Source of the DNA: Flexivirga endophytica
GTDB lineage: Bacteria > Actinomycetota > Actinomycetes > Actinomycetales > Dermatophilaceae
Assembly: GCF_014640635.1 (NCBI RefSeq)
Contig: NZ_BMHI01000002.1
Coordinates: 248,001-312,000 of the forward strand
DNA length: 64,000 nt
Direction: 5' to 3'
Below, in pieces: positions 1 through 64,000 of the stretch. The notes under the pieces are model-generated. The model made no database searches. It had not been told where the DNA came from and saw only the letters and a list, made by a program, of their open reading frames with translations. The stretch's first letter is position 1, and each line of letters starts with the position of its first letter. A program made the translations under genes and the position numbers.

Positions 1-305
1 ATGTCACTCGCGACCAGCACGAGTGACGCTGCGGCCATGGATCCGGCGCCGGCGACGGCGAGCGCGACCGACGCGGAGTGAGGACCGGTGCCGCGCAGCA
101 CCACCGCGACCAGGACGACGATGGCGAGGAAGAGGTTGTAGAACCCCTGATTGAACGCCAACGGCTTTGTCTGCTCTGCCTGTTCGGCGCTGACGCCGAA
201 GGTGGCACGCGTGCGTGGAGCCGTCCATGCGAAGGACTCCAGCCAGAAGATGTAGACGTGCAGCAGGGCAGCGAGCACGAGGAGCACGGAGGCCACGATC
301 GACAT
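1..305 (-). CDS. DUF1304 family membrane protein, 3' end outside window
   Basis: The reverse strand from an ATG at 305 reads MSIVASVLLVLAALLHVYIF and continues open to the window edge. The tryptophan and aromatic residues after the first helix and the segment FNQGFYNLFLA match the DUF1304 (COG3759) family of about 120-residue proteins with four membrane helices. About 101 codons are visible, so only the last helix is missing. The molecular role of the family is not established. It lies 32 bp beyond the end of the methyltransferase gene on the same strand, so the two may be co-transcribed. Confidence 0.85.
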   Translation of the reverse strand, partial: MSIVASVLLVLAALLHVYIFWLESFAWTAPRTRATFGVSAEQAEQTKPLAFNQGFYNLFLAIVVLVAVVLRGTGPHSASVALAVAGAGSMAAASLVLVASD

Positions 306-337
306 ACGCGGAGCTTACTGACCCGGGAGTTGACAGG

Positions 338-1015
338 TCAGGCCTTGCGACGGGCCAGCAGCGTGGAGTCGTCGATCTCGACGGTCCGCCCGTCACGGGT
401 GACGGTGCGGGGGCGCTGCTGCACCACCAACGCCTCGAAGTCGTCCGGCAACCCCGGCACCAGGTCCTCGGCGAGGAACATCGCCTTGCGTTTGCTCTCG
501 GTCAGCTCGGCGAAGTGTGCGGCGGGAGAGTGCCCCACGACCAGCAGGTGCCCGCCCGGCGCGACGGCGGCACCCAGCCGACCCACGGCGTCGACCATCC
601 GGCCGTCCGGCAGGTGCAGGAAGTGTGAGGTGACCAGGTCGTAGGACCGGCCCGCGGCGTCGAACTCGCGGGCGTCGACCTGCCACCAGTGGGTGCGGTC
701 GGCCACACCGGCGTCCGCTGCGTGCTGCGCTGCGCGGGCGAGACCCTTGCTCGAGAAGTCCGCGCCCGTGACCTGCCAACCCTGCTGAGCCAGCCAGATG
801 ACGTCGCCGCCCTCGCCGCAGCCGACGTCGAGCGCGGTGCCGGGCGACAGCTTGCCGGCCTCGGCCACCAACTGTGGGTTGGGCTTTCCGCTCCAGACCG
901 AGTCGGCTCCGTCATACCGCTCGTTCCAGGAGGTTGCCTCGAAATAGTCGGGGTCGGTGGGGCTCGCCCCGTGCTGGTGCTGGTGCTTGTGCTCTGCGGT
1001 CTCGTTGCTCTGCAT
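338..1015 (-). CDS. class I SAM-dependent methyltransferase
   Basis: A 225-residue protein with the SAM-binding motif I ALDVGCGEGGD at about residue 61, an acidic residue at the end of strand beta2 (VTGADFSS), and the later strand YDLVTSHFLHLP. A histidine-rich tail (EHKHQHQHG) lies near the N-terminus. This is the general methyltransferase-11/25 type used on small molecules or thiols; the substrate cannot be read from sequence. The frame is open further upstream, but the ATG at 1015 is chosen because the extension has no family similarity and a CATGCT box sits 6 nt upstream, as in leaderless actinobacterial genes. Cytosolic enzyme. Confidence 0.85.
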   Translation of the reverse strand: MQSNETAEHKHQHQHGASPTDPDYFEATSWNERYDGADSVWSGKPNPQLVAEAGKLSPGTALDVGCGEGGDVIWLAQQGWQVTGADFSSKGLARAAQHAADAGVADRTHWWQVDAREFDAAGRSYDLVTSHFLHLPDGRMVDAVGRLGAAVAPGGHLLVVGHSPAAHFAELTESKRKAMFLAEDLVPGLPDDFEALVVQQRPRTVTRDGRTVEIDDSTLLARRKA

Positions 1016-1099
1016 GCGATCAGCATGGCAAGCCTGCAAGAGACTTGGCAAACGTTGTTGCCAGATCAGCAAACTGCCGTTGTAGGGCGCAGCGCCCGC

Positions 1100-2605
1100 T
1101 CAGGGCGCAGTGGTCTGCTTCTGCGGAGGCTCGTCGATCTTGGTGCGCTCGCCGTGCGGGTTGCGGAAGAACACCACGGCGAGCACGGCCACGATCGCGA
1201 TGCCCGCCGGCAAGTAGAGCGCCTCGCCCATCGCTCGGGAGAAGCCGTCGGCGACGAACGCCGGCAGGTGTCCGGCGGCCCCGGCAGCACCTTCGGTCGC
1301 CGAGTAGGAACCGGCGGACTCACCCAGGTGCGCGTGCAGGCGGGACTCCATCACCGCGGCGATCGCGGCACTGCCGATGACCGCGCCGACCTGCCGGGTC
1401 ATGTTGTAGACACCGGCGCCGGCTCCGGCGCGCTGCGGTGGCAGCGTCCTGGTCGCCGTCACCGACAGCGGAGACCACATGAAGGCGTTGGCAAGACCGA
1501 GCAGCGCCAGCGGCAGCACGAGCTGCCAGGTCGGCAGGCCCGGCCCGAGGATCGCGCCCAGCCAGAAGAGCGACACCGTCAGGCAGACCAGACCGAACCC
1601 ACCGATCAGCGACGGGTGGTAGCGGTCCACCATCTGGCCGACGAACGGTGCGCCGACCACATTGACCAGCGCCATCGGCACGAAGAGCAGCCCGGCCTGG
1701 GTCGGGGACAACTCACGCACCACCTGCGCGTAGAGCATCATCGGCAGCGCGAACGAGGTGATCACGAAGCCGACGATGCTGATCGCGATGTTCGCCAGGC
1801 TGAAGTTGCGATCCTTGAAGAGCACGAGCGGCACCAGCGGGTCGGCCTTGGTGCGCGTCTGCCACCACACGAAGATCACCAGCAGCACCACACCGACCGC
1901 GATCAGCAACGGCACCGAGACGAAGCTCCACACGGAGCCCCAGTCGTAGGACTCACCCTCCTGTATGCCGAACACCAGGCAGAACAACCCGGCGCCACTG
2001 AGCGCGACGCCGACCCAGTCGAACGTGTGCGTGTGCACCGGCAGCGACGGCACCAGCCACCACGCGAGCGCGAAGCCGACGACGCCGACCGGCACGTTGA
2101 TGTAGAAGATCCACTCCCAGCCCCAGTTGGTGGTGATCACGCCACCGAGGACCGGACCGACCAGCGTCGCCACACCGGCGACGGCTCCCCACAGGCTCAT
2201 CGCCTGCCCGCGCCGCTCGCCCGGGAAGGTGCGGGTGATGACCGCCATCGTCTGCGGCGTCATCATCGCCGCGCCGACGCCCTGCACGACGCGTGCTGCG
2301 ATCAGCATGCCGATGCTGCCGGTCAGCCCGCACCACAGTGAGGACAGCGTGAACACCGCCAGGCCGATCAGGTAGAGACGGCGTGGCCCGAACCGGTCGC
2401 CCAGCCGGCCGGCGACCAGCAGCGGCACGGCATACGCCAGCAGGTAGGCGCTGACCACCCAGACCGCGCTGTTGATGTCGGTGTGCAAACCCTCTTGGAG
2501 CGCGGGTATGGCGACCGTCACGATGGTCGAGTCCACCAGGATCATGAAGAACCCGATGCACAACGCGATCAACGCGCGCCATGGATTGACCTGCTGCAAC
2601 TCCAA
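1100..2605 (-). CDS. MFS transporter, DHA2 (EmrB/QacA) drug:H+ antiporter family
   Basis: About 501 residues rich in hydrophobic segments, compatible with the 14 helices of the DHA2 family. Motif D1 appears early (LVDSTIVTVAIPAL, about residues 20-33), followed by the loop-2 motif GRLGDRFGPRR. The family exports drugs or metabolites using the proton gradient. The open frame begins much further upstream, but that part is not protein-like. A TTG at 2605 preceded by AGAAGGA at good spacing is the likely start. The C-terminus is hydrophilic (ending PPQKQTTAP). No regulator is adjacent, so the substrate is unknown. Confidence 0.85.
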   Translation of the reverse strand: MELQQVNPWRALIALCIGFFMILVDSTIVTVAIPALQEGLHTDINSAVWVVSAYLLAYAVPLLVAGRLGDRFGPRRLYLIGLAVFTLSSLWCGLTGSIGMLIAARVVQGVGAAMMTPQTMAVITRTFPGERRGQAMSLWGAVAGVATLVGPVLGGVITTNWGWEWIFYINVPVGVVGFALAWWLVPSLPVHTHTFDWVGVALSGAGLFCLVFGIQEGESYDWGSVWSFVSVPLLIAVGVVLLVIFVWWQTRTKADPLVPLVLFKDRNFSLANIAISIVGFVITSFALPMMLYAQVVRELSPTQAGLLFVPMALVNVVGAPFVGQMVDRYHPSLIGGFGLVCLTVSLFWLGAILGPGLPTWQLVLPLALLGLANAFMWSPLSVTATRTLPPQRAGAGAGVYNMTRQVGAVIGSAAIAAVMESRLHAHLGESAGSYSATEGAAGAAGHLPAFVADGFSRAMGEALYLPAGIAIVAVLAVVFFRNPHGERTKIDEPPQKQTTAP

Positions 2606-2744
2606 GAGGGGGGTCCTTCTGAGGGTGGGATCAAAGGGTCGGGGAGACGTCCCCGGGAACTTCACAATCCTATGTTGTCGGGCCGACAACGGAACCCTGC
2701 CCGCTCCTATGGCGACTGGCCGGCCCGCGGCTCGGTCGTGTCGG

Positions 2745-2794
2745 GGTCCCCGCGAAGTATTCGGGGAGCGCAGCGGAGGAGAAACTTCGTGGGG
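2745..2794. repeat. palindromic element, family II, intergenic copy
   Basis: An imperfect palindrome with outer arms like ccccgcgaagt and acttcgtgggg around a core of ggggagcgcagcggagg. A near relative lies in frame inside the short thrS gene (21391-21438). This copy sits between the DHA2 transporter start and the terminator of the antitoxin-like gene. Confidence 0.6.
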
Positions 2795-2801
2795 TGACAA
2801 A

Positions 2802-2831
2802 GGCCCGCCCCGGAGAATGCCGGGACGGGCC
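2802..2831 (-). terminator. hairpin terminator of the antitoxin-like gene
   Basis: Arms ggcccgccccgg and ccgggacgggcc with a 6-nt loop and one internal mismatch. It lies 25 bp after the stop codon of the gene at 2856-3179. No strong T-run follows, which is common for actinobacterial terminators. Confidence 0.6.
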
Positions 2832-2855
2832 ACTGATGGCTGACGACTGGTGAAC

Positions 2856-3179
2856 TCAGCTGCCGGACGGCGGCGTCTGGCCCGGCTCGGTGGGTGGCGG
2901 CACCTGGCCGTCGCCGGGAGTCGGTCCGGTCGTGCCCGGCGCACCGCCGGTGTCCGGGCGCTGCTCGGCCAGCTTGTCGGCGCCCTTGAGGGCCGCGTCC
3001 TGCGCCTTCTCGAGCTTGTCGTGATATTTGCCCTGGGTCTTCTCGTCGATCTTCGACGTCAGTTTGCCCAGGACGCCGGCGAACTTGTCGCGATTCTCGT
3101 GGGCGAGCTTGCCGGCCTTCTCCTTCGCCTGCTGGGCGGCGTCACCGGCGTTCTTCTTGAAATCTTCACTGTTGGGCAC
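2856..3179 (-). CDS. Rv0909/MT0933-like antitoxin family protein
   Basis: A 107-residue, lysine- and aspartate-rich helical protein (KEKAGKLAHENRDKFAGVLG, then KIDEKTQGKYHDKLEKAQDA) followed by a proline-rich tail (PPPTEPGQTPPSGS). The helical pattern with KTxGKYHDKxEKA fits the MT0933-like antitoxin family of mycobacteria and relatives. No toxin gene (Rv0910-like, SRPBCC) is next to it, so an antitoxin role here is only inferred from the family; it could be a stand-alone CsbD-like small protein. It diverges from recC. ATG start at 3179. Confidence 0.65.
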   Translation of the reverse strand: MPNSEDFKKNAGDAAQQAKEKAGKLAHENRDKFAGVLGKLTSKIDEKTQGKYHDKLEKAQDAALKGADKLAEQRPDTGGAPGTTGPTPGDGQVPPPTEPGQTPPSGS

Positions 3180-3285
3180 GGTGCAACTCCCTTACTGGTA
3201 GACCTTCAACTATTGATGCCAAACGCCGTCGACGCAACATCCGTTCCGCGGTGCGGGGCGCGGAGCCGGAGTCGGTCCGTCGTCA

Positions 3286-3291
3286 TACAGT
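3286..3291 (+). promoter_or_regulatory. -10 box of leaderless recC promoter
   Basis: TACAGT, followed by exactly 6 nt and the GTG start of recC. A TANNNT box this close to the start codon implies transcription from, or within a base of, the start codon. Confidence 0.5.
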
Positions 3292-3297
3292 CAACGC

Positions 3298-6200
3298 GTG
3301 ACGTTGATCCTGCATCGTGCCGAGCGCACCGACGTGCTCGCCGATGGCCTGGCGCGGTTGCTGAGCGACCCGCTCGACGACCCGTTCGTGCAGGAGCTGG
3401 TCATCGTGCCGACGCGCGGTGTCGAGCGGTGGCTGGCGCAATCGCTCTCGCACCGGCTGGGCGCGGGCTCGCGCGGTGGGGACGGCATTTGCGCCGGGGT
3501 GCGGTTCGTCGCGCCGCACTCGCTGGTCGCGTTGCTGACCGGGCGCGAACGCGACGACCCCTGGCATCCCGACCGTCTGGTCTGGCCGCTGCTCGAGCAG
3601 ATCGACGCCCACCTCGACGAGCCGTGGAGCCGGACTCTCGCCGAGCATCTCGGACACGGCACCGACGACCCGGACGGGCACAAGGCCGGTCGACGCTATG
3701 CCGTCGCGCGCCGGGTCGCCGGCCTCTTCTCCTCGTATGCCGCCCAGCGGCCGAGCCTGCTCACGGCGTGGGGTGCGGGACAGTTGACCGACGGCACGAC
3801 CACCCCACTCGACCCGGATCTGGTGTGGCAGGCGCAGCTGTGGCGACTGCTGGCCGATGGGGTCCCGGAGCCGACGCCGTCCGCCCGTCACGCGCGGACC
3901 GTGCAGCAATTGCGCGAAGGTCAGGATCCGGCCCCGAACGCCGCTCTGCCACCACGCATCTCGCTCTTCGGGCACACACGCATGCCGGTCACTGAGCTCG
4001 AGTTGCTGGAGGCTCTCGCCATACACCGGGATGTGCATCTGTGGCTGCCGCAACCGTCCGACGCGCTCTGGCAGGCCGCTGCCGGCATACCTGCCGGGGT
4101 CGTGGCACGCGCCGATGACGACAGCGCCGAGCTGGTGCACCATCCGTTGCTCGCCTCGCTCGGCCGGGACGCGCGCGAGCTGCAGCGCGGGCTGCCGCCG
4201 GCGGAGGACCGCACCGAGGCAGGGCAACAGCTGGCCGAAGCATCGACCGCACTGGGATGGTTGCAGCACGACATACACCGGAATGTGTTGCCGGCGAACG
4301 ATATTCGCGTGCAACGGCCCGTCACCACCGATGACCGGTCGATCCAGGTGCATGCCTGTCACGGTGCCGCGCGGCAGGTCGAGGTTCTGCGCGAGGTGCT
4401 GACCGGCCTGCTGCAGGACGACCCGACCCTGGAGCCGCGGGACATCCTGGTGATGTGTCCTGACATCGAGAGTTACGCGCCGTTGGTGCAGGCTGCGTTC
4501 GGGCTGGGCGAGCCGTCGGGCGGCACGACAGCTGGCCACCCCGCGCACACGTTGCGTGTCAAGCTCGCCGACCGGTCGTTGGCCGGCGTCAACCCACTAT
4601 TCGAAATCGCCTCTGATCTGGTCGATTTCGCGGTCGGACGGCTTCGGGTCAGTGACCTGCGCACCCTCATCGCACGGGAGCCGGTCCGTCGGCGGTTCGG
4701 CTTTGACGAGGAGGACCTCGAGCGCATCGCCGAGTGGATCGCCGAGGCTGAGATCCGTTGGGGGATGGACGACGAGCATCGTCGGCGGTTCGAGCTGCAG
4801 GAGATCGACCAGAACACCTGGCGGTTCGGCCTGCGCCGGTTGCTGCTCGGTGTCGCGATGAGCTCCGCCGGCGGTGCCGCGGTCGGTGACGTGCTGCCGG
4901 TGGACGACGTGGAGAGCGGCGACATCGATCTGATCGGCCGGTTCGCAGAGCTCGTCGACCGCATCGACGGTGCCCTGGGCGCGTTGCAGGGCGCCCGCAC
5001 CGCTGACGACTGGATGGGCGCGCTTGCCGAGGGTGTCGGTGGACTCGGCGCCGTTTCACGCGAAACCATCTGGCAGCAAGCACAATTCGACCGAGAGCTG
5101 CAAATCGTGCGTGCGACCGCAGCCGGCGGCACTGACCTGCGGGTCAGCGACGTGCGGCAACTGTTGCGTGCCCGGCTCGAGGGTCGTGCGACCCGGGCCA
5201 ACTTCCGCACCGGGACCATCACCGTCTGCACCATGATGCCGATGCGGTCCGTGCCACACCGGGTGATCTGCCTGCTCGGTCTCGACGACGGAGTGTTCCC
5301 GCGCACCAGTGGCATCGACGGCGACGATGTGCTTGCGCGCAATCCGCTGACGGGAGAACGCGATCCGCGCAGTGAAGACCGTCAGCTGTTGCTCGACGCG
5401 GTGCTGGCGGCGACCAATCACCTGGTTGTCACCTACACCGGCGCCGGCGAGCGCACCGGTGCCGAGCGTCCGCCGGCAGCGCCGCTGGGCGAGCTGATCG
5501 ACGCCGCCCGCCGGTGCGCCATCTGGCCGGAGGGCCACGACGTTGTCACGCGTCATCCGTTGCAGCCCTTCGACGCCCGCAACCTCGTGCCGGGAGCGCT
5601 CGGCACCGCAGCGGCGTTCAGCTTCGACCGCACCGCGCTCGTCGGCGCGCGCGCTGCCCAGCATCAGCGGGTCCGCGACCCGCGCCTGTTGCGTGCGCCG
5701 TTGCCGCGGCAGCCCGTCGGCGACATCAACTTCGCCGACCTCGCGCGCTTCTTCGCCGACCCCGCAGCGCATTTCGTACGGCGGCGGCTCGACGTCGCAC
5801 TGCCCTACGAGGAGGACAGCGTGGACGACGCCATGCCGATCACGCTCGACGGATTGCAGAAGTGGCAGATCGGCGACCGTGCGCTGCAGGAGTCGCTGGT
5901 CGGCACCGCACCCCACGACATCACCCGGATGGAGCAGCTGCGGGGCGCCATACCGCCCGGTGCGCTGGGGCAGGAGGTGCTACGTACGACGATCGACGGC
6001 GTCAAGGCGCTGCGCGACCCGGTCGTGCAGCTGCTGCTGCGGGAGACCTCGAGCATCGACCTGGACATCCGGCTGCCCGACGGTCGACGGGTGACCGGCA
6101 CGGTCGGCGACCTGCGCGGCGACGTGCATCTCGCCATCACCTTCTCCACACTGCGCGCCAAGCAACGGCTGCAGTCGTGGTTGACCCTGCTCGCCCTGGC

Positions 6201-6675
6201 GGCCGGCGCACCCGACCACCCCTGGCAGGCCGCGGTCGCCGGGTGGCTGCGCGGCGGCAAGCAGCGACAGGCCGGTTACTACCTGACCGGCGGGCTCGAC
6301 CAGGAGACCGCGACGCGACATCTCGCCGACCTGGTCGACGTCCACGACCGCGGCATGTGCGACGCCATCCCGCTGCCGCTGGACACTTCGTTCGCCTATG
6401 CCGAGAAGCTGCTGCAGCGCTCCGGCAGCGAACGCGTCGCTGCCGAATTCGGCCGACGCAAGTGGGACGGCAGTGGTTTCGGCGATCGACGCATCCCCGG
6501 CGATGCCGAGAAGCCCGCCCAAGAGCTGCTGTATGGCGGGCCGATCCCCTTCACCGATCTGCTCGCCGAGCGGCCCGTCGACGACGAGGCCTGGAATCCG
6601 TCAACCAGCCGGCTCGGCCAATATGCGCTGCGGGTGTGGGCTCCGCTGCTCCAGAACCAGGCGGCACACACGTGA
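3298..6675 (+). CDS. recC: exodeoxyribonuclease V subunit gamma (RecC)
   Basis: A 1125-residue protein beginning MTLILHRAERTDVLADGLAR. RecC is the Chi-scanning subunit of RecBCD: a degenerate SF1 helicase fold without a Walker A site, fused to an inactive nuclease-like domain. The length equals the family norm. Recognisable blocks are the VPTRGVERWLAQSLSHRLG segment (residues 38-56) and the C-terminal half with RSVPHRVICLLGLDDGVFPR (about residues 645-664). It is the first gene of a recC-recB-recD operon, and its TGA overlaps the recB ATG by 1 nt. GTG start supported by an upstream -10 box. Confidence 0.93.
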   Translation: MTLILHRAERTDVLADGLARLLSDPLDDPFVQELVIVPTRGVERWLAQSLSHRLGAGSRGGDGICAGVRFVAPHSLVALLTGRERDDPWHPDRLVWPLLEQIDAHLDEPWSRTLAEHLGHGTDDPDGHKAGRRYAVARRVAGLFSSYAAQRPSLLTAWGAGQLTDGTTTPLDPDLVWQAQLWRLLADGVPEPTPSARHARTVQQLREGQDPAPNAALPPRISLFGHTRMPVTELELLEALAIHRDVHLWLPQPSDALWQAAAGIPAGVVARADDDSAELVHHPLLASLGRDARELQRGLPPAEDRTEAGQQLAEASTALGWLQHDIHRNVLPANDIRVQRPVTTDDRSIQVHACHGAARQVEVLREVLTGLLQDDPTLEPRDILVMCPDIESYAPLVQAAFGLGEPSGGTTAGHPAHTLRVKLADRSLAGVNPLFEIASDLVDFAVGRLRVSDLRTLIAREPVRRRFGFDEEDLERIAEWIAEAEIRWGMDDEHRRRFELQEIDQNTWRFGLRRLLLGVAMSSAGGAAVGDVLPVDDVESGDIDLIGRFAELVDRIDGALGALQGARTADDWMGALAEGVGGLGAVSRETIWQQAQFDRELQIVRATAAGGTDLRVSDVRQLLRARLEGRATRANFRTGTITVCTMMPMRSVPHRVICLLGLDDGVFPRTSGIDGDDVLARNPLTGERDPRSEDRQLLLDAVLAATNHLVVTYTGAGERTGAERPPAAPLGELIDAARRCAIWPEGHDVVTRHPLQPFDARNLVPGALGTAAAFSFDRTALVGARAAQHQRVRDPRLLRAPLPRQPVGDINFADLARFFADPAAHFVRRRLDVALPYEEDSVDDAMPITLDGLQKWQIGDRALQESLVGTAPHDITRMEQLRGAIPPGALGQEVLRTTIDGVKALRDPVVQLLLRETSSIDLDIRLPDGRRVTGTVGDLRGDVHLAITFSTLRAKQRLQSWLTLLALAAGAPDHPWQAAVAGWLRGGKQRQAGYYLTGGLDQETATRHLADLVDVHDRGMCDAIPLPLDTSFAYAEKLLQRSGSERVAAEFGRRKWDGSGFGDRRIPGDAEKPAQELLYGGPIPFTDLLAERPVDDEAWNPSTSRLGQYALRVWAPLLQNQAAHT

Positions 6676-9600
6676 TGACCCCACTCCTCGACGAGCCCTT
6701 CGACATACACGGCCCGCTGCCGACCGGCACGACCGTGCTCGAGGCGAGCGCGGGCACCGGCAAGACGTGGACGATCGCGGCGCTGGTGACGCGGTATGTC
6801 GCCGAGGGCGTCCACACGCTCGACGAACTGCTGGTGGTCACTTTCGGGCGCGCTGCTTCCAGGGAGCTGCGCGAGCGGGTCCGCGAGCAGCTCGTGGCCT
6901 GCGCCGAGGCGCTGGACGACCCAGACGCCATACCGACCGACCCGCTGCTGGTGACGCTGCGCGACGTCGACCCGGCAGAGCGTGCGACACGGGCCAGGCG
7001 GGTCCGCGACGCGCTCGCCGCGTTCGACGAGGCGACGATCGCGACGATCCATCAGTTCTGTCACCAGGTGCTGCGTGGCCTGGGCATCGCCGGTGACACC
7101 GACGCCGGCGCCACCCTCGTCGAGGACGTCGACGATCTGCTGATGGAGGTTGTCGACGACCTCTACCTGCGCGGTTTCGCACGCCAGGAGAGCCGGCCGG
7201 AGTTCGACCTGGCCGAGGCGCGGCGGATCGCCCGCCGGGTCGCGGGCGACCCGAGCGCACAACTGGTGCCGCTGCGGCCCGAGCCCAACACACCGGCGGC
7301 CCGCCGGGTCGGATTCGCCCGGGCGGTGCGTGGCGAGCTCGCCCGTCGCAAGCGCCGCCTCGGCGTCCTGACCTACGACGACCTGCTCTCCCAGGTTGCC
7401 GACGCCCTGCGCGACCCCGACGGTCCGGCGCGTGAGCGACTGCGGCGGCAGTGGAAGGTCGTGCTGATCGACGAGTTCCAGGACACCGATCCGGTGCAGT
7501 GGGAGGTCTTCGACCGGGCGTTCCGCGGGCACGCGACGATGGTGCTGATCGGCGATCCGAAGCAGGCCATCTACGCATTCCGTGGCGGTGACGTCACGAC
7601 CTACCTGCAGGCCGCGCACACCGCAGGAGTGCGGCGGACGCTCGGCACCAACTGGCGTTCCGACGCGCCGCTGGTCGCTGCGCTCGGCCGGTTCCTGACC
7701 GGTGCCGCACTCGGCGACCCCGAGATCCTGGTCCACCCGGTGACCGCGAGCCACACCGAGACCCGGCTGGTCGGAGCACCCGAGCCCGCGCCGTTCCGGA
7801 TCCGGTTGCTCGGCGCCGACCAGGTCGCCCGGTCCCAACTGCTGAAGGACGACGCGATTCGTGCGGCGGCCTACCGCGAGCGCGCGGCGCAGGACGCGGC
7901 CCACGACATCGCGCGACTACTGGGTTCCAATGCCACGTATGACGATTCGGGTCATGCCCGTCCGATCCGACCCAGCGACATCGCTGTCCTGGCGAGCCGC
8001 AACGACCACCTGGCGCTGATGCAGCAGCAACTGCGCGAGGTCGGTGTGCCGGCAGTGCTCAGTGGCGCCGGCAGCGTCTTCCGCACGCCGGCCGCGCGGG
8101 CGTGGCGCATCCTGCTGGAGGCCATGGACCAGCCGCATCGGTCCGCGCGGATCCGTGCCGCTGCGCTCACACCCTTCATCGGCAAGACCGCGACGGAGCT
8201 CGACGCCGACAGCGAGCTGCTCACCGAGCAGGTGACTGACCGGGTCCGCTGGCTCGCGTCGGTCTACGAACGCCGAGGCATCGCAGCTGTTTTCGAGATC
8301 TGCAACATCGACGGTCTGCCGGCGCGGGTGCTCGCCGAGATCGGCGGTGAGCGTGAGCTGACCGACCTGCGGCACATCGCCGAGGCCCTGCACGCGGTCT
8401 CGATGGAGCGGGCGAGCGGACTGCCGGCGCTGCTGGCCTGGCTGCAGGAGCAGGCCGAGCAGGACCGTCCCGCATCGGGTGACGCACGGGCTCGGCGCCT
8501 CGACAGTGATGCGCAGGCCGTCCAGCTGCTGACCATCCACGGCAGCAAGGGACTCGAATTCCCAATTGTCTACTTACCTTTCGTCGCCGACCGATGGGTG
8601 AGCGACGACGACAACCCGCTGTTCCACGCGCCAGGCGATCCGCCGCGCCGGTCGATCTACGTCGGTCAGGCCGACCGGGAGGCCGGCAAGCTGGCCCGGC
8701 AGGAGGACGCCGGCGAGTCACTCCGCCTGCTGTATGTCGCGCTCACCCGGGCCAAGTCGCAGGTCGTCGCCTGGTGGGGACCGTCCAACAATGCACCCGA
8801 CTCGGCGATTCATCGGATGCTGATCGACCGCGATCCGGCAGCGCCGACAGCCGCCGGTGCGATCGCGGACTCACGTGGGCACCGCAGCGAGACGGAGGCT
8901 GGTGCCCTGTTGCAGCGCTGGTCGGATGCCGGTGGGCCGCAGTGGGAGCGGGTCACCAAGGCGGGCTCCGATCCGGTCCGATCGGCAGTCGCGGCAACCG
9001 ATCTCACGGTCCGCCGGTTCACTCGGGTCATCGACGAGGATTGGCGTCGCACGTCGTACTCGGCACTCAGCCGTGTCCTTGAGCAGCTTCCCGCCGCGGA
9101 CGGTGTGAGCAGCGAGCCCGACGCCGACGTGAAGAACGACGAGCTGCTCCTCGAGCATGCTGATCGAGTAGCGGGCGAGGAACGAGACCGCGTATCGAGA
9201 TCCGCGCACCTCGACAGCGGTCTCGACCGCGAGTCCCCGATGGCTACTCTGCCCGTCGGAGCCACCTTCGGCTCGCTCGTCCACGCAGTCCTCGAGACCG
9301 CCGACCCGACGGCGACCGACCTGGCCGCGGAGCTCACCACGCGGGTCCACGAGCAGCTGGTCCGCTGGCCGGTCGATGTCGACGTGGAGGTGCTGGTCGA
9401 CGCGCTGGTGAGGGTCTACGACACACCTCTCGGACCGCTCGCCGGCGGAGTCACGCTGCGCTCGGTCGGCCGGAACAAGCTGGCAGAGCTCGATTTCGAG
9501 CTACCGCTGGGGGCTCAGGACGGCGACGAGCGTGTCCGGTTGGGTCAGCTGGCCGCCATACTCCGTCGGCACCTGGCAGCCGGCGATCCGCTGCTGCCCT

Positions 9601-10040
9601 ACGCCGAACTGCTCGACAACGAGCTGCTCGGTGGGCAGGTGCTGCGCGGCTACCTCACCGGGTCGATCGACGTGGTGCTGCGGGTGGGTGAGCGCTATCT
9701 GGTCGCCGACTACAAGACCAACTGGCTGGGCCCCGCCGACGAGTCACTGCTGTTGGGTGCCTACGGTCCCGAGCCGCTGGCGGCCGCGATGGGGCACTCC
9801 GACTATCCGTTGCAGGCGCTCTTGTATGCCGCCACGCTGCACCGCTATCTGCGCTGGCGATTGCCTGACTACGACCCGGAGCGACACCTCGGTGGTGTGC
9901 TCTACCTATACCTGCGAGGTATGGCGGGTGCGGATTCCCCTGTGGTGGAAGGCAATCCGACCGGTGTCTTCTCGTGGAGCCCACCGGCCGCGTTGGTGCT
10001 CGAATTGTCCGACCTGCTCGACGGCGAAGGTGGTGTGTGA
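6675..10040 (+). CDS. recB: exodeoxyribonuclease V subunit beta (RecB)
   Basis: A 1121-residue SF1A helicase-nuclease that unwinds and degrades double-strand ends and loads RecA. Walker A is EASAGTGKTWT at residues 23-33. Later motifs include VVLIDEFQDTDPVQWEVF (motif II, about 265), TNWRSDAPL (about 325), LLTIHGSKGLEFP (motif V region, about 618) and LLYVALTRAKSQ (motif VI, about 684). The C-terminal nuclease carries the catalytic DYKTN at about residue 1012. Between helicase and nuclease, a stretch around residues 830-845 is encoded by a palindromic element (9161-9203) and looks inserted. The true start is the ATG overlapping the recC stop; the frame is open further upstream but antisense-like there. 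Confidence 0.95.
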   Translation: MTPLLDEPFDIHGPLPTGTTVLEASAGTGKTWTIAALVTRYVAEGVHTLDELLVVTFGRAASRELRERVREQLVACAEALDDPDAIPTDPLLVTLRDVDPAERATRARRVRDALAAFDEATIATIHQFCHQVLRGLGIAGDTDAGATLVEDVDDLLMEVVDDLYLRGFARQESRPEFDLAEARRIARRVAGDPSAQLVPLRPEPNTPAARRVGFARAVRGELARRKRRLGVLTYDDLLSQVADALRDPDGPARERLRRQWKVVLIDEFQDTDPVQWEVFDRAFRGHATMVLIGDPKQAIYAFRGGDVTTYLQAAHTAGVRRTLGTNWRSDAPLVAALGRFLTGAALGDPEILVHPVTASHTETRLVGAPEPAPFRIRLLGADQVARSQLLKDDAIRAAAYRERAAQDAAHDIARLLGSNATYDDSGHARPIRPSDIAVLASRNDHLALMQQQLREVGVPAVLSGAGSVFRTPAARAWRILLEAMDQPHRSARIRAAALTPFIGKTATELDADSELLTEQVTDRVRWLASVYERRGIAAVFEICNIDGLPARVLAEIGGERELTDLRHIAEALHAVSMERASGLPALLAWLQEQAEQDRPASGDARARRLDSDAQAVQLLTIHGSKGLEFPIVYLPFVADRWVSDDDNPLFHAPGDPPRRSIYVGQADREAGKLARQEDAGESLRLLYVALTRAKSQVVAWWGPSNNAPDSAIHRMLIDRDPAAPTAAGAIADSRGHRSETEAGALLQRWSDAGGPQWERVTKAGSDPVRSAVAATDLTVRRFTRVIDEDWRRTSYSALSRVLEQLPAADGVSSEPDADVKNDELLLEHADRVAGEERDRVSRSAHLDSGLDRESPMATLPVGATFGSLVHAVLETADPTATDLAAELTTRVHEQLVRWPVDVDVEVLVDALVRVYDTPLGPLAGGVTLRSVGRNKLAELDFELPLGAQDGDERVRLGQLAAILRRHLAAGDPLLPYAELLDNELLGGQVLRGYLTGSIDVVLRVGERYLVADYKTNWLGPADESLLLGAYGPEPLAAAMGHSDYPLQALLYAATLHRYLRWRLPDYDPERHLGGVLYLYLRGMAGADSPVVEGNPTGVFSWSPPAALVLELSDLLDGEGGV
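9161..9203. repeat. palindromic element, family I, in frame inside recB
   Basis: It begins tgatcgagtagcgggcg and ends cgtatcgagatcc, matching related copies in recD and the HNH gene. It is read in frame as DRVAGEERDRVSRS, in the same frame as the copy in the HNH gene (RVAAEER...VSRP). It lies in the linker between the RecB helicase and nuclease domains. Confidence 0.7.
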
Positions 10041-11911
10041 TGGCAGTCGACGACGACGTCCGGATCGCGCGGCGCGCTGATGGCGTGTTGGCGGCTGCCA
10101 ACCGTGCCGGCATTCTCGAGCCTGCCGACGTGCATGTCGCCCGGCAATTGGGCGACATTGCCGCAGAGGCGGATCCGTCGGTCGTGCTGGCGCTCGCGCT
10201 GACCGTTCGCACGGTGCGGAGCGGGTCGATCTGCCTCGACCTGCACGAGGCCGTCGACCCGTCCGCGCTGACGCCGGTCGAGGACACCGAGCGGGCAGAT
10301 GATGAGCAAGAGGGCGGATCGAGCGCAGCCCTGAGTGGCCGCGAGGAACCAGCGGCGTATCGAGATCCCGATCCGGCCGACCCCGCCATACAACAGGGTC
10401 TGCACGAGGACTGGCCGACCGACGCGGACGCGTGGCTGCGTGCCGTGCAGGACAGCGCTCTGCTCCGATCCGGTGTGTTGCGAGTCGAATTCGGGCTCGT
10501 CTACCTCGACCGTTACCACCGCGAGGAGGTCCGCGTCGCGCAGATCCTGCGCGAGCGGGCGACGCAGGATCCGCCCGCCGTCGATGCGGCGACCCTCGAA
10601 GCCGGTCTATTACGGCTGTTCGACGGTGAGACGTATGCCGAGCAACGCTCCGCCGCCGAGAGCGCGGTCCGGCAGTGGACCACCGTGCTCACCGGTGGTC
10701 CCGGCACCGGCAAGACGTCGACGGTCGCCCGGCTGCTGGTGCTGCTCGGTGAGCAATGGGACGCGTCCGGGCAGACCCGGCCGTTGCGGGTCGCGCTCGC
10801 CGCGCCCACCGGGAAGGCGGCCGCTCGACTCAAGGAGTCCGTCTCGCAGGCGGCGGCGCAGCTCGCTTCCGGCGACGCGGCGCGGATCCAGGATCTCGAC
10901 GCAATGACGTTGCATCGATTGCTTGGTTGGAATTCCCGCAGCAGCAACAAGATCCGCTTTAACGAGAGCAATCGTCTGCCGCACGACCTGATCGTCGTCG
11001 ACGAGACGTCGATGGTGGCGCTGACCATGATGTCCCGGTTGCTGCGGGCGACCCGGCCCACCAGTCGACTGGTCCTGGTCGGTGACGCCGAGCAACTCGC
11101 GTCGGTCGACGCGGGCGCCGTGATGGCCGACCTGGTCGAGGGCTACCAGCAGCTCGCCCCGCGAACCGTGTGCCGACTGACCACCTCACATCGGTTCGAC
11201 GCAGAGATCGGCTCCCTGGCGGCCGCGGTGCGTGCCGGCGACCCGGACCGGGCGATTGCGCTGCTGCGCGCGGGCGGTGAGGCGGTCAGCTGGATCGAGG
11301 ACCACGATCCGGCGCCGGTGCTCCGCGGCCGACTGCTGGACCACGCACTCCGACTGCGCGAGCGCGCCGTCGCAGGCGACGCGGCCGGTGCGCTCACCGT
11401 CCTCGGTGAGCACCGGCTGCTCTGCGCGCAGCGCACCGGCCCGCGGGGCGTGCGCTGGTGGAACCACCTGGTCGACGAGTGGCTGTCGGAAGCGACCGGT
11501 GATCCCCTCTGGGAGCCGATGTATGTCGGGCGGCCGATCCTGGTGACTCGCAACGACTATGCACTCGGCGTGCACAACGGCGACACCGGCGTCGTGATGG
11601 GCGGGGACGGCGCGGCGGTCGCGCAGATCGGCACCGCGGCCGGACCGGTACCGATCGCCGCGAGTCGGCTGTCCGACATCGAGACGATGCACGCGATGAC
11701 GATCCACAAGAGCCAGGGCAGCGAGGCCGGCGCGATCACCGTGCTGCTGCCGCAGGAGGAATCCCCTTTGCTGACAAAGGAACTCCTCTACACCGCGGTC
11801 ACCCGTGCGCAGCGGCACGTCACGATCGTCGGCAGCGAGGAGACGGTTCGTGCCGCGGTCACCGCGCAGATCCGTCGCGCGACCGGGCTGCGTCGGCGAC
11901 TCGGCGGCTAG
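10040..11911 (+). CDS. recD: exodeoxyribonuclease V subunit alpha (RecD)
   Basis: A 623-residue SF1B 5'-3' helicase, the fast motor of RecBCD. Walker A is LTGGPGTGKTSTVARLL at about residues 216-232; Walker B/motif II is LIVVDETSMV at about 315; motif VI is LLYTAVTRAQRHVTIVG near residue 585. The N-terminal domain (about residues 1-150) contacts RecC in the family. Residues about 93-110 come from a palindromic element (10316-10368). The ATG overlaps the recB TGA by 1 nt, so all three subunits are translationally coupled in the order recC-recB-recD. Confidence 0.94.
   Translation: MAVDDDVRIARRADGVLAAANRAGILEPADVHVARQLGDIAAEADPSVVLALALTVRTVRSGSICLDLHEAVDPSALTPVEDTERADDEQEGGSSAALSGREEPAAYRDPDPADPAIQQGLHEDWPTDADAWLRAVQDSALLRSGVLRVEFGLVYLDRYHREEVRVAQILRERATQDPPAVDAATLEAGLLRLFDGETYAEQRSAAESAVRQWTTVLTGGPGTGKTSTVARLLVLLGEQWDASGQTRPLRVALAAPTGKAAARLKESVSQAAAQLASGDAARIQDLDAMTLHRLLGWNSRSSNKIRFNESNRLPHDLIVVDETSMVALTMMSRLLRATRPTSRLVLVGDAEQLASVDAGAVMADLVEGYQQLAPRTVCRLTTSHRFDAEIGSLAAAVRAGDPDRAIALLRAGGEAVSWIEDHDPAPVLRGRLLDHALRLRERAVAGDAAGALTVLGEHRLLCAQRTGPRGVRWWNHLVDEWLSEATGDPLWEPMYVGRPILVTRNDYALGVHNGDTGVVMGGDGAAVAQIGTAAGPVPIAASRLSDIETMHAMTIHKSQGSEAGAITVLLPQEESPLLTKELLYTAVTRAQRHVTIVGSEETVRAAVTAQIRRATGLRRRLGG
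10316..10368. repeat. palindromic element, family I, in frame inside recD
   Basis: Ends ggatcgagcgcag and cgtatcgagatcc around a ggccgcgaggaacc core, related to the elements at 9161 and 12991. It is read without stops as SSAALSGREEPAAYRDPD, in a region of RecD that is otherwise a variable linker before the motor core. Confidence 0.6.
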
Positions 11912-12184
11912 TGCAGAGCAGGCGACCCGGGCGACGCGGAGGGATGGCCCGGGTAGGCCGACCCTGCCGCCGCGCCCGCGTTCGATCAACGCAGTTGCGG
12001 TCCAGCATGGGCGTTTTCGCCGTGCTGTCGAGGTCCGGTATGTAGTTGGCGTGGTCGTTGTCCGCCACTGGGATCGAGTCCGGTCGGGCTGAGCTCAACC
12101 CTGAGTGAATCCAAGCGTGCGAGGCCGTTCGCGGAGGGCACGCCGCGCGGAAATACCGAAATATGTTCGATGAAGCCCTAGCCA
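11912..12184. other. non-coding stretch before the HNH gene
   Basis: About 270 bp between the recD stop and the HNH-gene promoter. I see no convincing reading frame or structured RNA. The part near 12150-12180 is clearly more AT-rich (aaataccgaaatatg), as expected just upstream of a promoter. Confidence 0.4.
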
Positions 12185-12212
12185 TTGACAGTGCTTCGCG
12201 GTATCCTGTATT
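12185..12212 (+). promoter_or_regulatory. sigma70-type promoter for the HNH gene
   Basis: Perfect -35 TTGACA (12185-12190), 16-bp spacer, -10 TGTATT (12207-12212). It lies about 40 bp upstream of the start codon; a purine-rich Shine-Dalgarno (aggggaggggg) sits between. Confidence 0.6.
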
Positions 12213-12249
12213 TGAGCGAAACCGCTTACAGGGGAGGGGGATTCACGCC

Positions 12250-13707
12250 ATGACCATTGATCATTCGACAGTGAATGGTGCCTGGATCGCGGAGCCGGGG
12301 CGGGGACCGGAAGTGCTCGCCGGGCTGCAGGCTGCTGTTCAATTGCTGGACGAGGTGCCGCGTGTGGTGCATCAGCTCGGCGAGGCGCAGGTGGGCGACT
12401 TGGTGTCAGTGTTGTTGCGGTGGCACGGACGGGCGGCGCAGGTGACGACGCTCGTGACGGCGGACGCGGTCGAACAGGGCTGTTTGCTCCGGTCCGATGC
12501 GGCGAACACTGCGCAGTGGGTCGCTGGGCACTTGGCCGATGGGGTGCCGGTGGAACCGAAGACGGTGCGGGCGATGGCGTCGGTCGCTGATGCGTGCCGG
12601 GACCGAAAGAACGCGGTGATCACGCAAGCGTTGCGGGACGGTTCGTGTTCGGTGGAGTCCGCACGGACCGCGCTCACCCAGGCCGACAAAGTCGCCCCCG
12701 TGATTCCGACTGCGGAGCGTGAGGAGATTCTGGGTTGGTACCTGCAACTCGACCCCGCCCTCGGGTGTGCCGGACTCACCCAGTTGACGCGGCAGATCAT
12801 CGCCCGGTTCGACCCCGACAAACTCTCCGACAATGACGAGAAGCTGGAGCGGACTGAGTCGTTGACCTGGTCCACCACCCCGACCGGCATGACTCGGCTG
12901 GTGGCGGAGTTGTCGCCGGCGAACGCCGCGATCCTCAAAGACGCCATCAACGCCAAGTCCGCACCCGATCCCGCGAAGCCTGCCGATGGTGGTCGAGTAG
13001 CGGCGGAGGAGCGTAGCGGGGGAGCCGGCGTATCGAGGCCCCATGAGCCCTCGGGGCCGAGTCGTGCCGGCGGTACCGGTGCGGCGTTCGGACTCGGCGC
13101 CGACAATGCACCCGAGGACTCCGATTCGACCGTGGACTCTGGTGAATCGGTGCGTGACGAGCGGACCCCGGGCAAACGACGCGTCGACGCGCTGCTGGAC
13201 CTGGTCGGTGCCGGTGCCCGCGCAGCAACCGGGGAAGGCACCCAATCCAGTGCCGCCACCGTGCTGCTGACCATGGGCCTGGAAACCCTGACCCAAGGCC
13301 TCGGCGCGGCGGCCACGACCACCGGTGACACGGTCGACGCCGGTGCGGCACGAAGGTTCGCGTGCACCGCGGACCTGATCCCCGCAGTGCTCGGCGGACC
13401 CAGCGCACCGTTGGACGTCGGACGGCGAGAACGCCTGGCCACCAGAGCAATCCGGGCCGCGGTCATCCTGCGCGACGGCGGGTGCACGTTCCCCGGTTGT
13501 GACCGGCCACCGGGTTTCTGCGAAGTGCATCATGTCCGGCCGTGGTGGGCAGGCGGCGAAACCTCCCTGGCGAACTCGGCCATGTTGTGCGGCCGACACC
13601 ACCAGACCGTGCACCGCAAGGGCTACACCGCCGACATACAACCCGACCGCGTGCGCTGGGATCTCACACCTGGGCTGATGGCAGGCCACCAGACCGCAGC
13701 AGCCTGA
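12250..13707 (+). CDS. DUF222 domain HNH endonuclease (13E12-type)
   Basis: 485 residues. The N-terminal two thirds is the DUF222 region typical of actinobacterial 13E12-repeat proteins. The C-terminus has the HNH nuclease: zinc-ligand-like CTFPGCDRPPGFCEVHHVRP, then SLANSAMLCGRHHQTVH, with the catalytic HH pair and the CxxHH end. These proteins are multicopy in many actinobacteria; their biological role is uncertain (mobile-element or DNA-repair associated). Residues about 248-264 derive from a palindromic element. The linker that follows (to about 320) is low-complexity and Gly/Ser/Asp-rich. ATG chosen for its strong SD; the upstream open frame crosses the promoter. Confidence 0.85.
   Translation: MTIDHSTVNGAWIAEPGRGPEVLAGLQAAVQLLDEVPRVVHQLGEAQVGDLVSVLLRWHGRAAQVTTLVTADAVEQGCLLRSDAANTAQWVAGHLADGVPVEPKTVRAMASVADACRDRKNAVITQALRDGSCSVESARTALTQADKVAPVIPTAEREEILGWYLQLDPALGCAGLTQLTRQIIARFDPDKLSDNDEKLERTESLTWSTTPTGMTRLVAELSPANAAILKDAINAKSAPDPAKPADGGRVAAEERSGGAGVSRPHEPSGPSRAGGTGAAFGLGADNAPEDSDSTVDSGESVRDERTPGKRRVDALLDLVGAGARAATGEGTQSSAATVLLTMGLETLTQGLGAAATTTGDTVDAGAARRFACTADLIPAVLGGPSAPLDVGRRERLATRAIRAAVILRDGGCTFPGCDRPPGFCEVHHVRPWWAGGETSLANSAMLCGRHHQTVHRKGYTADIQPDRVRWDLTPGLMAGHQTAAA
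12991..13040. repeat. palindromic element, family I, in frame inside the HNH gene
   Basis: Starts ggtcgagtagcggcgg and ends ggcgtatcgaggcc, with a ggaggagcgtagcggggg core shared with the family II copy in thrS. It is translated as GRVAAEERSGGAGVSRP in the linker between DUF222 and HNH domains. Confidence 0.7.
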
Positions 13708-13939
13708 GCCGCGCGGCGGTTCGACACGCGCGTGCCGTAGCAGGCCCGGGTCCCGGGACGTCCAGGCGAACGAGGTAACGGGAACGAGCGTCGCCACGCG
13801 ACGGAACAGCACGTCTCAGTGTGCGATTGCACCAATGGTGCTTCCTATGGCGAACGTCTTGTGGCACGCCCCGCGTGTCAATCCACCATCGAGACGGCAG
13901 CGGTCTGCCTCCGGCAGGCATCCGCGTCCGGAGCGGTGC

Positions 13940-14251
13940 TTACGACTCACCTTCACTGAGACGCACGAAGGCGCCACCTTCCGACCGGGTGTACTCGCGA
14001 TTGGCGTTCTTATCGATCTTTCGCTCGATCTCAGTTTGGAGATCGACGTTCAGAATCTCCGCGAGTCCGAGCAGGTAGATCGCAACATCGGCCAGCTCCT
14101 CGCCCACGGTGCCTGTGCCGCGATGCCACGCTTCGAACGCCTCCGCAATCTCCCCTTGCAGTAGGCAGAACTCAAGTGGCACGTCGGTGGTGTTGAACCC
14201 CTTGGCGACCTTGTTCGCGAAGACGACTTGCTGCCCCGATGCAATGTCCAT
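13940..14251 (-). CDS. MazG-like nucleotide pyrophosphohydrolase
   Basis: A 103-residue all-alpha protein with the MazG metal-binding pattern EIAEAFEAW (about residues 34-42) and GEELADVAIYLLGLAE (about 50-65), giving the ExxE...ExxD ligand set. The family hydrolyses (d)NTPs to monophosphates and pyrophosphate for pool sanitation. Single-domain size agrees with MazG-like proteins rather than the 260-residue MazG. ATG start at 14251. It stands alone on the minus strand with no operon partner. Confidence 0.75.
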   Translation of the reverse strand: MDIASGQQVVFANKVAKGFNTTDVPLEFCLLQGEIAEAFEAWHRGTGTVGEELADVAIYLLGLAEILNVDLQTEIERKIDKNANREYTRSEGGAFVRLSEGES

Positions 14252-14397
14252 GCCTCGGTTCTACAGGCTCCGCGCGGTCAGACGTGGCGTTCCGGGCACT
14301 CGGCCGCACTTCCGGCCCTGGGGTCATCGTCGCTCGTCTCCGGAGGCTTGCTTTGCAGGTCGTGACCGTAGATGAGCAGACGACGCGTGTTCCGAAG

Positions 14398-14664
14398 ATG
14401 CGCGACGCGATCGCCATTGCGGTCGCTTTGCTGGCGACCGGCTCGAACACGCCGGCCACTGTGGAGGTCGCGTGTCTTCGCCCCTCGGCTTCATTCTGGG
14501 AGTCGCGGGCTGTTCTGATTGACATGCTCATCGAGCAGGGCATGCCGATCCGCGGGAGTGCCGACGATTCTTATTGGATCTGGATCGACGGCTTCGGAAA
14601 CGGTCTGCTCACCATCGGTGAGTTTGAACTTTGGTTCTATGAACGCCTTCCAGCCTGGCAATAG
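14398..14664 (+). CDS. hypothetical protein, about 88 residues
   Basis: I do not recognise a family. From the ATG at 14398 the product starts MRDAIAIAVALLATGSN and has an aromatic-rich C-terminus (SYWIWIDGFGNGLLT, then ELWFYERLPAWQ). The composition of the C-terminal half is protein-like, but GC at third positions is lower than in neighbours. Start is uncertain: a GTG at 14362 in the same frame would add 12 residues. It diverges from the MazG-like gene, in a stretch that looks acquired. Confidence 0.45.
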   Translation: MRDAIAIAVALLATGSNTPATVEVACLRPSASFWESRAVLIDMLIEQGMPIRGSADDSYWIWIDGFGNGLLTIGEFELWFYERLPAWQ

Positions 14665-14943
14665 GGGCCGCCGGACCAACAGTTGGTGACGATGCTCGCC
14701 GAACGAGATAGCGAGACCGACCCGGTCTGCAAGTCCACAGTGGAGCGCCGGATGCGAGACGTCGCTCGACGGGCGCGACGTCATTGACCAGGTCGGCTCG
14801 ACTTGCCCGACATGTGGCGACCGACGGTTTGGCGCAGAATTCCCGTTTGACGATCGGTGTGCGAGGCATGCGGTTAGCTGAACGATTCAGTCCGGCAGGC
14901 CCCGTCGGCGTCGTAATGGTTGTCGAGGGCAGCCCTATCAACG
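14665..14943. other. non-coding or degenerate stretch
   Basis: About 280 bp before the toxin-antitoxin promoter with no convincing reading frame on either strand and no structured element I can support. Confidence 0.4.
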
Positions 14944-14960
14944 GTATGATTTAGTCATAC
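14944..14960 (+). promoter_or_regulatory. operator and -10 box of the toxin-antitoxin operon
   Basis: Perfect inverted repeat GTATGA-tttag-TCATAC. The -10 hexamer TATGAT (14945-14950) lies inside it, so a bound antitoxin would block RNA polymerase. It is 18 bp upstream of the antitoxin GTG, and a TGGAGG Shine-Dalgarno lies between. Confidence 0.6.
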
Positions 14961-14977
14961 TGAGTGGAGGTGGTGCC

Positions 14978-15229
14978 GTGGTTCACAAGGTGGCGATCAC
15001 GTTGCCCGAGGAACTGTACGACTTGGTCGAGCGGGCCCGGGGCATCGAGCATCGCTCTCGCTCGGAGGTGATCCAAGAGGCGCTGCGCACGCACTTCGGC
15101 GAGTCGGTCTACGTTCCGTCCGACGCAGAGCGTCGCGCCCTTGCCGAGGCTCTCGACGAGTTCGACCAAAACCCGGGCGCGCAACGCGAATGGGACGACG
15201 TCCGCCATGAGCTGTGGCCGAAGGAGTGA
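14978..15229 (+). CDS. ribbon-helix-helix antitoxin (CopG/ParD type)
   Basis: 83 residues. The N-terminus KVAITLPEELYDLVERAR followed by SRSEVIQEALRTHF is the beta-alpha-alpha ribbon-helix-helix DNA-binding fold. The C-terminal tail (AEALDEFDQNPGAQREW) would wrap the toxin. Such antitoxins bind a palindromic operator over their own promoter, and one is present just upstream. GTG start preceded by tggaggtgg. The end overlaps the toxin start by 16 nt. Confidence 0.85.
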   Translation: MVHKVAITLPEELYDLVERARGIEHRSRSEVIQEALRTHFGESVYVPSDAERRALAEALDEFDQNPGAQREWDDVRHELWPKE

Positions 15230-15528
15230 CGGTCGCCCTCGGCGAGCACGCCGTCGCGGATCTGCGCCGCGCCCGGGACCACTACGCGCGGATCGATCCC
15301 GCGCTGAGCCACAACTTCGCCGACGCCTTCGACATGGTGGTTTCCCGCATCAGGGCGTTTCCGCACGGCGCGCCACCAGTGGAGGGGTTCCCTGGCCTGC
15401 GACGAGCTCGAATGCGGCGATTCCCGTACGGAGTCTTCTACCGCGACGCCCCCGATCAGGATCCCGTCATCCTCGTCGTCCGCGTGCTGCACAGCTCCCG
15501 CGACGCGAGCCGACACCTTGACCACTGA
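15214..15528 (+). CDS. RelE/ParE superfamily toxin
   Basis: 104 residues beginning VAEGVTVALGEHAVADLRRAR, with the helical hairpin typical of ParE, then MRRFPYGVFYRDAPDQDPVILVVRVLHSSRD, the conserved beta-sheet ending in the RVLHxxRD block characteristic of ParE toxins. Family members poison gyrase or cleave mRNA. It is translationally coupled to the antitoxin by overlap. Start either GTG 15214 (chosen, with the 16-nt overlap) or GTG 15226. Confidence 0.85.
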   Translation: MAEGVTVALGEHAVADLRRARDHYARIDPALSHNFADAFDMVVSRIRAFPHGAPPVEGFPGLRRARMRRFPYGVFYRDAPDQDPVILVVRVLHSSRDASRHLDH

Positions 15529-15575
15529 CCGCGGTGTGCTGATCCGGGGCATGACAGTGCCCAGTGGGCTATCGG

Positions 15576-15908
15576 CTAACGGTCCGTCGGTGGGTCGATC
15601 TCGCCGGTAAGCGTGCCTACCGGCGAGGACGGTCGTCGCGGCTCGCGAACACCGGCCCGGCCCGGCGAAGCCGACCAGTGAACGACGAGCGGATCCCAAC
15701 GCTGGCGACTTGATCCCGCAGGTGGCTCCTGCTCGGTGACCCAGTAGTCGTCGGGCCAGGTCAGAGCAGCCAGTGGTGGTCCATCCGGGTCCGGTTGCGC
15801 GAGTTTGAGGCGGGCGACGTAGGCCACCCGGGCCGCGTCGCGGACCTGCAGACCGACGACATCGGGTACTTCGACAATGTCGGCGTAACGCGAAGAATCA
15901 CGGGACAT
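15576..15908 (-). CDS. small PASTA-domain protein
   Basis: 110 residues. One PASTA domain covers about residues 12-78: VEVPDVVGLQVRDAARVA, then YWVTEQEPPAGSSRQRWDPLVVHW. PASTA domains normally bind peptidoglycan fragments on Ser/Thr kinases or penicillin-binding proteins. Here there is no signal peptide, membrane helix or kinase domain, so the cellular location is unclear. The tail is basic and disordered. It follows the protease gene on the same strand after about 100 bp. Confidence 0.65.
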   Translation of the reverse strand: MSRDSSRYADIVEVPDVVGLQVRDAARVAYVARLKLAQPDPDGPPLAALTWPDDYWVTEQEPPAGSSRQRWDPLVVHWSASPGRAGVREPRRPSSPVGTLTGEIDPPTDR

Positions 15909-16009
15909 GGACGGCTAGCCCTCCTTGCAGCCATCGTCCACCCGATCAAGACGACTGTCACGCGGAGAACTCAGTGCCGAAGTCTCTACGTCGACGGGCG
16001 GGTAGGCAA

Positions 16010-16891
16010 CTACGTCACCGGCGTGGTGAGGGCCATGACGCCGCGGCCGATGTCGTAGGTCTGCACATATCGGTCGAGGAATTCGGTACCGATCAGTCCG
16101 TTCAGCGCGATGTCCTGGAACATCACTGTCGGACCTCGAAGTACGGTCTCGGGCGCAGTGGCGATGCTGATGTCTCCTTCGATCGGGACGAAGCGCCGCA
16201 CGTAGTCGTGGCCGGTCTCGTCGATGCCTTCGTCCGTGCGCCTTCCCCTCTCCGTGCCGTCGACTGCGCAGGACTTCATGAAGCGGTCATCCAGAATCGT
16301 TGCCGCTGAACCGGTGTCGATCTCGACCTCGGTCACAGTGCCATCCGGCAGCTGGAGGTCGGTTCGCAGGTCGACGGCCGGGCCGTCGCGGCGGACTCGG
16401 ACAGGTACGTCGATCTGGGGTGCGCCAGCCGAGGCGGGCAGTGCGCCCAGGCCGACTACCGACCTGAACGGATCGATGGTGAGGATCAGCTCGCCGAGCA
16501 GGTCGAGACCGATGATGCCGTCGAAGCCTTCAGGCCCGTCCGTCGCGCCAAGGTCAGCGATGCCTGCGAGTCCGGACACGACGGCGAAACCGCCGGACGC
16601 CGCAGCGGGGCTTGCGCTACGGAGCTCCAGCGACGGCAGTTCGACCAGGGGGACTTCGACCGCCTGCCCTGACATGCGGTGGCCGGTGTAGCTGTCGCCG
16701 GTCTTGATGAAGTCACAGCTACGGGCCAGGCCTGTGGAGACGATGGTGATTCCGATGCCGGTGTCGACCAGAAATCGTGCGCTCGCGCCGTCGGGCAAGC
16801 CGATCCGGATGCGAGCGAAGTGGTGGACGCGGTCAAACGGAACTTCGAACACTTCGGCACAGTAGCCCGCTCCACATTCGGTGGTAGCCAT
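16010..16891 (-). CDS. retropepsin-like aspartyl protease, tandem
   Basis: 293 residues with two aspartyl-protease active-site motifs: FLVDTGIGITIV (about residues 40-51) and VEIDTGSAATIL (about 190-201). Each is followed by the hydrophobic-hydrophobic-Gly segment of the fold (GFDGIIGLDLLGEL and LNGLIGTEFLDRY). This is the pattern of a single-chain pseudo-dimer, each half donating one Asp. No signal peptide is visible. Substrate unknown. ATG 16891 preceded by a purine-poor region, so the start is moderately certain. Confidence 0.75.
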   Translation of the reverse strand: MATTECGAGYCAEVFEVPFDRVHHFARIRIGLPDGASARFLVDTGIGITIVSTGLARSCDFIKTGDSYTGHRMSGQAVEVPLVELPSLELRSASPAAASGGFAVVSGLAGIADLGATDGPEGFDGIIGLDLLGELILTIDPFRSVVGLGALPASAGAPQIDVPVRVRRDGPAVDLRTDLQLPDGTVTEVEIDTGSAATILDDRFMKSCAVDGTERGRRTDEGIDETGHDYVRRFVPIEGDISIATAPETVLRGPTVMFQDIALNGLIGTEFLDRYVQTYDIGRGVMALTTPVT

Positions 16892-17016
16892 CAGGGAAAT
16901 GGGCGCGGCACGCAGTCCCGTGCCCAGCTCAGTCTCGAATGAGAGATCGGGTCACGGGACAGCTACCTGGGCCGCGGAATCGGCTGGCTCCATCCGCCAA
17001 CAGGAGGAGAGACTGC

Positions 17017-17637
17017 TCAGTCGCGCAGCAGACCGAGTTCGCGGGCGCGCGCGACAGCACCAGTGCGGGAATCGGCGCCCAGCTTCTCGAAGACGTGCAC
17101 CAGGTGCGTCTTCACCGTCGCCTCACTGAGGAAGAGTTCCTTGGCGACCTCGCGATTGGGACGTCCCAGCGCCACCTGCCGCAGCACCTCCAGCTCGCGG
17201 CCGCTCAGCGTCGGGCGAGGACTGCGCAACCTGGCCAGCAGCCGGTCGGCGACCACCGGGGCGAGCACCGTCTCGCCGCGCGCGGCGCGGTGCACGGCAT
17301 CGACCAGGTCGTCCGGCGGAGCATCCTTCAGCAGATAACCCGAGGCACCGGCCTCGACCGCGCGCAGGATGTCCTGGTCCGTGTCGTATGTCGTCAGGAT
17401 CAGCACCCGCGGCGCGTCCGGTGCGGCCAGCACGCGCTCCGTCGCGGCGACACCGTCCATGCCCGGGCCCATCTGCAGGTCCATGAGGACGACGTCGACG
17501 TCATACTCACCGGCCAGCCGTACCGCGTCCTGGCCGTTGGCTGCCTCGGCGACCACCTCGATACCGGCCGCCGTCAGCAGCATTCGCAACCCGGTGCGCA
17601 CGACGGGATGGTCATCGACGAGCAGCACCCTGGTCAT
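17017..17637 (-). CDS. NarL/FixJ family response regulator
   Basis: 206 residues. The receiver domain has the acidic pair DD (8-9), phospho-acceptor Asp53 in VVLMDLQM, the LTTYDT threonine and Lys in GYLLKDAP. The LuxR-type helix-turn-helix is at about residues 143-200 (LSGRELEVLRQVALGRPNRE, then LFLSEATVKTHLVHVF). The start codon overlaps the stop of the upstream kinase gene by 4 nt, so they form one two-component system. The divergent ABC transporter is the likely target, by analogy with similar loci. Confidence 0.92.
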   Translation of the reverse strand: MTRVLLVDDHPVVRTGLRMLLTAAGIEVVAEAANGQDAVRLAGEYDVDVVLMDLQMGPGMDGVAATERVLAAPDAPRVLILTTYDTDQDILRAVEAGASGYLLKDAPPDDLVDAVHRAARGETVLAPVVADRLLARLRSPRPTLSGRELEVLRQVALGRPNREVAKELFLSEATVKTHLVHVFEKLGADSRTGAVARARELGLLRD

Positions 17638-18848
17638 CGCGGCCCTTCGGCCGGGACCTCGACGTGGACACTGGTGCCCTCGCCAGGCGCAGACTCGACG
17701 GAGGCATGGCCACCGGCGTCCCGCGCCCGTTCTCGTATGGCGCGCAGGCCGAACCCGCCTGCCGCGCTCGGCACGATCGGCATGGTGGCGTCGAAGCCGA
17801 CACCGTCATCGGTGATGTCGAGCGTCAGCACGTCTCCGAAACCGAGGGCGATGACCACTCGCGTGGCACCCGCGTGCTGACGGACGTTGGACAGTGCGCC
17901 CTGCGCGATCCGCAGCAGCGCGGCCTCGATCGCCGTGGGCAACGGTCGTTCCTCACCGTCGATCACCAACTGCGCATCGAGGTCCCCGCCCTGCCGGTCG
18001 ACGAGGCGCTGCAGCGCCGCGGACAGCGGGGACCGCTCGAGATCCGAAGGAGTGAGGGCGTGCACGACGGTCCGTGCATCGTCCAGCCCTGTCGCCGCGG
18101 ACTCCTCGATCTGGCGCAGCACCTCGACCAGTTGCTCGGGATCGCGCCGCCCGGCCAGCCCGGCCCGGGACAGCAGCAGGATGCTGGAGAACCCCTGCGC
18201 GACGGTGTCGTGCACGTCTCGCGCGAGGCGGGCACGCTCGGCGAGCACGCCGGACTCGCGCTGCGCTCCGGACAACGCGTCGTTCGTGGCGACCAGATCC
18301 TCTTGTGCCGCAACAAGTTCGGTGTTGAGCAACCGACGTTGCTCGCTCTCCTGCCGCAGCGCCGAATAGATCCAGGAGATGCCGACCGCCACGATCGCGC
18401 CCATCGACGGACCGAGGATCGACGGCACCGTGGCCGTGTCCGGCTGGTGCAACTGCGCCACGATCACGACGAGGGTGCCCGCGACCACTGCCGCGAGTGC
18501 GAACCAGCGCGGCAACAGGTGCAGCGCGAGGAAGAAGAGCGCGAATGCCACCCAGCTCAGCTCGGTGGACACCGCGACCAACGCGGCCCAACCGAGGAAC
18601 AGGACCACGAACCACACTCGTCCGGCGACCGCACGTCGCTCACCGAACCGCATCGGAGTGAGGCGCAGGCCCGCGGCATACCAGGCGAAGAGCAGCACGC
18701 AGCCGAGGACGAGCGGCGCCGGGTGCGACGACTCCTGGGCACCGCGGATCGTGCCGATCAGCAGCAGCAGCACGAAGAGCCCGTGCATCGCCAGTTGCAG
18801 GGCGCGCATCACCGACGTACCGGCGGTCGAGGCGTGGTCTTCGAGCAT
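17634..18848 (-). CDS. NarL-type sensor histidine kinase
   Basis: 404 residues. About six N-terminal membrane helices (residues 15-165), a short coiled coil, then the HisKA_3 box ERARLARDVHDTVAQGFSSI with the phospho-acceptor His at about 222. The HATPase domain has ALSNVRQHAGAT (N box), DDGVGFD (G1) and GGFGLRAIRERA. There is no large extracellular sensor, so the signal is probably sensed in the membrane. The ATG at 18848 lacks a clear SD. The frame extends far upstream without protein-like content. Partner of the regulator gene immediately downstream. Confidence 0.9.
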   Translation of the reverse strand: MLEDHASTAGTSVMRALQLAMHGLFVLLLLIGTIRGAQESSHPAPLVLGCVLLFAWYAAGLRLTPMRFGERRAVAGRVWFVVLFLGWAALVAVSTELSWVAFALFFLALHLLPRWFALAAVVAGTLVVIVAQLHQPDTATVPSILGPSMGAIVAVGISWIYSALRQESEQRRLLNTELVAAQEDLVATNDALSGAQRESGVLAERARLARDVHDTVAQGFSSILLLSRAGLAGRRDPEQLVEVLRQIEESAATGLDDARTVVHALTPSDLERSPLSAALQRLVDRQGGDLDAQLVIDGEERPLPTAIEAALLRIAQGALSNVRQHAGATRVVIALGFGDVLTLDITDDGVGFDATMPIVPSAAGGFGLRAIRERARDAGGHASVESAPGEGTSVHVEVPAEGPR

Positions 18849-19031
18849 CGAAGCGAACGCTAATGGATCGGTGCCCGTCCGCGCGCCCTTGCAGCATCCA
18901 TCGAACGGTTGACCCGCGGCTCCATCGAAGGCCATCAGCGGGTTCCACCGTCTGCCCGATGTCTTCCGCGCGTATCGGCCGTTGACTGGACGACATACCG
19001 AATTCCATTGCTCGAGAAGGAGAGAACTGAA

Positions 19032-20099
19032 GTGTTCCTGGCGATCCGGGACCTGTGGTGGGCCCGCGGCCGATTTGCCCTGATGGCGGGCGCCATCGCG
19101 TTGATCACCCTGTTGGTGGTCATGCTGACCGGCCTGACGGAGGGCCTCGGCCGGCAGAGCACGTCGGCGATCACGTCGCTGCGCGCGGACCAGATTGCCG
19201 TCGAACGGCCGGCTTCGGGCGAGACGCTCTCGATGTCGACCAGCCGGATCACCGGCGCCGCACTGCAGAAGGCCAGGACACAGTCGGGCGTGAACGCGGC
19301 GGATCCCATCGGCATCAGCACGACCCGGGTCACGGTCGGCTCCACGCCCGCACCGGCGACCCTCTTCGGTGTGGACCCGAAGGCCGCGGTCGCACCGTCG
19401 GGAATCGGCCCGGATAGTGCCGTCGTCAGCAGTGAACTCGTGAAGGACCACACGATCCGTGCTGGCGACTCGATCTCCGTCAACGGCACGACGTTGCGGG
19501 TCGCGAAGGTGGTGGACGACGCTTCGTTCAGTCACGTGCCGGTGGTGTGGGTGCCGCGTTCGCTGTGGCGGCATACGGGAGCAGCGGCCGGCAGTGAGGG
19601 CACGGTGCTCGCCCTGCAGACGGGTAAAGGATTTGACGCCCAATCCTTCGACACTGCAACAGGATTGGTCAGCAAGTCGCGTGCCGACTCACTGTCGACC
19701 ATCGGGTCCTACTCGGCGGAGAACGGTTCGCTGACGATGATCCGCGGGCTGCTCATCGCGATCTCCGCGCTGGTGATCGGCGCCTTCTTCACGGTCTGGA
19801 CCGTGCAGCGGGAGGGAGATCTGGCGGTGCTGAAGGCCGTCGGTGCGCGCACCACCTACCTGCTGCGGGACGCGCTCGGGCAGGCACTGCTCACCCTGCT
19901 GCTCGGTGGCGGCATCGGCACCGCGGCTGCGTTCGCACTCGGGCTGGCCGTGCGTGGTCAGGTGCCGGTGGTGATCGACCTGGGCACCGTCGTCGTGCCG
20001 TTCGCCCTGATGGTCGCGGTCGGCCTGCTCGGCGCGACCGCCGCGTTGCGGCGCGTGGTGACGGTGGACCCGTTGACAGCGTTGGCAGGTGCGCGATGA
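19032..20099 (+). CDS. ABC transporter permease, FtsX/MacB type
   Basis: 355 residues with one N-terminal membrane helix (about 15-37), a large extracytoplasmic domain (about 40-235) and three C-terminal helices (from ENGSLTMIRGLLIAISALVI on). This topology and the segment LAVLKAVGARTTYLLRDAL define the FtsX-like/MacB permease family, which does not necessarily carry substrate across the membrane but uses mechanotransmission for export or signalling. GTG start with AAGGAGA at good spacing. It overlaps its ATPase by 4 nt. Confidence 0.88.
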   Translation: MFLAIRDLWWARGRFALMAGAIALITLLVVMLTGLTEGLGRQSTSAITSLRADQIAVERPASGETLSMSTSRITGAALQKARTQSGVNAADPIGISTTRVTVGSTPAPATLFGVDPKAAVAPSGIGPDSAVVSSELVKDHTIRAGDSISVNGTTLRVAKVVDDASFSHVPVVWVPRSLWRHTGAAAGSEGTVLALQTGKGFDAQSFDTATGLVSKSRADSLSTIGSYSAENGSLTMIRGLLIAISALVIGAFFTVWTVQREGDLAVLKAVGARTTYLLRDALGQALLTLLLGGGIGTAAAFALGLAVRGQVPVVIDLGTVVVPFALMVAVGLLGATAALRRVVTVDPLTALAGAR

Positions 20100-20812
20100 C
20101 GAGAGGTATGGCGGAAGGTATGGATGTGCAGGCGCTCGAGATCGACCAGGTGACAGTGCGATTCCGCGACGGGGAGGGCTGGACCTATGCACTGCGCGAC
20201 GTCTCGCTGACCGTCGCACCGGGCGAATTCCTCGCAGTCACAGGGCCGTCCGGCTCGGGCAAGTCCACGCTTCTCGCGGTTGCCGGGCTGCTGCTCACCC
20301 CGACCGAGGGCACCGTCCGACTGGCCGGACGGGAGGTCGGCGGGGCGACCGCCAAGACCCGAACGGACCTGCGACGCAGCGACATCGGCTTCGTCTTCCA
20401 GCAGCCGCACCTGCTCGGCTCGCTCACGGCGCTCGAGCAGTTGCAGATGGTCGCGCGACTCGACGGAGATCGTTCGGCGGCGACCACACAACATGCGAAG
20501 GACCTCCTCGAGCAGGTCGGTCTGGGCAGCGTCATGCACAAGCGCCCGTCGACCCTGTCCGGCGGACAACGACAGCGGGTCGGCATCGCACGCGCGTTGA
20601 TGGGCGACCCCGAGCTGCTGCTGGTCGACGAACCCACGTCAGCTCTGGATCACGAACGCGGTGTCGCGATCGTCGACCTGTTGCGGACGCTCACCCACGA
20701 GCGTGGACTCGGCACGCTGGTCGTCACCCACGACCTCGGCACACTCGGGTCGGACGACGAGGTGATCCGCCTGGTCGACGGGAAGTTGGCAGTGGAAGAG
20801 CCGGTCGACTGA
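20096..20812 (+). CDS. ABC transporter ATP-binding protein, LolD/MacB type
   Basis: 238 residues. Walker A GPSGSGKST at about 49-57, Q-loop FVFQQPHLLG, signature LSGGQRQRVGIARAL, Walker B LLLVDEPTSALD and switch VVTHD are all intact. It drives the permease encoded just upstream, and the two genes overlap by ATGA. The pair sits divergent from the two-component system at 17017-18848, a common arrangement for envelope-stress or antimicrobial-peptide export. Confidence 0.93.
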   Translation: MTRGMAEGMDVQALEIDQVTVRFRDGEGWTYALRDVSLTVAPGEFLAVTGPSGSGKSTLLAVAGLLLTPTEGTVRLAGREVGGATAKTRTDLRRSDIGFVFQQPHLLGSLTALEQLQMVARLDGDRSAATTQHAKDLLEQVGLGSVMHKRPSTLSGGQRQRVGIARALMGDPELLLVDEPTSALDHERGVAIVDLLRTLTHERGLGTLVVTHDLGTLGSDDEVIRLVDGKLAVEEPVD

Positions 20813-20819
20813 TCGCGAA

Positions 20820-20879
20820 TGACGGCTTCTTCGCCGAGTGACGGCCCAATAGGACCGTCACTCGGCGAAGAAGCCGTCA
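20820..20879. repeat. long perfect inverted repeat between convergent genes
   Basis: Two 25-bp arms (20820-20844 and 20855-20879) are exact reverse complements around a 10-bp spacer, cccaatagga. Each arm begins or ends with gacggcttcttcgcc-type sequence. The stop codon of the short thrS lies inside the right arm. It may terminate transcription from both sides, though there is no T-run; it may also be a mobile palindromic unit. Confidence 0.75.
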
Positions 20880-22223
20880 CTCGGCGGGGGTTGGTGGCCA
20901 GCTGAGCGCGCAGCGGGCGGCATACGCATCAGTGAGTATGTCGACCACGGCTCCCCGCTGGACCGAGCCGCGGTAGCCCGCAAAGACGTCGTTGACCTGC
21001 ACCGACCCGTCGACGGCCTCGGACTCACCGAGCACCGCGAACGCGTAGTCCCGGCGTGCTCGGCTCGCGCGGATCCGTGCCCCCAGGGACCCGGAAGCGT
21101 CCAGCTCGGCCCGCAGCCCACGCGCCACCAACGCATCGACGAACCCTCGCGCGACGTCGTCGACCGTCTCCGACACGGGCAGCACACGCAGCTGGATCGG
21201 GTTGAGCCACAACGGCATCCGCCCGGCATACCGCTCGAGCAACGCGGCGGTGACCCGTTCCATCGACCCGACGGTGCCGCGGTGGATCATCACCACCTGG
21301 TGCTCGGAGCCGTCCGGGCCGTCATACACGAGGTCGAAACGCTGCGGCTGCACGAAGTCCAGCTGCACGGTCGCGATGGTCTCACCGACACCCCGCGAAG
21401 TTCTCCCCCGCTCCGCTCCTCCGATACTTCGCGGGGACCCCGCCAAGCGAGCATTGCCGTCGATCACCTGCAGGTCCAGCTTCGGCCCGTAGAACGCGGC
21501 CTCGCCCGGCGCCTCCACCACCTCCAGCCCGTATGACGCCAGGTCGACCGCCGCACACGCCTGCCGCAATGCCTCGGCGGCCTCCGCCCACCGTGCCGGA
21601 TCGCCCAGTTGTCCCGGATCGGCATCGGGCAGCGACAGGCGCACGTAGTCGACCGGCATACCGAGCACGCGCTGCGCGTGCAACGCCGACCGCAGCGCTC
21701 GCTCCGCCTCGTCTGCGACCTGATCCGGCCGGCAGAAGACGTGAGTGTCGTCCAGGTTGATCTGCCGGACCCGGGTCAGCCCGGACACCACCCCGGACCG
21801 CTCGGCACGGAACATCGGCGCGAGTTCGTTGAAACGAAGCGGCAATTCGCGGTAGGAGTGCTGACGGGCGGCATACACCATCGCGTGGTGCGGACAGTTC
21901 GCCGGACGCAACACCAGCTGGTCACCGGGCGCTTCGTCACCCAGTGCCATCGGGGGAAACATGTCGGTGGCGAACTTCGCCCAGTGCCCCGACTTCTCGA
22001 AGAGCGCACGCTTGCCCAGCACCGGGGTGTGCACGCCGACGCACCCGTCGGCGCGGGCGATGTCGCGGGCCAACCGCTCCAGCTCGTCGCGGATCACCGA
22101 GCCGGCGGGCAGCCACAACGGCAGCCCGGACCCGACGAGCGGGTCGCCCGCGAAGAGGTCGAGATCACGACCGAGGTCGCGGTGATCATGGGGCGGATGT
22201 GCTTCATTGACAGGTGAATTCAT
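20877..22223 (-). CDS. short threonyl-tRNA synthetase (catalytic plus anticodon domains)
   Basis: 448 residues. The TGS and editing (second additional) domains of the usual 640-680-residue ThrRS are absent; the protein starts close to the class II catalytic core. Motif 1 region GVHTPVLGKRALFEKSGHW, zinc ligands Cys in RPANCPHH, His in LDDTHVFC and His in MIHRGTVGSMER are all present, so it should activate threonine. The anticodon-binding domain fills the last about 110 residues. Residues about 262-278 come from a palindromic element. Expression appears controlled by a Thr-codon attenuator upstream. A full-length housekeeping ThrRS is probably encoded elsewhere. Confidence 0.88.
   Translation of the reverse strand: MNSPVNEAHPPHDHRDLGRDLDLFAGDPLVGSGLPLWLPAGSVIRDELERLARDIARADGCVGVHTPVLGKRALFEKSGHWAKFATDMFPPMALGDEAPGDQLVLRPANCPHHAMVYAARQHSYRELPLRFNELAPMFRAERSGVVSGLTRVRQINLDDTHVFCRPDQVADEAERALRSALHAQRVLGMPVDYVRLSLPDADPGQLGDPARWAEAAEALRQACAAVDLASYGLEVVEAPGEAAFYGPKLDLQVIDGNARLAGSPRSIGGAERGRTSRGVGETIATVQLDFVQPQRFDLVYDGPDGSEHQVVMIHRGTVGSMERVTAALLERYAGRMPLWLNPIQLRVLPVSETVDDVARGFVDALVARGLRAELDASGSLGARIRASRARRDYAFAVLGESEAVDGSVQVNDVFAGYRGSVQRGAVVDILTDAYAARCALSWPPTPAE
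21391..21438. repeat. palindromic element, family II, in frame inside short thrS
   Basis: Perfect 11-bp terminal arms, ccccgcgaagt and acttcgcgggg, around a core containing ggaggagcggagcggggg. It adds about 17 residues (including GSPRSIGGAERGRTSRGVG) to a surface loop just before the conserved TVQLDF strand of the catalytic domain. Relative of the intergenic copy at 2745. Confidence 0.7.
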
Positions 22224-22263
22224 GACGTCCTCGAGTTGTCGGGCCCGAAGTCACCCGCGGCAC

Positions 22264-22295
22264 GAAAAACGCCCCGGAGATGACTCCGGGGCGTT
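22264..22295 (-). terminator. attenuator terminator upstream of short thrS
   Basis: On the minus strand: AACGCCCCGGAG, loop TCAT, CTCCGGGGCGTT, then a run giving TTTTT. This is a perfect 12-bp stem with a U-tract, placed 40 bp before the thrS start and 15 nt after the leader-peptide stop. Confidence 0.85.
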
Positions 22296-22309
22296 GATGT
22301 GCAGGTTGT

Positions 22310-22369
22310 TCAGTGCAGCACCGCGCAGCCGGAGTGATCCGGCGTCGTCGTGCGCTGCGCGTCATACAT
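22310..22369 (-). CDS. threonine-rich leader peptide of thrS attenuator
   Basis: A 19-residue open frame, MYDAQRTTTPDHSGCAVLH, with three consecutive ACG threonine codons at 22351-22343. It has no strong Shine-Dalgarno, but a TAGAGT box lies 7 nt upstream, so the mRNA probably begins at the ATG. Its stop lies 15 nt before the terminator stem. The role is to measure charged tRNA-Thr: scarcity stalls the ribosome and switches on the downstream synthetase. Not found by length-based gene callers. Confidence 0.75.
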   Translation of the reverse strand: MYDAQRTTTPDHSGCAVLH

Positions 22370-22376
22370 GAAGGTC

Positions 22377-22382
22377 ACTCTA
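22377..22382 (-). promoter_or_regulatory. -10 box of leaderless thr leader transcript
   Basis: TAGAGT on the minus strand, 7 nt before the leader-peptide ATG, fits the TANNNT rule of leaderless actinobacterial promoters. No clear -35 is seen. Confidence 0.45.
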
Positions 22383-22554
22383 CGACGCGGGCTCCCGAAC
22401 CGGAACCGCATTTGTCGGCACCAGGGTGCCGCCCGGTCTGGTGCGAGCGCACTAGGCGAAGACGGTCGCTGAGCACGATGTCAGACAGGTCCTCGCCGAC
22501 GAGTCTTGAAGTCGCGTGATTCTCACGCTCCCACGAACTACATGACTGGAGTGA

Positions 22555-24747
22555 ATGACGATGGCGAGACTTCTCAGCAGGGTCGGGCGGTGGGTGTTCC
22601 GGCGCCGGCGGCTCGTGGCCCGCATGTGGCTCGTCGCGGCGGTGCTTGCCATCGTCGCGGCGGTGGCCGCACCGTCCGGGGAGGAGGAGGACCTGACGAT
22701 GCCGGGCACCGAGTCGCAGCAGGCCTTCGACCTGCTGAACCAACGATTCCCCGGCAACGACGCCGAAGGCGCCGAGGCCAGGCTGGTGTTCAAGGCCGCG
22801 GACGGGCAACGCATCACCGCGCCCGGCCAGCAGGCGGCCGTCGAGGACACCCTCGGTTCGCTGAAGGACGGTGACCAGATCGCCTCCGTCAGCGATCCGT
22901 ATGACGACAAGGCGGTGAGCAAGGACGGCACCATCGCCTACTCGACGATCACCTACACGGCCGGCGCCACCAGCCTGAGCGACTCGACCAAGAGTGCGCT
23001 GGAGGATGCGGCCGAGCACGCTCGAGACGCGGGCCTGACCGCGGAGATCGGAGGCGATGCGCTCGACGCCGAGGTCGAACCCGGCGGCACGACCGAGATG
23101 ATCGGTGTCGTCGTCGCGGCCGTGGTGCTGATCCTGACCCTCGGGTCGCTGGTCGCCGCCGGGCTTTCCCTGTTGACCGCTTTCACCGGAGTGCTCATCG
23201 CGTTCGGCGCCGTCACCGCGTTGTCCGTGCCGCTCGGCCTGACCTCCACGGTCGGGATCCTGGCGCTGATGCTCGGACTCGCTGTCGGCATCGACTACTC
23301 ACTCTTCATCACCTCCCGCTATCGCGACGAGCGAGCACAGGGCAGAGAGCCGGAGGAGGCGGTCGGTCGAGCGCTGGGCACGGCCGGATCCGCAGTGGTG
23401 TTCGCCGGCGCGACCGTCATCATCGCCCTCGCAGGCTTGAGTGTTGTCGGGATCCCGGAGCTGACCAAGATCGGCCTCGGCGGCGCGGGTGCGGTCGCGC
23501 TCGCAGTACTGGTCGCCCTGACGCTGGTGCCCGCGTTGCTCGGCAAGTTCGGCAACCGGGTGCTGGCCCGCTCCATCCGCAGGGCGCGGCGGCGCGGTAG
23601 GCCGGTCCGCGCCAAGCGGCCTCGGCTGGCCGGCCGCTGGGCGGGTTTCGTGCTGCGCCGCCCGCTGAAGGTGCTGATCATCGCCGTGTTGGGGCTCGGC
23701 GCCGTCGCGCTCCCGACCCTGGGCCTCCAGTTGGGCCTGCCGGGCGACGAGTCGAAGCCGGTCGGCACGACGCAGCGCGACGCGTACGACCTGCTCTCCC
23801 AAGGGTTCGGGCCGGGCTTCAACGGACCGCTGACCGTCGTCGTCGACACGGCCTCCGCCGACAACCCGCAGGCCGCCACCAACCGGGTGGTCGACACGCT
23901 CCAGCAGATGGACGGTGTCGCATCGGTCGGCGAACCGGTGCTCAACAAGGCCGGTGACACCGCGGTCCTGACCGCCATACCGGAGACCGCACCGACCAGC
24001 GAAGAGACCACGGACCTGGTGAACCACATCCGGGACGAGGCGTCCGTTCTGGAGGCCGACACCGGCGCCGACGTCTTCGTGACCGGATCGACAGCGGTCA
24101 ACATCGACATCTCCCAGGCGATGTCGGACGCTCTGTTGCCCTATCTGTCCGTGGTCATCGGGCTGGCGGTGTTGCTCCTGCTGGTGATCTTCCGTTCGGT
24201 CCTGGTCCCGATCACGGCAGCGTTGGGCTTCCTGCTCTCGGTGGGCGCCGCCTTCGGAGTGCTCGTCGCGGTCTTCCAATGGGGCTGGGCCGCGGACCTG
24301 ATCGGCACCGAGCAGACCGGACCGGTGATGTCGCTCATGCCGATCCTGATCATCGGGATCGTCTTCGGCCTGGCGATGGATTACCAGGTGTTCCTGTTCA
24401 CCCGGGTCCGCGAGGCCTACGTCCACGGCCGACCACCGCGGGAGGCGCTCATCGAAGGCTTCCGGCACAGCGGCCGGGTGGTGACCGCCGCGGCGATCAT
24501 CATGTGCAGCGTGTTCGCCGGCTTCATCGGCATCCACAGCCCGACCATCCAGACGATGGGAGTGGGCCTGGCGTTCGCGGTCGCCTTCGACGCGTTCGTG
24601 GTCCGTATGGCGATCATGCCCGCGGTGCTGGCTCTGCTCGGACGGCGCGCGTGGTGGATGCCACGTATCCTCCATCGTGTGCTTCCGAAGGTGGACATCG
24701 AGGGCGAGTCGTTGGCCAAGCACGACCGGGTGCTCACATCGGTATGA
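22555..24747 (+). CDS. MMPL family RND-type transporter
   Basis: 730 residues with the twofold MMPL/HPE layout. Each half has one helix, an extracytoplasmic domain, then a cluster of about five helices (residues about 175-340 and 525-700). Conserved membrane motifs include GLAVGIDYSLFITSRYRDE and IVFGLAMDYQVFLFTRVREA, whose Asp-Tyr pairs form the proton relay in the family. Such proteins export lipids or hydrophobic compounds. The stop overlaps the next kinase gene by 4 nt, so transporter, kinase and regulator are one operon. ATG 22555 with GGAGTG just upstream. Confidence 0.9.
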   Translation: MTMARLLSRVGRWVFRRRRLVARMWLVAAVLAIVAAVAAPSGEEEDLTMPGTESQQAFDLLNQRFPGNDAEGAEARLVFKAADGQRITAPGQQAAVEDTLGSLKDGDQIASVSDPYDDKAVSKDGTIAYSTITYTAGATSLSDSTKSALEDAAEHARDAGLTAEIGGDALDAEVEPGGTTEMIGVVVAAVVLILTLGSLVAAGLSLLTAFTGVLIAFGAVTALSVPLGLTSTVGILALMLGLAVGIDYSLFITSRYRDERAQGREPEEAVGRALGTAGSAVVFAGATVIIALAGLSVVGIPELTKIGLGGAGAVALAVLVALTLVPALLGKFGNRVLARSIRRARRRGRPVRAKRPRLAGRWAGFVLRRPLKVLIIAVLGLGAVALPTLGLQLGLPGDESKPVGTTQRDAYDLLSQGFGPGFNGPLTVVVDTASADNPQAATNRVVDTLQQMDGVASVGEPVLNKAGDTAVLTAIPETAPTSEETTDLVNHIRDEASVLEADTGADVFVTGSTAVNIDISQAMSDALLPYLSVVIGLAVLLLLVIFRSVLVPITAALGFLLSVGAAFGVLVAVFQWGWAADLIGTEQTGPVMSLMPILIIGIVFGLAMDYQVFLFTRVREAYVHGRPPREALIEGFRHSGRVVTAAAIIMCSVFAGFIGIHSPTIQTMGVGLAFAVAFDAFVVRMAIMPAVLALLGRRAWWMPRILHRVLPKVDIEGESLAKHDRVLTSV

Positions 24748-26015
24748 CGAACGACATCGGCGTCCTCCGGCCCCGCCCACAGTGGCGGCGGTCGGAGGGC
24801 GCCGTTCTGCTCACGGCCTTCCTGTGCTGCATCCTCGGGGGAGTGGCGCAGGTCGACAACAGCCTGGGCCGGCCGCCGCCCGTCACGTATGGCGTCGCGG
24901 CGCTGTCCTGTGCAGCGCTTCTGTGGCGGCATCGGCAACCGGTGGCCGTGCTGGCCGCGACCATCGCCTGCGGCATGTTGGTCACACCCGTCGGACTGCT
25001 GCTGACACCGCTGATCGTGGTGCCGGCCGTGATCGCGTCATATGCACTCGCCATACATCTCGAATGGCGGCCGGCGGCGGCGTTCCTCCTGGTCGGGGTC
25101 GCACTGCTGGTGGCCACGGCTTCGTTCTCCGGTGCGCTCTCCTGGCAGGACGGCAGCCGGTTGGGATCGGTCGTGGCGTTGCCGCTGGTCGCCGGCATCC
25201 TGGGTCATGCCACCCGGAACCGCCGTGCTTACCTGGCGGCCGTCGAGGAGCGCGCGCAACGCGCGGAGCAGAGCCGCGACGTCGAGGCGCGACGCCGGGT
25301 GGCCGAGGAGCGGCTGCGGATCGCGCGGGAGTTGCACGACGTCGTCGCCCACCAGATCACGCTCGCCAACGCCCAGGCGACGGTCGCGTCGCACCTCTTC
25401 GACAGTCAGCCGGAGCGGACCCGCAAGAACCTGGACTCGCTTGTCGAGACGACGAGCAACGCGCTCGACGACCTGCGGGCGACCGTGGGCCTGCTGCGCC
25501 AGTCCGACGATCCGACCGCGCCGGCCGAGCCCGCGCCCGGACTCTCCCGTCTCGAGACCCTCGTCGGGGACTTCTGCCGGGCAGGTCTGGACGTGACGGT
25601 CACCCAGGAAGGCACGCCCCGGCCGCTGCCGCCCGGTGTCGACCTGACCGCCTATCGCATCATCCAGGAGGCACTGACCAACGTGACCAAACATTCGGGG
25701 ACCCGCCGCGCGCGGGTCGGCCTCGCCTGGGGTCGCAACCGCGTCGGGATCACCGTCGCGAACGACGCGCCGAGCGGTGGTGTGTCCGCCGCGGCACCTG
25801 GGTCGGGGCGTGCACCCGGGTTCGGGTTGATCGGCATGCGCGAGCGCGCCACCGCGGTCGGCGGGGAGATGTCCGCCGGTCGCAGCGAGGAAGGCGGCTT
25901 CCTTGTTTCGGTCATGCTGCCCGTCCCGCCTCGCAAGGAGACGCAACCTGCGGACACCGAAAAGCCGCAGCCCGCAACAGGATCCACGTCTCCGGTAACA
26001 GGTGAGCCGTCGTGA
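24744..26015 (+). CDS. NarL-type sensor histidine kinase
   Basis: 423 residues. N-terminal membrane region of four to six helices (about residues 15-150), HisKA_3 box EERLRIARELHDVVAHQITL with the phospho-acceptor His at about 205, and HATPase domain with ALTNVTKHSGTRRARV and FGLIGMRERA. The G1 box is degenerate (VANDAPSGG) but the fold is complete. It starts at an ATG overlapping the MMPL stop and ends overlapping the regulator start (4 nt each). Confidence 0.9.
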   Translation: MTNDIGVLRPRPQWRRSEGAVLLTAFLCCILGGVAQVDNSLGRPPPVTYGVAALSCAALLWRHRQPVAVLAATIACGMLVTPVGLLLTPLIVVPAVIASYALAIHLEWRPAAAFLLVGVALLVATASFSGALSWQDGSRLGSVVALPLVAGILGHATRNRRAYLAAVEERAQRAEQSRDVEARRRVAEERLRIARELHDVVAHQITLANAQATVASHLFDSQPERTRKNLDSLVETTSNALDDLRATVGLLRQSDDPTAPAEPAPGLSRLETLVGDFCRAGLDVTVTQEGTPRPLPPGVDLTAYRIIQEALTNVTKHSGTRRARVGLAWGRNRVGITVANDAPSGGVSAAAPGSGRAPGFGLIGMRERATAVGGEMSAGRSEEGGFLVSVMLPVPPRKETQPADTEKPQPATGSTSPVTGEPS

Positions 26016-26671
26016 CACTGCGTGTGCTCCTCGCCGACGACCAGGCGCTGCTGCGGGAGGCGTTCCGGACGTTGCTCGAAACGGCCGACGACATCACCGT
26101 GGTCGGCGAGGCCGCGGACGGTCGGGAAGCGGTGCGCCTCACCCGGGAGCTGCACCCGGACGTCGTGCTGATGGACATCCGGATGCCCGACCAGGACGGC
26201 CTGAGCGCGACCTCGCAGATCTGCGCCGACCCGGAGCTCGAGGACAGTCGCATCCTGATCCTGACGACGTACGAGACCGACGAACACGTCGCGCACGCGT
26301 TGCGGGCGGGCGCCAGCGGATTCATCGGCAAGGGCATCGGCGCAGCGGACCTGATCAACGCCGTCCGCACCATCGCGGAGGGTGAGACGTTGCTGTCGCC
26401 CGCCGCGACCCGGTCACTGGTGCAGCGATTCCTGGCGACGCCGGCGGACGACGAGCGATCACCGGTGCCGGAGGAGCTCGCCATACTCACACCGCGTGAG
26501 CGGGAGATGGTCGCGCACGTCGCGACCGGGAGGTCGAACGAGGAGATCGCCGAGCAGATGTACCTCAGCCCGTTCACCGTCCGCGCCCACGTGCAGCGAG
26601 CCATGACCAAACTGCACGCGCGCGACCGCGCACAGCTGGTCGTCATCGCCTACCGGACCGGGTTGGCCTGA
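26012..26671 (+). CDS. NarL/FixJ family response regulator
   Basis: 219 residues. Receiver with ADD (8-10), phospho-acceptor Asp55 in VVLMDIRMP and LTTYETD; the usual Lys is in FIGKGIG. LuxR-type HTH at about 155-210 (LTPREREMVAHVATGRSNEE, then MYLSPFTVRAHVQRAM). GTG start inside the kinase stop (GTGA). Probably controls the MMPL operon it belongs to. Confidence 0.92.
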   Translation: MTLRVLLADDQALLREAFRTLLETADDITVVGEAADGREAVRLTRELHPDVVLMDIRMPDQDGLSATSQICADPELEDSRILILTTYETDEHVAHALRAGASGFIGKGIGAADLINAVRTIAEGETLLSPAATRSLVQRFLATPADDERSPVPEELAILTPREREMVAHVATGRSNEEIAEQMYLSPFTVRAHVQRAMTKLHARDRAQLVVIAYRTGLA

Positions 26672-26675
26672 GCCG

Positions 26676-27728
26676 TCACTGGGCAGGAGTGTCCAGATCC
26701 GACATGTCGAGGACGAACCGGTAGCGCACGTCACCTCGGCCGAGTCGCTCCAGCGACTCGTTGACCCGCGAGGACGGCAGCAGCTCGATGTCCGCCACCA
26801 CGTCGTGCTCCGCGCAGAACTCGAGCAACTCCGCGGTGTGCGCCCGGCCACCGCTGCCGGCGGAGGTGAGCTTCTTGCGCCCGATCAGCAGATCCATCGT
26901 GTCGACGGAGACCGGCCCCAGATAACCGACCTGCGACAGCGCGCCGTCGAGGGCGAGGAGCGCGAGGTAGGGGCCGAGGTCGTGGGTGACGGCGACGGTG
27001 TCGATGATGACGTCGAAGCGACCGCGGGCCGCGGACATCGCGGCGGCATCGGTGGACACCAGCATGCCCTGCGCGCCGAGCCGGTGGGCGTCGTCGGCCT
27101 TGTCCGCGGAGCGACTGATGACCGTCGTCTCGGCGCCGAGCGCCACTGCCAGCTTGACGGCCAAGTGGCCGAGACCGCCCAGCCCGACGACGGCGACCCG
27201 AGTCTTGGGCCCAACACCCAATGTTCGCAACGGTTCCCAGACGGTGATCCCGGCGCAGAGCAACGGTGCTGCGGCAGCGGGGTCGAGGGGTGCGGGCAGC
27301 GGGTAGGCGAACTCCTCGCGCACCACGTACTCGCGGGCGAAGGCGCCGAACGTCGGCAGGCCGTCTCGCCGGTCGGTCCCGCCATACGTCAGTGTGGGGA
27401 ACTCGCGACAGAAGTTCTCCTGACCAGCCTCGCACGTGTCGCAGCTGAGGCACGCGTCCACGATGTTGCCGACCGCGACGGGGTCACCCACCGCGAAGCG
27501 TCGGGCAGCGCTGCCGATGTCGGTGACGACACCGGTGAACTCGTGACCGGGTACGAGCGGCACCGTGGAGCCGGGCGCGTGCGAGTGCAGCGCGTGCAGG
27601 TCGCTGTGGCAGACGCCGCAGTAGTCGACGCGGACGGCGACGTCGTCGGGCCGTAGCTCGCGCCGCTCGAGCAGAGTCGTGCGCACGGTGGTGGGTCCGG
27701 CAGCGGCCCAGCCTCGGGTGCTTCGCAT
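26676..27728 (-). CDS. zinc-dependent alcohol dehydrogenase, cinnamyl-alcohol/YahK type
   Basis: 350 residues, medium-chain dehydrogenase. Catalytic zinc ligands: Cys in YCGVCHSD (about 37) and the GHE block at about 61. Structural zinc site is a C-x2-C-x2-C-x7-C run from the Cys of DACLSC (about 92-107). Cofactor motif GLGGLG at about 176, followed by a SRSADK loop that favours NADP(H). This subgroup reduces aldehydes. It is divergent from a TetR-family gene, with two operator-like repeats between them, so induction by an aldehyde or alcohol is plausible. Confidence 0.88.
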   Translation of the reverse strand: MRSTRGWAAAGPTTVRTTLLERRELRPDDVAVRVDYCGVCHSDLHALHSHAPGSTVPLVPGHEFTGVVTDIGSAARRFAVGDPVAVGNIVDACLSCDTCEAGQENFCREFPTLTYGGTDRRDGLPTFGAFAREYVVREEFAYPLPAPLDPAAAAPLLCAGITVWEPLRTLGVGPKTRVAVVGLGGLGHLAVKLAVALGAETTVISRSADKADDAHRLGAQGMLVSTDAAAMSAARGRFDVIIDTVAVTHDLGPYLALLALDGALSQVGYLGPVSVDTMDLLIGRKKLTSAGSGGRAHTAELLEFCAEHDVVADIELLPSSRVNESLERLGRGDVRYRFVLDMSDLDTPAQ

Positions 27729-27740
27729 GAGGTCATCCTT

Positions 27741-27808
27741 AAACAGACTATTCGGTCTATTTCAGCGTACGGCCGCGCAGCGGCAAAAAACAAACCAACC
27801 GGTCTGTT
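27741..27808. promoter_or_regulatory. two TetR-type operators between adh and tetR
   Basis: Site 1 (27741-27762) has core AGACTATTCGGTCT; site 2 (27788-27808) has core AAACCAACCGGTCTGTT. Aligned, they share AACAnAC-(3 or 4 nt)-CGGTCT-n-TT, a partially palindromic motif repeated every 47 bp in the only AT-rich part of this intergenic region. Confidence 0.55.
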
Positions 27809-27823
27809 GTGTAGCGTGGGGTG

Positions 27824-28411
27824 ATGCCCGACAAGGAACTGACAGCGCGCGGGGCCGCGACGCGCAGCCGGATCGTGGACGCGGCGACCGCCGAGTTCGC
27901 CGAGCACGGCATCGCCGGCGCCCGGGTGGAGCGCATCGTCGCCGCTGCCGGCACCAACAAGGCGCAGCTCTACGCCTACTTCGGCAGCAAGGACGGGTTG
28001 TTCGACGCGATCTTCGGGGCGTCGCTGGAGCGGATCGTCGAGGTCGTCCCACTCGAGTCGGCGGACCTCGCGGACTGGGCGGTGCGCCTGTATGACGAAT
28101 ACCTGCGGCGGCCGGACCTCATCCGGCTGGCCACGTGGCACCGCCTCGAGCGCCGTCCGGCCGGGCACCTGGTCGAGGACGTCGATCGGCTGGACGACCG
28201 GAAGTTGCGGGTCATCGCCGAGGGTCAGGCAGCCGGGTCGGTGCAACCGGGCGATCCGTTCGACATCATGGCGCTGGTCATCGGTATGTCGATGGCCTGG
28301 TCACCGGTCAGCAACGTTTACGCCGCCACCGCGGCGGAGTCGAAGCGGGTCCACCGAGCTCGTAGTGAACTGCTGCGTGAATGCGTCCGGCGCGCGGTGC
28401 TCATCGACTGA
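27824..28411 (+). CDS. TetR family transcriptional regulator
   Basis: About 195 residues. N-terminal HTH (residues 8-55: RSRIVDAATAEFAEHGIAGA, then VAAAGTNKAQLYAYFGSKDGLF) matches TetR_N. The C-terminal part resembles the TetR_C domain found next to dehydrogenases (LIRLATWHRLERRPAGHL). It most likely represses the divergent zinc alcohol dehydrogenase and itself. Start ATG 27824; GTG 27821 immediately before is an alternative. Confidence 0.88.
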   Translation: MPDKELTARGAATRSRIVDAATAEFAEHGIAGARVERIVAAAGTNKAQLYAYFGSKDGLFDAIFGASLERIVEVVPLESADLADWAVRLYDEYLRRPDLIRLATWHRLERRPAGHLVEDVDRLDDRKLRVIAEGQAAGSVQPGDPFDIMALVIGMSMAWSPVSNVYAATAAESKRVHRARSELLRECVRRAVLID

Positions 28412-28431
28412 GGCGTCGGCGCTGGACGGTG

Positions 28432-28746
28432 TCAGCCCCGGTCCGCCACGAGGTATGCCGCGCCCGCGCTGACGGCAGCCGCGGTGAACACCGACGGCCA
28501 CGCGCCGATCTTCTTCGCCAGCGGGTGTGAGGCACCGAACGACCCGAGGTAGAGCGCGCTCAGTGCGGCCGTGCCGGCCGGGCCGGACTTGGCCAGCCAG
28601 GTGCGGCCGGCATACGCACCGGCTGCCGCCAGTACGACACCACCGAGGGGGCGGATGCCGGTCTCGCGGGCGGTCAGGAATCCACCGACCAGTCCGAGGG
28701 CGGCGATGGGTGCGGTCCGGACGTCGGTCACGTTACGAAAAGCCAT
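28432..28746 (-). CDS. small hydrophobic membrane protein
   Basis: 104 residues with three hydrophobic stretches (about 10-25, 32-48 and 80-100) and Gly/Ala-rich packing. I recognise the general type of conserved actinobacterial small membrane protein but no named domain. No catalytic residues stand out. It is encoded separately from the convergent tetR gene, 20 bp from its stop. Confidence 0.6.
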   Translation of the reverse strand: MAFRNVTDVRTAPIAALGLVGGFLTARETGIRPLGGVVLAAAGAYAGRTWLAKSGPAGTAALSALYLGSFGASHPLAKKIGAWPSVFTAAAVSAGAAYLVADRG

Positions 28747-28815
28747 GTGGCCGAGAGTAATCCGCGAGTCTGAGCGATATAGCGCGGGACTCCTCCAGCG
28801 CTACGATCAACGGGG

Positions 28816-29865
28816 CTACTTGTTGGGCCAGGAGATCGTGACCCGGCGGTTCTTCGCACGGCCGGTCGGGTTGTCCGAGCCGTCCGACTTCGTGTTGGCG
28901 GCGATCGGCTTCGACTCGCCGTTGCTGGTGACCTTCAGCTGTATGCCGGGCAGCTTGCTCCGCAACTCCGCGGCGACGGCATCGGCGCGCTGCTTGCCGA
29001 GCTTCAGGTTGAACGCGTCGCTGCCCTTGGAGTCGGTGTTGCCGACCACGGCGACGGTCTTGCCCTTGACGTGCGACTTGATCGAGATGGCGGACTGGTC
29101 GACCACCTGCTTGCCGCTCGGTGTCAGCTTCGCGCTGCCGAAGGCGAAGAGCACATCGGCCTTCAGGTCGACGGTCGAGGTGTTGCCCACGTTGCAGACG
29201 ACATACCGACCGGCGAGCTTGCCACCGTCCGGCTGCTTGCCGACCACGGTCTTCTTTCCGGACTTGTCGACGTAGAAGAGGCCACTCTCGTCCGCCGAAC
29301 CCTTGGCGCCGTCGGAGCCGACGAACTGCAGCCCCTTCTTGTTGGCGCAGGTGACCGAGCCGTCGGGCAGCACCCCGATGACGCCGGACGGATCCGCGAT
29401 CACGCCGGCGCCCTTGGTGTTCACCGTGGACGGCACTCCGCTCGCGGCGACCCACGTCGCCTGCCTGTCGGTCAGCGTGAGCGATCCCTTGGGGGTCTTG
29501 CTGTTGGTGTGATGCAGGTCGGTCACCGGCGCGCCGGCGTCGACGGTGAAGCGGATGCCGTTGTTGTAGACGAAGGTGACCTTGCTGCCCTCGGCATACC
29601 AACCACCGTCGTCGCCCAGTGCGCCGTCCTCGGGTCCGACCTTGCCGGACGATGTCGACGTGCCGGAGCTCGCGGAGTCCGACGACTTCGACGGCCCGCT
29701 GCTGGACCCGCCGGTCGACGTCGGCGCGGCGTCCGCGCCGCCGGTCGCCTGCGACGACGCCGTGCCGGCGGTGACCGCCGGGCCGTCCTGCTGCTGGCAC
29801 GCGCTCAACATCCCGGCAGTTGCCAGCACCACCGTGGCCGTGGTCAACGACGTGATTCGCTTCAT
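28816..29865 (-). CDS. OmpA-like domain lipoprotein
   Basis: 349 residues. Lipoprotein signal peptide with a lipobox ending at Cys23 (GMLSAC), then a Ser/Thr/Gly/Asp linker to about residue 75, a middle region of about 140 residues unlike anything I recognise, and a C-terminal OmpA/MotB domain (about 225-345: LFAFGSAKLTPSGKQVVDQS, then KLGKQRADAVAAEL). OmpA domains bind peptidoglycan. A Gram-positive lipoprotein with this domain would tether membrane and wall. ATG 29865 has GGACCAGGGGA upstream; the frame opens earlier. Confidence 0.82.
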   Translation of the reverse strand: MKRITSLTTATVVLATAGMLSACQQQDGPAVTAGTASSQATGGADAAPTSTGGSSSGPSKSSDSASSGTSTSSGKVGPEDGALGDDGGWYAEGSKVTFVYNNGIRFTVDAGAPVTDLHHTNSKTPKGSLTLTDRQATWVAASGVPSTVNTKGAGVIADPSGVIGVLPDGSVTCANKKGLQFVGSDGAKGSADESGLFYVDKSGKKTVVGKQPDGGKLAGRYVVCNVGNTSTVDLKADVLFAFGSAKLTPSGKQVVDQSAISIKSHVKGKTVAVVGNTDSKGSDAFNLKLGKQRADAVAAELRSKLPGIQLKVTSNGESKPIAANTKSDGSDNPTGRAKNRRVTISWPNK

Positions 29866-29977
29866 GTCCCCTGGTCCTTCCGCTTTCCTCACCGGGTCAC
29901 ACGGTATGACGCAGCAACGCCCCGAAACGCTCCATCGTCGACCCGAGCACGTGGGACCGCACCGGTGCCGACGCCCC

Positions 29978-29983
29978 TACGAT
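29978..29983 (+). promoter_or_regulatory. -10 box of leaderless PPOX gene
   Basis: TACGAT followed by 6 nt and the ATG at 29990, the TANNNT arrangement also seen at recC, grpB and osmC in this window. Confidence 0.45.
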
Positions 29984-29989
29984 CGAAGC

Positions 29990-30457
29990 ATGTCACCTCG
30001 CATCGCCACCGCACAGCGCGTCGATCGTGACGCGCTACTGGACTTCGTCCGCACTCGCCACCGGGCCACGCTCGTCACCCACAAGCGCAGCGGCGGCCTC
30101 CAGCTGTCGCTGGTCACCTGTGGTGTGGGGGAGCAGGGAGAAGTGCTGATCTCCACCTACCCTCAGCGCGCCAAGGCTGCGAACATCCGACGTAACCCGT
30201 TGGTGTCGTTGCTGATCCAGTCCGACGACTGGAACGACGCCTACGTCCAGCTCGACGGCACGGCTCGAGTGATCGATCTGCCCGACTCGGTCGAGCCGCT
30301 GGTCGAGTACTTCCGTTGCATCTCCGGCGAGCACCCCGACTGGGACGAATACCGCCAGGCCATGCGCGACCAGGGCAAGTCGCTCATCGCGGTCACCGTC
30401 ACCGACTGGGGACCGATCGCAACCGGCGGCTTCCCACCCGAGCTGGCGAACGACTGA
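29990..30457 (+). CDS. PPOX-class F420/flavin-dependent oxidoreductase
   Basis: 155 residues of the pyridoxamine-5'-phosphate-oxidase split-barrel fold. Typical blocks: TRHRATLVTHKRSGGLQLS, then GEVLISTYPQRAKAANIRRN where Lys and Arg residues line the cofactor phosphate, and VQLDGTARVIDLP. The C-terminus IAVTVTDWGPIATGGFP is characteristic of Rv1155-like F420-binding members. Reaction not defined by sequence. The frame is open upstream but the ATG at 29990 matches family starts. A terminator follows. Confidence 0.8.
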   Translation: MSPRIATAQRVDRDALLDFVRTRHRATLVTHKRSGGLQLSLVTCGVGEQGEVLISTYPQRAKAANIRRNPLVSLLIQSDDWNDAYVQLDGTARVIDLPDSVEPLVEYFRCISGEHPDWDEYRQAMRDQGKSLIAVTVTDWGPIATGGFPPELAND

Positions 30458-30467
30458 CGACATACGC

Positions 30468-30503
30468 AAAGGCGCCCGTACTCGACTGAGTACGGGCGCC
30501 TTT
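30468..30503. terminator. bidirectional terminator between convergent genes
   Basis: A perfect 16-bp stem, arms aaaggcgcccgtactc and gagtacgggcgccttt, loop gact. A-rich on one side and T-rich on the other, so it can end transcripts from both the PPOX gene (+) and the DHA2 transporter (-). Confidence 0.85.
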
Positions 30504-30516
30504 CGTGGGGTGAGGC

Positions 30517-32097
30517 TCAGTGCATCATGATCGGTGCGGCGTCCTCACCGGCAACCGGCTCCGGCAGCGGCTTGCGCGGCAGCATCAGCGCCGGGATGAC
30601 GGTCAGCAGACACAGCACGGCAGCCACCCAGAACGTCGTGCCGAACGATCCCGCGAGGTCGTGCAGCGCGTGGGCCATGAACTGCTTCTGGCCACCGGCC
30701 TGCGCGATCGCGTGCATCTGCTCGGTCGTCGGAGGCAGCGGCGGCTTGTGCTGCGCCCGCTCCTGCACCGCTTGACCGATCTGCACGTAGTGCGACGCCT
30801 TCTGGCGGTCGGTCAGCACCGTCGACATCACGGCGACACCGACGGACGAGCCGATCTGCTGCACGATGTTGATCAGCGTCGAACCACGTGCGATCTCGTG
30901 GTGCTTCAGCGTCTTCAGCGCCGAGGTCATGATCGGCATCATCGTGCCGCCCATGCCCAGACCCATCAGGAACAGCACCGGCAGGATGTACCAGTAGCTG
31001 GTGCTCTCGTCGATCTGGGTCAGCATGAACATGCCGACGATGATCCCGACGAGACCGAACGGCACGATGCGTCCGACCGGCATCTTGTCGACCAGGGAGC
31101 CGGCGAGCGGCATGGTGATCATCGCGCCGATGCCCTGTGCTGCCACCAGCAGGCCGGAGTCGAAGGTCGACTCACCACGGACCGCCTGGAAGTAGGTCGG
31201 CACCAGCAGCAGACCACCGAAGAAGGCGGCGACGAAGAGGAACATCGTGATGGTCGACATCGACAGCAGTTTGTTCTTGAAGAGCCGCAGGTCGAGCAGC
31301 GGGTGCTTCGGCTTGAAGGTGTGCCGGATGAACAGCGCGATCAGGGCCAGGCCGATGATGCCGGTGACCAGCACCTTGGTCGAACCCACACCATCGGTCG
31401 GGATCGACGAGACACCGAAGAGGAAGAGCGCCAGACCCGGCGACATCATCAGCATGCCGACGAAGTCGAAGGACTCCGACGGGGTCGGGCTGTCGTTCTC
31501 CAGCGCGAACCACGCGTAGACCATCGCGAAGATGCCGATGGGGACGTTGATCAGGAAGATCCAGTGCCAACTCGCGTGCTCGATGAGGTAGCCACCGAGG
31601 ATCGGGCCGCCGATCGGGCCCAGCAGCATCGGCACACCGAGGATGGCCATCAACCGGCCCATCCGCTTCGGGCCGGCCGCGTGGGTCAGGATCGTCATAC
31701 CGAGCGGCATAAGCATGCCGCCACCGAGGCCCTGCAGCACTCGGAAGCCGATGAGCACCTCGATCGAGCCGGCCGTCGCGCACAGCGCGGAGCCGATCGT
31801 GAAGAGCAGGATCGCCAGGATGTAGAGCCGCTTCGTGCCGAAGCGGTCGGCCGCCCAGCCGGTCAGCGGGATGACGGTCGCGAGCGAGAGGGTGTAGGCC
31901 GTCACCGTCCACGCGACGGTCGAATAGGCAACAGGGTCACCGCCATCGGCGAAGACACGCTGGAAGGTCGGCAACGCGACGTTGACGACGGTGATGTCGA
32001 GGATCGACATGATCGCGCCGAGCACGACGACGCCGGCGACCTTCAGGACAGCGCCGTCGATCTCCTCGGGATATTCCGGGGCAGCGCTGGTGCTCAT
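30517..32097 (-). CDS. MFS transporter, DHA2 (EmrB/QacA) family
   Basis: 526 residues, about 14 helices. Motif D1 LDITVVNVALPTFQ at about residue 37, loop motif GWAADRFGTKR at about 82, and motif C GGPILGGYLIEHASWHW at about 168. Drug or metabolite/H+ antiporter. A distinct His/Gln-rich loop (QHKPPLPPTTEQMHAIAQAG) separates the last two helices. A perfect palindrome just upstream of the start could be an operator. ATG 32097 preceded by GAGGAGG. Confidence 0.9.
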   Translation of the reverse strand: MSTSAAPEYPEEIDGAVLKVAGVVVLGAIMSILDITVVNVALPTFQRVFADGGDPVAYSTVAWTVTAYTLSLATVIPLTGWAADRFGTKRLYILAILLFTIGSALCATAGSIEVLIGFRVLQGLGGGMLMPLGMTILTHAAGPKRMGRLMAILGVPMLLGPIGGPILGGYLIEHASWHWIFLINVPIGIFAMVYAWFALENDSPTPSESFDFVGMLMMSPGLALFLFGVSSIPTDGVGSTKVLVTGIIGLALIALFIRHTFKPKHPLLDLRLFKNKLLSMSTITMFLFVAAFFGGLLLVPTYFQAVRGESTFDSGLLVAAQGIGAMITMPLAGSLVDKMPVGRIVPFGLVGIIVGMFMLTQIDESTSYWYILPVLFLMGLGMGGTMMPIMTSALKTLKHHEIARGSTLINIVQQIGSSVGVAVMSTVLTDRQKASHYVQIGQAVQERAQHKPPLPPTTEQMHAIAQAGGQKQFMAHALHDLAGSFGTTFWVAAVLCLLTVIPALMLPRKPLPEPVAGEDAAPIMMH

Positions 32098-32116
32098 GCG
32101 CGCCTCCTCATCTGGT

Positions 32117-32136
32117 GTCCTCGCGCCCGCGAGGAC
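32117..32136 (-). promoter_or_regulatory. palindrome upstream of the DHA2 transporter
   Basis: gtcctcgcg-cc-cgcgaggac: perfect 9-bp arms, 20 bp before the start codon. Position suits a repressor site overlapping the transcription start, or a 5'-UTR hairpin. The remaining region to 32340 (about 200 bp) shows no gene. Confidence 0.45.
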
Positions 32137-32340
32137 TGTTCTCGGTATTCAAGGGCAGCGGATAACACGCTGAGGGCTCCTTCAGGACATTCGAAAGCTG
32201 GTAGCCGTAGCCTGACCGGGGCCGGTTTCACGATGGTTTCACCACTAACGTTGCAGCACAGCGCGCACGCCGCCCCCGGGCAACCCGACCAGCGTATTAC
32301 TCGGAGGCTGTCTCCGGAAATAGTTATTTTGTGGTCAGCG

Positions 32341-32904
32341 TCACGGATGCAGCAGCGCGTCGACCCGGTCCAGCGTCGAGGCGGTCGCGGCGGCGTCCCC
32401 GTCGGGAAGGTCGGTGTCAGTGAACAAGTGCCCCTTGCCCGCAGTGACGAAGTCCTCGAACTCGGCACCGGAGGCACGGACTGCGTCGCAAAGTGCTTGC
32501 AGATCGGCCGGGTCGACGAAGGGGTCCTCGGCATACCGATGGATCTGCACCGGCTGCCCGCTCCACGTGCCGTGCCGCGGTGCCGCCACGCTGTGCATCA
32601 GGATCACCGCGGCCGCTTCCGGTCGGTCGGCGGCGAGTCGTTGGGCGAACGCCGCGCCGAGTGAGAACCCGGCCAGCACGGTGTCGGCCGGCAGCTCGTC
32701 GATCACCGGACGCACTCGCGCGAGCAGCTGCGCCGGACCGACGTCGTCGCGATGGGAGAGACCGGCACACGTGTCGTCGAAGACGTTGCCGGCGTAATAG
32801 TCAGGAGCGACCACCTCGTGGCCGCGCTCGCGCAACGCGTCCGCGAAGCGGAGCACCGCCGGCCGCAGTCCGAACGCCGAGTGCAACAGCAGGATGGTGG
32901 CCAT
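32341..32904 (-). CDS. dienelactone hydrolase family protein
   Basis: 187 residues, alpha/beta hydrolase fold. N-terminus MATILLLHSAFGLRPAVLRF with the oxyanion-hole region; nucleophile elbow AGFSLGAAF at about 79-87, so a serine replaces the cysteine of classical dienelactone hydrolases; acid in YAEDPFVD and histidine in GKGHLFTD complete the triad. The natural substrate is unknown. It lies 33 bp after the transporter gene on the same strand, so the two may act together. Confidence 0.82.
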   Translation of the reverse strand: MATILLLHSAFGLRPAVLRFADALRERGHEVVAPDYYAGNVFDDTCAGLSHRDDVGPAQLLARVRPVIDELPADTVLAGFSLGAAFAQRLAADRPEAAAVILMHSVAAPRHGTWSGQPVQIHRYAEDPFVDPADLQALCDAVRASGAEFEDFVTAGKGHLFTDTDLPDGDAAATASTLDRVDALLHP

Positions 32905-32937
32905 TGGCTGATCGCTCCCTTCACGTGAGTGAGGCGT

Positions 32938-34320
32938 TCATGCCTCGAGTGCCTCGGCAGCATTCTCGTCCTTCGGCGGCGGCGCCGCACGCAGCAGCAC
33001 GGCGAGCAGCCCACCGAGGACCATCACGATGCCCACTAGCCAGAGGCCGGTCTTCTCGGTGCCGGTGCCGTCCTTGAGCCAGCCGGTGAAGTATGGCGCG
33101 AAGAATCCGGCCGAGTTGCCGACCGAGTTGACCAGCGCGATCCCACTCGCGGCGGCGGCGCCGGACAGGAAGTTCGTCGGCAGCGCCCAGAAGGTCGGCA
33201 GCGCGCACATGATGCCGACGGCGCAGATCGTCACCGCGACCATCGCCGCGAACGGGCTGCCGAGATAGAGCGTGATCGGGATGGCGATCCCGCCGACGAT
33301 GGTGGGACCGGCGACGTGCCAGACACGTTCGCGGGTCCGGTCGCCGTGCAGTGCCCACGGGATCATGACCGCGGCGCCGATGACGTAGGGCACGGCATTG
33401 ATCAGACCGCGCTCCACCACCGAGTAGTTGGTGCCGAACTGCTCGGAGAAGCCGGAGATGATCGAGGGCAGGAAGAAGCCGAGTGCGTAGAGCCCGTAGA
33501 CGATCCCGAAGTAGACGAAGGCGAGCGCCCAGACACGAGGCCGGGTCAACGACTGCAGGATGCTGACCTGGTATGCGCGACTGCGGCCGCGTTCCTCGGC
33601 GTCGAGAGTCCGTTGCAGTGCGTCGCGTTCGGCCAGTGGCATCCACTTGGCGTTCTCCGGACGGTCGGTGAGGTAGAACCACGTGACGACACCGAGCACG
33701 ACCGCCGGCACACCCTCGATGAGGAACATCACCCGCCAGCCGTCGAGTCCGATCCAGCCGTGCGCGTGCTCGATCAACAGCGACGAGATCGGTGTGCCGA
33801 TCGCGCTGGACAGAGGGACGGCGACCATGAAAAGCGCTGTCATCCGGGCGCGTTCGCGTTGTGGGAACCAGAACGTCAGGTAGAGCACGATGCCGGGGAA
33901 GAAGCCTGCCTCGGCGACACCGAGCAGGAAGCGCAGCACGTAGAGCGTGCCGGCGTTGGGCACGAAGGTGATCGCGGCCGCGACGATGCCCCAGGTGACG
34001 AGGATGCGCGCGATCCAGCGCCGCGCGCCGAACTTGTGCAGCGCCATGTTGCTCGGCACCTCGAGCAGCAGGTAGCCCAGGAAGAAGATGCCGGACGCGA
34101 AGCCGAACATCGACCCGGACAGGTGCAGGTCGTCGTTCATGCCGTTCGGGCCGGCGAACCCGATGTTGGTGCGATCCAGGTAGTTGACGAAATAGAGCAA
34201 CGCCACGAACGGGACGAGTCTGCGCACCGACCGACGCACGGCGCTGCGCAGCAACGGGTCGTCGGCAGGTGGCGCTGCCGCCACGGGAGTCTTGGTCAGA
34301 TCAGGGCGCGACTCCGTCAT
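32938..34320 (-). CDS. MFS transporter, anion:cation symporter (ACS) family
   Basis: 460 residues, twelve helices. The N-terminal block LLYFVNYLDRTNIGFA and the following GIFFLGYLLLEVPSNMALHKFGARRWIARI are hallmarks of ACS carriers such as those for tartrate, glucarate or hydroxyphenylacetate. Likely imports an organic anion by cation symport. Long central loop (residues about 195-240). Divergent from the GIY-YIG-like gene; the ATG at 34320 is 38 bp from that gene's start. Confidence 0.88.
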   Translation of the reverse strand: MTESRPDLTKTPVAAAPPADDPLLRSAVRRSVRRLVPFVALLYFVNYLDRTNIGFAGPNGMNDDLHLSGSMFGFASGIFFLGYLLLEVPSNMALHKFGARRWIARILVTWGIVAAAITFVPNAGTLYVLRFLLGVAEAGFFPGIVLYLTFWFPQRERARMTALFMVAVPLSSAIGTPISSLLIEHAHGWIGLDGWRVMFLIEGVPAVVLGVVTWFYLTDRPENAKWMPLAERDALQRTLDAEERGRSRAYQVSILQSLTRPRVWALAFVYFGIVYGLYALGFFLPSIISGFSEQFGTNYSVVERGLINAVPYVIGAAVMIPWALHGDRTRERVWHVAGPTIVGGIAIPITLYLGSPFAAMVAVTICAVGIMCALPTFWALPTNFLSGAAAASGIALVNSVGNSAGFFAPYFTGWLKDGTGTEKTGLWLVGIVMVLGGLLAVLLRAAPPPKDENAAEALEA

Positions 34321-34358
34321 GCCTTCAAACGTATCGGCATCCGCGGTACAACTGGGAC

Positions 34359-34778
34359 GTGGACGACACAGAGGTCTGGCATGTCCGGGACGGCGAGCTC
34401 GTGGGCGATCGCCCGGATTCGTGGGTCTATGTCTGGCGGCTGCCGGACAGTCCCGACCCGCGCGCGAACATCCTGTATGTCGGCACGACCGGGATGACTC
34501 CGGCGCTGCGCAGTTGGTTGCACCTGCACTCCAAGGACAAGGAGGTCGGCAGGGTCAGGAAGCGCTTCCCGAAGATCGACACCGAAGCCGCTGACATCTA
34601 TGCGTTTCCGGTGCCTGCGGGCATGTCGCGCCCGCAGGTCAAACACGCCTTGGTGCACGCGCTCGCCGACGCCGGCCTGCTGGCACCGGAGTATGTCGGC
34701 CCGCCACTCGAGGGGACTTCGCACGCGAGCGACGCCGTGGCGTCATACGTCGCAGAAGTCGTGGCCCAACTCACCTGA
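34359..34778 (+). CDS. GIY-YIG-like fold protein, function unknown
   Basis: 139 residues. The N-terminal part contains SWVYVWRLPDSPDPRANILYVGTTG (given here as a position: residues about 20-44). It resembles the two strands of a GIY-YIG nuclease with Y-V-x at one end and ILYVGTT at the other; an Arg-containing helix follows (ALRSWLHLHSKD). The catalytic Glu of true GIY-YIG nucleases is not obvious, so this may be a binding domain. Start GTG 34359 is inferred from the beginning of protein-like sequence. Confidence 0.5.
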   Translation: MDDTEVWHVRDGELVGDRPDSWVYVWRLPDSPDPRANILYVGTTGMTPALRSWLHLHSKDKEVGRVRKRFPKIDTEAADIYAFPVPAGMSRPQVKHALVHALADAGLLAPEYVGPPLEGTSHASDAVASYVAEVVAQLT

Positions 34779-35098
34779 CCCGCTCGCTGGTCCCGCAGTC
34801 ACGACGCCCCTTGGACGTCACCTGCTCGTCGTGGTCGACCTCGCTGTGGCCTGGGGGCTGACAAGGCCGCGGAGACGCGGATTCCATCATCTTGTCCAGA
34901 TCCTCAGGATTCGACGTCGCGTAGGACGTCCCCGTCCCGGGGAAGAAGTCCGGACGGCTTGTGCGGGGATCGGTATCGCCCGGCCGGGTAGATCGCGTCT
35001 TGACCTTCCCGTTCGCCTTTTGTGGAACGTCATGTGAGACAGCCAGCGCGCAGGATCGTGCGCCCACGAATCGGCGGGCTACGAGATCCGTCATTACC
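34779..35098. other. intergenic stretch without a supported gene
   Basis: About 320 bp. A reading frame of about 107 codons exists on the minus strand (35094-34771), but its codon use and composition are not convincing and it matches nothing I know. No hairpins worth calling. Confidence 0.4.
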
Positions 35099-35104
35099 TA
35101 AAGT
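35099..35104 (+). promoter_or_regulatory. -10 box of leaderless aph-like gene
   Basis: TAAAGT, 7 nt before the ATG at 35112. Confidence 0.4.
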
Positions 35105-35111
35105 GAGTGGC

Positions 35112-35873
35112 ATGTCCGAGGGAGAGCAGCCACTGACGGGAGGCAACGCGACCCCCGGTGGGGCAGTTCGGCGCGGCGACACTGTGCGCAAGCCATGGAC
35201 CGCAAGCACGCCCTTGGTACGCGAGTACATCGACGCGTTGGCAACTCGTGCCGTACCCGTGCCGCAACACTTCGGCTGCGACAACCGAGGCAGACAAGTC
35301 ATCGAGTTCATGTATGGAACGCTCGCTCACGAGCATGGCCCGCTGAGCGAGGGACAACTCACCGCGGTCGGGCGGCTTATCCGTCGTATCCACGATGCAA
35401 GCGAGTCGATCCCTTTCGTCGATGAGGCTTGGGATGTGTTGATTCCACCACCCGACACGGCGAGCCTGCTATGTCACAACGACTTAGCGCCATGGAACCT
35501 TGTGCTGAACGGCAGCGTGATGGTCTTCATCGACTGGGACGGCGCAGGACCGAGCACCCGCGTGTGGGACCTGGCCTATGCCGCGCAATCGTTCGCGGGG
35601 ATCGACCCGTCGAATGCCCCAAAGGTTGCCGCCCGGCGGCTGAGCTGCCTCATCGCCGGATACGCACCCAACGAGCAGATGCGGCAACAGCTTCCGGCGG
35701 CGATCGTTCAGAGGACAGCCGCGATGCACCAGCTACTCCGAACCGCGGCGGACAATGGTCGGCAACCTTGGGCTGCCATGTTCACCTCCGGACATGGCAC
35801 CTACTGGGCGAACGCGGCAGACTACGCCGTCCTGCACGAGTCCTATTGGCACCACGCGACCTCGTCGGAGTAG
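35112..35873 (+). CDS. APH/choline-kinase family phosphotransferase
   Basis: 253 residues. Brenner motif LCHNDLAPWNLVL (about residues 118-130) with catalytic Asp and Mg-binding Asn, then the metal-binding Asp in VFIDWDGAGPSTRVWDLAY (about 137-155). The N-terminal nucleotide lobe is short but present. Family members phosphorylate aminoglycosides, macrolides or small metabolites; this one is not close enough to any named resistance enzyme to assign a drug. Part of the accessory patch at 34.4-41.1 kb. Confidence 0.78.
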   Translation: MSEGEQPLTGGNATPGGAVRRGDTVRKPWTASTPLVREYIDALATRAVPVPQHFGCDNRGRQVIEFMYGTLAHEHGPLSEGQLTAVGRLIRRIHDASESIPFVDEAWDVLIPPPDTASLLCHNDLAPWNLVLNGSVMVFIDWDGAGPSTRVWDLAYAAQSFAGIDPSNAPKVAARRLSCLIAGYAPNEQMRQQLPAAIVQRTAAMHQLLRTAADNGRQPWAAMFTSGHGTYWANAADYAVLHESYWHHATSSE

Positions 35874-35962
35874 CCGACCCGGTATCGGTCGACGCTCGTG
35901 TGTGGCACTGTCGCGCAGTGCAACCGGATGCGTGGATAGTCATCCGTTCTCTTCAGGCCTTT

Positions 35963-35968
35963 TACACT
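35963..35968 (+). promoter_or_regulatory. -10 box of leaderless grpB-like gene
   Basis: TACACT, 6 nt before the GTG at 35975; supports that start over an in-frame upstream GTG. Confidence 0.45.
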
Positions 35969-35974
35969 TCGAAC

Positions 35975-36550
35975 GTGCCATTTCCCGACGAACTCGCGCC
36001 GACCGGTGTTCGTGTTCTCGGGTATCAGCAGGAGTGGGCAGACGAGGCGCACGAACTCACTGTTCGTCTGCGTGCGCTGGTTCCGGACGCAGTTGTAGTC
36101 GAGCACATCGGATCGACTTCGATCCCGGGCATGAGCGCCAAGGACTGCCTCGACATGATGATCGTGGTCGCTGACCTCGACACGACGACAGCAGGTACGT
36201 CGCTGACCGAGGTGGGATACCGCCGCCGCCCGGAACCGTGGAACAACGATGAGCCGGCGCAGGGCCGGCTGTGGCCGAAGATGGTGTTCGCTCCACCCGA
36301 AGGTGGTCGTGCGGTGAACATCCACGTGCGGCTTGCGGGTGTGCCCACAACACGGGTGGCTTTGTTGTTCCGCGATTTTCTGCGTGCGAGCCCTGGGCAT
36401 GCCCGGACCTGGGCGCATTTCAAGATCGCGGCGGCCGAGGCCGCGGACGACCTGGCTGCCTACGGAGCAATCAAGGAGCCGGCGTGGCGACTACTAATGG
36501 ACCTGGCCGAGCAATGGTCGACCGAGACGGGCTGGTCACCTGACGCGTAG
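35975..36550 (+). CDS. GrpB family protein (UPF0157, nucleotidyltransferase fold)
   Basis: 191 residues. The block VVVEHIGSTSIPGMSAKDCLDMMI (residues about 44-67) carries the conserved HIGSTSIPG and KDxLD signature of the GrpB family, a nucleotidyltransferase-like fold of unknown substrate. C-terminal half with NIHVRLAG and the helix KIAAAEAADDLAAYGAIKEP is also typical. Complete length. The frame is open upstream over the aph gene but not protein-like there. Confidence 0.82.
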   Translation: MPFPDELAPTGVRVLGYQQEWADEAHELTVRLRALVPDAVVVEHIGSTSIPGMSAKDCLDMMIVVADLDTTTAGTSLTEVGYRRRPEPWNNDEPAQGRLWPKMVFAPPEGGRAVNIHVRLAGVPTTRVALLFRDFLRASPGHARTWAHFKIAAAEAADDLAAYGAIKEPAWRLLMDLAEQWSTETGWSPDA

Positions 36551-36628
36551 CCCACGCAACGCTCGACCTGCGTCGGTAGACGATCCGTTTGCGGAACGTT
36601 GACTGGGCAGTTCCTCGTGTCGTTCGGA

Positions 36629-37430
36629 TCAGTTGGCGATCCGTTCGTGGATCAAGGCTGTGAGGTGTTCTGTCGTGTCGTGCGCTTCGTGTTCGTGCTG
36701 GCCCCAGTCGTCGACGACGTTTCCCACGTAGCGTCCGAGGCCAGGGAGAGGACGCGCCGGTGTCGTGAGGGCAGGAGCGGTAGAACCCGTTCGGCTGCCT
36801 CGTTCTTGGAGACAATCTGACCGGTCTGCGCGGTGACAAGCATCCGTGCCAGCGTGAGAAGCACGTTGCGTTCATCCCCGAGGAAGTTGCTCAGCAGTGG
36901 CTCGACGCTGTCGCGGATGGATTGGCGCAAATCGGCATTCGGAACTGGATCGAGGAGGTCGCGCGGGTGCGGGCCGCGTAGACACTCCGCGTGCTGTCGT
37001 GAGCTGGCGATGAGTACGGCCAGATCGGGATTGACTCGCCGCCGCGGGATGCCGCCATCGATGAACTCGTCCCGTAACCACTCGCCGTAGAGGAAGTCGC
37101 AGACTGGTGGGTACTTCCATGGCACGACATCGTCGAGCACCACTGAGGTCAGTTCCAGGGGACGTCCTGGTGTGACTGTGGCCCTCCGTCCTGAGAATCG
37201 CAGAAGGAAGGCCATCAGTTCATTTCGCTCATGGAAGGACAACGATCGGGCGGTCACGAGGAGTAGATCGATATCGCTATCGGGCCGCAGCCCAGTTGAG
37301 TCCCGCATAGTGGTGTAGCGCGGTCGCCGACAACCCACGAGCCCGTCAGGTAGACACCGCGCAGGTTGCCTGGCGCAACGTGGTCCAGGTACCCCAGCAA
37401 CTGTTTGATGACTGACTCCATGTCTCGCAT
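36629..37430 (-). pseudogene. aminoglycoside nucleotidyltransferase (aadA-like, DUF4111), two frameshifts
   Basis: Starting at ATG 37430 (MRDMESVIKQLLGYLDHVAP) the frame reaches VYLTGSWVVGD. It must then shift between 37337 and 37280 to give GLRPDSDIDLLLV, the metal-binding DxD of the family. That frame stays open through the DUF4111-like helical domain (LTSVVLDDVVPWKYPPVCDF, LLSNFLGDERNVLLTLARML). Near 36750 a second shift is needed to read GLGRYVGNVVDDW and the natural C-terminus ALIHERIAN with a stop at 36629. The GS motif and PDSDID are also further apart than in intact enzymes. Either a decayed resistance-type gene or sequencing errors. Confidence 0.65.
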
Positions 37431-37593
37431 CCTCGTGACCGCAAACCGGGTGCGTCAATACATTTGTCCCAAAGCTCCGAGTCGTCGAAACGAACGACAC
37501 AGTTGCGCCGCAAGTGGATCGACATACGGCGAAGCTGGATTATCAAGCCTGGAGCCTGGGTGCGGCTATGTGGGTGCGTGCCATGATCCCGTT

Positions 37594-38061
37594 ATGGCGA
37601 TCGATTCCGTGTCACCGCATGGGCCGACTGCGGCTGCTGGGGTAGCCGTCTTCAACGGCTCGGGCAGCTTGCTGCTCGGTCGCCATGCGCACGACGATCG
37701 GTGGGCAACATTCGGCGGTTCCGTCGAGGCCGGCGAATCGACTCAAGTTGCGGCTCTGCGCGAGGTGCGTGAGGAGGCCGGTCTCCCACTCGGGGACCTG
37801 GAGATGTTCGGAACCTTCGGTGGGTCCCCGATCTACACCGTTCAATACGCCGATGGGTCCTCGGAGAGCTACACCGTGACGATGTTCGGGCACGTCATGT
37901 GCCGCGAGGTCCGACCGCGACCCGATGGCATCGAGATCTTGGAGTGCCGTTGGTTTACCCCAGATGACCTCGAGGCAGCGATCCTTGCGGAGGACATGGC
38001 AGAGATCGTTCCCGCGGCTTTGGACTGGTTCCGATCACGTCGTGCCAGGCCTGACAGCTGA
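37594..38061 (+). CDS. Nudix hydrolase
   Basis: 155 residues with a complete Nudix box: GGSVEAGESTQVAALREVRE followed by EAGL (residues about 48-71). The barrel begins VAVFNGSGSLLLGRH. Substrates of the family are nucleoside diphosphates linked to another group; specificity unknown. ATG 37594 is preceded at 6 nt by CATGAT, suggestive of a leaderless transcript. Confidence 0.85.
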   Translation: MAIDSVSPHGPTAAAGVAVFNGSGSLLLGRHAHDDRWATFGGSVEAGESTQVAALREVREEAGLPLGDLEMFGTFGGSPIYTVQYADGSSESYTVTMFGHVMCREVRPRPDGIEILECRWFTPDDLEAAILAEDMAEIVPAALDWFRSRRARPDS

Positions 38062-38448
38062 GGTCGCGGCTGCAGTGGGTTTCCCGCAGACCGATCGTCT
38101 TGTGAGGCGCGGAGACCCCTAGCCGACGGAGTGGCATAGAGAGCTGGTCGGGGAAGACGCGAATCACCGCAGCCGCTTCCCCATGCCTGTCCCTGGAGAC
38201 CCAACCGCGGCCGCATTACGGTCCCAACATGCCGACACCAGCCATGCGATCTGCACCAACGATGAACCACGGACGAGCTACGCCACCCCAACTCTGGGGC
38301 AGTTGCTCGCCATGGGGTCACTTCGCGCGGCGCCGACACCGTGGTCCGCGCCGCCGCAGCGGCCCGACAGCTGCGATAGCAGGATTGCAGCGCGGCGGTC
38401 GTACGGCGAGGGTGAAACGGGATCGGAGTGGCGAGCAGAATATTCACT
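38062..38448. other. intergenic stretch without a supported gene
   Basis: 387 bp between the Nudix and DinB-like genes. Open frames are present in several phases, as expected at this GC, but none is protein-like; no repeats or hairpins stand out. Confidence 0.4.
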
Positions 38449-38910
38449 ATGAGCACCGCCGAGAACGAGGACGTACTGGATCTCTTCGACCAAGCCTGGA
38501 AGCGTTTACAGCGACGGATGGATGGCATTTCCGATCCAGAATGGGGATGGCGACCTGCTGAGATCGAAGCCGAGATCAGCATTCGCTGGCGGCTTGAGCA
38601 CATCACCGACCTTCTTGCTGAGCCGCGAAATTGGACCTGGCTGGGGCTTCCCGTGCCTGAAGCACAGGGCGCGGCGGGCGCTGCGCGGTCCGCGGCGTCC
38701 GCTTGCTCTTCAATGGCTGCCGCCTACGAGCTCTTTCGGGGCAGCCTCAGCGATGGCTCAGTCAACTTCGATGCCGAGGTTGGCCCGGCGGCAGGTCCCT
38801 TCGCATCGGCGACACGCCGCTCGTTTGTGCTTCACATTGCGGATGAACTCATCCACCACGGCGCGGAAGCTGCTCTGCTCCGAGACCTATACGCCGCACA
38901 GTCTCGGTAG
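38449..38910 (+). CDS. DinB family protein
   Basis: 153 residues, predicted four-helix bundle. Features: an N-terminal helix (VLDLFDQAWKRLQRRMDGIS), WRPAEIEAEISIRWRLEHITD with the first metal His, and LHIADELIHHGAEAALLRDL with the HxxxH-like C-terminal ligands. DinB/YfiT proteins are metal-dependent thiol transferases or related. Start ATG 38449. Located in the accessory patch. Confidence 0.75.
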   Translation: MSTAENEDVLDLFDQAWKRLQRRMDGISDPEWGWRPAEIEAEISIRWRLEHITDLLAEPRNWTWLGLPVPEAQGAAGAARSAASACSSMAAAYELFRGSLSDGSVNFDAEVGPAAGPFASATRRSFVLHIADELIHHGAEAALLRDLYAAQSR

Positions 38911-38964
38911 CGGAACGTCTTGCGGCACGTCCGCGTGCCGATCTGTCCCGACGAGGTTGCTTGA

Positions 38965-39369
38965 GTGATGGACCGGTGCGAGGCTCACTCGATGGTCAAG
39001 TCCGGCAATCAAGTTGCCCGCGGGGTTCTGTTCCTCGACGGGGTGGGGTGCCTGGTGTCATCTGTCGTGGTCGCAGCCAGCCCTCGGCTTGTCGGAGTCA
39101 TCGACGAATCCATGAGGTCGCGTCCGTGGATCGTGGGTGCACTCGCTGCGACGGGCACGATGATGACCGCTGGTGGCCTCCGGTCGGGAAGTCCGACGGC
39201 GTTGCAAAGCGCGGCCGTAGCCAACGCAGGGTGGGTGGCTGGCTGCGCACTCGCAGTTCCTGGGCGGACCGGTTGGGGACTGCGTCTGGTGTCCGCGACC
39301 GCGCTCCTCGATGCGACCATGGGCGTCCTGCAGTTGCACCTCGCTGCCAGTTCATCGGCTCAGCGCTAA
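38965..39369 (+). CDS. four-helix membrane protein, unknown function
   Basis: 134 residues from GTG 38965 (or about 125 from ATG 38992). Four hydrophobic helices around residues 18-40, 52-72, 80-97 and 105-125. The motif of an aromatic-poor, Gly/Ala-rich bundle resembles small four-helix integral membrane proteins of actinobacteria, but I cannot name the family. Confidence 0.6.
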   Translation: MMDRCEAHSMVKSGNQVARGVLFLDGVGCLVSSVVVAASPRLVGVIDESMRSRPWIVGALAATGTMMTAGGLRSGSPTALQSAAVANAGWVAGCALAVPGRTGWGLRLVSATALLDATMGVLQLHLAASSSAQR

Positions 39370-39388
39370 TTGGAACACGTCACTTGGC

Positions 39389-39826
39389 TCAGCCCTGCAG
39401 GCTGTCGATGGCCTTGTCGATACGTCGCTGGCGTGTCTCCGGTTTCTTGGCGCTCTCGATGGCGTGCACGTGCTGTCGTTTGCGGCCGTCAGAAAGGTCG
39501 TCGTAGGCGGCGCGGGCACCTGGGTTGTTGTCGAGAGCCGTGGCGAAGTCGGCTGGCTCGGCGACGATGCGTGGCTGGGTGTCGAGCTCCAATTCGACCT
39601 CGACCGCCTCGCCGATCGCGACGTCCGCGGCCTGCCGGTTGGCGTTACTGAGGCCGATCAGGTGGCGGCCGCGCATGATGGCGATGCGACTTCGCCACGA
39701 GTGACCGTTGAGCGTGATGATCACGGGCGGACGAGCGCCACCGCCGAGCGCATCCACCACCTCGGGCGGGACGTGCAGCCCGCGCATGGGCTCGGGTGGT
39801 TCGACACGGGTCAGAAACTTCGTCAT
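39389..39826 (-). CDS. YdeI/OmpD-associated (DUF1905-containing) family protein
   Basis: 145 residues. N-terminal DUF1905 beta-barrel (VPPEVVDALGGGARPPVIIT, then GHSWRSRIAIMRGRHLIGLS) and C-terminal YdeI-like helical part (ALDNNPGARAAYDDLSDGRK, then HAIESAKKPETRQRRIDKAI). The second block is the classic HxxWIxxAKxxxTRxxRIxKA-type motif. Family role is vague (stress or bacteriocin protection). ATG 39826 has GGAGAAAG upstream; an earlier ATG is less likely. Confidence 0.82.
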   Translation of the reverse strand: MTKFLTRVEPPEPMRGLHVPPEVVDALGGGARPPVIITLNGHSWRSRIAIMRGRHLIGLSNANRQAADVAIGEAVEVELELDTQPRIVAEPADFATALDNNPGARAAYDDLSDGRKRQHVHAIESAKKPETRQRRIDKAIDSLQG

Positions 39827-39958
39827 CTTTCTCCAGCCGTCTTGATGACGCACGCAGATGTCACCGCGCTCCGGTCGAGGAGCGCTTCTCCTTGACGAGT
39901 GGGCGCGATGGCCGATGTCCGGGGCGGCTGCGCCACGCCGCCCCGGACAACTCTCAAA

Positions 39959-40372
39959 CTATTCAGCGTACGGCTGGTCCGTTCCCTGCTCGCTGTAGCC
40001 GACGCTCCAGATGTAGCCGTCCGGGTCGGCGAAGGTGCCGCCGTACCCGCCCCACGGCAGAGCGCCGGCGGGGTTGAGGATCGTGGCGCCCGCACTCTGC
40101 GCCTCGGCCATGATCTCGTCGACCCGTTCCTCGGTGCGGACGACGTAGGTCAGCACCAGCCCGCTGAAGCCGCTGCCCTCGGGGCTCGTGCCGACTTGGT
40201 CGGCCAGGCCGTCGCGGCCGTAGAAGCCGACCGGGGAGGCGCCGTCCGCTTCGAAGAACACCGAGATGCCGAAGTCGTTCTGGACCTTCCAGCCGAGCCC
40301 TTCGGTGTAGAACCGCTTGGCCCGGTCCATGTCCCGGACGGCGAGAAGAATTGAGCTGACGTGCGCTTTCAT
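39959..40372 (-). CDS. VOC family protein (glyoxalase/bleomycin-resistance fold)
   Basis: 137 residues. Single VOC module pair: SSILLAVRDMDRAKRFYTEG at the N-terminus and GTFADPDGYIWSVGYSEQG at the C-terminus, where the metal or substrate-binding position is Trp rather than Glu. Such proteins act as dioxygenases, lyases or drug-binding proteins. ATG 40372 with AAGGAG upstream. Divergent from a tetR gene with two palindromic operators between, so probably its target. Confidence 0.82.
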   Translation of the reverse strand: MKAHVSSILLAVRDMDRAKRFYTEGLGWKVQNDFGISVFFEADGASPVGFYGRDGLADQVGTSPEGSGFSGLVLTYVVRTEERVDEIMAEAQSAGATILNPAGALPWGGYGGTFADPDGYIWSVGYSEQGTDQPYAE

Positions 40373-40430
40373 GACTGGCTCCTTGCGAATGGGTGTGAGC
40401 TTCCGACTGCACAGCGGCGCCTGTTCCAAC

Positions 40431-40499
40431 CGGCACGGACCGTGCCGTGTCGCTAGCGTGCAATGATGAGACGGTCAAAGTCAAGACGGCACGTGCCGT
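40431..40499. promoter_or_regulatory. two palindromic operators between VOC and tetR genes
   Basis: Site 1 CGGCACG-gac-CGTGCCG (40431-40447); site 2 ACGGCACGTGCCGT (40486-40499), a perfect 14-bp palindrome. Both share the half-site CGGCAC and probably bind the TetR protein encoded downstream. Confidence 0.65.
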
Positions 40500-40504
40500 T
40501 CCGT

Positions 40505-40510
40505 TACGCT
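40505..40510 (+). promoter_or_regulatory. -10 box of leaderless tetR
   Basis: TACGCT, 7 nt before the ATG at 40518 and 6 nt after operator site 2, so repressor and polymerase would compete. Confidence 0.45.
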
Positions 40511-40517
40511 GGCGAGC

Positions 40518-41102
40518 ATGGATGCCGACCGGGTCAACACGCACACCGACGCCCGCAGCGAGACGATCCGGAGCGCGACGCTCGAACTGGCTCAGGAGCT
40601 CGGCTTCGCCAAGCTCAGCATCGAGGCCGTCGCGGCTCGCGCCGGCGTAGGCAAACACACGATCTATCGCCGTTGGCCATCGAAGGGAGCCCTGTTCCTC
40701 GATGCAGTTCTCTCATCGCACGAAACAATCCTCGAGTACCCCGACACCGGCGACATCGTGGCCGACCTGAGAGAGCAGATCCTCGCGGCGGTCGAACTGC
40801 TCGCCCGACCTCCGCTGGACGGGCTCTTCCGCTCTCTGCTCGGTGAGGCTCAACAGGACGCTGCCATCTCCGCCGCACTCAACGAGCGATTCATCGCGCC
40901 GCAGACCCAGCGAACGATCGACCGGCTGGAGAAGGCCCGCGACGCCGGCCAACTTTCCCCCGACCTCGACCTGGAGCTCGCGATGTCGATCCTGTCCGGG
41001 CCGATCTACTTCCAGTTCCTCATCACGGCTCAGCCGCTGACCCACGACTACATCGACAGGTTGCTCGCAGCTCTCTTCGCCGGTCTGGGCCCACGACCCT
41101 GA
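40518..41102 (+). CDS. TetR family transcriptional regulator
   Basis: 194 residues. TetR_N HTH (residues about 12-60: RSATLELAQELGFAKLSIEA, then VGKHTIYRRWPSKGALFLDA) and a TetR_C_11-like C-terminal domain (ADLREQILAAVELLARPPLD onward). Likely represses itself and the divergent VOC gene through two nearly identical palindromes. Ligand unknown. Confidence 0.9.
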   Translation: MDADRVNTHTDARSETIRSATLELAQELGFAKLSIEAVAARAGVGKHTIYRRWPSKGALFLDAVLSSHETILEYPDTGDIVADLREQILAAVELLARPPLDGLFRSLLGEAQQDAAISAALNERFIAPQTQRTIDRLEKARDAGQLSPDLDLELAMSILSGPIYFQFLITAQPLTHDYIDRLLAALFAGLGPRP

Positions 41103-41139
41103 GACTCAGAGTGTTGCTTGCCCACTCGACCGGCAAGAG

Positions 41140-42162
41140 TTATCCGAAGAGGATCGCGGCCTCGTCCCAGCGCTCGCGCGGGACGGTTTTCAGCACGGTC
41201 GTCGCCGAATGCAGGTCGACCAACTCGATGTCGGTGCCGATGAGCGAAACCATGGTGCCCCACTGCTTTTCGACGACCGCGTCGACCGCAGCGGTGCCGA
41301 AGCGCGTCGCCAGCACCCGGTCGTATGCCGACGGGACGCCACCTCGCTGCAGGTGGCCCAAGGTGGCCGAGCGGGTCTCGATACCGGTGCGCTCCTCAAT
41401 CTCCGGCGCGAGGCGCTCGCCGATGCCGCCGAGCCGTGGCCGGCCGAACGCGTCGAGTCCGCGTGGCGCGTGCAGATGCTCCTCACCGGAGGGGACGAAA
41501 CCTTCGGCGACCACGATGACCGGCGCGCGTCGCCGGTCACGAGCGTCCTCGGCCCAACCGCAGATCTGCTCGATGGACACGTCGACCTCGGGGATCAGGA
41601 TCGCGTGCGCGCCGGCGGCGATGCCGGCGTGCAAGGCGATCCAGCCGACGTGCCGGCCCATGACCTCCACGACCATGCACCGGTGGTGTGACTCGGCCGT
41701 GGTCCGCAGGCGGTCGATCGACTCGGTGGCCACCGAGACCGCGGTGTCGAAACCGAATGTGTAGTCGGTGGCGGACAGATCGTTGTCGATGGTCTTCGGG
41801 ACGCCCACGACGGGGATGCCCTCGTCGGCGAGCCGACGGGCCGCGGTGAGGGTGCCTTCGCCGCCGATGGCGATGAGCGCCGTCATACCGTGCTTGTCCA
41901 TGGTCTCGCGGACGCGCTCGGCCCCGCCGTGCTCGAACGGGTTGGTGCGCGACGTGCCCAGGATGGTGCCGCCGGCGCGCGAGATGCCGCGCACGTCGGC
42001 GCGCGGCAGCGGCACGATGTCGTCCTCGACGAGACCACGCCAGCCGTCGTGTATGCCGACGAACGGCACCTCGTGGATCCGGTCGCCCTTGATCACCGCC
42101 CCACGGATCACCGCATTGAGGCCCGGGCAGTCGCCGCCGCTCGTCAGGATTCCGATCGTCAT
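41140..42162 (-). CDS. pfkA: 6-phosphofructokinase, group III, probably ATP-dependent
   Basis: About 340 residues. Starts GILTSGGDCPGLNAVIRG; the phosphoryl-donor site reads IGGEGTLTAA, with Gly where pyrophosphate-dependent enzymes have Asp, pointing to ATP; fructose-6-phosphate site VPKTIDNDL and MGRHVGW are intact. Catalyses the committed step of glycolysis in the cytosol. ATG 42162 chosen as the usual family start; ATG 42183 adds seven residues. No operon partner. Confidence 0.9.
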   Translation of the reverse strand: MTIGILTSGGDCPGLNAVIRGAVIKGDRIHEVPFVGIHDGWRGLVEDDIVPLPRADVRGISRAGGTILGTSRTNPFEHGGAERVRETMDKHGMTALIAIGGEGTLTAARRLADEGIPVVGVPKTIDNDLSATDYTFGFDTAVSVATESIDRLRTTAESHHRCMVVEVMGRHVGWIALHAGIAAGAHAILIPEVDVSIEQICGWAEDARDRRRAPVIVVAEGFVPSGEEHLHAPRGLDAFGRPRLGGIGERLAPEIEERTGIETRSATLGHLQRGGVPSAYDRVLATRFGTAAVDAVVEKQWGTMVSLIGTDIELVDLHSATTVLKTVPRERWDEAAILFG

Positions 42163-42315
42163 GCCGTTGGTCACAAGGTCCATCGTGGTCGATCGGTGCC
42201 GTCCGGCGGGCGGTTGTCCACGATGTTGTCGGACAGCGATGTTGTCGGACAGCGAGACGGACCCGCCGGCCGAGGACCCGGGAATACTTGCACCGGCCGG
42301 CCGGGTTCACACTTC

Positions 42316-43059
42316 ATGGGACTGCTCGCCCACCTCGGCCGAAACCCACGCCCGACGCTGATGTCGTTCCGCGAGGCGCTGGACGCGCTCGGCGACGAGG
42401 GTGTGCTGGAGCGGCGGCTCGCCGACGTCCCGATCGCCCAAGTGGTGGGCTCGGCGGCCAGGCCGCGTGACTTCGATGCCGACTTCCGCCCGCTGAGTGC
42501 TCACCTGCGCCCGCGCCGGGACCGGCTGGCCGACCACCTCGCGGGCCACAACGAGCCGGCACCGGTGGACCTCTACCAACTCGGCAACCTCTACTTCGTC
42601 GCGGACGGTCACCACCGGATCTCGGTGCTGAAGTCGATGGGCCGGCAGGTGGTGACGGCCCGCGTCGTGCGGTATTGCACCGTCGCGTTCGCGATGGCCT
42701 GCCTCCGGGCGATGCACCTGCCGAGCAAGGCGGCCGAACGCCGCTTCCTGGAACGCATCCCGCTGGCCGACCCGATCCGCACCGAGCTCTGGTTGGACAA
42801 ACCGGAGGACTGGGTCCGGCTGGCGGACCGTGCCGAGGCGTGGGGCTACCGACACGCGATGCGCGACGGCCGCCCGTTGCCGCCCGCCGAGCTGGCCGCC
42901 CGGTGGTGGCGCCAGGAGGTGGAGCCCACGCTGGAGCTGGTCCGGGCAAGCGGATTCGGCGCCGAACTGCGGGACGTCGAGCTCTACTTGTCGGCGGTCA
43001 CCATGATGGATCGGGCGGGCCGCGACAGTTGGTCGCCGGCGCTGTTGCCGACCGGTTGA
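42316..43059 (+). CDS. ParB/Srx-like fold protein, function unknown
   Basis: 247 residues. The central segment DLYQLGNLYFVADGHHRISV (residues about 85-104) has the DGHHR motif of ParB/sulfiredoxin-superfamily domains, where it binds nucleotide. Upstream residues FRPLSAHLRPRRDRLADHL and a helical C-terminal half with no DNA-binding HTH make it unlike chromosome-partitioning ParB. Start ATG 42316. Divergent from pfkA. Confidence 0.6.
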   Translation: MGLLAHLGRNPRPTLMSFREALDALGDEGVLERRLADVPIAQVVGSAARPRDFDADFRPLSAHLRPRRDRLADHLAGHNEPAPVDLYQLGNLYFVADGHHRISVLKSMGRQVVTARVVRYCTVAFAMACLRAMHLPSKAAERRFLERIPLADPIRTELWLDKPEDWVRLADRAEAWGYRHAMRDGRPLPPAELAARWWRQEVEPTLELVRASGFGAELRDVELYLSAVTMMDRAGRDSWSPALLPTG

Positions 43060-43132
43060 GAGCGGCACCAACCGGATCCGTCCTCCCGGGGCGGTCGGCG
43101 ACCGGTCGGCGCGACCGGGCATGCTTCATGTG

Positions 43133-43654
43133 ATGACGACACCGATGTGCCTTGTCTTCCTGCTGCGGGACACCGCGCGCGGGCAGGAGGTCCTGCTCGG
43201 GCTCAAGCGGCGCGGGTTCGGCACCGGCCGGATCGTCGGCATCGGCGGACACGTCGAGCCGGGCGAGAGCGATCTGGCGGCCGGCGTGCGCGAGACCTTC
43301 GAGGAGACGGGCCTGCACGTCATACCCACCCAGTTGTATGACGCAGGGCGCGTCACCTTCCACTTCCCGAGCACTCCGGAGTCCGACATGTCCGTGGCGC
43401 TCTACCGCGGCACCACGTGGACCGGAGAGATCGTCGCGTCCGACGAACTGGACCCCGAATGGCACCCGGTCGCGGGCCTGCCGACGGCGGCGATGTGGGA
43501 CGACTCGCGGATCTGGCTGCCGCACGTGCTGCGCGGCGAGCGGATCACCGCGGACATCACGTATGACGCCACCGGCACGGTCGTCGCCGACGTCCGGCTC
43601 ACGGTCCTGGCCCAACCTGTTACCCAGGAGTCACCCGCGCGCCACCGATCGTAG
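43133..43654 (+). CDS. Nudix hydrolase, MutT/8-oxo-dGTPase-like
   Basis: 173 residues. Nudix box GHVEPGESDLAAGVRETFEE followed by TGL (residues about 38-60). N-terminus CLVFLLRDTARGQEVLLGLK with GIGGHVEPGE resembles the NUDT1/MTH1-like group that hydrolyses oxidised purine nucleotides. ATG 43133 chosen; two upstream in-frame ATGs would add four residues. Confidence 0.82.
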   Translation: MTTPMCLVFLLRDTARGQEVLLGLKRRGFGTGRIVGIGGHVEPGESDLAAGVRETFEETGLHVIPTQLYDAGRVTFHFPSTPESDMSVALYRGTTWTGEIVASDELDPEWHPVAGLPTAAMWDDSRIWLPHVLRGERITADITYDATGTVVADVRLTVLAQPVTQESPARHRS

Positions 43655-43819
43655 GTACCGTGGAAGTCAGCTGTGGGTGCCGCCGGTGCGGCCTGCCGAC
43701 AGGTTCCATGGACACTCGAGCTCCGTTCGATGTCCATGACTCGGGCGACGAAGAGGCTTGTGCTGCGGTAAACCTCCCGCGCCCGTTCAGGATCAACTTC
43801 AAGGCGAGGTTCCACGACG

Positions 43820-44638
43820 ATGATCAGTTACACGCGAGCAGGCTCCGGCGATCCGCTGGTTCTCATCCACGGCATCGGGCACCAGCGGTCCGCGTGGGGC
43901 GACACCTTCGAGTTGCTGGCCCAGGACTTCGACGTCATCGCCATCGACCTGCCCGGTTTCGGCAAGTCACCCCGCCCGGACAAGCCGCACAGCTATCGCA
44001 TCGACAGCTACGTCGACCAACTGGAGGAGTTCTTCGCCGAGCTCGGCCTGGACCGTCCGCACGTCGCGGGCAACTCCCTGGGCGGCATGTTCGTGCTCGA
44101 GTTGGCGGCTCGTGGAGCGGTCCGGACGGCGACCGCGATCTCGCCCGCGGGTTTCTGGGGTCCGCTCGGTCTGCTCAACGCGATGGTCAACCTCGCCGCG
44201 ATGAAGGCCTCGACCTACGCGCCCCGCGCCGTGGTCAAGGTCTTCTCCGACAAGGCGTTCCTGCGCAAGGTCAGCCTGCGCGCGCTCTACCAGCACCCCG
44301 AGCGGGTCCCGGCGGACGTCGCGTATGACGACGCCCTCAACCTGCGCAGCTCGCCCGGCTTCTTCCCGGTGGCGTGGCACGCATCGCGAGCCCGCTTCCG
44401 GCGCCGCCCGCTGGTGCCGGTCACGATCGCCTGGGGCACCAAGGACAAGCTGCTGTTGCCGTCGCAGGCAGCCGCAGCACGTGAGGCGTTGCCGACGGTC
44501 TCGCACCTGACGCTGCCCGAGTGCGGGCACGTGCCGATGATCGACAACCCCGAGTTGGTGGCCGGTGCGATCGTCCAGACGGTCGTGCAGGCGGCCGATC
44601 GTGCCGGCGAGCCGCTGCTGCACCTCACCGGGGCCTGA
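43820..44638 (+). CDS. alpha/beta hydrolase
   Basis: 272 residues. Oxyanion HGIG (17-20), nucleophile Ser86 in GNSLGG, acid Asp in IAWGTKDKLLLP (about 214) and His in ECGHVPM (about 241) give a complete triad. Lid of helices at 115-180. Substrate unknown. The 165 bp upstream hold no gene. Convergent with the ArsR-type regulator. Confidence 0.85.
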   Translation: MISYTRAGSGDPLVLIHGIGHQRSAWGDTFELLAQDFDVIAIDLPGFGKSPRPDKPHSYRIDSYVDQLEEFFAELGLDRPHVAGNSLGGMFVLELAARGAVRTATAISPAGFWGPLGLLNAMVNLAAMKASTYAPRAVVKVFSDKAFLRKVSLRALYQHPERVPADVAYDDALNLRSSPGFFPVAWHASRARFRRRPLVPVTIAWGTKDKLLLPSQAAAAREALPTVSHLTLPECGHVPMIDNPELVAGAIVQTVVQAADRAGEPLLHLTGA

Positions 44639-44647
44639 GGCTCGGAT

Positions 44648-45628
44648 TCAGCTGGAGCGCAAGGCGATCCCCGCCGCGCTCAGTTGGTAGTAGACGAAGC
44701 GCCCGCGCCGGAACTGACTGAGCAGCCCGGCTCGTTCGAGCACCTTCAGGTGCCCGCTCACGGTCGGTTTGGGCAGGTGCAGCTTCTCGGCGAGATCGGT
44801 CGTGCTCACCGGCACGGTCGCCTGTCCGAGGATCCGTGAGCGCGTGCTGCCCATCAGCTGCTCGAGGCTGCTGGACGCCGGCTCCTCCTTCTCCTGCAAC
44901 CACAGGGTCGCCGCGCCCCACGCCGGGTAGCCGATGGCGATCGGCATGTCTGGGGCGTCGTGCTCGTCAGGTCCGTGCACGATGAAGCCGGATCCCTTGA
45001 AAACCACTGGGGTGAAAACGAGTCCGCCTGGCGGCACGGTGATGTCGATGTCGAACTCGTGCTGCAGCTCCAGCACCTGACCGTCGAAACGGATCTGATC
45101 GTTGAGGTCGTTCAGGACGCCGCCGATGCCCTCTCGGACGATGCGTTCGGCCCGCATGTTCAGGTCGCGCAGGGCGATGGCGTGCGCGCGGTCCCAGAAG
45201 GGCCGCAGCACGCCGCTGAAGTAGTCGACCAGTGCCTGCTGCGCGATCTCGCGCAGGCCGGCCACCTCCTGATCGCCGTACGGCGACTCCTGCGTGCGGA
45301 GCTGTTCGAGGACACCCTGCACGTCCCGCTCCGGGATCATCCGCACCAGGTCATGCAGTCGCTCGGTCACGGCGGCGGGCGAATTGTCCACGTCATACGC
45401 ATAACCCGGGACCACCAGCAGGGACGGCGCGGCCGGGTTCGTCGTCAGCCGTCGCAGCGTCGCGACGCCCGGGGCGTCCTGGTTGCGCAGTGCCGTCGCC
45501 AGCGGTGCGTGCAGCGAGCGCGACGACGGCTGCACGAAGAGGGACATGCTGGACAGGATGTTCCACGCGGGATCGACGACGAATTTGATCGCGGCGATGT
45601 CACCGGTCGAGCACCGGATGCGAATCAT
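44648..45628 (-). CDS. ArsR-type winged-helix regulator with DUF5937-like sensor domain
   Basis: 326 residues. A long N-terminal domain (about 1-240) typical of actinobacterial DUF5937 regulators; C-terminal winged helix at about 255-325 (SRILGQATVPVSTTDLAEKL, HLPKPTVSGHLKVLERAG, FVYYQLSAAG). It is divergent from an MMPL transporter and an operator-like inverted repeat lies between, so it probably represses that exporter. ATG 45628. Confidence 0.82.
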   Translation of the reverse strand: MIRIRCSTGDIAAIKFVVDPAWNILSSMSLFVQPSSRSLHAPLATALRNQDAPGVATLRRLTTNPAAPSLLVVPGYAYDVDNSPAAVTERLHDLVRMIPERDVQGVLEQLRTQESPYGDQEVAGLREIAQQALVDYFSGVLRPFWDRAHAIALRDLNMRAERIVREGIGGVLNDLNDQIRFDGQVLELQHEFDIDITVPPGGLVFTPVVFKGSGFIVHGPDEHDAPDMPIAIGYPAWGAATLWLQEKEEPASSSLEQLMGSTRSRILGQATVPVSTTDLAEKLHLPKPTVSGHLKVLERAGLLSQFRRGRFVYYQLSAAGIALRSS

Positions 45629-45668
45629 CGCCGGTGTCCTCCTTCTCGTCGTGCTCCGTGGCCGACGG

Positions 45669-45705
45669 TACGTGGCACTGTGTGTCGGAGACCCATTGTC
45701 ACGTA
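45669..45705. promoter_or_regulatory. inverted repeat between regulator and MMPL gene
   Basis: TACGTGGCA (45669-45677) and TGTCACGTA (45697-45705) match as inverted half-sites in 8 of 9 positions with 19 bp between them. Good candidate operator for the ArsR-type protein. Confidence 0.45.
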
Positions 45706-45807
45706 TGGGTGCCGGGGATGGAGGTTCGGTCAGCGGGGTACTCGACGCGGCATGATATCCCGGGACAGCGGTGGACGATCTGACGATTTCAGTGAGGGTT
45801 GGCGCTC

Positions 45808-47925
45808 ATGAAGGACGCATCGGACGGCTCAGGAACGCGTCCCGTCAGGCGGGAGCGCCGTCATACCCGCCTGTGGGTGCTTCCCGCGGTGCTGGTCGTC
45901 CTGTGGCTGGTGGTCGGCGGCATCACGGGGCCCTACTCCGGGAAGCTGAGCAGCGTCTCGACCAACGACCCGGCCGCGTTCCTGCCGTCCAGCGCCGAAG
46001 CCACTCAGGTCAACACCTTGGCCAAGGACTTCCAGGGCCGCGAGGTGAACCCGGCACTGATCGTCTATCAGCGCAGCGACGGCATCACGGCCGCCGACAA
46101 GAAGGCTGTTGCACGTAAGGCGGACTCGGTCCGATCCATCGACGGTGTGGTCCGCGGCGTGGTGGGCCCGATCCCGTCCAAGGACGGGAAGGCTCTCGAG
46201 GTGGTCGTCCCCTTGGACGGCACGCTGGGCGACGAGACCGCGACCGTCGTGGATCAGGTCCGGGACCGGATGGAATCCGGGTTGCCGCCCGGGATGCAGG
46301 CCTACGTCACGGGCCCGGCGGGCTTCGCGGCAGACCTGGGCAGTGCCTTCACTGGCATCGACGGGGTGCTGCTGCTGGTCGCTGTCGCCGTCGTGCTGGT
46401 CATCCTCATCGTGGTCTATCGCAGCCCGATCCTGCCGTTCGTCGTCCTGTTGTCGGCGTTGTTCGCGCTGTCGCTGGCCAGTGGCGTGGTCTATTTCCTG
46501 ACCGACCAGGGTGTTCTCACCCTCAACGGCCAGAGCCAGGGCATCCTGCTGATCCTCGTCGTGGGAGCCGCCACGGACTATGCCTTGTTGCTGGCCTCCC
46601 GGTTCCGGGAGGAACTTCGCGAGGAGGCGTCCCGGTTCGCCGCCATGCGGATCGCCCTGCGGCAGTCGTTGGAGCCGATCCTGGCCTCGGGCATCACGGT
46701 CATCCTGGCGCTGATCTGTCTGCTGGTCAGCGACCTGAATTCGACGAGCAGCCTGGGGCCGGTAGCCGCCATCGGCATCGCCTGTGCCCTTGCCTCCGCA
46801 CTCACCTTCCTGCCGGCTGTGCTGGTGCTGCTCGGGCGCGCGGCCTACTGGCCGAAGCGGCCGAAGCTGGGGTCGGAGCACCCCGAGCGGTCGGGCGTGT
46901 GGGGTCGGGTCGCAGACCTCGTCGCTCGCCGCTCGCGCCCGCTCTGGATCGGCGCGACCCTGCTACTCGTCGTGGGCTGCGCATTCCTCCCCACGCTGAA
47001 GGCCAGCGGTGTTCCGCAGAGTGCGCTCTTCCTGCAGACGGTCGAGTCCGTCACCGGACAGCAGGTGGCAGCCGATCACTTCCCGGGCGGCACGGGCAGT
47101 CCGGTGGAGATCATCGGCTCGGCCGGCAAGGCAGAACAACTCGTAGCAACCGCTGGGAAGGTCGACGGGATCTCGTCAGCACAACTGCTCGGTGACTCGG
47201 GACGCCCGGTCGGGCCGGGGACGCCGCCCAAGACGGTTTACGGACGGGTCGAGATCCAGGCCGTGCTGACCGACCCACCGGACAGTGACGCCGCGATCGC
47301 CACTGTCCAGCAGCTTCGCGAAGCGGCTCGTGCCGTCGCACCGGACACGCTGGTGGGTGGAGCGACCGCCATACAGCTGGACACGCAGCAGACCGCCGAG
47401 CGGGACCGCGCGCTCATCATTCCGATAGTTCTCGCGGTGGTCCTGATCCTGCTGATGCTGGTGCTGCGCTCCGTGCTCGCACCCGTGCTCCTGCTCGCGT
47501 CCGTCGTGCTCAGCTTCGCCGCGACCCTGGGGGTCTCGGCACTGGTCTTCAACCACGTGCTCGACTTCCCCGGTGCCGACCCGTCCGTCCCGCTCTTCGG
47601 CTTCGTCTTCCTCGTCGCGTTGGGAGTCGACTACAACATCTTCCTCATGACCCGGGTGCGCGAGGAAGCGCTCCGGCTCGGCACCCATGACGGGATCCGG
47701 CACGGACTCGCAGCCACTGGTGGTGTCATCACCTCGGCAGGCATCGTTCTCGCAGCGACGTTCTCGGCGCTGAGCGTCATACCGATCCTGTTCCTGGCGC
47801 AGATCGCGTTCATCGTCGCGTTCGGTGTACTGCTGGACACCTTTCTCGTCCGGTCGTTGCTGGTGCCGGCGCTCGCGGAAGACATCGGCCCACGAATTTG
47901 GTGGCCCAGCAAGTCCTTCCGATGA
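45808..47925 (+). CDS. MMPL family RND-type transporter
   Basis: 705 residues with the same twofold topology as the MMPL protein at 22555. Characteristic membrane motifs are VVGAATDYALLLASRFREEL (first half) and FLVALGVDYNIFLMTRVREE (second half), with the Asp-Tyr relay in both. The family exports lipids, siderophores or antibiotics. ATG 45808 chosen; a TTG at 45799 would add three residues. Regulated in all likelihood by the divergent ArsR-type gene. Confidence 0.9.
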   Translation: MKDASDGSGTRPVRRERRHTRLWVLPAVLVVLWLVVGGITGPYSGKLSSVSTNDPAAFLPSSAEATQVNTLAKDFQGREVNPALIVYQRSDGITAADKKAVARKADSVRSIDGVVRGVVGPIPSKDGKALEVVVPLDGTLGDETATVVDQVRDRMESGLPPGMQAYVTGPAGFAADLGSAFTGIDGVLLLVAVAVVLVILIVVYRSPILPFVVLLSALFALSLASGVVYFLTDQGVLTLNGQSQGILLILVVGAATDYALLLASRFREELREEASRFAAMRIALRQSLEPILASGITVILALICLLVSDLNSTSSLGPVAAIGIACALASALTFLPAVLVLLGRAAYWPKRPKLGSEHPERSGVWGRVADLVARRSRPLWIGATLLLVVGCAFLPTLKASGVPQSALFLQTVESVTGQQVAADHFPGGTGSPVEIIGSAGKAEQLVATAGKVDGISSAQLLGDSGRPVGPGTPPKTVYGRVEIQAVLTDPPDSDAAIATVQQLREAARAVAPDTLVGGATAIQLDTQQTAERDRALIIPIVLAVVLILLMLVLRSVLAPVLLLASVVLSFAATLGVSALVFNHVLDFPGADPSVPLFGFVFLVALGVDYNIFLMTRVREEALRLGTHDGIRHGLAATGGVITSAGIVLAATFSALSVIPILFLAQIAFIVAFGVLLDTFLVRSLLVPALAEDIGPRIWWPSKSFR

Positions 47926-47957
47926 TCACCGCGCTTGGTCCTCAGTGCTGAGCAGCC

Positions 47958-48485
47958 TCAACGGGGCTGCAGTGCGCAGGCGATCCGCATGCCTTCACCC
48001 GCTGGTTTTCGCCGTGACAAGATTTCTTGACATCGAAACCGGTTGTACCGCTGTATGGCGATGAAAGGCAGATTCACCAGGATCCCGTAGCCGATGAGCA
48101 GGCTGGCGGGCAGTGCAGGGTTCCAGAGAGCGAACAGCGGCCCGCACGCCAAGGCGCCCCAGTGTGCGAGTTCGGCGCGGCGCGTCTCCCTGATGAACAG
48201 GTCGAGGCCGCCGTCAGTCAAACCAGGTAGTCGCGCCTTGCTGATTCCTCCGTCGAAGAGATCGCCGGCTTCAGGTAGCCGGTCCTTCCAGGCATGGATG
48301 CGCAGTCGGCGGCGGTACCACCGTCCGGAGTCCTCGAACCTGCGGGGACGCAGCAGCCACCCGTCCTGGTTCAGGCAGCGTCCGGTCAGCCGATGAGCGG
48401 CATATCCCGTGCCGGCGTGGAAGACGCCCCAGGCGGCGATGTCGGTTGCGATCGTGACGCGGACCGGCATGACGAAGTTGAGCAT
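47958..48485 (-). CDS. CrtO-like glycosyl-carotenoid acyltransferase
   Basis: 175 residues. Matches the small membrane family of glycosyl-4,4'-diaponeurosporenoate acyltransferase (staphyloxanthin CrtO, about 165 residues): WKDRLPEAGDLFDGGISKAR, then ETRRAELAHWGALACGPLFA and the end LPFIAIQRYNRFRCQEIL. It would acylate the sugar of a glycosylated carotenoid at the membrane. Last gene of the carotenoid operon, separated from the glycosyltransferase by 174 bp with no gene. Convergent with the MMPL gene. Confidence 0.75.
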   Translation of the reverse strand: MLNFVMPVRVTIATDIAAWGVFHAGTGYAAHRLTGRCLNQDGWLLRPRRFEDSGRWYRRRLRIHAWKDRLPEAGDLFDGGISKARLPGLTDGGLDLFIRETRRAELAHWGALACGPLFALWNPALPASLLIGYGILVNLPFIAIQRYNRFRCQEILSRRKPAGEGMRIACALQPR

Positions 48486-48659
48486 CGGTCTCCTGCCCTT
48501 CCCACTCCTACGGGCGGCAGTGCGCTACCGCCGATTCCACGACGTCGAGTATGTCGTCTCGACAGCGCCTGTGCGCTCTCGCCGCCCTCGGCGTCATTGA
48601 TCGACCGGCTCGACTGCGCGATCCTCGCAGTGTCGCTCGGTCTTCAGGTGTTACTTGCC

Positions 48660-49790
48660 CTACTTTTCCGCGTGCATGGCGACGTCGCGACCCCGCCACC
48701 GGACGGACCCGCGCGCGTAGGTCAGGAACACCGAACGCGCGAACAGCACACCGAACGCCACCAACGGCACCGGGAAGACCGCCCACGTCCACCACCGGTA
48801 GGACCCGACCCGTCGCAGGATGCTCCTGAACTGCAGTCCCAGCGCGGCCCAGCCGATCATCCACACGAACCACGGGCCGGTGACGAAAGCACGTTGTCCA
48901 GTCGCACCGGACACAATGGTCAGGAGCACGCCGACAGCGACGGCGAAGTGGCACATGATCCATGCCGCGGCACTGGCCCGGGCAGCAGGTCCAGCCTGTC
49001 CGGCACCGGAAGCGATGTTCTTCGTCCAGCCTTCGGCGAGCTGACGAAGGCCGTTCGGATACATCCGCATCCGCAGTTCCGCCCCACCCGTCAGGCACCG
49101 CACGGGAAGACCGACACGTGCGTAGGCGGTTGCCAGCTCCACGTCGTCGAGTATGGCGCCGCGGACCGCCCCATGGCCGCCGGCGCTTTCGTAGTCCACC
49201 CGCGACGTGAGCAGGCACGGACCGAACGCCATCGGCCGGCGCGTCCTCCGAGGCGCGAACTCGCCGCTACCCATGAGAGACATGACGTTGAAGTAGGCCG
49301 ACAACTGTTCGTAGGCTGCGTGCACCTCGTGGTAGGGCTGCACCGAGACCAGTCCGCCGTACCTGCGGTGCGCACCGAGCAACCGCTCGACGGCGCCGGT
49401 AGCGAGCACGGTGTCCGCGTCGAGGAAGAGCAGGAGTTCCGCCTGCGTCGCGTCCGCACCCACCTGACAGGCCCAGGCCTTACCGGTCCAGCCGGCAGCC
49501 ACCTCATGGACCGCCAGCACGCGGGCGCCGGTGGACGCGGCGACCTCGCCGGTGCCGTCGACGGACCCGTCGTCGACCACGACAACCTCCGACACCGCGC
49601 TGCCGCCGTTGCTCAGCGAGTCCAGCAATATCGGCAGGGTGCCGGCTTCGTTGCGGGCCGGGATTACCACTGCGATCCTGCCGGCATCAGTGGCGCGGCC
49701 TTCGTCGCCCAGGCGACGCAGGTTCGCTAGTTGCCGAGCGCCGGCCGATGCACCGACGAACAGGAGCAGCAGAACAACGACAGTGGTCAC
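48660..49790 (-). CDS. family 2 glycosyltransferase, CrtQ-like carotenoid glycosyltransferase
   Basis: 376 residues from GTG 49790, whose GTGA overlaps the P450 stop as in the preceding gene pairs; an ATG at 49880 would add 30 residues. One N-terminal helix, GT2 domain (VVIPARNEAGTLPILL, VVVDDGSVDGTGE, metal site FLDADTVL, LDDVELATAY), then three to four C-terminal helices. Length and layout match staphyloxanthin CrtQ (375 residues). Probably transfers a sugar to the hydroxylated carotenoid at the cytoplasmic membrane face. Confidence 0.8.
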   Translation of the reverse strand: MTTVVVLLLLFVGASAGARQLANLRRLGDEGRATDAGRIAVVIPARNEAGTLPILLDSLSNGGSAVSEVVVVDDGSVDGTGEVAASTGARVLAVHEVAAGWTGKAWACQVGADATQAELLLFLDADTVLATGAVERLLGAHRRYGGLVSVQPYHEVHAAYEQLSAYFNVMSLMGSGEFAPRRTRRPMAFGPCLLTSRVDYESAGGHGAVRGAILDDVELATAYARVGLPVRCLTGGAELRMRMYPNGLRQLAEGWTKNIASGAGQAGPAARASAAAWIMCHFAVAVGVLLTIVSGATGQRAFVTGPWFVWMIGWAALGLQFRSILRRVGSYRWWTWAVFPVPLVAFGVLFARSVFLTYARGSVRWRGRDVAMHAEK

Positions 49791-51148
49791 GGCAACGGTG
49801 ACCTGATCGGCGTCAGACACAGCGGCATACCACCGCTGGGGTGCACCGCGACGTCCGCCTGCGGGCTCGGACGGCTCCACTCGGCCGGCAGCTCGACACG
49901 GAACCTCGACACGATCCTGCTCAGGATGATGGCCATCTCACCCAGCGCGAAATCTCGGCCGATGCACAACCGCGGACCCGCACCGAAGGGCAGGTAGTTG
50001 GCGCGTGGCACCGAGCCATCGCGAAACCGCTGGGGCCGGAACCTCTCCGGGTCATTCCACGCATCGGCGCGGCGATGCAGTACCCAGGGGCTGATGATCG
50101 CGGTCGTTCCGGCCGGCACCTCCCGGCCGCCGATGAGATCGGCCGCCCGCGATCTTCGCGAGATGACCCAAGCCGGCGGATACAGGCGCAGCGCCTCGTC
50201 GATGACCGCCCGGGTCCACGGCAACACCGACCGGGTCTGCATCATCGGAACCGAACCCGGCAGCAGGGCGACCTCGCTGCGCACGCCGTCCTGCGCAGAC
50301 GGGTGCTCGGCGAGCAGCATCAGCGTCCAGGACAGTGCCGCCGCAACGGTCTCGTGCCCCGCGATGACCATCGTCACCAGTTCGTCGCGGATCTCCTGGT
50401 CGGACAGACCTCCCTCGATCAGCAGGCCGAGCAGGTCGTCACCGTGCGAGCCGGCGGCCCGGCGTGCCTCGATCAACTCGAAACAGAGAACGTCCAGTTT
50501 GCGGCGTGTCGTCGTCAACCGGCGGTTGAGAGCGGACGGGATCCGCTCGGGAAGGATCGACTGCCCGAGTCGCACCACCAGTCTGGCCGCAGCGCTGGTC
50601 GCCTCGAGCAACCGATGCGCCTGCTCGGACAGATCGGTGGACAGGATGGCATCGCCCACCACGTCGAGCGCGATGCGCAGACAGACCTCGGCCACATCGA
50701 CGGTGTGCGTTCTCGAACTCCACCCGACGTGCACGTCCAAGGCGCGATCACCCGCGTTCGCCACCTTCGCTGCCAGGGAGTGCAGTCGTTGATGATGGAA
50801 GGCAGGTGCCACCAGCCGGCGGTGCTCCAGCCAATTCGGTTCGGCCGAGGCCAGCAGGCCAGGACCGGTCACTCTCGCCAACGCGCGGTACTGAACGGTG
50901 TCCTTACTCCAGTTCCGGGCGGACGTCTGCAGCACCCGGCGGACATCGGTAGGGTCACTGACCAGGAGCGCTGGTGGGCCGGGAACCGGGAAGGCGACCA
51001 GATCGCCGTATTGCTCCCGTGCCCGGCACAGGAAGTCCAGCGGATCGGCCCGGATGGAGCGGAAACCAGTCATCATCTCCCGCGTCGACGGACCCGGAGC
51101 GCCGATGTCCAGCGAACCCTGCCTGATCCGTGCTGCGAAGCCGGTCAC
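49787..51148 (-). CDS. cytochrome P450, CYP175A1-like (beta-carotene hydroxylase)
   Basis: 453 residues. I-helix AGHETVAAALSW, ExxR in DEALRLYPPAWVISRR and heme-binding FGAGPRLCIGRDFALGE are intact. The block KDTVQYRALARVTGPGLLAS and the sequence after ExxR read very like Thermus CYP175A1, which 3-hydroxylates beta-carotene to zeaxanthin. The family therefore suggests beta-ring hydroxylation. GTG start overlaps the cyclase stop by 4 nt. CYP175A1 also sits beside crtB, phr and litR in Thermus, the same neighbours as here. Confidence 0.85.
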   Translation of the reverse strand: MTGFAARIRQGSLDIGAPGPSTREMMTGFRSIRADPLDFLCRAREQYGDLVAFPVPGPPALLVSDPTDVRRVLQTSARNWSKDTVQYRALARVTGPGLLASAEPNWLEHRRLVAPAFHHQRLHSLAAKVANAGDRALDVHVGWSSRTHTVDVAEVCLRIALDVVGDAILSTDLSEQAHRLLEATSAAARLVVRLGQSILPERIPSALNRRLTTTRRKLDVLCFELIEARRAAGSHGDDLLGLLIEGGLSDQEIRDELVTMVIAGHETVAAALSWTLMLLAEHPSAQDGVRSEVALLPGSVPMMQTRSVLPWTRAVIDEALRLYPPAWVISRRSRAADLIGGREVPAGTTAIISPWVLHRRADAWNDPERFRPQRFRDGSVPRANYLPFGAGPRLCIGRDFALGEMAIILSRIVSRFRVELPAEWSRPSPQADVAVHPSGGMPLCLTPIRSPLP

Positions 51149-51486
51149 GATGTCTCGCAACGGCGGCGACCACGCCCCGCCAGTGCTTCCCACACAGCAC
51201 AGGTCAGCAATATCAGCGCGAACCCGAAACCCACATCCTCCACGGGCGCCCAGAAGAGCCGGCCGTCCCCGAGCCAGGTGATCCGTGCCGTCCCCAGAAT
51301 CGCGTCCCCGTCGTAGCGGACGATGCCCCGCCCGGTCAGCCACGCATTCGTCACCAGCTGGAAGGTCAGCATGATCGCGTAGGCCGCCCACCAGGTCCTG
51401 GACGTGGTCAGCCGGGTACGGGTGATCACACGATCGACACACACCGAGGCGATGACGGCGATGACGGCGAGCACCGTGTACGTCAT
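51145..51486 (-). CDS. crtYd: lycopene cyclase subunit (CrtYd/CrtYf type)
   Basis: 113 residues, three membrane helices. Carries the cyclase motif FWAPVEDVGFGF (PxE[E/D]xxF) of heterodimeric actinobacterial lycopene cyclases and the TARITWLGDGRLFWAP lead-in. Works only with the partner encoded just upstream. Beta-type (CrtYcYd) is preferred over the C50 type (CrtYeYf) because no lycopene elongase gene is present. ATG overlaps the partner's stop by 4 nt. Confidence 0.8.
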   Translation of the reverse strand: MTYTVLAVIAVIASVCVDRVITRTRLTTSRTWWAAYAIMLTFQLVTNAWLTGRGIVRYDGDAILGTARITWLGDGRLFWAPVEDVGFGFALILLTCAVWEALAGRGRRRCETS

Positions 51487-51839
51487 ACCGATCCCTTCCG
51501 ACGTGGCCCGTTGCCGCGTGTATGGCGACTGCCGGTGAGGTGACGCACGGCTTCATAGGTGAGGATGGCCGCCAGCGGAACGACGACGAAGAACGCGATC
51601 TCCTCCAGCGGCAGTCCGCCGACCCGCCACGGCAGCGCCTGCCGGCTGTCGAAATGCCACTGTCCGGCATGAGTGGCCCACACGTCCCAGGCCACGAAGG
51701 GAGCGGACGCCAACACGATGGTCGTCAGCAGGCGTAGCGGCCGGTGCAGCACTCCCAAGCGGTAACCGAATTCCAGGGGGAGGGTGCCGGCCAGGCAGAA
51801 CGCCAGCATGGCCACGTAGGAGAGGTGTCGCAGACTCAT
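51483..51839 (-). CDS. crtYc: lycopene cyclase subunit (CrtYc/CrtYe type)
   Basis: 118 residues, three helices. Starts MSLRHLSYVAMLAFCLAGTL and has the conserved PLEFGYR and motif GGLPLEEIAFFVVVP, the PxEE site. Converts lycopene to a cyclic carotenoid together with CrtYd. The ATG at 51839 overlaps the crtI stop by 4 nt; the longer open frame upstream lies inside crtI and is not used. Confidence 0.82.
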   Translation of the reverse strand: MSLRHLSYVAMLAFCLAGTLPLEFGYRLGVLHRPLRLLTTIVLASAPFVAWDVWATHAGQWHFDSRQALPWRVGGLPLEEIAFFVVVPLAAILTYEAVRHLTGSRHTRGNGPRRKGSV

Positions 51840-53494
51840 CGCGGCCACCGCCTCGGCCGGGCCGGTCCGTCGTGGTCGGTATCGGCCCGCCGCCCCGTGG
51901 ATCGCACGGGTAGCGGAGCGGGCAACGGGCCGGTGGAATCGTCCCCGCGCACCGCCTTGAGCAGGACCTCCGCGCTGATCAGGCACATGGGCAGGCCGAT
52001 GCCGGGCAGCGTGCTGTGACCGGCATAGAACAGACCCGCGACCCGTCGTGATCTGTTGCGTCCGCGGAAGAACGCGGACTGCCGGGCGGTGTGTGCCAGT
52101 CCCAACGCCCCACCCCTCCAGGCAAACACGTCGTCGGCGAAGTCCTGCGGGCCGATCGTACGACGGACGACGATGCGCTCGGCGAGGTCGGGCACCCCCG
52201 CCCAGGTGGCAACCTGGCGGATCGCCGCATCCGCGACGAGTTCGACTGCCCGGTCGCCGGCGCCGTCGACACCGCCGCGTCCCATTGCCGGGTCGGCGGC
52301 GACCGGAACGAGCAGGAAGAGGTTCTCGTGACCGTCCGGTGCCATGGCCGGGTCGCTGGCGGTGGTCCGACTGACGTAGATCGACGCGGGGTCGGGGATC
52401 GCCTCCGACCGGTGGATGGCGGCGAAGTGTTTCTCCCAGTCACGGGCGAAGAACAGCGAATGGTGCGCCAACTGTGGCACCTGCCCGCGCACCCCGAGCA
52501 GGACCAGCACCGCCCCCGGGCCCGGGTCGCGCCTGGACCACCACGATGCGGACCGGCTGCGTGCGGCGTCGCCGAGCAGTCGCGTCTCCACATGGTGCAG
52601 ATCCGCCGCGCCGACGACGACGTCGGCGTCGACGGTCACCTGATCGTCGCCCGCGGCAAAGCTGACACCGGTGACGCGGAACCTGCGATGGTCGCGGCCC
52701 CGCCACCGACGGGCACGGACGGCCGTGTGAATCGTGGTCGCGCGGGACGAGGTGTGGATGCGGACCCCCTCCGCCTCGGCGAGCGTCACCAGCGAGTCGA
52801 CCAGCGCCCGGAAGCCACCCTGCGGGTAGTAGACACCATCGACCAGATCGAGGTGGCTCATCAGGTGATAGATGCTCGGCGCGCGGGACGGCGCGGTCCC
52901 GAGGAATACGGCCGGGTAGCCGAGGATCTGCTCCAGTCGGCGGTCCCGGACATACGTGGCGATGAAACGGTCGAGTGGTTGGACCAGCATCCGCGTCAGC
53001 GGGCCGAGCCGGGTGACGACATCGCGGCGGACCAGCGGCACCATCGAGCGGTACGTCGTATAGAGGAAGCGGCGGACCGCCAGCTCGTATGTCGTCCGGG
53101 CGGATTCGAGATACGAAGCGATGCGCGGGCCCGCTCCGGGCTCGATGCCGTCGAAAAGCGCCGTCACCGCAGCCGTGCCGGAGCGCACGTCGATCGGTTC
53201 CGCGTGGCCTTCGAAGAAGGCTCGGTACGCCGGCTCCAGCCGGGTGAGCGCCAGCTCGTCGCCCGCAGCAGAACCGAGGAGTCCGAAGTAGTGCTCAAAG
53301 ACGTCGGGCATCAGGTACCACGACGGGCCGGTGTCGAAGTGGAAGCCGTTCTTCGTCCAGCTGCCGACGCGGCCACCGACTGTGGCGTTCTTCTCGTGCA
53401 GTTCCACCTCGAAACCGTCACGTGCGAGCAAGGCCGCCGATGCCAGGCCGGCGACACCGCCACCGATGACGACGACCTTCCGCGCGCCGGTCAT
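51836..53494 (-). CDS. crtI: phytoene desaturase (CrtI)
   Basis: 552 residues. FAD-binding dinucleotide fold VVIGGGVAGLASAALLARDG at residues 8-27, the following GGRVGSWTKNGFHFDTGPSW and the C-terminal desaturase signature LFYAGHSTLPGIGLPMCLIS (about 488-507). Converts phytoene to lycopene by four desaturations. A hydrophilic tail of about 35 residues follows. The ATG overlaps the crtB stop by 4 nt. Confidence 0.93.
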   Translation of the reverse strand: MTGARKVVVIGGGVAGLASAALLARDGFEVELHEKNATVGGRVGSWTKNGFHFDTGPSWYLMPDVFEHYFGLLGSAAGDELALTRLEPAYRAFFEGHAEPIDVRSGTAAVTALFDGIEPGAGPRIASYLESARTTYELAVRRFLYTTYRSMVPLVRRDVVTRLGPLTRMLVQPLDRFIATYVRDRRLEQILGYPAVFLGTAPSRAPSIYHLMSHLDLVDGVYYPQGGFRALVDSLVTLAEAEGVRIHTSSRATTIHTAVRARRWRGRDHRRFRVTGVSFAAGDDQVTVDADVVVGAADLHHVETRLLGDAARSRSASWWSRRDPGPGAVLVLLGVRGQVPQLAHHSLFFARDWEKHFAAIHRSEAIPDPASIYVSRTTASDPAMAPDGHENLFLLVPVAADPAMGRGGVDGAGDRAVELVADAAIRQVATWAGVPDLAERIVVRRTIGPQDFADDVFAWRGGALGLAHTARQSAFFRGRNRSRRVAGLFYAGHSTLPGIGLPMCLISAEVLLKAVRGDDSTGPLPAPLPVRSTGRRADTDHDGPARPRRWPR

Positions 53495-54411
53495 GCTCGC
53501 CCCTGCCGTATGCCGGCCGCGAGCGCGATCCGCAGCTTGGTGGGTCCGGGCACCCGGACCCGCTGCCGCACCAGCTGCTCGGCCGGTGTGACGCGCAACC
53601 GGTGTGAGAGCTCTGCGAAGACCGCGTGCGCAGCGGCCACTGCCCGGCGGCTGCTGTTCGGAAGTTGGGCGACGGCTGCGGCGGCCTGATCCAGATCGGT
53701 GTCGATGTCGTCCAGGATCCGCTGCTTGTCGCCCTCGGTGAGGCACGCCGGGTCGATGCCGGGGAAGTAGCAGCGGCCGCGCAGGAAGTAGTCGTCGCGC
53801 AGGTCCCGCAGGAAGTTCACCTTCTGGAACGCAGCACCGAGCCGGCATGCTCCGGCCGCAAGTTCTTCGTACGCAGGACCGGCCAGCAGCTCTCCGACCG
53901 AGGAGCGTTCGCGGCCCACGGGTGCGAGAAACACCCGCAGACACATCAAGCCGACCACTTCCGCCGAGCCGTACACGTAGCTCGCGAAACTGTCCGCGTC
54001 GTGCTCACGCACCGAGAGGTCGGTGCGCATCGACCGGAAGAAGGGCGATGTCAGGTTCGGCTGGATGCCGCATTCCCGGGCGGTGGAAGCGAACGCGTGG
54101 ACAACCAGATTCGCGCTGTAACCGGTGCTGATCGCATCCTCGGTGTCCGCCTGCAGCCGGTCGAGCAGCACGCCGGCCCGCTGGGGCTGGCCGACGCCGA
54201 TCGGTCCGTCCACGACTTCGTCGGCGAGACGGACCAGCGCGTAGATGTTGCGGACGTGAACCCGCACTGGTTGCTGCAGGAGCCGCGCGGCCATTCCGAA
54301 CGATGAGGAGTAGGCGTTGATCATGCGTGCGGCGGCGACCTGCGCCACCGCGTCGTACGTGCGTTGCTGGTAGGGGTCGGCGTGTGGCGCCGTCCGGGTC
54401 TTCTTCACCAT
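53491..54411 (-). CDS. crtB: phytoene synthase (CrtB)
   Basis: 306 residues of the squalene/phytoene synthase family. First aspartate-rich motif LVRLADEVVDG (about 60-70), second motif NFLRDLRDDYFLRGRCYFP (about 198-216) and the intervening helix YVYGSAEVVGLMCLRVF. Condenses two GGPP to phytoene. ATG 54411 with a short GGGAAG upstream. 25 bp after crtE. Confidence 0.93.
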   Translation of the reverse strand: MVKKTRTAPHADPYQQRTYDAVAQVAAARMINAYSSSFGMAARLLQQPVRVHVRNIYALVRLADEVVDGPIGVGQPQRAGVLLDRLQADTEDAISTGYSANLVVHAFASTARECGIQPNLTSPFFRSMRTDLSVREHDADSFASYVYGSAEVVGLMCLRVFLAPVGRERSSVGELLAGPAYEELAAGACRLGAAFQKVNFLRDLRDDYFLRGRCYFPGIDPACLTEGDKQRILDDIDTDLDQAAAAVAQLPNSSRRAVAAAHAVFAELSHRLRVTPAEQLVRQRVRVPGPTKLRIALAAGIRQGRA

Positions 54412-54436
54412 CGCTTCCCATTCGCCGTGCTGTGCG

Positions 54437-55531
54437 TCATGCGGCAGTGCTCCGCATGATGCGGCGGCTGTGCCGGGTGAGCTCGGTCAGCAGCGCCGGG
54501 TCGAGGCCGATACGCTCCGCCGTTTCCTCAGCCCGCGTCAGGTGGTGCTCGGCGAGTCCTTCGACGAAACGTCGCGATCCGCAGCACTGGAGCAGCTCGC
54601 GCACCGTCTCCGCGGCTCTCGCCTCCAAAGAGGCGTCTCCGATGTGCGGCGCGATCTTGTTCCAGACAGCGGTCGTCCGAGCGTGCGCGATCAGCGCGGT
54701 GAACTTTCCCTCGCGCAGATCGCTCAGCGCGCTCTTGCCAGTGTCGGATTCGTCCCCGAACACGCCCCGGAGGTCGTCGGCGAGCTGGAAACCGATGCCG
54801 GCGAGACGACCGACCTCCGCGAGCTGGTCGACGGTTGCTCCGGGCGCGCCGGCGAGCACCGCCCCGGCCTGCAGCGGGAAGCGGAACGAATACCACGCAG
54901 TCTTCTGCTCGGCGATCGCGAGGACCTGCTCGAGGGTGGGTGCCGTAGCGCGGCATACACCGGCGGCAACGTCGTCGAGTTCTCCCGCGGCACTGACCCG
55001 TACCGCATCCTCCACCAGCGCCAGCAGCGCACGAGTCGTCGCAGCGTCTGCGCCACACAGCGCCACCAGGTGTATGGCGCGGGCCAGTGCGAGGTCTCCG
55101 GCGAGTATGCCGGCCGCGACGCCGAGAGTGACCGCGCCCTCCTCGCGCGCGCCACGCACCCGTGCCGTGTCAGCGAAGACCCCGGACACGTTGGCCGATC
55201 CCCGCCGCACGACATCCCGATCGATGACGTCGTCGTGGATCACCAACGCGGTGTGCAGCAACTCCACTGCAGCACCGACGCGGGCGACCACCTCATCATC
55301 ATCGCCGCCGCAGCACTCGTACGCCGCGAACAGCAGTGTCGACCGCAGCTTCTCGCCGCCGCGGCCCGTTCGTCCCAGTTGCTGCCACAGCTCGTGCGTA
55401 TCGGCACTCTCTTCTGTCGAGCGCCGCAGGCCGTCGGCGACAAACCGGTCCAACTCGACGTCGAGTCGGGCGCGCCAACCACTCGCTCGCGCCGCACGGT
55501 CGACCGGTGCCTCGCCCTGTTCATGGTTCAC
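54437..55531 (-). CDS. crtE: geranylgeranyl diphosphate synthase (CrtE)
   Basis: 364 residues, trans-polyprenyl synthase. KLRSTL substrate site, first aspartate-rich motif HDDVIDRD (about 98-105), and second region QLADDLRGVFGDESDTGKSA (about 250-269). Residue types before the first motif (helix with small residues) suit a C20 product. GTG 55531 with GGAGG at 7-nt spacing. Supplies GGPP to the adjacent crtB. Confidence 0.9.
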   Translation of the reverse strand: MNHEQGEAPVDRAARASGWRARLDVELDRFVADGLRRSTEESADTHELWQQLGRTGRGGEKLRSTLLFAAYECCGGDDDEVVARVGAAVELLHTALVIHDDVIDRDVVRRGSANVSGVFADTARVRGAREEGAVTLGVAAGILAGDLALARAIHLVALCGADAATTRALLALVEDAVRVSAAGELDDVAAGVCRATAPTLEQVLAIAEQKTAWYSFRFPLQAGAVLAGAPGATVDQLAEVGRLAGIGFQLADDLRGVFGDESDTGKSALSDLREGKFTALIAHARTTAVWNKIAPHIGDASLEARAAETVRELLQCCGSRRFVEGLAEHHLTRAEETAERIGLDPALLTELTRHSRRIMRSTAA

Positions 55532-55568
55532 TGCTCTGCCTCCCTGCAGCTATCGAATCCGCCGGCTC

Positions 55569-55958
55569 TCAACTGATGAACGGCCGATCCGGGTGCTCGG
55601 GGTCTCCCGCCGAGCCGGGTCGCTCGGGCACGCCACTGACGCCGTCCTGCTGCGCGAGCACATCGCCGCCCGTGGTGACGATGTCCAGCCTGGCGTCCTG
55701 TACCCCGAAGAGCTGCTCGGCGATCATCTTGACCTGTACCGGCGGCATCGGCATTTCCAGGCGATCGAACTCCTCGCTCAGGACCTTTGTGAGTTCGTCA
55801 ACGTCCTCATGCGCTCCAGACGCTGCTCGGGTCAGGACGCTGAGGTACTGCCTCAGTTGGGCATCCTCGAGAGAGGCCACGAATCGCTCGTCCAGGACCA
55901 GGACGCGGCCCGTGGGGAGATCGGTGGGTCGTCCGGACGGGGACGGATCGGCGTGCAT
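55569..55958 (-). CDS. hypothetical protein in the carotenoid operon
   Basis: 129 residues from ATG 55958, which has AAGGAG upstream; a GTG at 56036 coupled to the previous stop would give 155. Acidic and mostly helical (VASLEDAQLRQYLSVLTRAA, HEDVDELTKVLSEEFDRLEM) with a short beta part (LDIVTTGGDVLAQQ) and a disordered Pro-rich tail. No signal peptide or membrane helix. I recognise no family. Its conserved-looking place between photolyase genes and crtE suggests a role in the light response. Confidence 0.6.
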   Translation of the reverse strand: MHADPSPSGRPTDLPTGRVLVLDERFVASLEDAQLRQYLSVLTRAASGAHEDVDELTKVLSEEFDRLEMPMPPVQVKMIAEQLFGVQDARLDIVTTGGDVLAQQDGVSGVPERPGSAGDPEHPDRPFIS

Positions 55959-56032
55959 CGGGTGCTCCTTGTCATCGTGCGCGGTCTCTGGCGAGATATG
56001 GATCCCGACGCCGCGTTCGGCTGGATGGGTCA

Positions 56033-56476
56033 TCACAGGCTCCCGATCAGGTGATCGATGGTGACGAATAGGACGACGCGCTCCGGGTTGGGCCTGGGGA
56101 CCCGGAAACGCTCGGCGTAAACCTTCTCGGCGTGCTGGACCGACTCGTCGTCAGTCAGTACTTCGGCGGTTCCATTTGCAGTGCACCAACGGCGCCCGTC
56201 GACCTGGCACACGGAGACCCAGGGCTCGTCGCCGGCTTCGGTCACGTTGCGCACCTTCCGGGACCGGCGCGAGGCCAGGATCCGCAGCGCCCCGTTGTCC
56301 GCGTCGAGCACGGGTGCCACCGGGACCGTGTGCGGTCGACCGTCGGATGTCAGCGTCGTCAGGGTCGCGAGATGACGCTCAGCCCAGAACTCCTGGACCT
56401 CGGGGTCGCCCAGGGGCAACCGGTGCGTGCTTCGACGCCGCGGTGTCGTGGCGTCCGCTGCCGATCGCTCCGTCAT
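56033..56476 (-). CDS. PPOX-class (pyridoxamine 5'-phosphate oxidase-like) protein
   Basis: 147 residues. Split-barrel landmarks are FWAERHLATLTTLTSDGRPH, TVPVAPVLDADNGALRILAS with a basic pair SRRSRKVRNV for cofactor phosphate, and WVSVCQVDGRRWCTANGTAE. Flavin or F420 oxidoreductase of undefined substrate. The ATG overlaps the stop of the upstream SDR remnant by 4 nt. Light-regulated loci often carry such reductases. Confidence 0.75.
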   Translation of the reverse strand: MTERSAADATTPRRRSTHRLPLGDPEVQEFWAERHLATLTTLTSDGRPHTVPVAPVLDADNGALRILASRRSRKVRNVTEAGDEPWVSVCQVDGRRWCTANGTAEVLTDDESVQHAEKVYAERFRVPRPNPERVVLFVTIDHLIGSL

Positions 56477-56772
56477 GCGGTCTCTCCGTCGGGCTGGATC
56501 CACTGCTTCGTGACGGACCACACGCGTGAACCATCCAGATCCGCCAGCGGCGTGGTGACGAACCGGCGTACCGCATCGGACTTCTGCCGGCGGACGACGA
56601 AGTCCTCGCTGGCCACGGTCGACACTGACTGCATGAAGCCCTCGACGGCGAATTTGGCGTCGCAGTAGGCACCTGCGAACGGATGCCCGACCACCCCGCC
56701 GACCATTTCGACGGCAGCGTGCAGACCCATCCCCGAGGACGTCCCGGTGATCAGAGCTGGCCGCGTCCTCAT
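56473..56772 (-). pseudogene. internally deleted short-chain dehydrogenase
   Basis: 99 codons. Starts MRTRPALITGTSSGMGLHAA, a normal SDR N-terminus with TGxxxGxG, then runs directly into GHPFAGAYCDAKFAVEGFMQ, the YxxxK active-site helix that should lie about 130 residues later. The C-terminal part (TTPLADLDGSRVWSVTKQW) also looks SDR-derived. More than 100 residues of the core are gone, so it cannot fold as an SDR. The frame is intact and both ends keep 4-nt overlaps with phr and the PPOX gene, so it is probably still translated as a coupling link. Confidence 0.7.
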
Positions 56773-58193
56773 CGCTGGCTCCCCCGGTCGGCTTTGGAGG
56801 CCCGCACGTGCTCGTAGCGACCGAGCGCGTCTCGTCGTTCGTGGTCGTGATCCACGACCGGAGCCGGGTATCCGTGCGCGTGGCCCTCCGGATGCTTCCA
56901 CGGCGCATGCACGTCCGCGCCGTTCAGGTGCCGCAACTCCGGCACCCATGCGCGCACGTAGTCGCCGTCGGGGTCGAACCGCTCACCCTGCCGCACCGGG
57001 TTGAAGACCCGGTGGAATGGGGCGGCGTCGGTGCCGGTGCCGGCAACCCACTGCCAGCCGTGGTTGTTCGACGCCAGATCGCCGTCGATCAGGTGCTCCA
57101 TGAAATAGCGCGCGCCCTCACCCCACCACCGGTGCAGGTCCTTGGTGAAGAAGCTGGCCGTCACCATGCGGACCCGGTTGTGCATCCACCCCGTCGCGTT
57201 GAGCTGCCGCATGCCGGCGTCCACCAGCGGATAGCCGGTCCGGCCCTCCTGCCAGGCGCGCACCAGTTCCTCGGCGTTGTCGTCGCTGTCCCTATCGGCG
57301 TCGCGTCTGGCGTGGGCCGGAGCGTCATACAAGGGCGACATACCGGACGTCATGTCGTGCCAGGCACTTTCGGGCGCCCGCCACAGCACGTCGGCGTAGA
57401 ACTCGCGCCAGGCGAGCTCGGTGCGGAAGCGGTCGGCCGACCGGCTCCGGCGGCGGCTCAGGTCGTGCAGCAGGGTCCGCGGATGGATCGCACCGACCTT
57501 CAGGTGGGGCGACAACCGGCTGGTGCCGTCGAGATCCGGCCGGTCGCGATCCTCGTCATATAGACCGATCGAGTCGTGCAGGAACTCCGCCCAGCGTGCC
57601 CGCGCCGCGTCCTCGCCGGCGTCCGGCAGCGGCACCGGACAGTCCTGCACCGCCTGCTTCAGAGTCGTGAGCGCGTCGGTGTCGTCCGCACCGTCGATCA
57701 GCTGCAGACCCTGGGGATCGGGTGCCGGCGCGGGCCAGCCGTGCGACCGCCAGGCGCGGGAGAACGGCGTGAAAACCTTGTACGACTGGCCGCTGTCGCG
57801 GGTCACCAGGCCGGGGCCGACGGCGTACGGCGTGCCGGTCGCCACCATGTCAATGTCCCGTTCGTGCAGCGTCGCGGCCACCCGGTCGTCGCGCCGGACC
57901 GCCCAGGGCGTGGTCTCCCGTGTGTAGTGCACGGCGGACACGGCGTGTTCGCCGCACAGGGCGGTCAGCACGGTGTCGGGCCGGCCGGCTCGCACCAAGA
58001 GGCGCCCGTCGAAGGCGTCTCGTGTCGCCAGTACCGTGGCGGCGAGCCAACCGCGTCGTACCGGCCCGGCGGCTTCCCACAGACGCGGTTCGATGACGAA
58101 CACCGGCAGCACAGGGCCGCCGGCCGCTGCCTCCTGCAGCGCCGGATGGTCGCTCCGGCGCAGGTCCCTCCGCAGCCACAGAATGCTCGACAT
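56769..58193 (-). CDS. phr: deoxyribodipyrimidine photo-lyase (class I CPD)
   Basis: 474 residues. N-terminal antenna domain starting ILWLRRDLRRSDHPAL; FAD domain with LAWREFYADVLW, GRTGYPLVDAGMRQLNATGW and MHNRVRMVTASFFTKDL, the class I signature, then FNPVRQGERFDPDGDYVRAW. Repairs cyclobutane pyrimidine dimers with blue light. Encoded in the light-regulated operon. ATG 58193 overlaps the upstream stop by 1 nt; its own stop overlaps the SDR remnant. Confidence 0.93.
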   Translation of the reverse strand: MSSILWLRRDLRRSDHPALQEAAAGGPVLPVFVIEPRLWEAAGPVRRGWLAATVLATRDAFDGRLLVRAGRPDTVLTALCGEHAVSAVHYTRETTPWAVRRDDRVAATLHERDIDMVATGTPYAVGPGLVTRDSGQSYKVFTPFSRAWRSHGWPAPAPDPQGLQLIDGADDTDALTTLKQAVQDCPVPLPDAGEDAARARWAEFLHDSIGLYDEDRDRPDLDGTSRLSPHLKVGAIHPRTLLHDLSRRRSRSADRFRTELAWREFYADVLWRAPESAWHDMTSGMSPLYDAPAHARRDADRDSDDNAEELVRAWQEGRTGYPLVDAGMRQLNATGWMHNRVRMVTASFFTKDLHRWWGEGARYFMEHLIDGDLASNNHGWQWVAGTGTDAAPFHRVFNPVRQGERFDPDGDYVRAWVPELRHLNGADVHAPWKHPEGHAHGYPAPVVDHDHERRDALGRYEHVRASKADRGSQR

Positions 58194-58570
58194 CACGCCC
58201 TCCCGTCGGCGCCTGATCGAAGGTGCTCTCCGAGCCGTTGCAGCACCCATGTCACCGCGCTGTCGGTGTCCTGTCGGAACTGTCGGCTGTCGGCCCAGAG
58301 GTGCAGGTAGAACGCTTGGGTGAGTTCCTGTGCCCCCGAGGTGTCCTCTGCCGCGCGGCACGCGAGTGGATAGACCCATCCGATCGTCTCGTCATAGAGA
58401 ACGCCCATAGCGGTGACCTCGCTGGCCGCGCATTGGGTGAGCAGTGCACCGAGACGCTGCCCGCGCGACTGGGCTGGCCCGTGCCGGGACAGTGATGAGA
58501 GGCGAACCCGCGGTTCGCCGACCGGCATGCCGGTTCGACGTCGTTCGCCGTTGACTCGACCGGTAAGCAT
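58193..58570 (-). CDS. sigma-factor region 2-like protein (LitS/SigK-like, truncated)
   Basis: 125 residues. Residues about 40-112 resemble ECF sigma region 2: LGALLTQCAASEVTAMGVLY, then GAQELTQAFYLHLWADSRQF, which equals the E[V]TQEVF--W core-binding motif. The -10-reading part (AVTWVLQRLGEHLRSG) is degenerate. Region 4, needed for -35 recognition, is absent because the stop overlaps phr. In Streptomyces a LitR-controlled ECF sigma, LitS, drives crt genes; this may be a decayed or repurposed relative. ATG 58570, first gene of the operon. Confidence 0.65.
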   Translation of the reverse strand: MLTGRVNGERRRTGMPVGEPRVRLSSLSRHGPAQSRGQRLGALLTQCAASEVTAMGVLYDETIGWVYPLACRAAEDTSGAQELTQAFYLHLWADSRQFRQDTDSAVTWVLQRLGEHLRSGADGRA

Positions 58571-58576
58571 GCCAAT

Positions 58577-58625
58577 AGATTACACAAAATAACGAACTTG
58601 TAAAAGGTTTCGTACAATGTAAGCT
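58577..58625. promoter_or_regulatory. overlapping divergent promoters and LitR-like operator
   Basis: Minus-strand promoter: -35 TTTACA (58604-58599), 16 bp, -10 TAATCT (58582-58577). Plus-strand litR promoter: -35 TTGTAA (58598-58603), 16 bp, -10 TAAGCT (58620-58625), then 6 nt to the ATG. The two -35 boxes share the same bases. TTACA (58580) and TGTAA (58599, 58618) recur with 19-nt steps, a possible array of half-sites for the photoreceptor. This 60-bp gap is strikingly AT-rich. Confidence 0.6.
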
Positions 58626-58631
58626 TGCGGT

Positions 58632-59525
58632 ATGACCTACACGATCGGTGAGATCGCCGAGCTCACCGGCGTACCCGCAGTGACACTGCGAGCGTGGGAG
58701 AACCGCTACGGAGTCGTGCAGCCCGACCGCACCGCGTCGTCATACCGGCAATATGACGAGCACGACCTCGAGATCCTTCATCGAATGCGTGCTCTGGTGG
58801 ACTCGGGCGTCCCGCCACGACGAGCAGCGCGTCTGGCTGCTTCACCGGCCAGCCAATCTCCGCGGTCCTTGGGCAGTGTTCCGGGCGCCGCCATACAGGA
58901 CGTGACGGCGCTGGCGCGTGCCGGAGCAGCCTTGGACAACGATGCGCTTCGTCGGGTCCTGGACGAAGCTTTCGCGGTCACGTCGATCGAGACGGCCGTC
59001 GACTCCTGGCTCGTGCCGAGCATGCATCAGGTCGGACGGTTCTGGGAGTCTGGCAAGTTGGACGTCGTCTCCGAGCATCTGGTCAGCGCCGCGGTCATGC
59101 GCAAGTTGTCGGCGCTGTTCGACACGACGCCGGCACACGGTCCGCGCGTGGTGGTCGGCCTACCGGCCACCAACCGGCACGAGCTCCCTGCCCTCGCCTT
59201 CGCTCTGCTCCTGCAACGCCTGGGCACTGAGGTTCTGTATGTCGGTTCTGATGTGCCGGAGTCCTGCTGGACGCGCCTGGCCGAGGTGTGGCGACCCGAC
59301 GCCGCGGTGATCAGCGTCGCCAGAGACCACGACATCGCCCCGGCCAACGTCGCCGTCCGCACTCTGGTCGGCGCCGGGATCGGAACCGTCTACGTCGGCG
59401 GTAGCGAGGCTCACCATGTCGACGGGGCGATCCCCCTGATGTCGTCCCTCACGGCATCGGCACAGACCGTCGCTGCGGCGCTCCTGCACCGCAGCCGGTC
59501 GCCACGGCCACAGGTTGCACGCTGA
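58632..59525 (+). CDS. litR: LitR/CarH-type B12-dependent photoreceptor, MerR family
   Basis: 297 residues. MerR winged helix at 1-70 (YTIGEIAELTGVPAVTLRAW, ENRYGVVQPDR). Cobalamin-binding domain: four-helix cap with the W-x9-EH motif WESGKLDVVSEH (about 137-148) and Rossmann part with the histidine in ATNRHELPALAF and VLYVGSDVP. CarH-type proteins bind adenosylcobalamin in the dark as DNA-binding tetramers and fall apart in light, derepressing crt and phr genes. It faces exactly such an operon, with its promoter overlapped. Leaderless ATG 58632. Confidence 0.9.
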   Translation: MTYTIGEIAELTGVPAVTLRAWENRYGVVQPDRTASSYRQYDEHDLEILHRMRALVDSGVPPRRAARLAASPASQSPRSLGSVPGAAIQDVTALARAGAALDNDALRRVLDEAFAVTSIETAVDSWLVPSMHQVGRFWESGKLDVVSEHLVSAAVMRKLSALFDTTPAHGPRVVVGLPATNRHELPALAFALLLQRLGTEVLYVGSDVPESCWTRLAEVWRPDAAVISVARDHDIAPANVAVRTLVGAGIGTVYVGGSEAHHVDGAIPLMSSLTASAQTVAAALLHRSRSPRPQVAR

Positions 59526-59562
59526 TCCCGATGGCCACCATCCAGAGCCAGGAGCACTGTCG

Positions 59563-60000
59563 ATGAACATCACCAGGAGTTTCTTCGTCCGCGCCGAACC
59601 GCAGGTGGCGCGCACATACCTGCAGGATTTCAGCCACGCAACAAAGTGGGATCCTGGCACCCAGCGGTGCGAACGCCTCGACAGCGGATCGATCGCGGTG
59701 GGAAGTCGCTGGCGCAACGAGTCCCGCTTTCTGGGCCGGCCGGTGACGCTGATTTACGTCTTGGCCCGCTTGGACGAGAACCGCGTCGTGTTCGAGGGCT
59801 CCAACGACTCCGCCGGCTCGCGCGACGACATACAGCTCGCGCCGGCGCCGGAAGGCGGCACCCGCATCACCTACACCGCCACCATCACCCTGCGCAGCCG
59901 GCTGCATGTCGTCCTCGATCCGCTGCTGCAGCTGTTCATGCGACCGGTCGCCGACAAGACGGTCGACCGCATGACCACGGTCCTCAACGGTCTTCGCTGA
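59563..60000 (+). CDS. SRPBCC family protein
   Basis: 145 residues of the START/Bet v1-like fold: FFVRAEPQVARTYLQDFSHA, TKWDPGTQRCERLDSG, VGSRWRNESRFLGRPVTLIY, ending in the long helix LFMRPVADKTVDRMTTVLNG. Such proteins bind hydrophobic ligands; carotenoid or isoprenoid binding would fit here but is inference. RBS aggag upstream of ATG 59563. Follows litR by 37 bp, same operon. Confidence 0.8.
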   Translation: MNITRSFFVRAEPQVARTYLQDFSHATKWDPGTQRCERLDSGSIAVGSRWRNESRFLGRPVTLIYVLARLDENRVVFEGSNDSAGSRDDIQLAPAPEGGTRITYTATITLRSRLHVVLDPLLQLFMRPVADKTVDRMTTVLNGLR

Positions 60001-60028
60001 TGGCGGGACCGGTGCGTGCGGCAGGCCC

Positions 60029-60814
60029 ATGGCGGCCGGTGAGCGCCCACCCCGCCCGGTCGGCCTCGGGTTGATGCCGATGGTCGTGTTCGTGAACCCG
60101 GTGCGGGAGGTGCGCTCGTTCGTGCGGGCGGCGCTGGTCGTGCCGGTGCCGCGCGACCACCGGGAGACCGACGCGGCGTTCCGGCGGCGACGGATCGTCG
60201 CGTTGGTCACGCTGGTCGTCGGCGCGGCGCTGCTCGCGGCGGCGTTGCGCATCCCGGCCGGCGACCCCTCGTTCTACCTGGCGACGGCGGTGCTGGCGGT
60301 CGTCTGGACGGTGGGCGGCCTGCTCTCGGGTCCGCTGCACCTGGGCCGCGCGCACACCCGGGCCGGATCCGACCGGGCCCGGCCGGTGGTGCAGTCGCTT
60401 GCGCTCGGTGCGCTGCTGCTGACCGTCTTCCTGGCCGGCGGCCTGCTGGTGTCTCACGTGCCGGCGTTGCGCGACCCGGTGGTGCGGCTGCTGGACCACG
60501 CCCGGCTGGGCTCGTTGCCGGCGATCGTGCTGATCACCGCGGCCAACGGGGTCGCGGAGGAGATCTACTTCCGCGGGGCGCTGTATGCCGCCGTCGGACG
60601 GCGATATCCCGTGCTCGTCTCGACCGCGGTCTACTCTCTGGCCACGGCCGGCAGCGGCATACCGTTGCTGGTGCTCGCGGCGGCCGCGCTCGGCCTGCTG
60701 ACCGGTCTGCAACGCCGTGTCACCGGCGGCATCCTCGCCCCGATCATCACCCATCTGATCTGGTCGCTGGGCATGCTGCTCCTCTTACCCGTCGTCCTAC
60801 CCACAGGAGGTTGA
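60029..60814 (+). CDS. CPBP (Abi) family intramembrane metalloprotease
   Basis: 261 residues, about six to seven helices. Motif 1 VAEEIYFRGALYAAVG (about 186-201) holds the EExxxR signature; motif 2 is near STAVYSLATAG and the final histidine is in IITHLIWS. In eukaryotes the family cleaves CAAX prenyl proteins; in bacteria roles range from bacteriocin immunity to pigment regulation. ATG 60029 assumed; ATG 60074 (MPMVVFVNPVRE) is possible. 3 bp before the next gene. Confidence 0.8.
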   Translation: MAAGERPPRPVGLGLMPMVVFVNPVREVRSFVRAALVVPVPRDHRETDAAFRRRRIVALVTLVVGAALLAAALRIPAGDPSFYLATAVLAVVWTVGGLLSGPLHLGRAHTRAGSDRARPVVQSLALGALLLTVFLAGGLLVSHVPALRDPVVRLLDHARLGSLPAIVLITAANGVAEEIYFRGALYAAVGRRYPVLVSTAVYSLATAGSGIPLLVLAAAALGLLTGLQRRVTGGILAPIITHLIWSLGMLLLLPVVLPTGG

Positions 60815-60817
60815 ACC

Positions 60818-62212
60818 ATGGCACTCGTGCTGGTCACCGGCGCGACCGGTTACATCGGCGGACAGCTCGTTCCGGAACTGCTGCAGCGGGGGCACACGGT
60901 CCGCGTGCTCACCCGTCATACGTCCGGACTCAGCGGGCAGTCGTGGTCGGGACAGGTCGAGGTGGTCGAGGGTGACGCGTCCCGCGCGGCCGACTGCCGT
61001 CGCGCGCTGGACGGGGTCGAGACGGCCTACTACCTGCTGCACTCGATGGACGGCCGGGGCGACTTCCGGCGGCGCGACCGGGCGATGGCGCAGACCTTCG
61101 CCGACGCGGCGGCCGACGCCGGGATCGCCCGGGTGGTCTACCTCAGCGGGCTGCACCCCGAAGGTGAGCTCTCGGACCACCTGGCGTCCCGGGTCGAGGT
61201 CGGGCGGGTCTTCCTGGACGGTCCGATCCCGGCCGTGGTGCTGCAGGCCGGTGTGGTGCTGGGCAACGGGTCCGCATCGTTCGACATGCTGCGGCACCTG
61301 ACCGAGCGGCTGCCGGCGATGGTGGCGCCGCGCTGGGTCGACAACCGGATCCAGCCGGTCGCGGTCGCGGACGTGGTGCACTACCTGGCCGGCGCGGCGG
61401 AGCTGCCCGCCGACACCAATCGCACCTTCGACATCGGCGGCCCGGAGGTGCTGACCTACGCGCAGATGATGCAGCGGTATGCCCAGATCGTCGGCCTGCG
61501 GCCACGACGGATCATCAGCGTGCCGGTGCTGACGCCCCGGCTGGCCGGATTGTGGGTCGAGGTCGTCACGCCGATCTCCGCGGGGATCGCCCGGCCGCTG
61601 GTCGGCAGCCTGGTGCACGACGCGATCTGCCAGGAGGACGACGTGCTCGACGCGATCGGGCCGCCCCCGCGGGGCCGGACCGGCTTCGCCGACGCGATCC
61701 GGGCGGCGGTCACCGACCTGGAGCCGCACCGGTGGATCCGCACGCTGGCCCGCACGTCGGCGGTCGTCGGCACGGCCGCGGTCGCCGGTTCGCTGCTGAC
61801 CACACCGGATTCGCCGTGGTACCGCCGGCTGGACAAGCCCGCCTGGCAGCCGCCGCCGGCGGCGTTCCCCACCGTGTGGACGCTGCTGTACGCCACCACG
61901 GCGGTGGCCACCGCCCGCAGCAGCGCGGAGCTCGCCGAGACCGGCCACCCGGCCCGGAGCCGGCAACTGGAGCAGGCGCTGGCGGCCAACATGGTGCTCA
62001 ACGCCGGCTGGACCGCGCTGTTCTTCCGGGGCCACCGACCCTGGCCGGCGGCCGTCGAATGCGCTGTCCTCACTGCCAGTTCGGCCGACCTGGCCCGCCG
62101 GGCGGGCGCCACGGGCCGGGGAAAGGCAGCCGGCATCGGGCTGTATGCCGGGTGGTGCCTCTTCGCCACCGCGCTGACCGGGTCGATCGCGCGACGAAAT
62201 GGCCGGCGGTGA
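60818..62212 (+). CDS. fusion of NAD(P)-binding (NmrA-like) domain and TspO/MBR domain
   Basis: 464 residues. Residues 1-310 are an atypical SDR/NmrA-type Rossmann domain (VLVTGATGYIGGQLVPELLQ, later RVVYLSGLHPEG, PVAVADVVHYLAG). Residues about 320-460 are a five-helix TspO domain: SPWYRRLDKPAWQPPPAAFP, TVWTLLYATTAVATA, NMVLNAGWTALFFRGHRPW. TspO binds porphyrins and cholesterol-like molecules and regulates light-dependent pigment genes in Rhodobacter. The joined form suggests redox sensing or chemistry on a tetrapyrrole or lipid at the membrane. Strong RBS (acaggagg). Confidence 0.85.
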   Translation: MALVLVTGATGYIGGQLVPELLQRGHTVRVLTRHTSGLSGQSWSGQVEVVEGDASRAADCRRALDGVETAYYLLHSMDGRGDFRRRDRAMAQTFADAAADAGIARVVYLSGLHPEGELSDHLASRVEVGRVFLDGPIPAVVLQAGVVLGNGSASFDMLRHLTERLPAMVAPRWVDNRIQPVAVADVVHYLAGAAELPADTNRTFDIGGPEVLTYAQMMQRYAQIVGLRPRRIISVPVLTPRLAGLWVEVVTPISAGIARPLVGSLVHDAICQEDDVLDAIGPPPRGRTGFADAIRAAVTDLEPHRWIRTLARTSAVVGTAAVAGSLLTTPDSPWYRRLDKPAWQPPPAAFPTVWTLLYATTAVATARSSAELAETGHPARSRQLEQALAANMVLNAGWTALFFRGHRPWPAAVECAVLTASSADLARRAGATGRGKAAGIGLYAGWCLFATALTGSIARRNGRR

Positions 62213-62518
62213 TTGTGCGGTACGAACCGGTCGGCGCGCTCGCCGATGCCTCCGCTGTGCGCGTCACGAACCGGCACAGATCGTCAAACTCTCGTCGTAC
62301 ACCGCGACGAGCACGACCATCTCCTGCTGCTCGTCCCGGGCGACTGAAGGAGCTGCCGTCCGATCCCGCGCGAACACCTCGGCCTGACAAGGCTGTCGAC
62401 CTCGGACGCCGCGATGCCACCGCGTTTGAGCGTGTCACCATCACACCGTTCTGCTGTGGCTTCGCGGCTCAGGCGGATCGAAAAATTTACGGCGGGCGCA
62501 GGCTGTGTTGGTCCGGCA
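62213..62518. other. intergenic stretch without a supported gene
   Basis: About 306 bp between the TspO fusion and osmC-like genes. Open frames are random in appearance. A short AT run (gatcgaaaaatttacgg) lies near 62480, just upstream of the osmC -10 box. No hairpins stand out. Confidence 0.4.
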
Positions 62519-62524
62519 TACGAT
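62519..62524 (+). promoter_or_regulatory. -10 box of leaderless osmC-like gene
   Basis: TACGAT, 6 nt before the ATG at 62531. Confidence 0.45.
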
Positions 62525-62530
62525 GCGGGT

Positions 62531-63016
62531 ATGGCGGAGAACCATTCGTACCCCGTGGCTTTGAGCTGGCAAGGCTCCACCGGTGAGGGGTATGACGCCT
62601 ACTCCCGTGAGCACCGGGTCGGACCTGCAGGACTGGCCGGGATGAAGTTGTCCGCGGACCCGCACTTCGGCGGTGATCCAGCCGTGGCCAACCCCGAGCA
62701 CCTGCTCGTGATGGCGGCGAGCAGTTGTCAGTTGCTGTCGTTCCTCGCGGTCGCAGCGCGGGCCCGGCTGGATGTCATCGACTACGTCGATGCGGCGGAA
62801 GGGACCATGCCGGAAGGGAATTCGCCGATGTCGATCACGGATGTCGCGCTGCACCCAGTGGTGACACTCGCTCCGGGTAGTCGTCTGGATCAGCTCGAGC
62901 GGCTGACGCGCATCGCGCACCAGGAGTGCTTCATCGCCAACTCGCTGCGCTCGCGGATCTCGATCGTGGCGCGCTTTGTGATCGACGGCGACGACGTGGC
63001 AACCGTCAGGCTCTGA
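62531..63016 (+). CDS. OsmC/Ohr family peroxiredoxin-like protein
   Basis: 161 residues. The two catalytic cysteines of the family are present: Cys in LLVMAASSCQLLSFLAVAAR (about residue 65) and Cys in AHQECFIANSLRSR (about 139). The block ANPEHLLVMAASSC is typical. Reduces organic hydroperoxides using dihydrolipoyl or thiol donors. The final 11 bp overlap the end of the convergent rhodanese gene. Confidence 0.85.
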   Translation: MAENHSYPVALSWQGSTGEGYDAYSREHRVGPAGLAGMKLSADPHFGGDPAVANPEHLLVMAASSCQLLSFLAVAARARLDVIDYVDAAEGTMPEGNSPMSITDVALHPVVTLAPGSRLDQLERLTRIAHQECFIANSLRSRISIVARFVIDGDDVATVRL

Positions 63017-63395
63017 CCGGCAGGCCGAGCGACCGCCACGCGTCGAAACCGCCGATGACAGCGGTCGTACGGTGAACACCCAGGCCCGCCAAGGCATCTG
63101 CGGCAAGAGACGAGGCGTGACCGTCCTGGCACAGCAGGATCAGGCGTAGGCCGGGGTTCGCGATCCCTTCGCTGTGCAGCGTCTGCGCGATCCCTCCCTC
63201 GATCGCGCGCTGATCCGGAGGGCGGATATCGACCAAGTGCGCTCGCTCGAACAACAACTCCTGGAAGGCGGCGCGCGGGCTGAGCCGCTGCCGCCCCTCG
63301 GCCACGGACCTGTCCTCCATGACTGCCGCGAACGAAGTGCTGCTGGCGAAAAGCTCTGACTGCCAGGTCATTTCGGGTTGGTGGGTGGTGATCAT
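63006..63395 (-). CDS. rhodanese-like domain protein
   Basis: 129 residues, single rhodanese domain with an N-terminal extension of about 30. Key blocks: AHLVDIRPPDQRAIEGGIAQ, LILLCQDGHASSLAADALAG with the active-site Cys and the loop CxxGxxS, and AVIGGFDAWRSLGLPV. Sulfurtransferase or persulfide carrier. ATG 63395; the frame opens further upstream across the intergenic region. Convergent with osmC-like gene. Confidence 0.82.
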   Translation of the reverse strand: MITTHQPEMTWQSELFASSTSFAAVMEDRSVAEGRQRLSPRAAFQELLFERAHLVDIRPPDQRAIEGGIAQTLHSEGIANPGLRLILLCQDGHASSLAADALAGLGVHRTTAVIGGFDAWRSLGLPVRA

Positions 63396-63509
63396 CAAGC
63401 ATCCTTGTGCGGTCTGTCGAGAGTTGTGCGGGGAGTCAGGTCGACAGACGGCAACAGGTGATCGCGCGACGCATGGAGCGTCGTGAATCACCAGCGATGA
63501 TGCTTTGCA

Positions 63510-63527
63510 TAACGTTAAGTTACACAA
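63510..63527. promoter_or_regulatory. AT-rich regulatory site between rhodanese and zwf genes
   Basis: TAACGTTA (63510-63517, perfect palindrome) followed by TTACACAA (63520-63527). The octamer TTACACAA also occurs in the litR intergenic region (58580-58587). Confidence 0.35.
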
Positions 63528-63630
63528 GGTCCCGCTCCGTGACAACCCGCCACCGGATCCGCACTGGAAGAGGCGCGCAGAAGGGGCAGTCATCGCGAAC
63601 AAGCCGGCCGGCCATGCCATGCTCGGGGCC

Positions 63631-64000
63631 ATGGCTGCTGAGACTCCCGTGACCTTGCTCATCCTCGGCGCCGGTGGTGACCTCACCCACCGGTTGTTGC
63701 TGCCCGGTGTCGGCAGCCTGCTCAAGATCGAGCCATCCCGGAAGGTGCAGATCGTCGGTGCCGATCGCGCGGACCTGACTGCGACGCAATGGAAGAAACG
63801 GGTCGAGGAGTCGTTCGCCACTGTCCCCGTGCCTGCTCGCCCCGCGCGTTCCGCGCTCGCCAAGACCCGTTACCAGCAGACCGACCTGCTCGACACCGAG
63901 CAGCTGGCCGACCTGCTGGCCGGCTGCTCCGGACCACTGGTCATCTACTTCGCGCTACCGCCGGCCGTGTCGATGAAGGTGTGCAGACTGCTGGAGGACA
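63631..64000 (+). CDS. zwf: glucose-6-phosphate dehydrogenase, 3' end outside window
   Basis: 123 codons from ATG 63631 to the window edge, no stop. MAAETPVTLLILGAGGDLTH followed by RLLLPGVGSLL is the NADP-binding GxxGDLxxRxLLPxL signature of glucose-6-phosphate dehydrogenase, here with Ala for the usual Ser. RYQQTDLLDTEQLADLL and LVIYFALPPAVSMKVCR also match. First step of the oxidative pentose phosphate pathway, supplying NADPH. An upstream in-frame ATG could add a few residues. Confidence 0.85.
   Translation, partial: MAAETPVTLLILGAGGDLTHRLLLPGVGSLLKIEPSRKVQIVGADRADLTATQWKKRVEESFATVPVPARPARSALAKTRYQQTDLLDTEQLADLLAGCSGPLVIYFALPPAVSMKVCRLLED

Follow-up and report, generated by a model that had tools for sequence, protein, structure and literature searches.

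A conserved threonine-codon leader upstream of a short, editing-less threonyl-tRNA synthetase gene in Flexivirga and other Actinomycetota is a probable transcription attenuator

Architecture of the element

The short threonyl-tRNA synthetase (ThrRS) gene, thrS, in the window (the whole 64,000-nt stretch of Flexivirga endophytica DNA that was analysed) is preceded by an element which is very probably a ribosome-mediated transcription attenuator acting on this short, editing-less enzyme. Re-reading of the window sequence places the whole element at 22369-22265 on the minus strand, ~40 nt 5′ of thrS; it and its surroundings comprise the following features.

22377-22382, minus strand: -10 box TAGAGT, 7 nt 5′ of the leader ATG (sequence, and TANNNT in relatives)
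22310-22369, minus strand: leader frame of 19 codons plus stop, MYDAQRTTTPDHSGCAVLH (sequence, conservation in relatives)
22343-22351, minus strand: control codons ACG ACG ACG, codons 7-9 (sequence; Thr conserved in relatives)
22328-22343, minus strand: core of the 1:2 hairpin, GCCGGA-UCAC-UCCGGC (folding, pair counts)
22329-22339, minus strand: segment 2, GAUCACUCCGG, the antiterminator strand (sequence, pair counts)
22279-22289, minus strand: segment 3, CCGGAGUCAUC, partner of segment 2 or, within the terminator, of segment 4 (pair counts)
22265-22295, minus strand: predicted terminator, 12-bp stem AACGCCCCGGAG/CUCCGGGGCGUU and a short U-tract (-24.5 kcal/mol)
22228-22232, minus strand: Shine-Dalgarno-like GAGGA of thrS (sequence)
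20877-22223, minus strand: short thrS, encoding 448 aa with no domains besides the class II core and the anticodon-binding domain (Pfam PF00587, PF03129)

The leader ATG occupies 22369-22367 and its TGA 22312-22310, and the first base of the 1:2 hairpin is the last base of the third ACG. The 2:3 pairing joins ACUCCGG (22335-22329) to CCGGAGU (22289-22283) and, past one C-C mismatch, reaches the full GAUCACUCCGG/CCGGAGUCAUC duplex. All 12 bp of the terminator hairpin, AACGCCCCGGAG-UCAU-CUCCGGGGCGUU at 22295-22268, are paired, and UUU follows; the stem itself supplies two further U, for a run of five. The frame, the three ACG codons, the 1:2 hairpin, the 7-bp 2:3 pairing and the 12-bp terminator had been proposed in the original prediction, made from the window sequence, and each was confirmed base for base. 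The 157-nt leader region folds with -74.7 kcal/mol (z = -4.1), which is better than 200 of 200 dinucleotide shuffles. A divergent MMPL-family transporter gene (22555-24747, plus strand) begins 186 nt from the leader start.

Conservation of the leader with the short thrS gene

Short ThrRS was found in 24 of 186 genomes of the family (E ≤ 1e-90), and a short frame with a Thr run and then Pro precedes the gene in all 24, one of which (L028) reads Thr-Ala-Thr. Among 80 named actinobacterial loci, the best 80 of 81 from a scan of GTDB contigs, the leader is present at 78; at the two others the contig ends 21 nt upstream (L097) or a leader was not seen (L113). These loci include Nocardia, Rhodococcus, Saccharopolyspora, Nocardioides, Promicromonospora, Actinoplanes, Frankia and Geodermatophilus, as well as Propionibacteriaceae, Acidimicrobiia and Nitriliruptoraceae, and five of the 78 leaders (L066, L068, L070, L075, L104) have TT or TAT in place of TTT. 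In a Streptomyces-like genus (genomes of 6-12 Mb) the gene occurs in 58 of 121 genomes (E ≤ 1e-120), and the leader at 28 of the 29 new loci examined. A phylum-wide search gave 40 of 396 at E ≤ 1e-78, mostly full-length ThrRS; leaders were examined at 11 loci, 10 of which have a Thr-run leader, with only 44 nt available upstream at the eleventh (L163). Loss of the Thr codons or of the pairing segments by relatives that keep the synthetase, which was to count against the original prediction, was thus mostly not observed, given the 24/24 family loci and 78/80 named loci that retain the leader.

At the Streptomyces-like exception, L187, a terminator-like hairpin is kept before the short thrS, the Thr leader is absent and the upstream sequence differs, perhaps through a rearrangement or an assembly join.

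For comparison with chance we defined a strict layout, consisting of a start codon, TTT within 14 codons, a stop within 40, and TANNNT 6-8 nt before the start. This layout occurs upstream of 72 of the 79 short thrS genes for which 420 nt could be inspected (the other seven are L066, L068, L070, L075 and L104, which have TT or TAT, L101, which has CAGCAT, and L113), in 0/3,539 control windows from both strands of the same loci, and in 0/22 regions around the estimated starts of full-length thrS. Without the -10 box, a TTT frame was found in 67 of the 3,539 control windows.

A covariance model, R1, was built from 48 aligned leaders, comprising the window and 47 of the 71 named leaders left when seven (L064, L101, L102, L105, L107, L110, L114) were kept outside the alignment, and was searched against 396 genomes of the order, some of which may be close to the training loci. 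Protein search identified short thrS in 16 of these genomes, and an R1 match lies just upstream of all 16. All 15 hits with E < 1e-8 are in this position; the sixteenth, in G259, is an in-place match of 33 bits, a score also reached elsewhere. Weak matches are frequent: 182 of the 396 genomes have one at E ≤ 0.01, in most cases away from thrS. In the host genome R1 gives 84.6 bits at the thrS site, and the next match, of 21.8 bits, is the opposite strand of the same site. Nine lower-scoring loci of the order were read: L137 is a short thrS, and the other eight, which include the best three matches away from thrS (41.6, 37.0 and 36.9 bits), have no such leader before a ThrRS gene. Neither in the host genome nor at these nine loci was the element found on other Thr genes.

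At gathering score Rfam 15 matched no family in the window or at the leaders of 10 related short-thrS loci, and at E ≤ 1 the window gave only three chance-level sRNA matches. A T-box riboswitch was rejected on the window result, in line with the original view of the element as an attenuator rather than a T-box. A c-di-AMP riboswitch match of 53.1 bits (L096:2292-2456, minus strand) is distant from thrS.

Leader start and termination signal

A TANNNT box lies 6-8 nt 5′ of the start codon in 77 of the 78 named leaders, and also in 28 Streptomyces-like leaders. The start codons of the named leaders (73 ATG and 5 GTG, n = 78) were picked with a preference for ATG and for a -10 box, and the leaderless start in the window is therefore a prediction. 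An alternative in-frame ATG at 22411 would give a 33-codon frame; we place the start at 22369 because of the TAGAGT box 7 nt upstream and the arrangement in relatives. The -35 boxes are weak, with a best match of 2/6 for the window leader and matches of ≥4/6 in 32% of 106 leaders, versus 12% in shuffles. For Streptomyces lividans, RNA-seq maps thrL, the transcript of a Thr leader before a thrS gene, as leaderless (PMC8079986).

The U-tracts are also weak (median of 3 U within 8 nt past the stem, 105 leaders). A generic terminator scan of 22150-22650, where the U-tract is short, returned no site, and in some leaders (e.g. L064, L102, L105) the terminator was placed wrongly by the finder program. 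Termination at S. lividans thrL is called unclear by its authors (PMC8079986).

Constraint on codons and on RNA

Of 107 leaders, 102, 106 and 107 have Thr at the first, second and third control position, and the preceding residues vary. At the first two Thr codons the third base is less constant (commonest base 0.81 and 0.93) than the first and second bases (0.95-1.00). The residue after the run is Pro in 105/107 leaders, and the one after that is Asp or Glu in 92/107; past Pro-Asp/Glu the frame differs by lineage (PDHSG, PDPLRR, PESVPAR) over a persistent CUCCGG or CCCGG in the RNA. From the third-base variation and this lineage-specific frame over constant RNA, it therefore looks as if the Thr run is held as codons and the following segment as RNA.

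ACG is found at the three positions in 86, 99 and 106 of 107 leaders. Among the 808 Thr codons of the short thrS genes, by comparison, 66 are ACG and 681 the dominant ACC; five window genes have ACG at 37 of 126. The preference may be due in part to the base pairing in which the third codon is engaged. The host has one tRNA-Thr gene for each of the anticodons CGU, UGU and GGU (46 tRNA matches in all), and a choice of attenuator codons by isoacceptor charging has been argued for (PMC1183508).

Alternative pairings and ribosome position

Across the 48-leader alignment, 96.5% of cells allow the antiterminator pairs, compared with 94.3% in shuffles, and eight cells are changed on both sides compared with 1.6; two pairs show such two-sided change, which is within the shuffle range (154/500). 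The 1:2 hairpin and the terminator have 18 two-sided-change cells versus 2.9, in six pairs versus 2.0. At one position six leaders have C/G/C in segments 2/3/4 where most have U/A/U, such that both alternative pairings are kept. Most of CCGG hardly varies and hence is silent in these counts, which are to be taken as support rather than as probabilities because the shuffles do not keep relatedness.

Folding calculations, made at equilibrium with an assumed fixed ribosome footprint, cover 105 of 107 leaders (L096 and L114 were lost to the anchoring rule). In the absence of a ribosome the predicted partner of segment 2 is segment 1, at a median probability of 1.00 with the lowest tenth below 0.58. 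If the leader is blocked as far as 12 nt from where an A-site Thr codon begins, segment 3 becomes the partner, again with a median of 1.00; the switch between the two states crosses 0.5 in 93 of the 105 leaders. When the A site is moved along codon by codon, the mean antiterminator probability is 0.33-0.38 at four to six codons ahead of the last Thr, 0.87-0.93 over the stretch that begins one codon ahead of the run and ends with its last Thr, and 0.14 one codon past the run, then 0.00; with the A site at the stop codon it is 0.02, exceeding 0.5 in 3/105 leaders. In the window leader codons 4, 5 and 6 give 0.86, 0.95 and 1.00, the Thr codons give 1.00 and the codon after the run 0.01, so that the model permits antitermination for stalls at codons 4-6 in the window, and further upstream in about one third of leaders. 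For every 3 nt of assumed footprint (9-18 nt tried) the downstream edge shifts by roughly one codon. In this model the 1:2, 2:3 and 3:4 pairings are mutually exclusive and would be chosen by ribosome position.

The short ThrRS and its genomic context

Domain search finds neither a TGS nor an editing domain in the short ThrRS. The 4.72-Mb host genome has a second, full-length ThrRS frame on another contig (41% identity over the core), which agrees with the earlier description of the short enzyme as a spare. Cys110, His161 and His314, at the zinc-ligand positions, are invariant in 17/17 aligned rows; we take them to match Cys334, His385 and His511 of E. coli ThrRS. On this alignment and its class II core, the short ThrRS is predicted to be catalytically competent.

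In a tree, 25 short ThrRS are separated from 14 full-length enzymes by one branch (support 100/99). Families are mixed within the short-ThrRS part, with Pseudonocardiaceae beside Intrasporangiaceae, Geodermatophilaceae beside Micromonosporaceae, and a Nitriliruptoraceae MAG beside Promicromonosporaceae; the mixing suggests that leader and gene moved together by transfer, and misbinned MAGs may add to it. The deepest short-ThrRS rows (L147, L153) keep Thr leaders. The best solved relative of the short ThrRS is the 1nyq enzyme, which would point to a Bacillota origin, but it is equally the best solved relative of the core of the host full-length ThrRS, and we therefore draw no conclusion on such an origin.

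No conserved partner genes were recognised among the 15 largest neighbour clusters, which consist of frames overlapping thrS or of neighbours within Promicromonosporaceae-type loci. Directly past the thrS stop lies a 32-nt inverted repeat (20816-20883; 94%, 4-nt loop), of which a 26-base core has 52 matches in the host genome with ≤3 mismatches, often as facing pairs, with 0 for the reversed control; the repeat is an interspersed extragenic palindrome.

Proposed mechanism and alternatives

Comparison and folding both support the core of the original prediction, that of a Thr-codon leader, predicted to be leaderless, which attenuates a spare short ThrRS. With the parts, their conservation and the geometry of the folds as described above, we infer for the host the transcript start, termination, ribosome stalling and inducing condition as follows. 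RNA polymerase would start at or beside the A of the leader AUG, as the -10 spacing implies, and the ribosome would therefore load on a bare 5′ end. When Thr-tRNA is ample, the ribosome would clear the three ACG codons, leaving segment 2 in the 1:2 hairpin or under the ribosome; with segment 2 occupied, the 3:4 terminator would form and transcription would stop before thrS. Under a shortage of Thr-tRNA, caused by Thr starvation or by a block of the housekeeping ThrRS, the ribosome would pause at the ACG codons and cover segment 1; segment 2 would then pair with segment 3 ahead of the synthesis of segment 4, and the polymerase would continue into the short ThrRS gene. Induction by uncharged tRNA-Thr, with a response to threonine or to inhibitors, would be expected. 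Tentatively, leader and short ThrRS might together form a mobile, self-contained sensor-effector cassette for Thr-tRNA that spread across Actinomycetota as a unit, in which the bare 5′ AUG and the ACG codons let a particular tRNA-Thr isoacceptor set the alarm, and the editing-free ThrRS sustains translation under Thr starvation or ThrRS inhibitors at a cost in fidelity.

It is conceivable, if doubtful as the main role, that the principal natural trigger of the same attenuator is a ThrRS-inhibiting antibiotic, with the short ThrRS as an inducible resistant copy, as is reported for the indolmycin-resistant TrpRS1 of Streptomyces coelicolor; this reading is compatible with the attenuator explanation. 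Resistance is a frequent function of duplicated synthetases (PMC9437257), the obafluorin producer is protected by an additional ThrRS, ObaO (PMC11252418), and the short thrS is patchily distributed with families mixed; however, the single resistance residue tested is absent. An ObaO-type resistant ThrRS would be expected to have Ser at the position of E. coli Gly463 (PMC11252418), and was rejected since the window enzyme has Gly there (Gly246), as do 17/17 rows. That the chief control is instead on thrS translation, through a hairpin which hides the Shine-Dalgarno site and makes termination secondary, appears improbable: a 5-nt complement to the Shine-Dalgarno region does occur between terminator and start at 40 of 63 loci (13.2 expected from shuffles), with a pairing probability for the site of 0.75 versus 0.64 (higher in 52/63 loci), but the window has no GGCUCC element, and the terminator stem and alternative pairing are far better conserved.

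Arrest of the ribosome by the leader peptide itself, at TTTP-Asp/Glu or with a ribosome-binding drug, in place of stalling for want of Thr-tRNA, is very improbable. The Pro and Asp/Glu right after the Thr run would suit such an arrest, but their conservation can be put down to the CCGGA that hairpin 1:2 also requires; moreover, the residues ahead of the run vary, deep members have no Pro (TTTTG, TTTTTG and TTTA in L147, L150 and L166), and the gene under control is that for ThrRS. A chance frame before an ordinary GC-rich hairpin is scarcely credible: short TTT frames on their own and weak R1 matches do turn up in the controls and across the order, yet we regard chance as excluded because the strict layout is found in 72 of 79 short-thrS upstream regions and in none of the control windows, and the leader is conserved across the phylum.

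A recurrent GGCUCC able to pair with the Shine-Dalgarno site is present in relatives (e.g. L041:4948-4994 and L081:4954-5003), where it is a possible second layer of control.

Relation to known attenuators

The attenuator of the enterobacterial thr operon likewise has a Thr-rich leader, competing hairpins and a terminator, but it controls biosynthesis and has a Shine-Dalgarno site, and Rfam shows no sequence match to it here. The thrS and thrZ genes of Bacillus subtilis also encode ThrRS and are under antitermination on Thr shortage; there the T-box RNA binds tRNA directly, whereas here the reading frame would be the sensor and no T-box is matched. Reportedly (Vecchione and Sello, in 2010), the spare TrpRS1 of Streptomyces coelicolor is under ribosome-mediated attenuation and is indolmycin-resistant. 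That system resembles the present one in that a leader containing codons for the cognate amino acid precedes the gene of an additional synthetase, and differs in that the amino acid is Trp, not Thr, and that resistance to indolmycin was reportedly shown for TrpRS1.

The present results extend what was a single-species report to a widespread actinobacterial element. The geometry is sharp and testable, since antitermination is predicted for a ribosome at the Thr codons and is lost when it has moved on by one codon, and the element is a tidy case of attenuation on a leaderless mRNA, where ribosomes would load without a Shine-Dalgarno site. It marks a lineage of spare, editing-less ThrRS with candidate roles in starvation or antibiotic resistance, and the leader could act as a reporter for ThrRS inhibitors.

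The original prediction had regarded a ribosome-mediated attenuator on an actinobacterial synthetase gene as unusual, a view which has to be given up in the light of two precedents. Attenuators of trpS and leuS were predicted in Streptomyces by Seliverstov et al. in 2005 (PMC1262725); these are likewise cases of leader-peptide control of aminoacyl-tRNA synthetase genes in Actinobacteria, for other amino acids, and no thrS element is reported in the part consulted. In S. lividans TK24 the leaderless thrL (SLIV_19412), before thrS (SLIV_19410), was described by Droste et al. in 2021 as a short peptide, MKRVRPFLETTPGFVPAR, and read by the authors as a Thr-dependent attenuator (PMC8079986). The features of thrL, TTP and a following hairpin, are found in the window, with a leaderless start predicted; thrL fits the MKR...TTP..VPAR leaders of Streptomyces-like loci, the likeness being one of the leader, and the window and S. 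lividans leaders are linked because intermediates of the form MKRA..TTTPESVPAR occur at Streptomyces-like loci. The S. lividans leader differs in having two Thr codons, and its termination is called unclear by its authors, as noted above (PMC8079986); the antiterminator and comparative analysis are added here. Searches of the open-licence PMC literature brought up no other report that we recognised as one of an actinobacterial thrS leader. This kind of attenuator was therefore already known for Actinomycetota; new are its breadth and sharper anatomy, through the Flexivirga example and a widespread element without Rfam match that is tied to one editing-less ThrRS lineage. The S. lividans metL leader, assigned to methionine, also contains TTTP (EATTTPGARCM; PMC8079986, Table 4).
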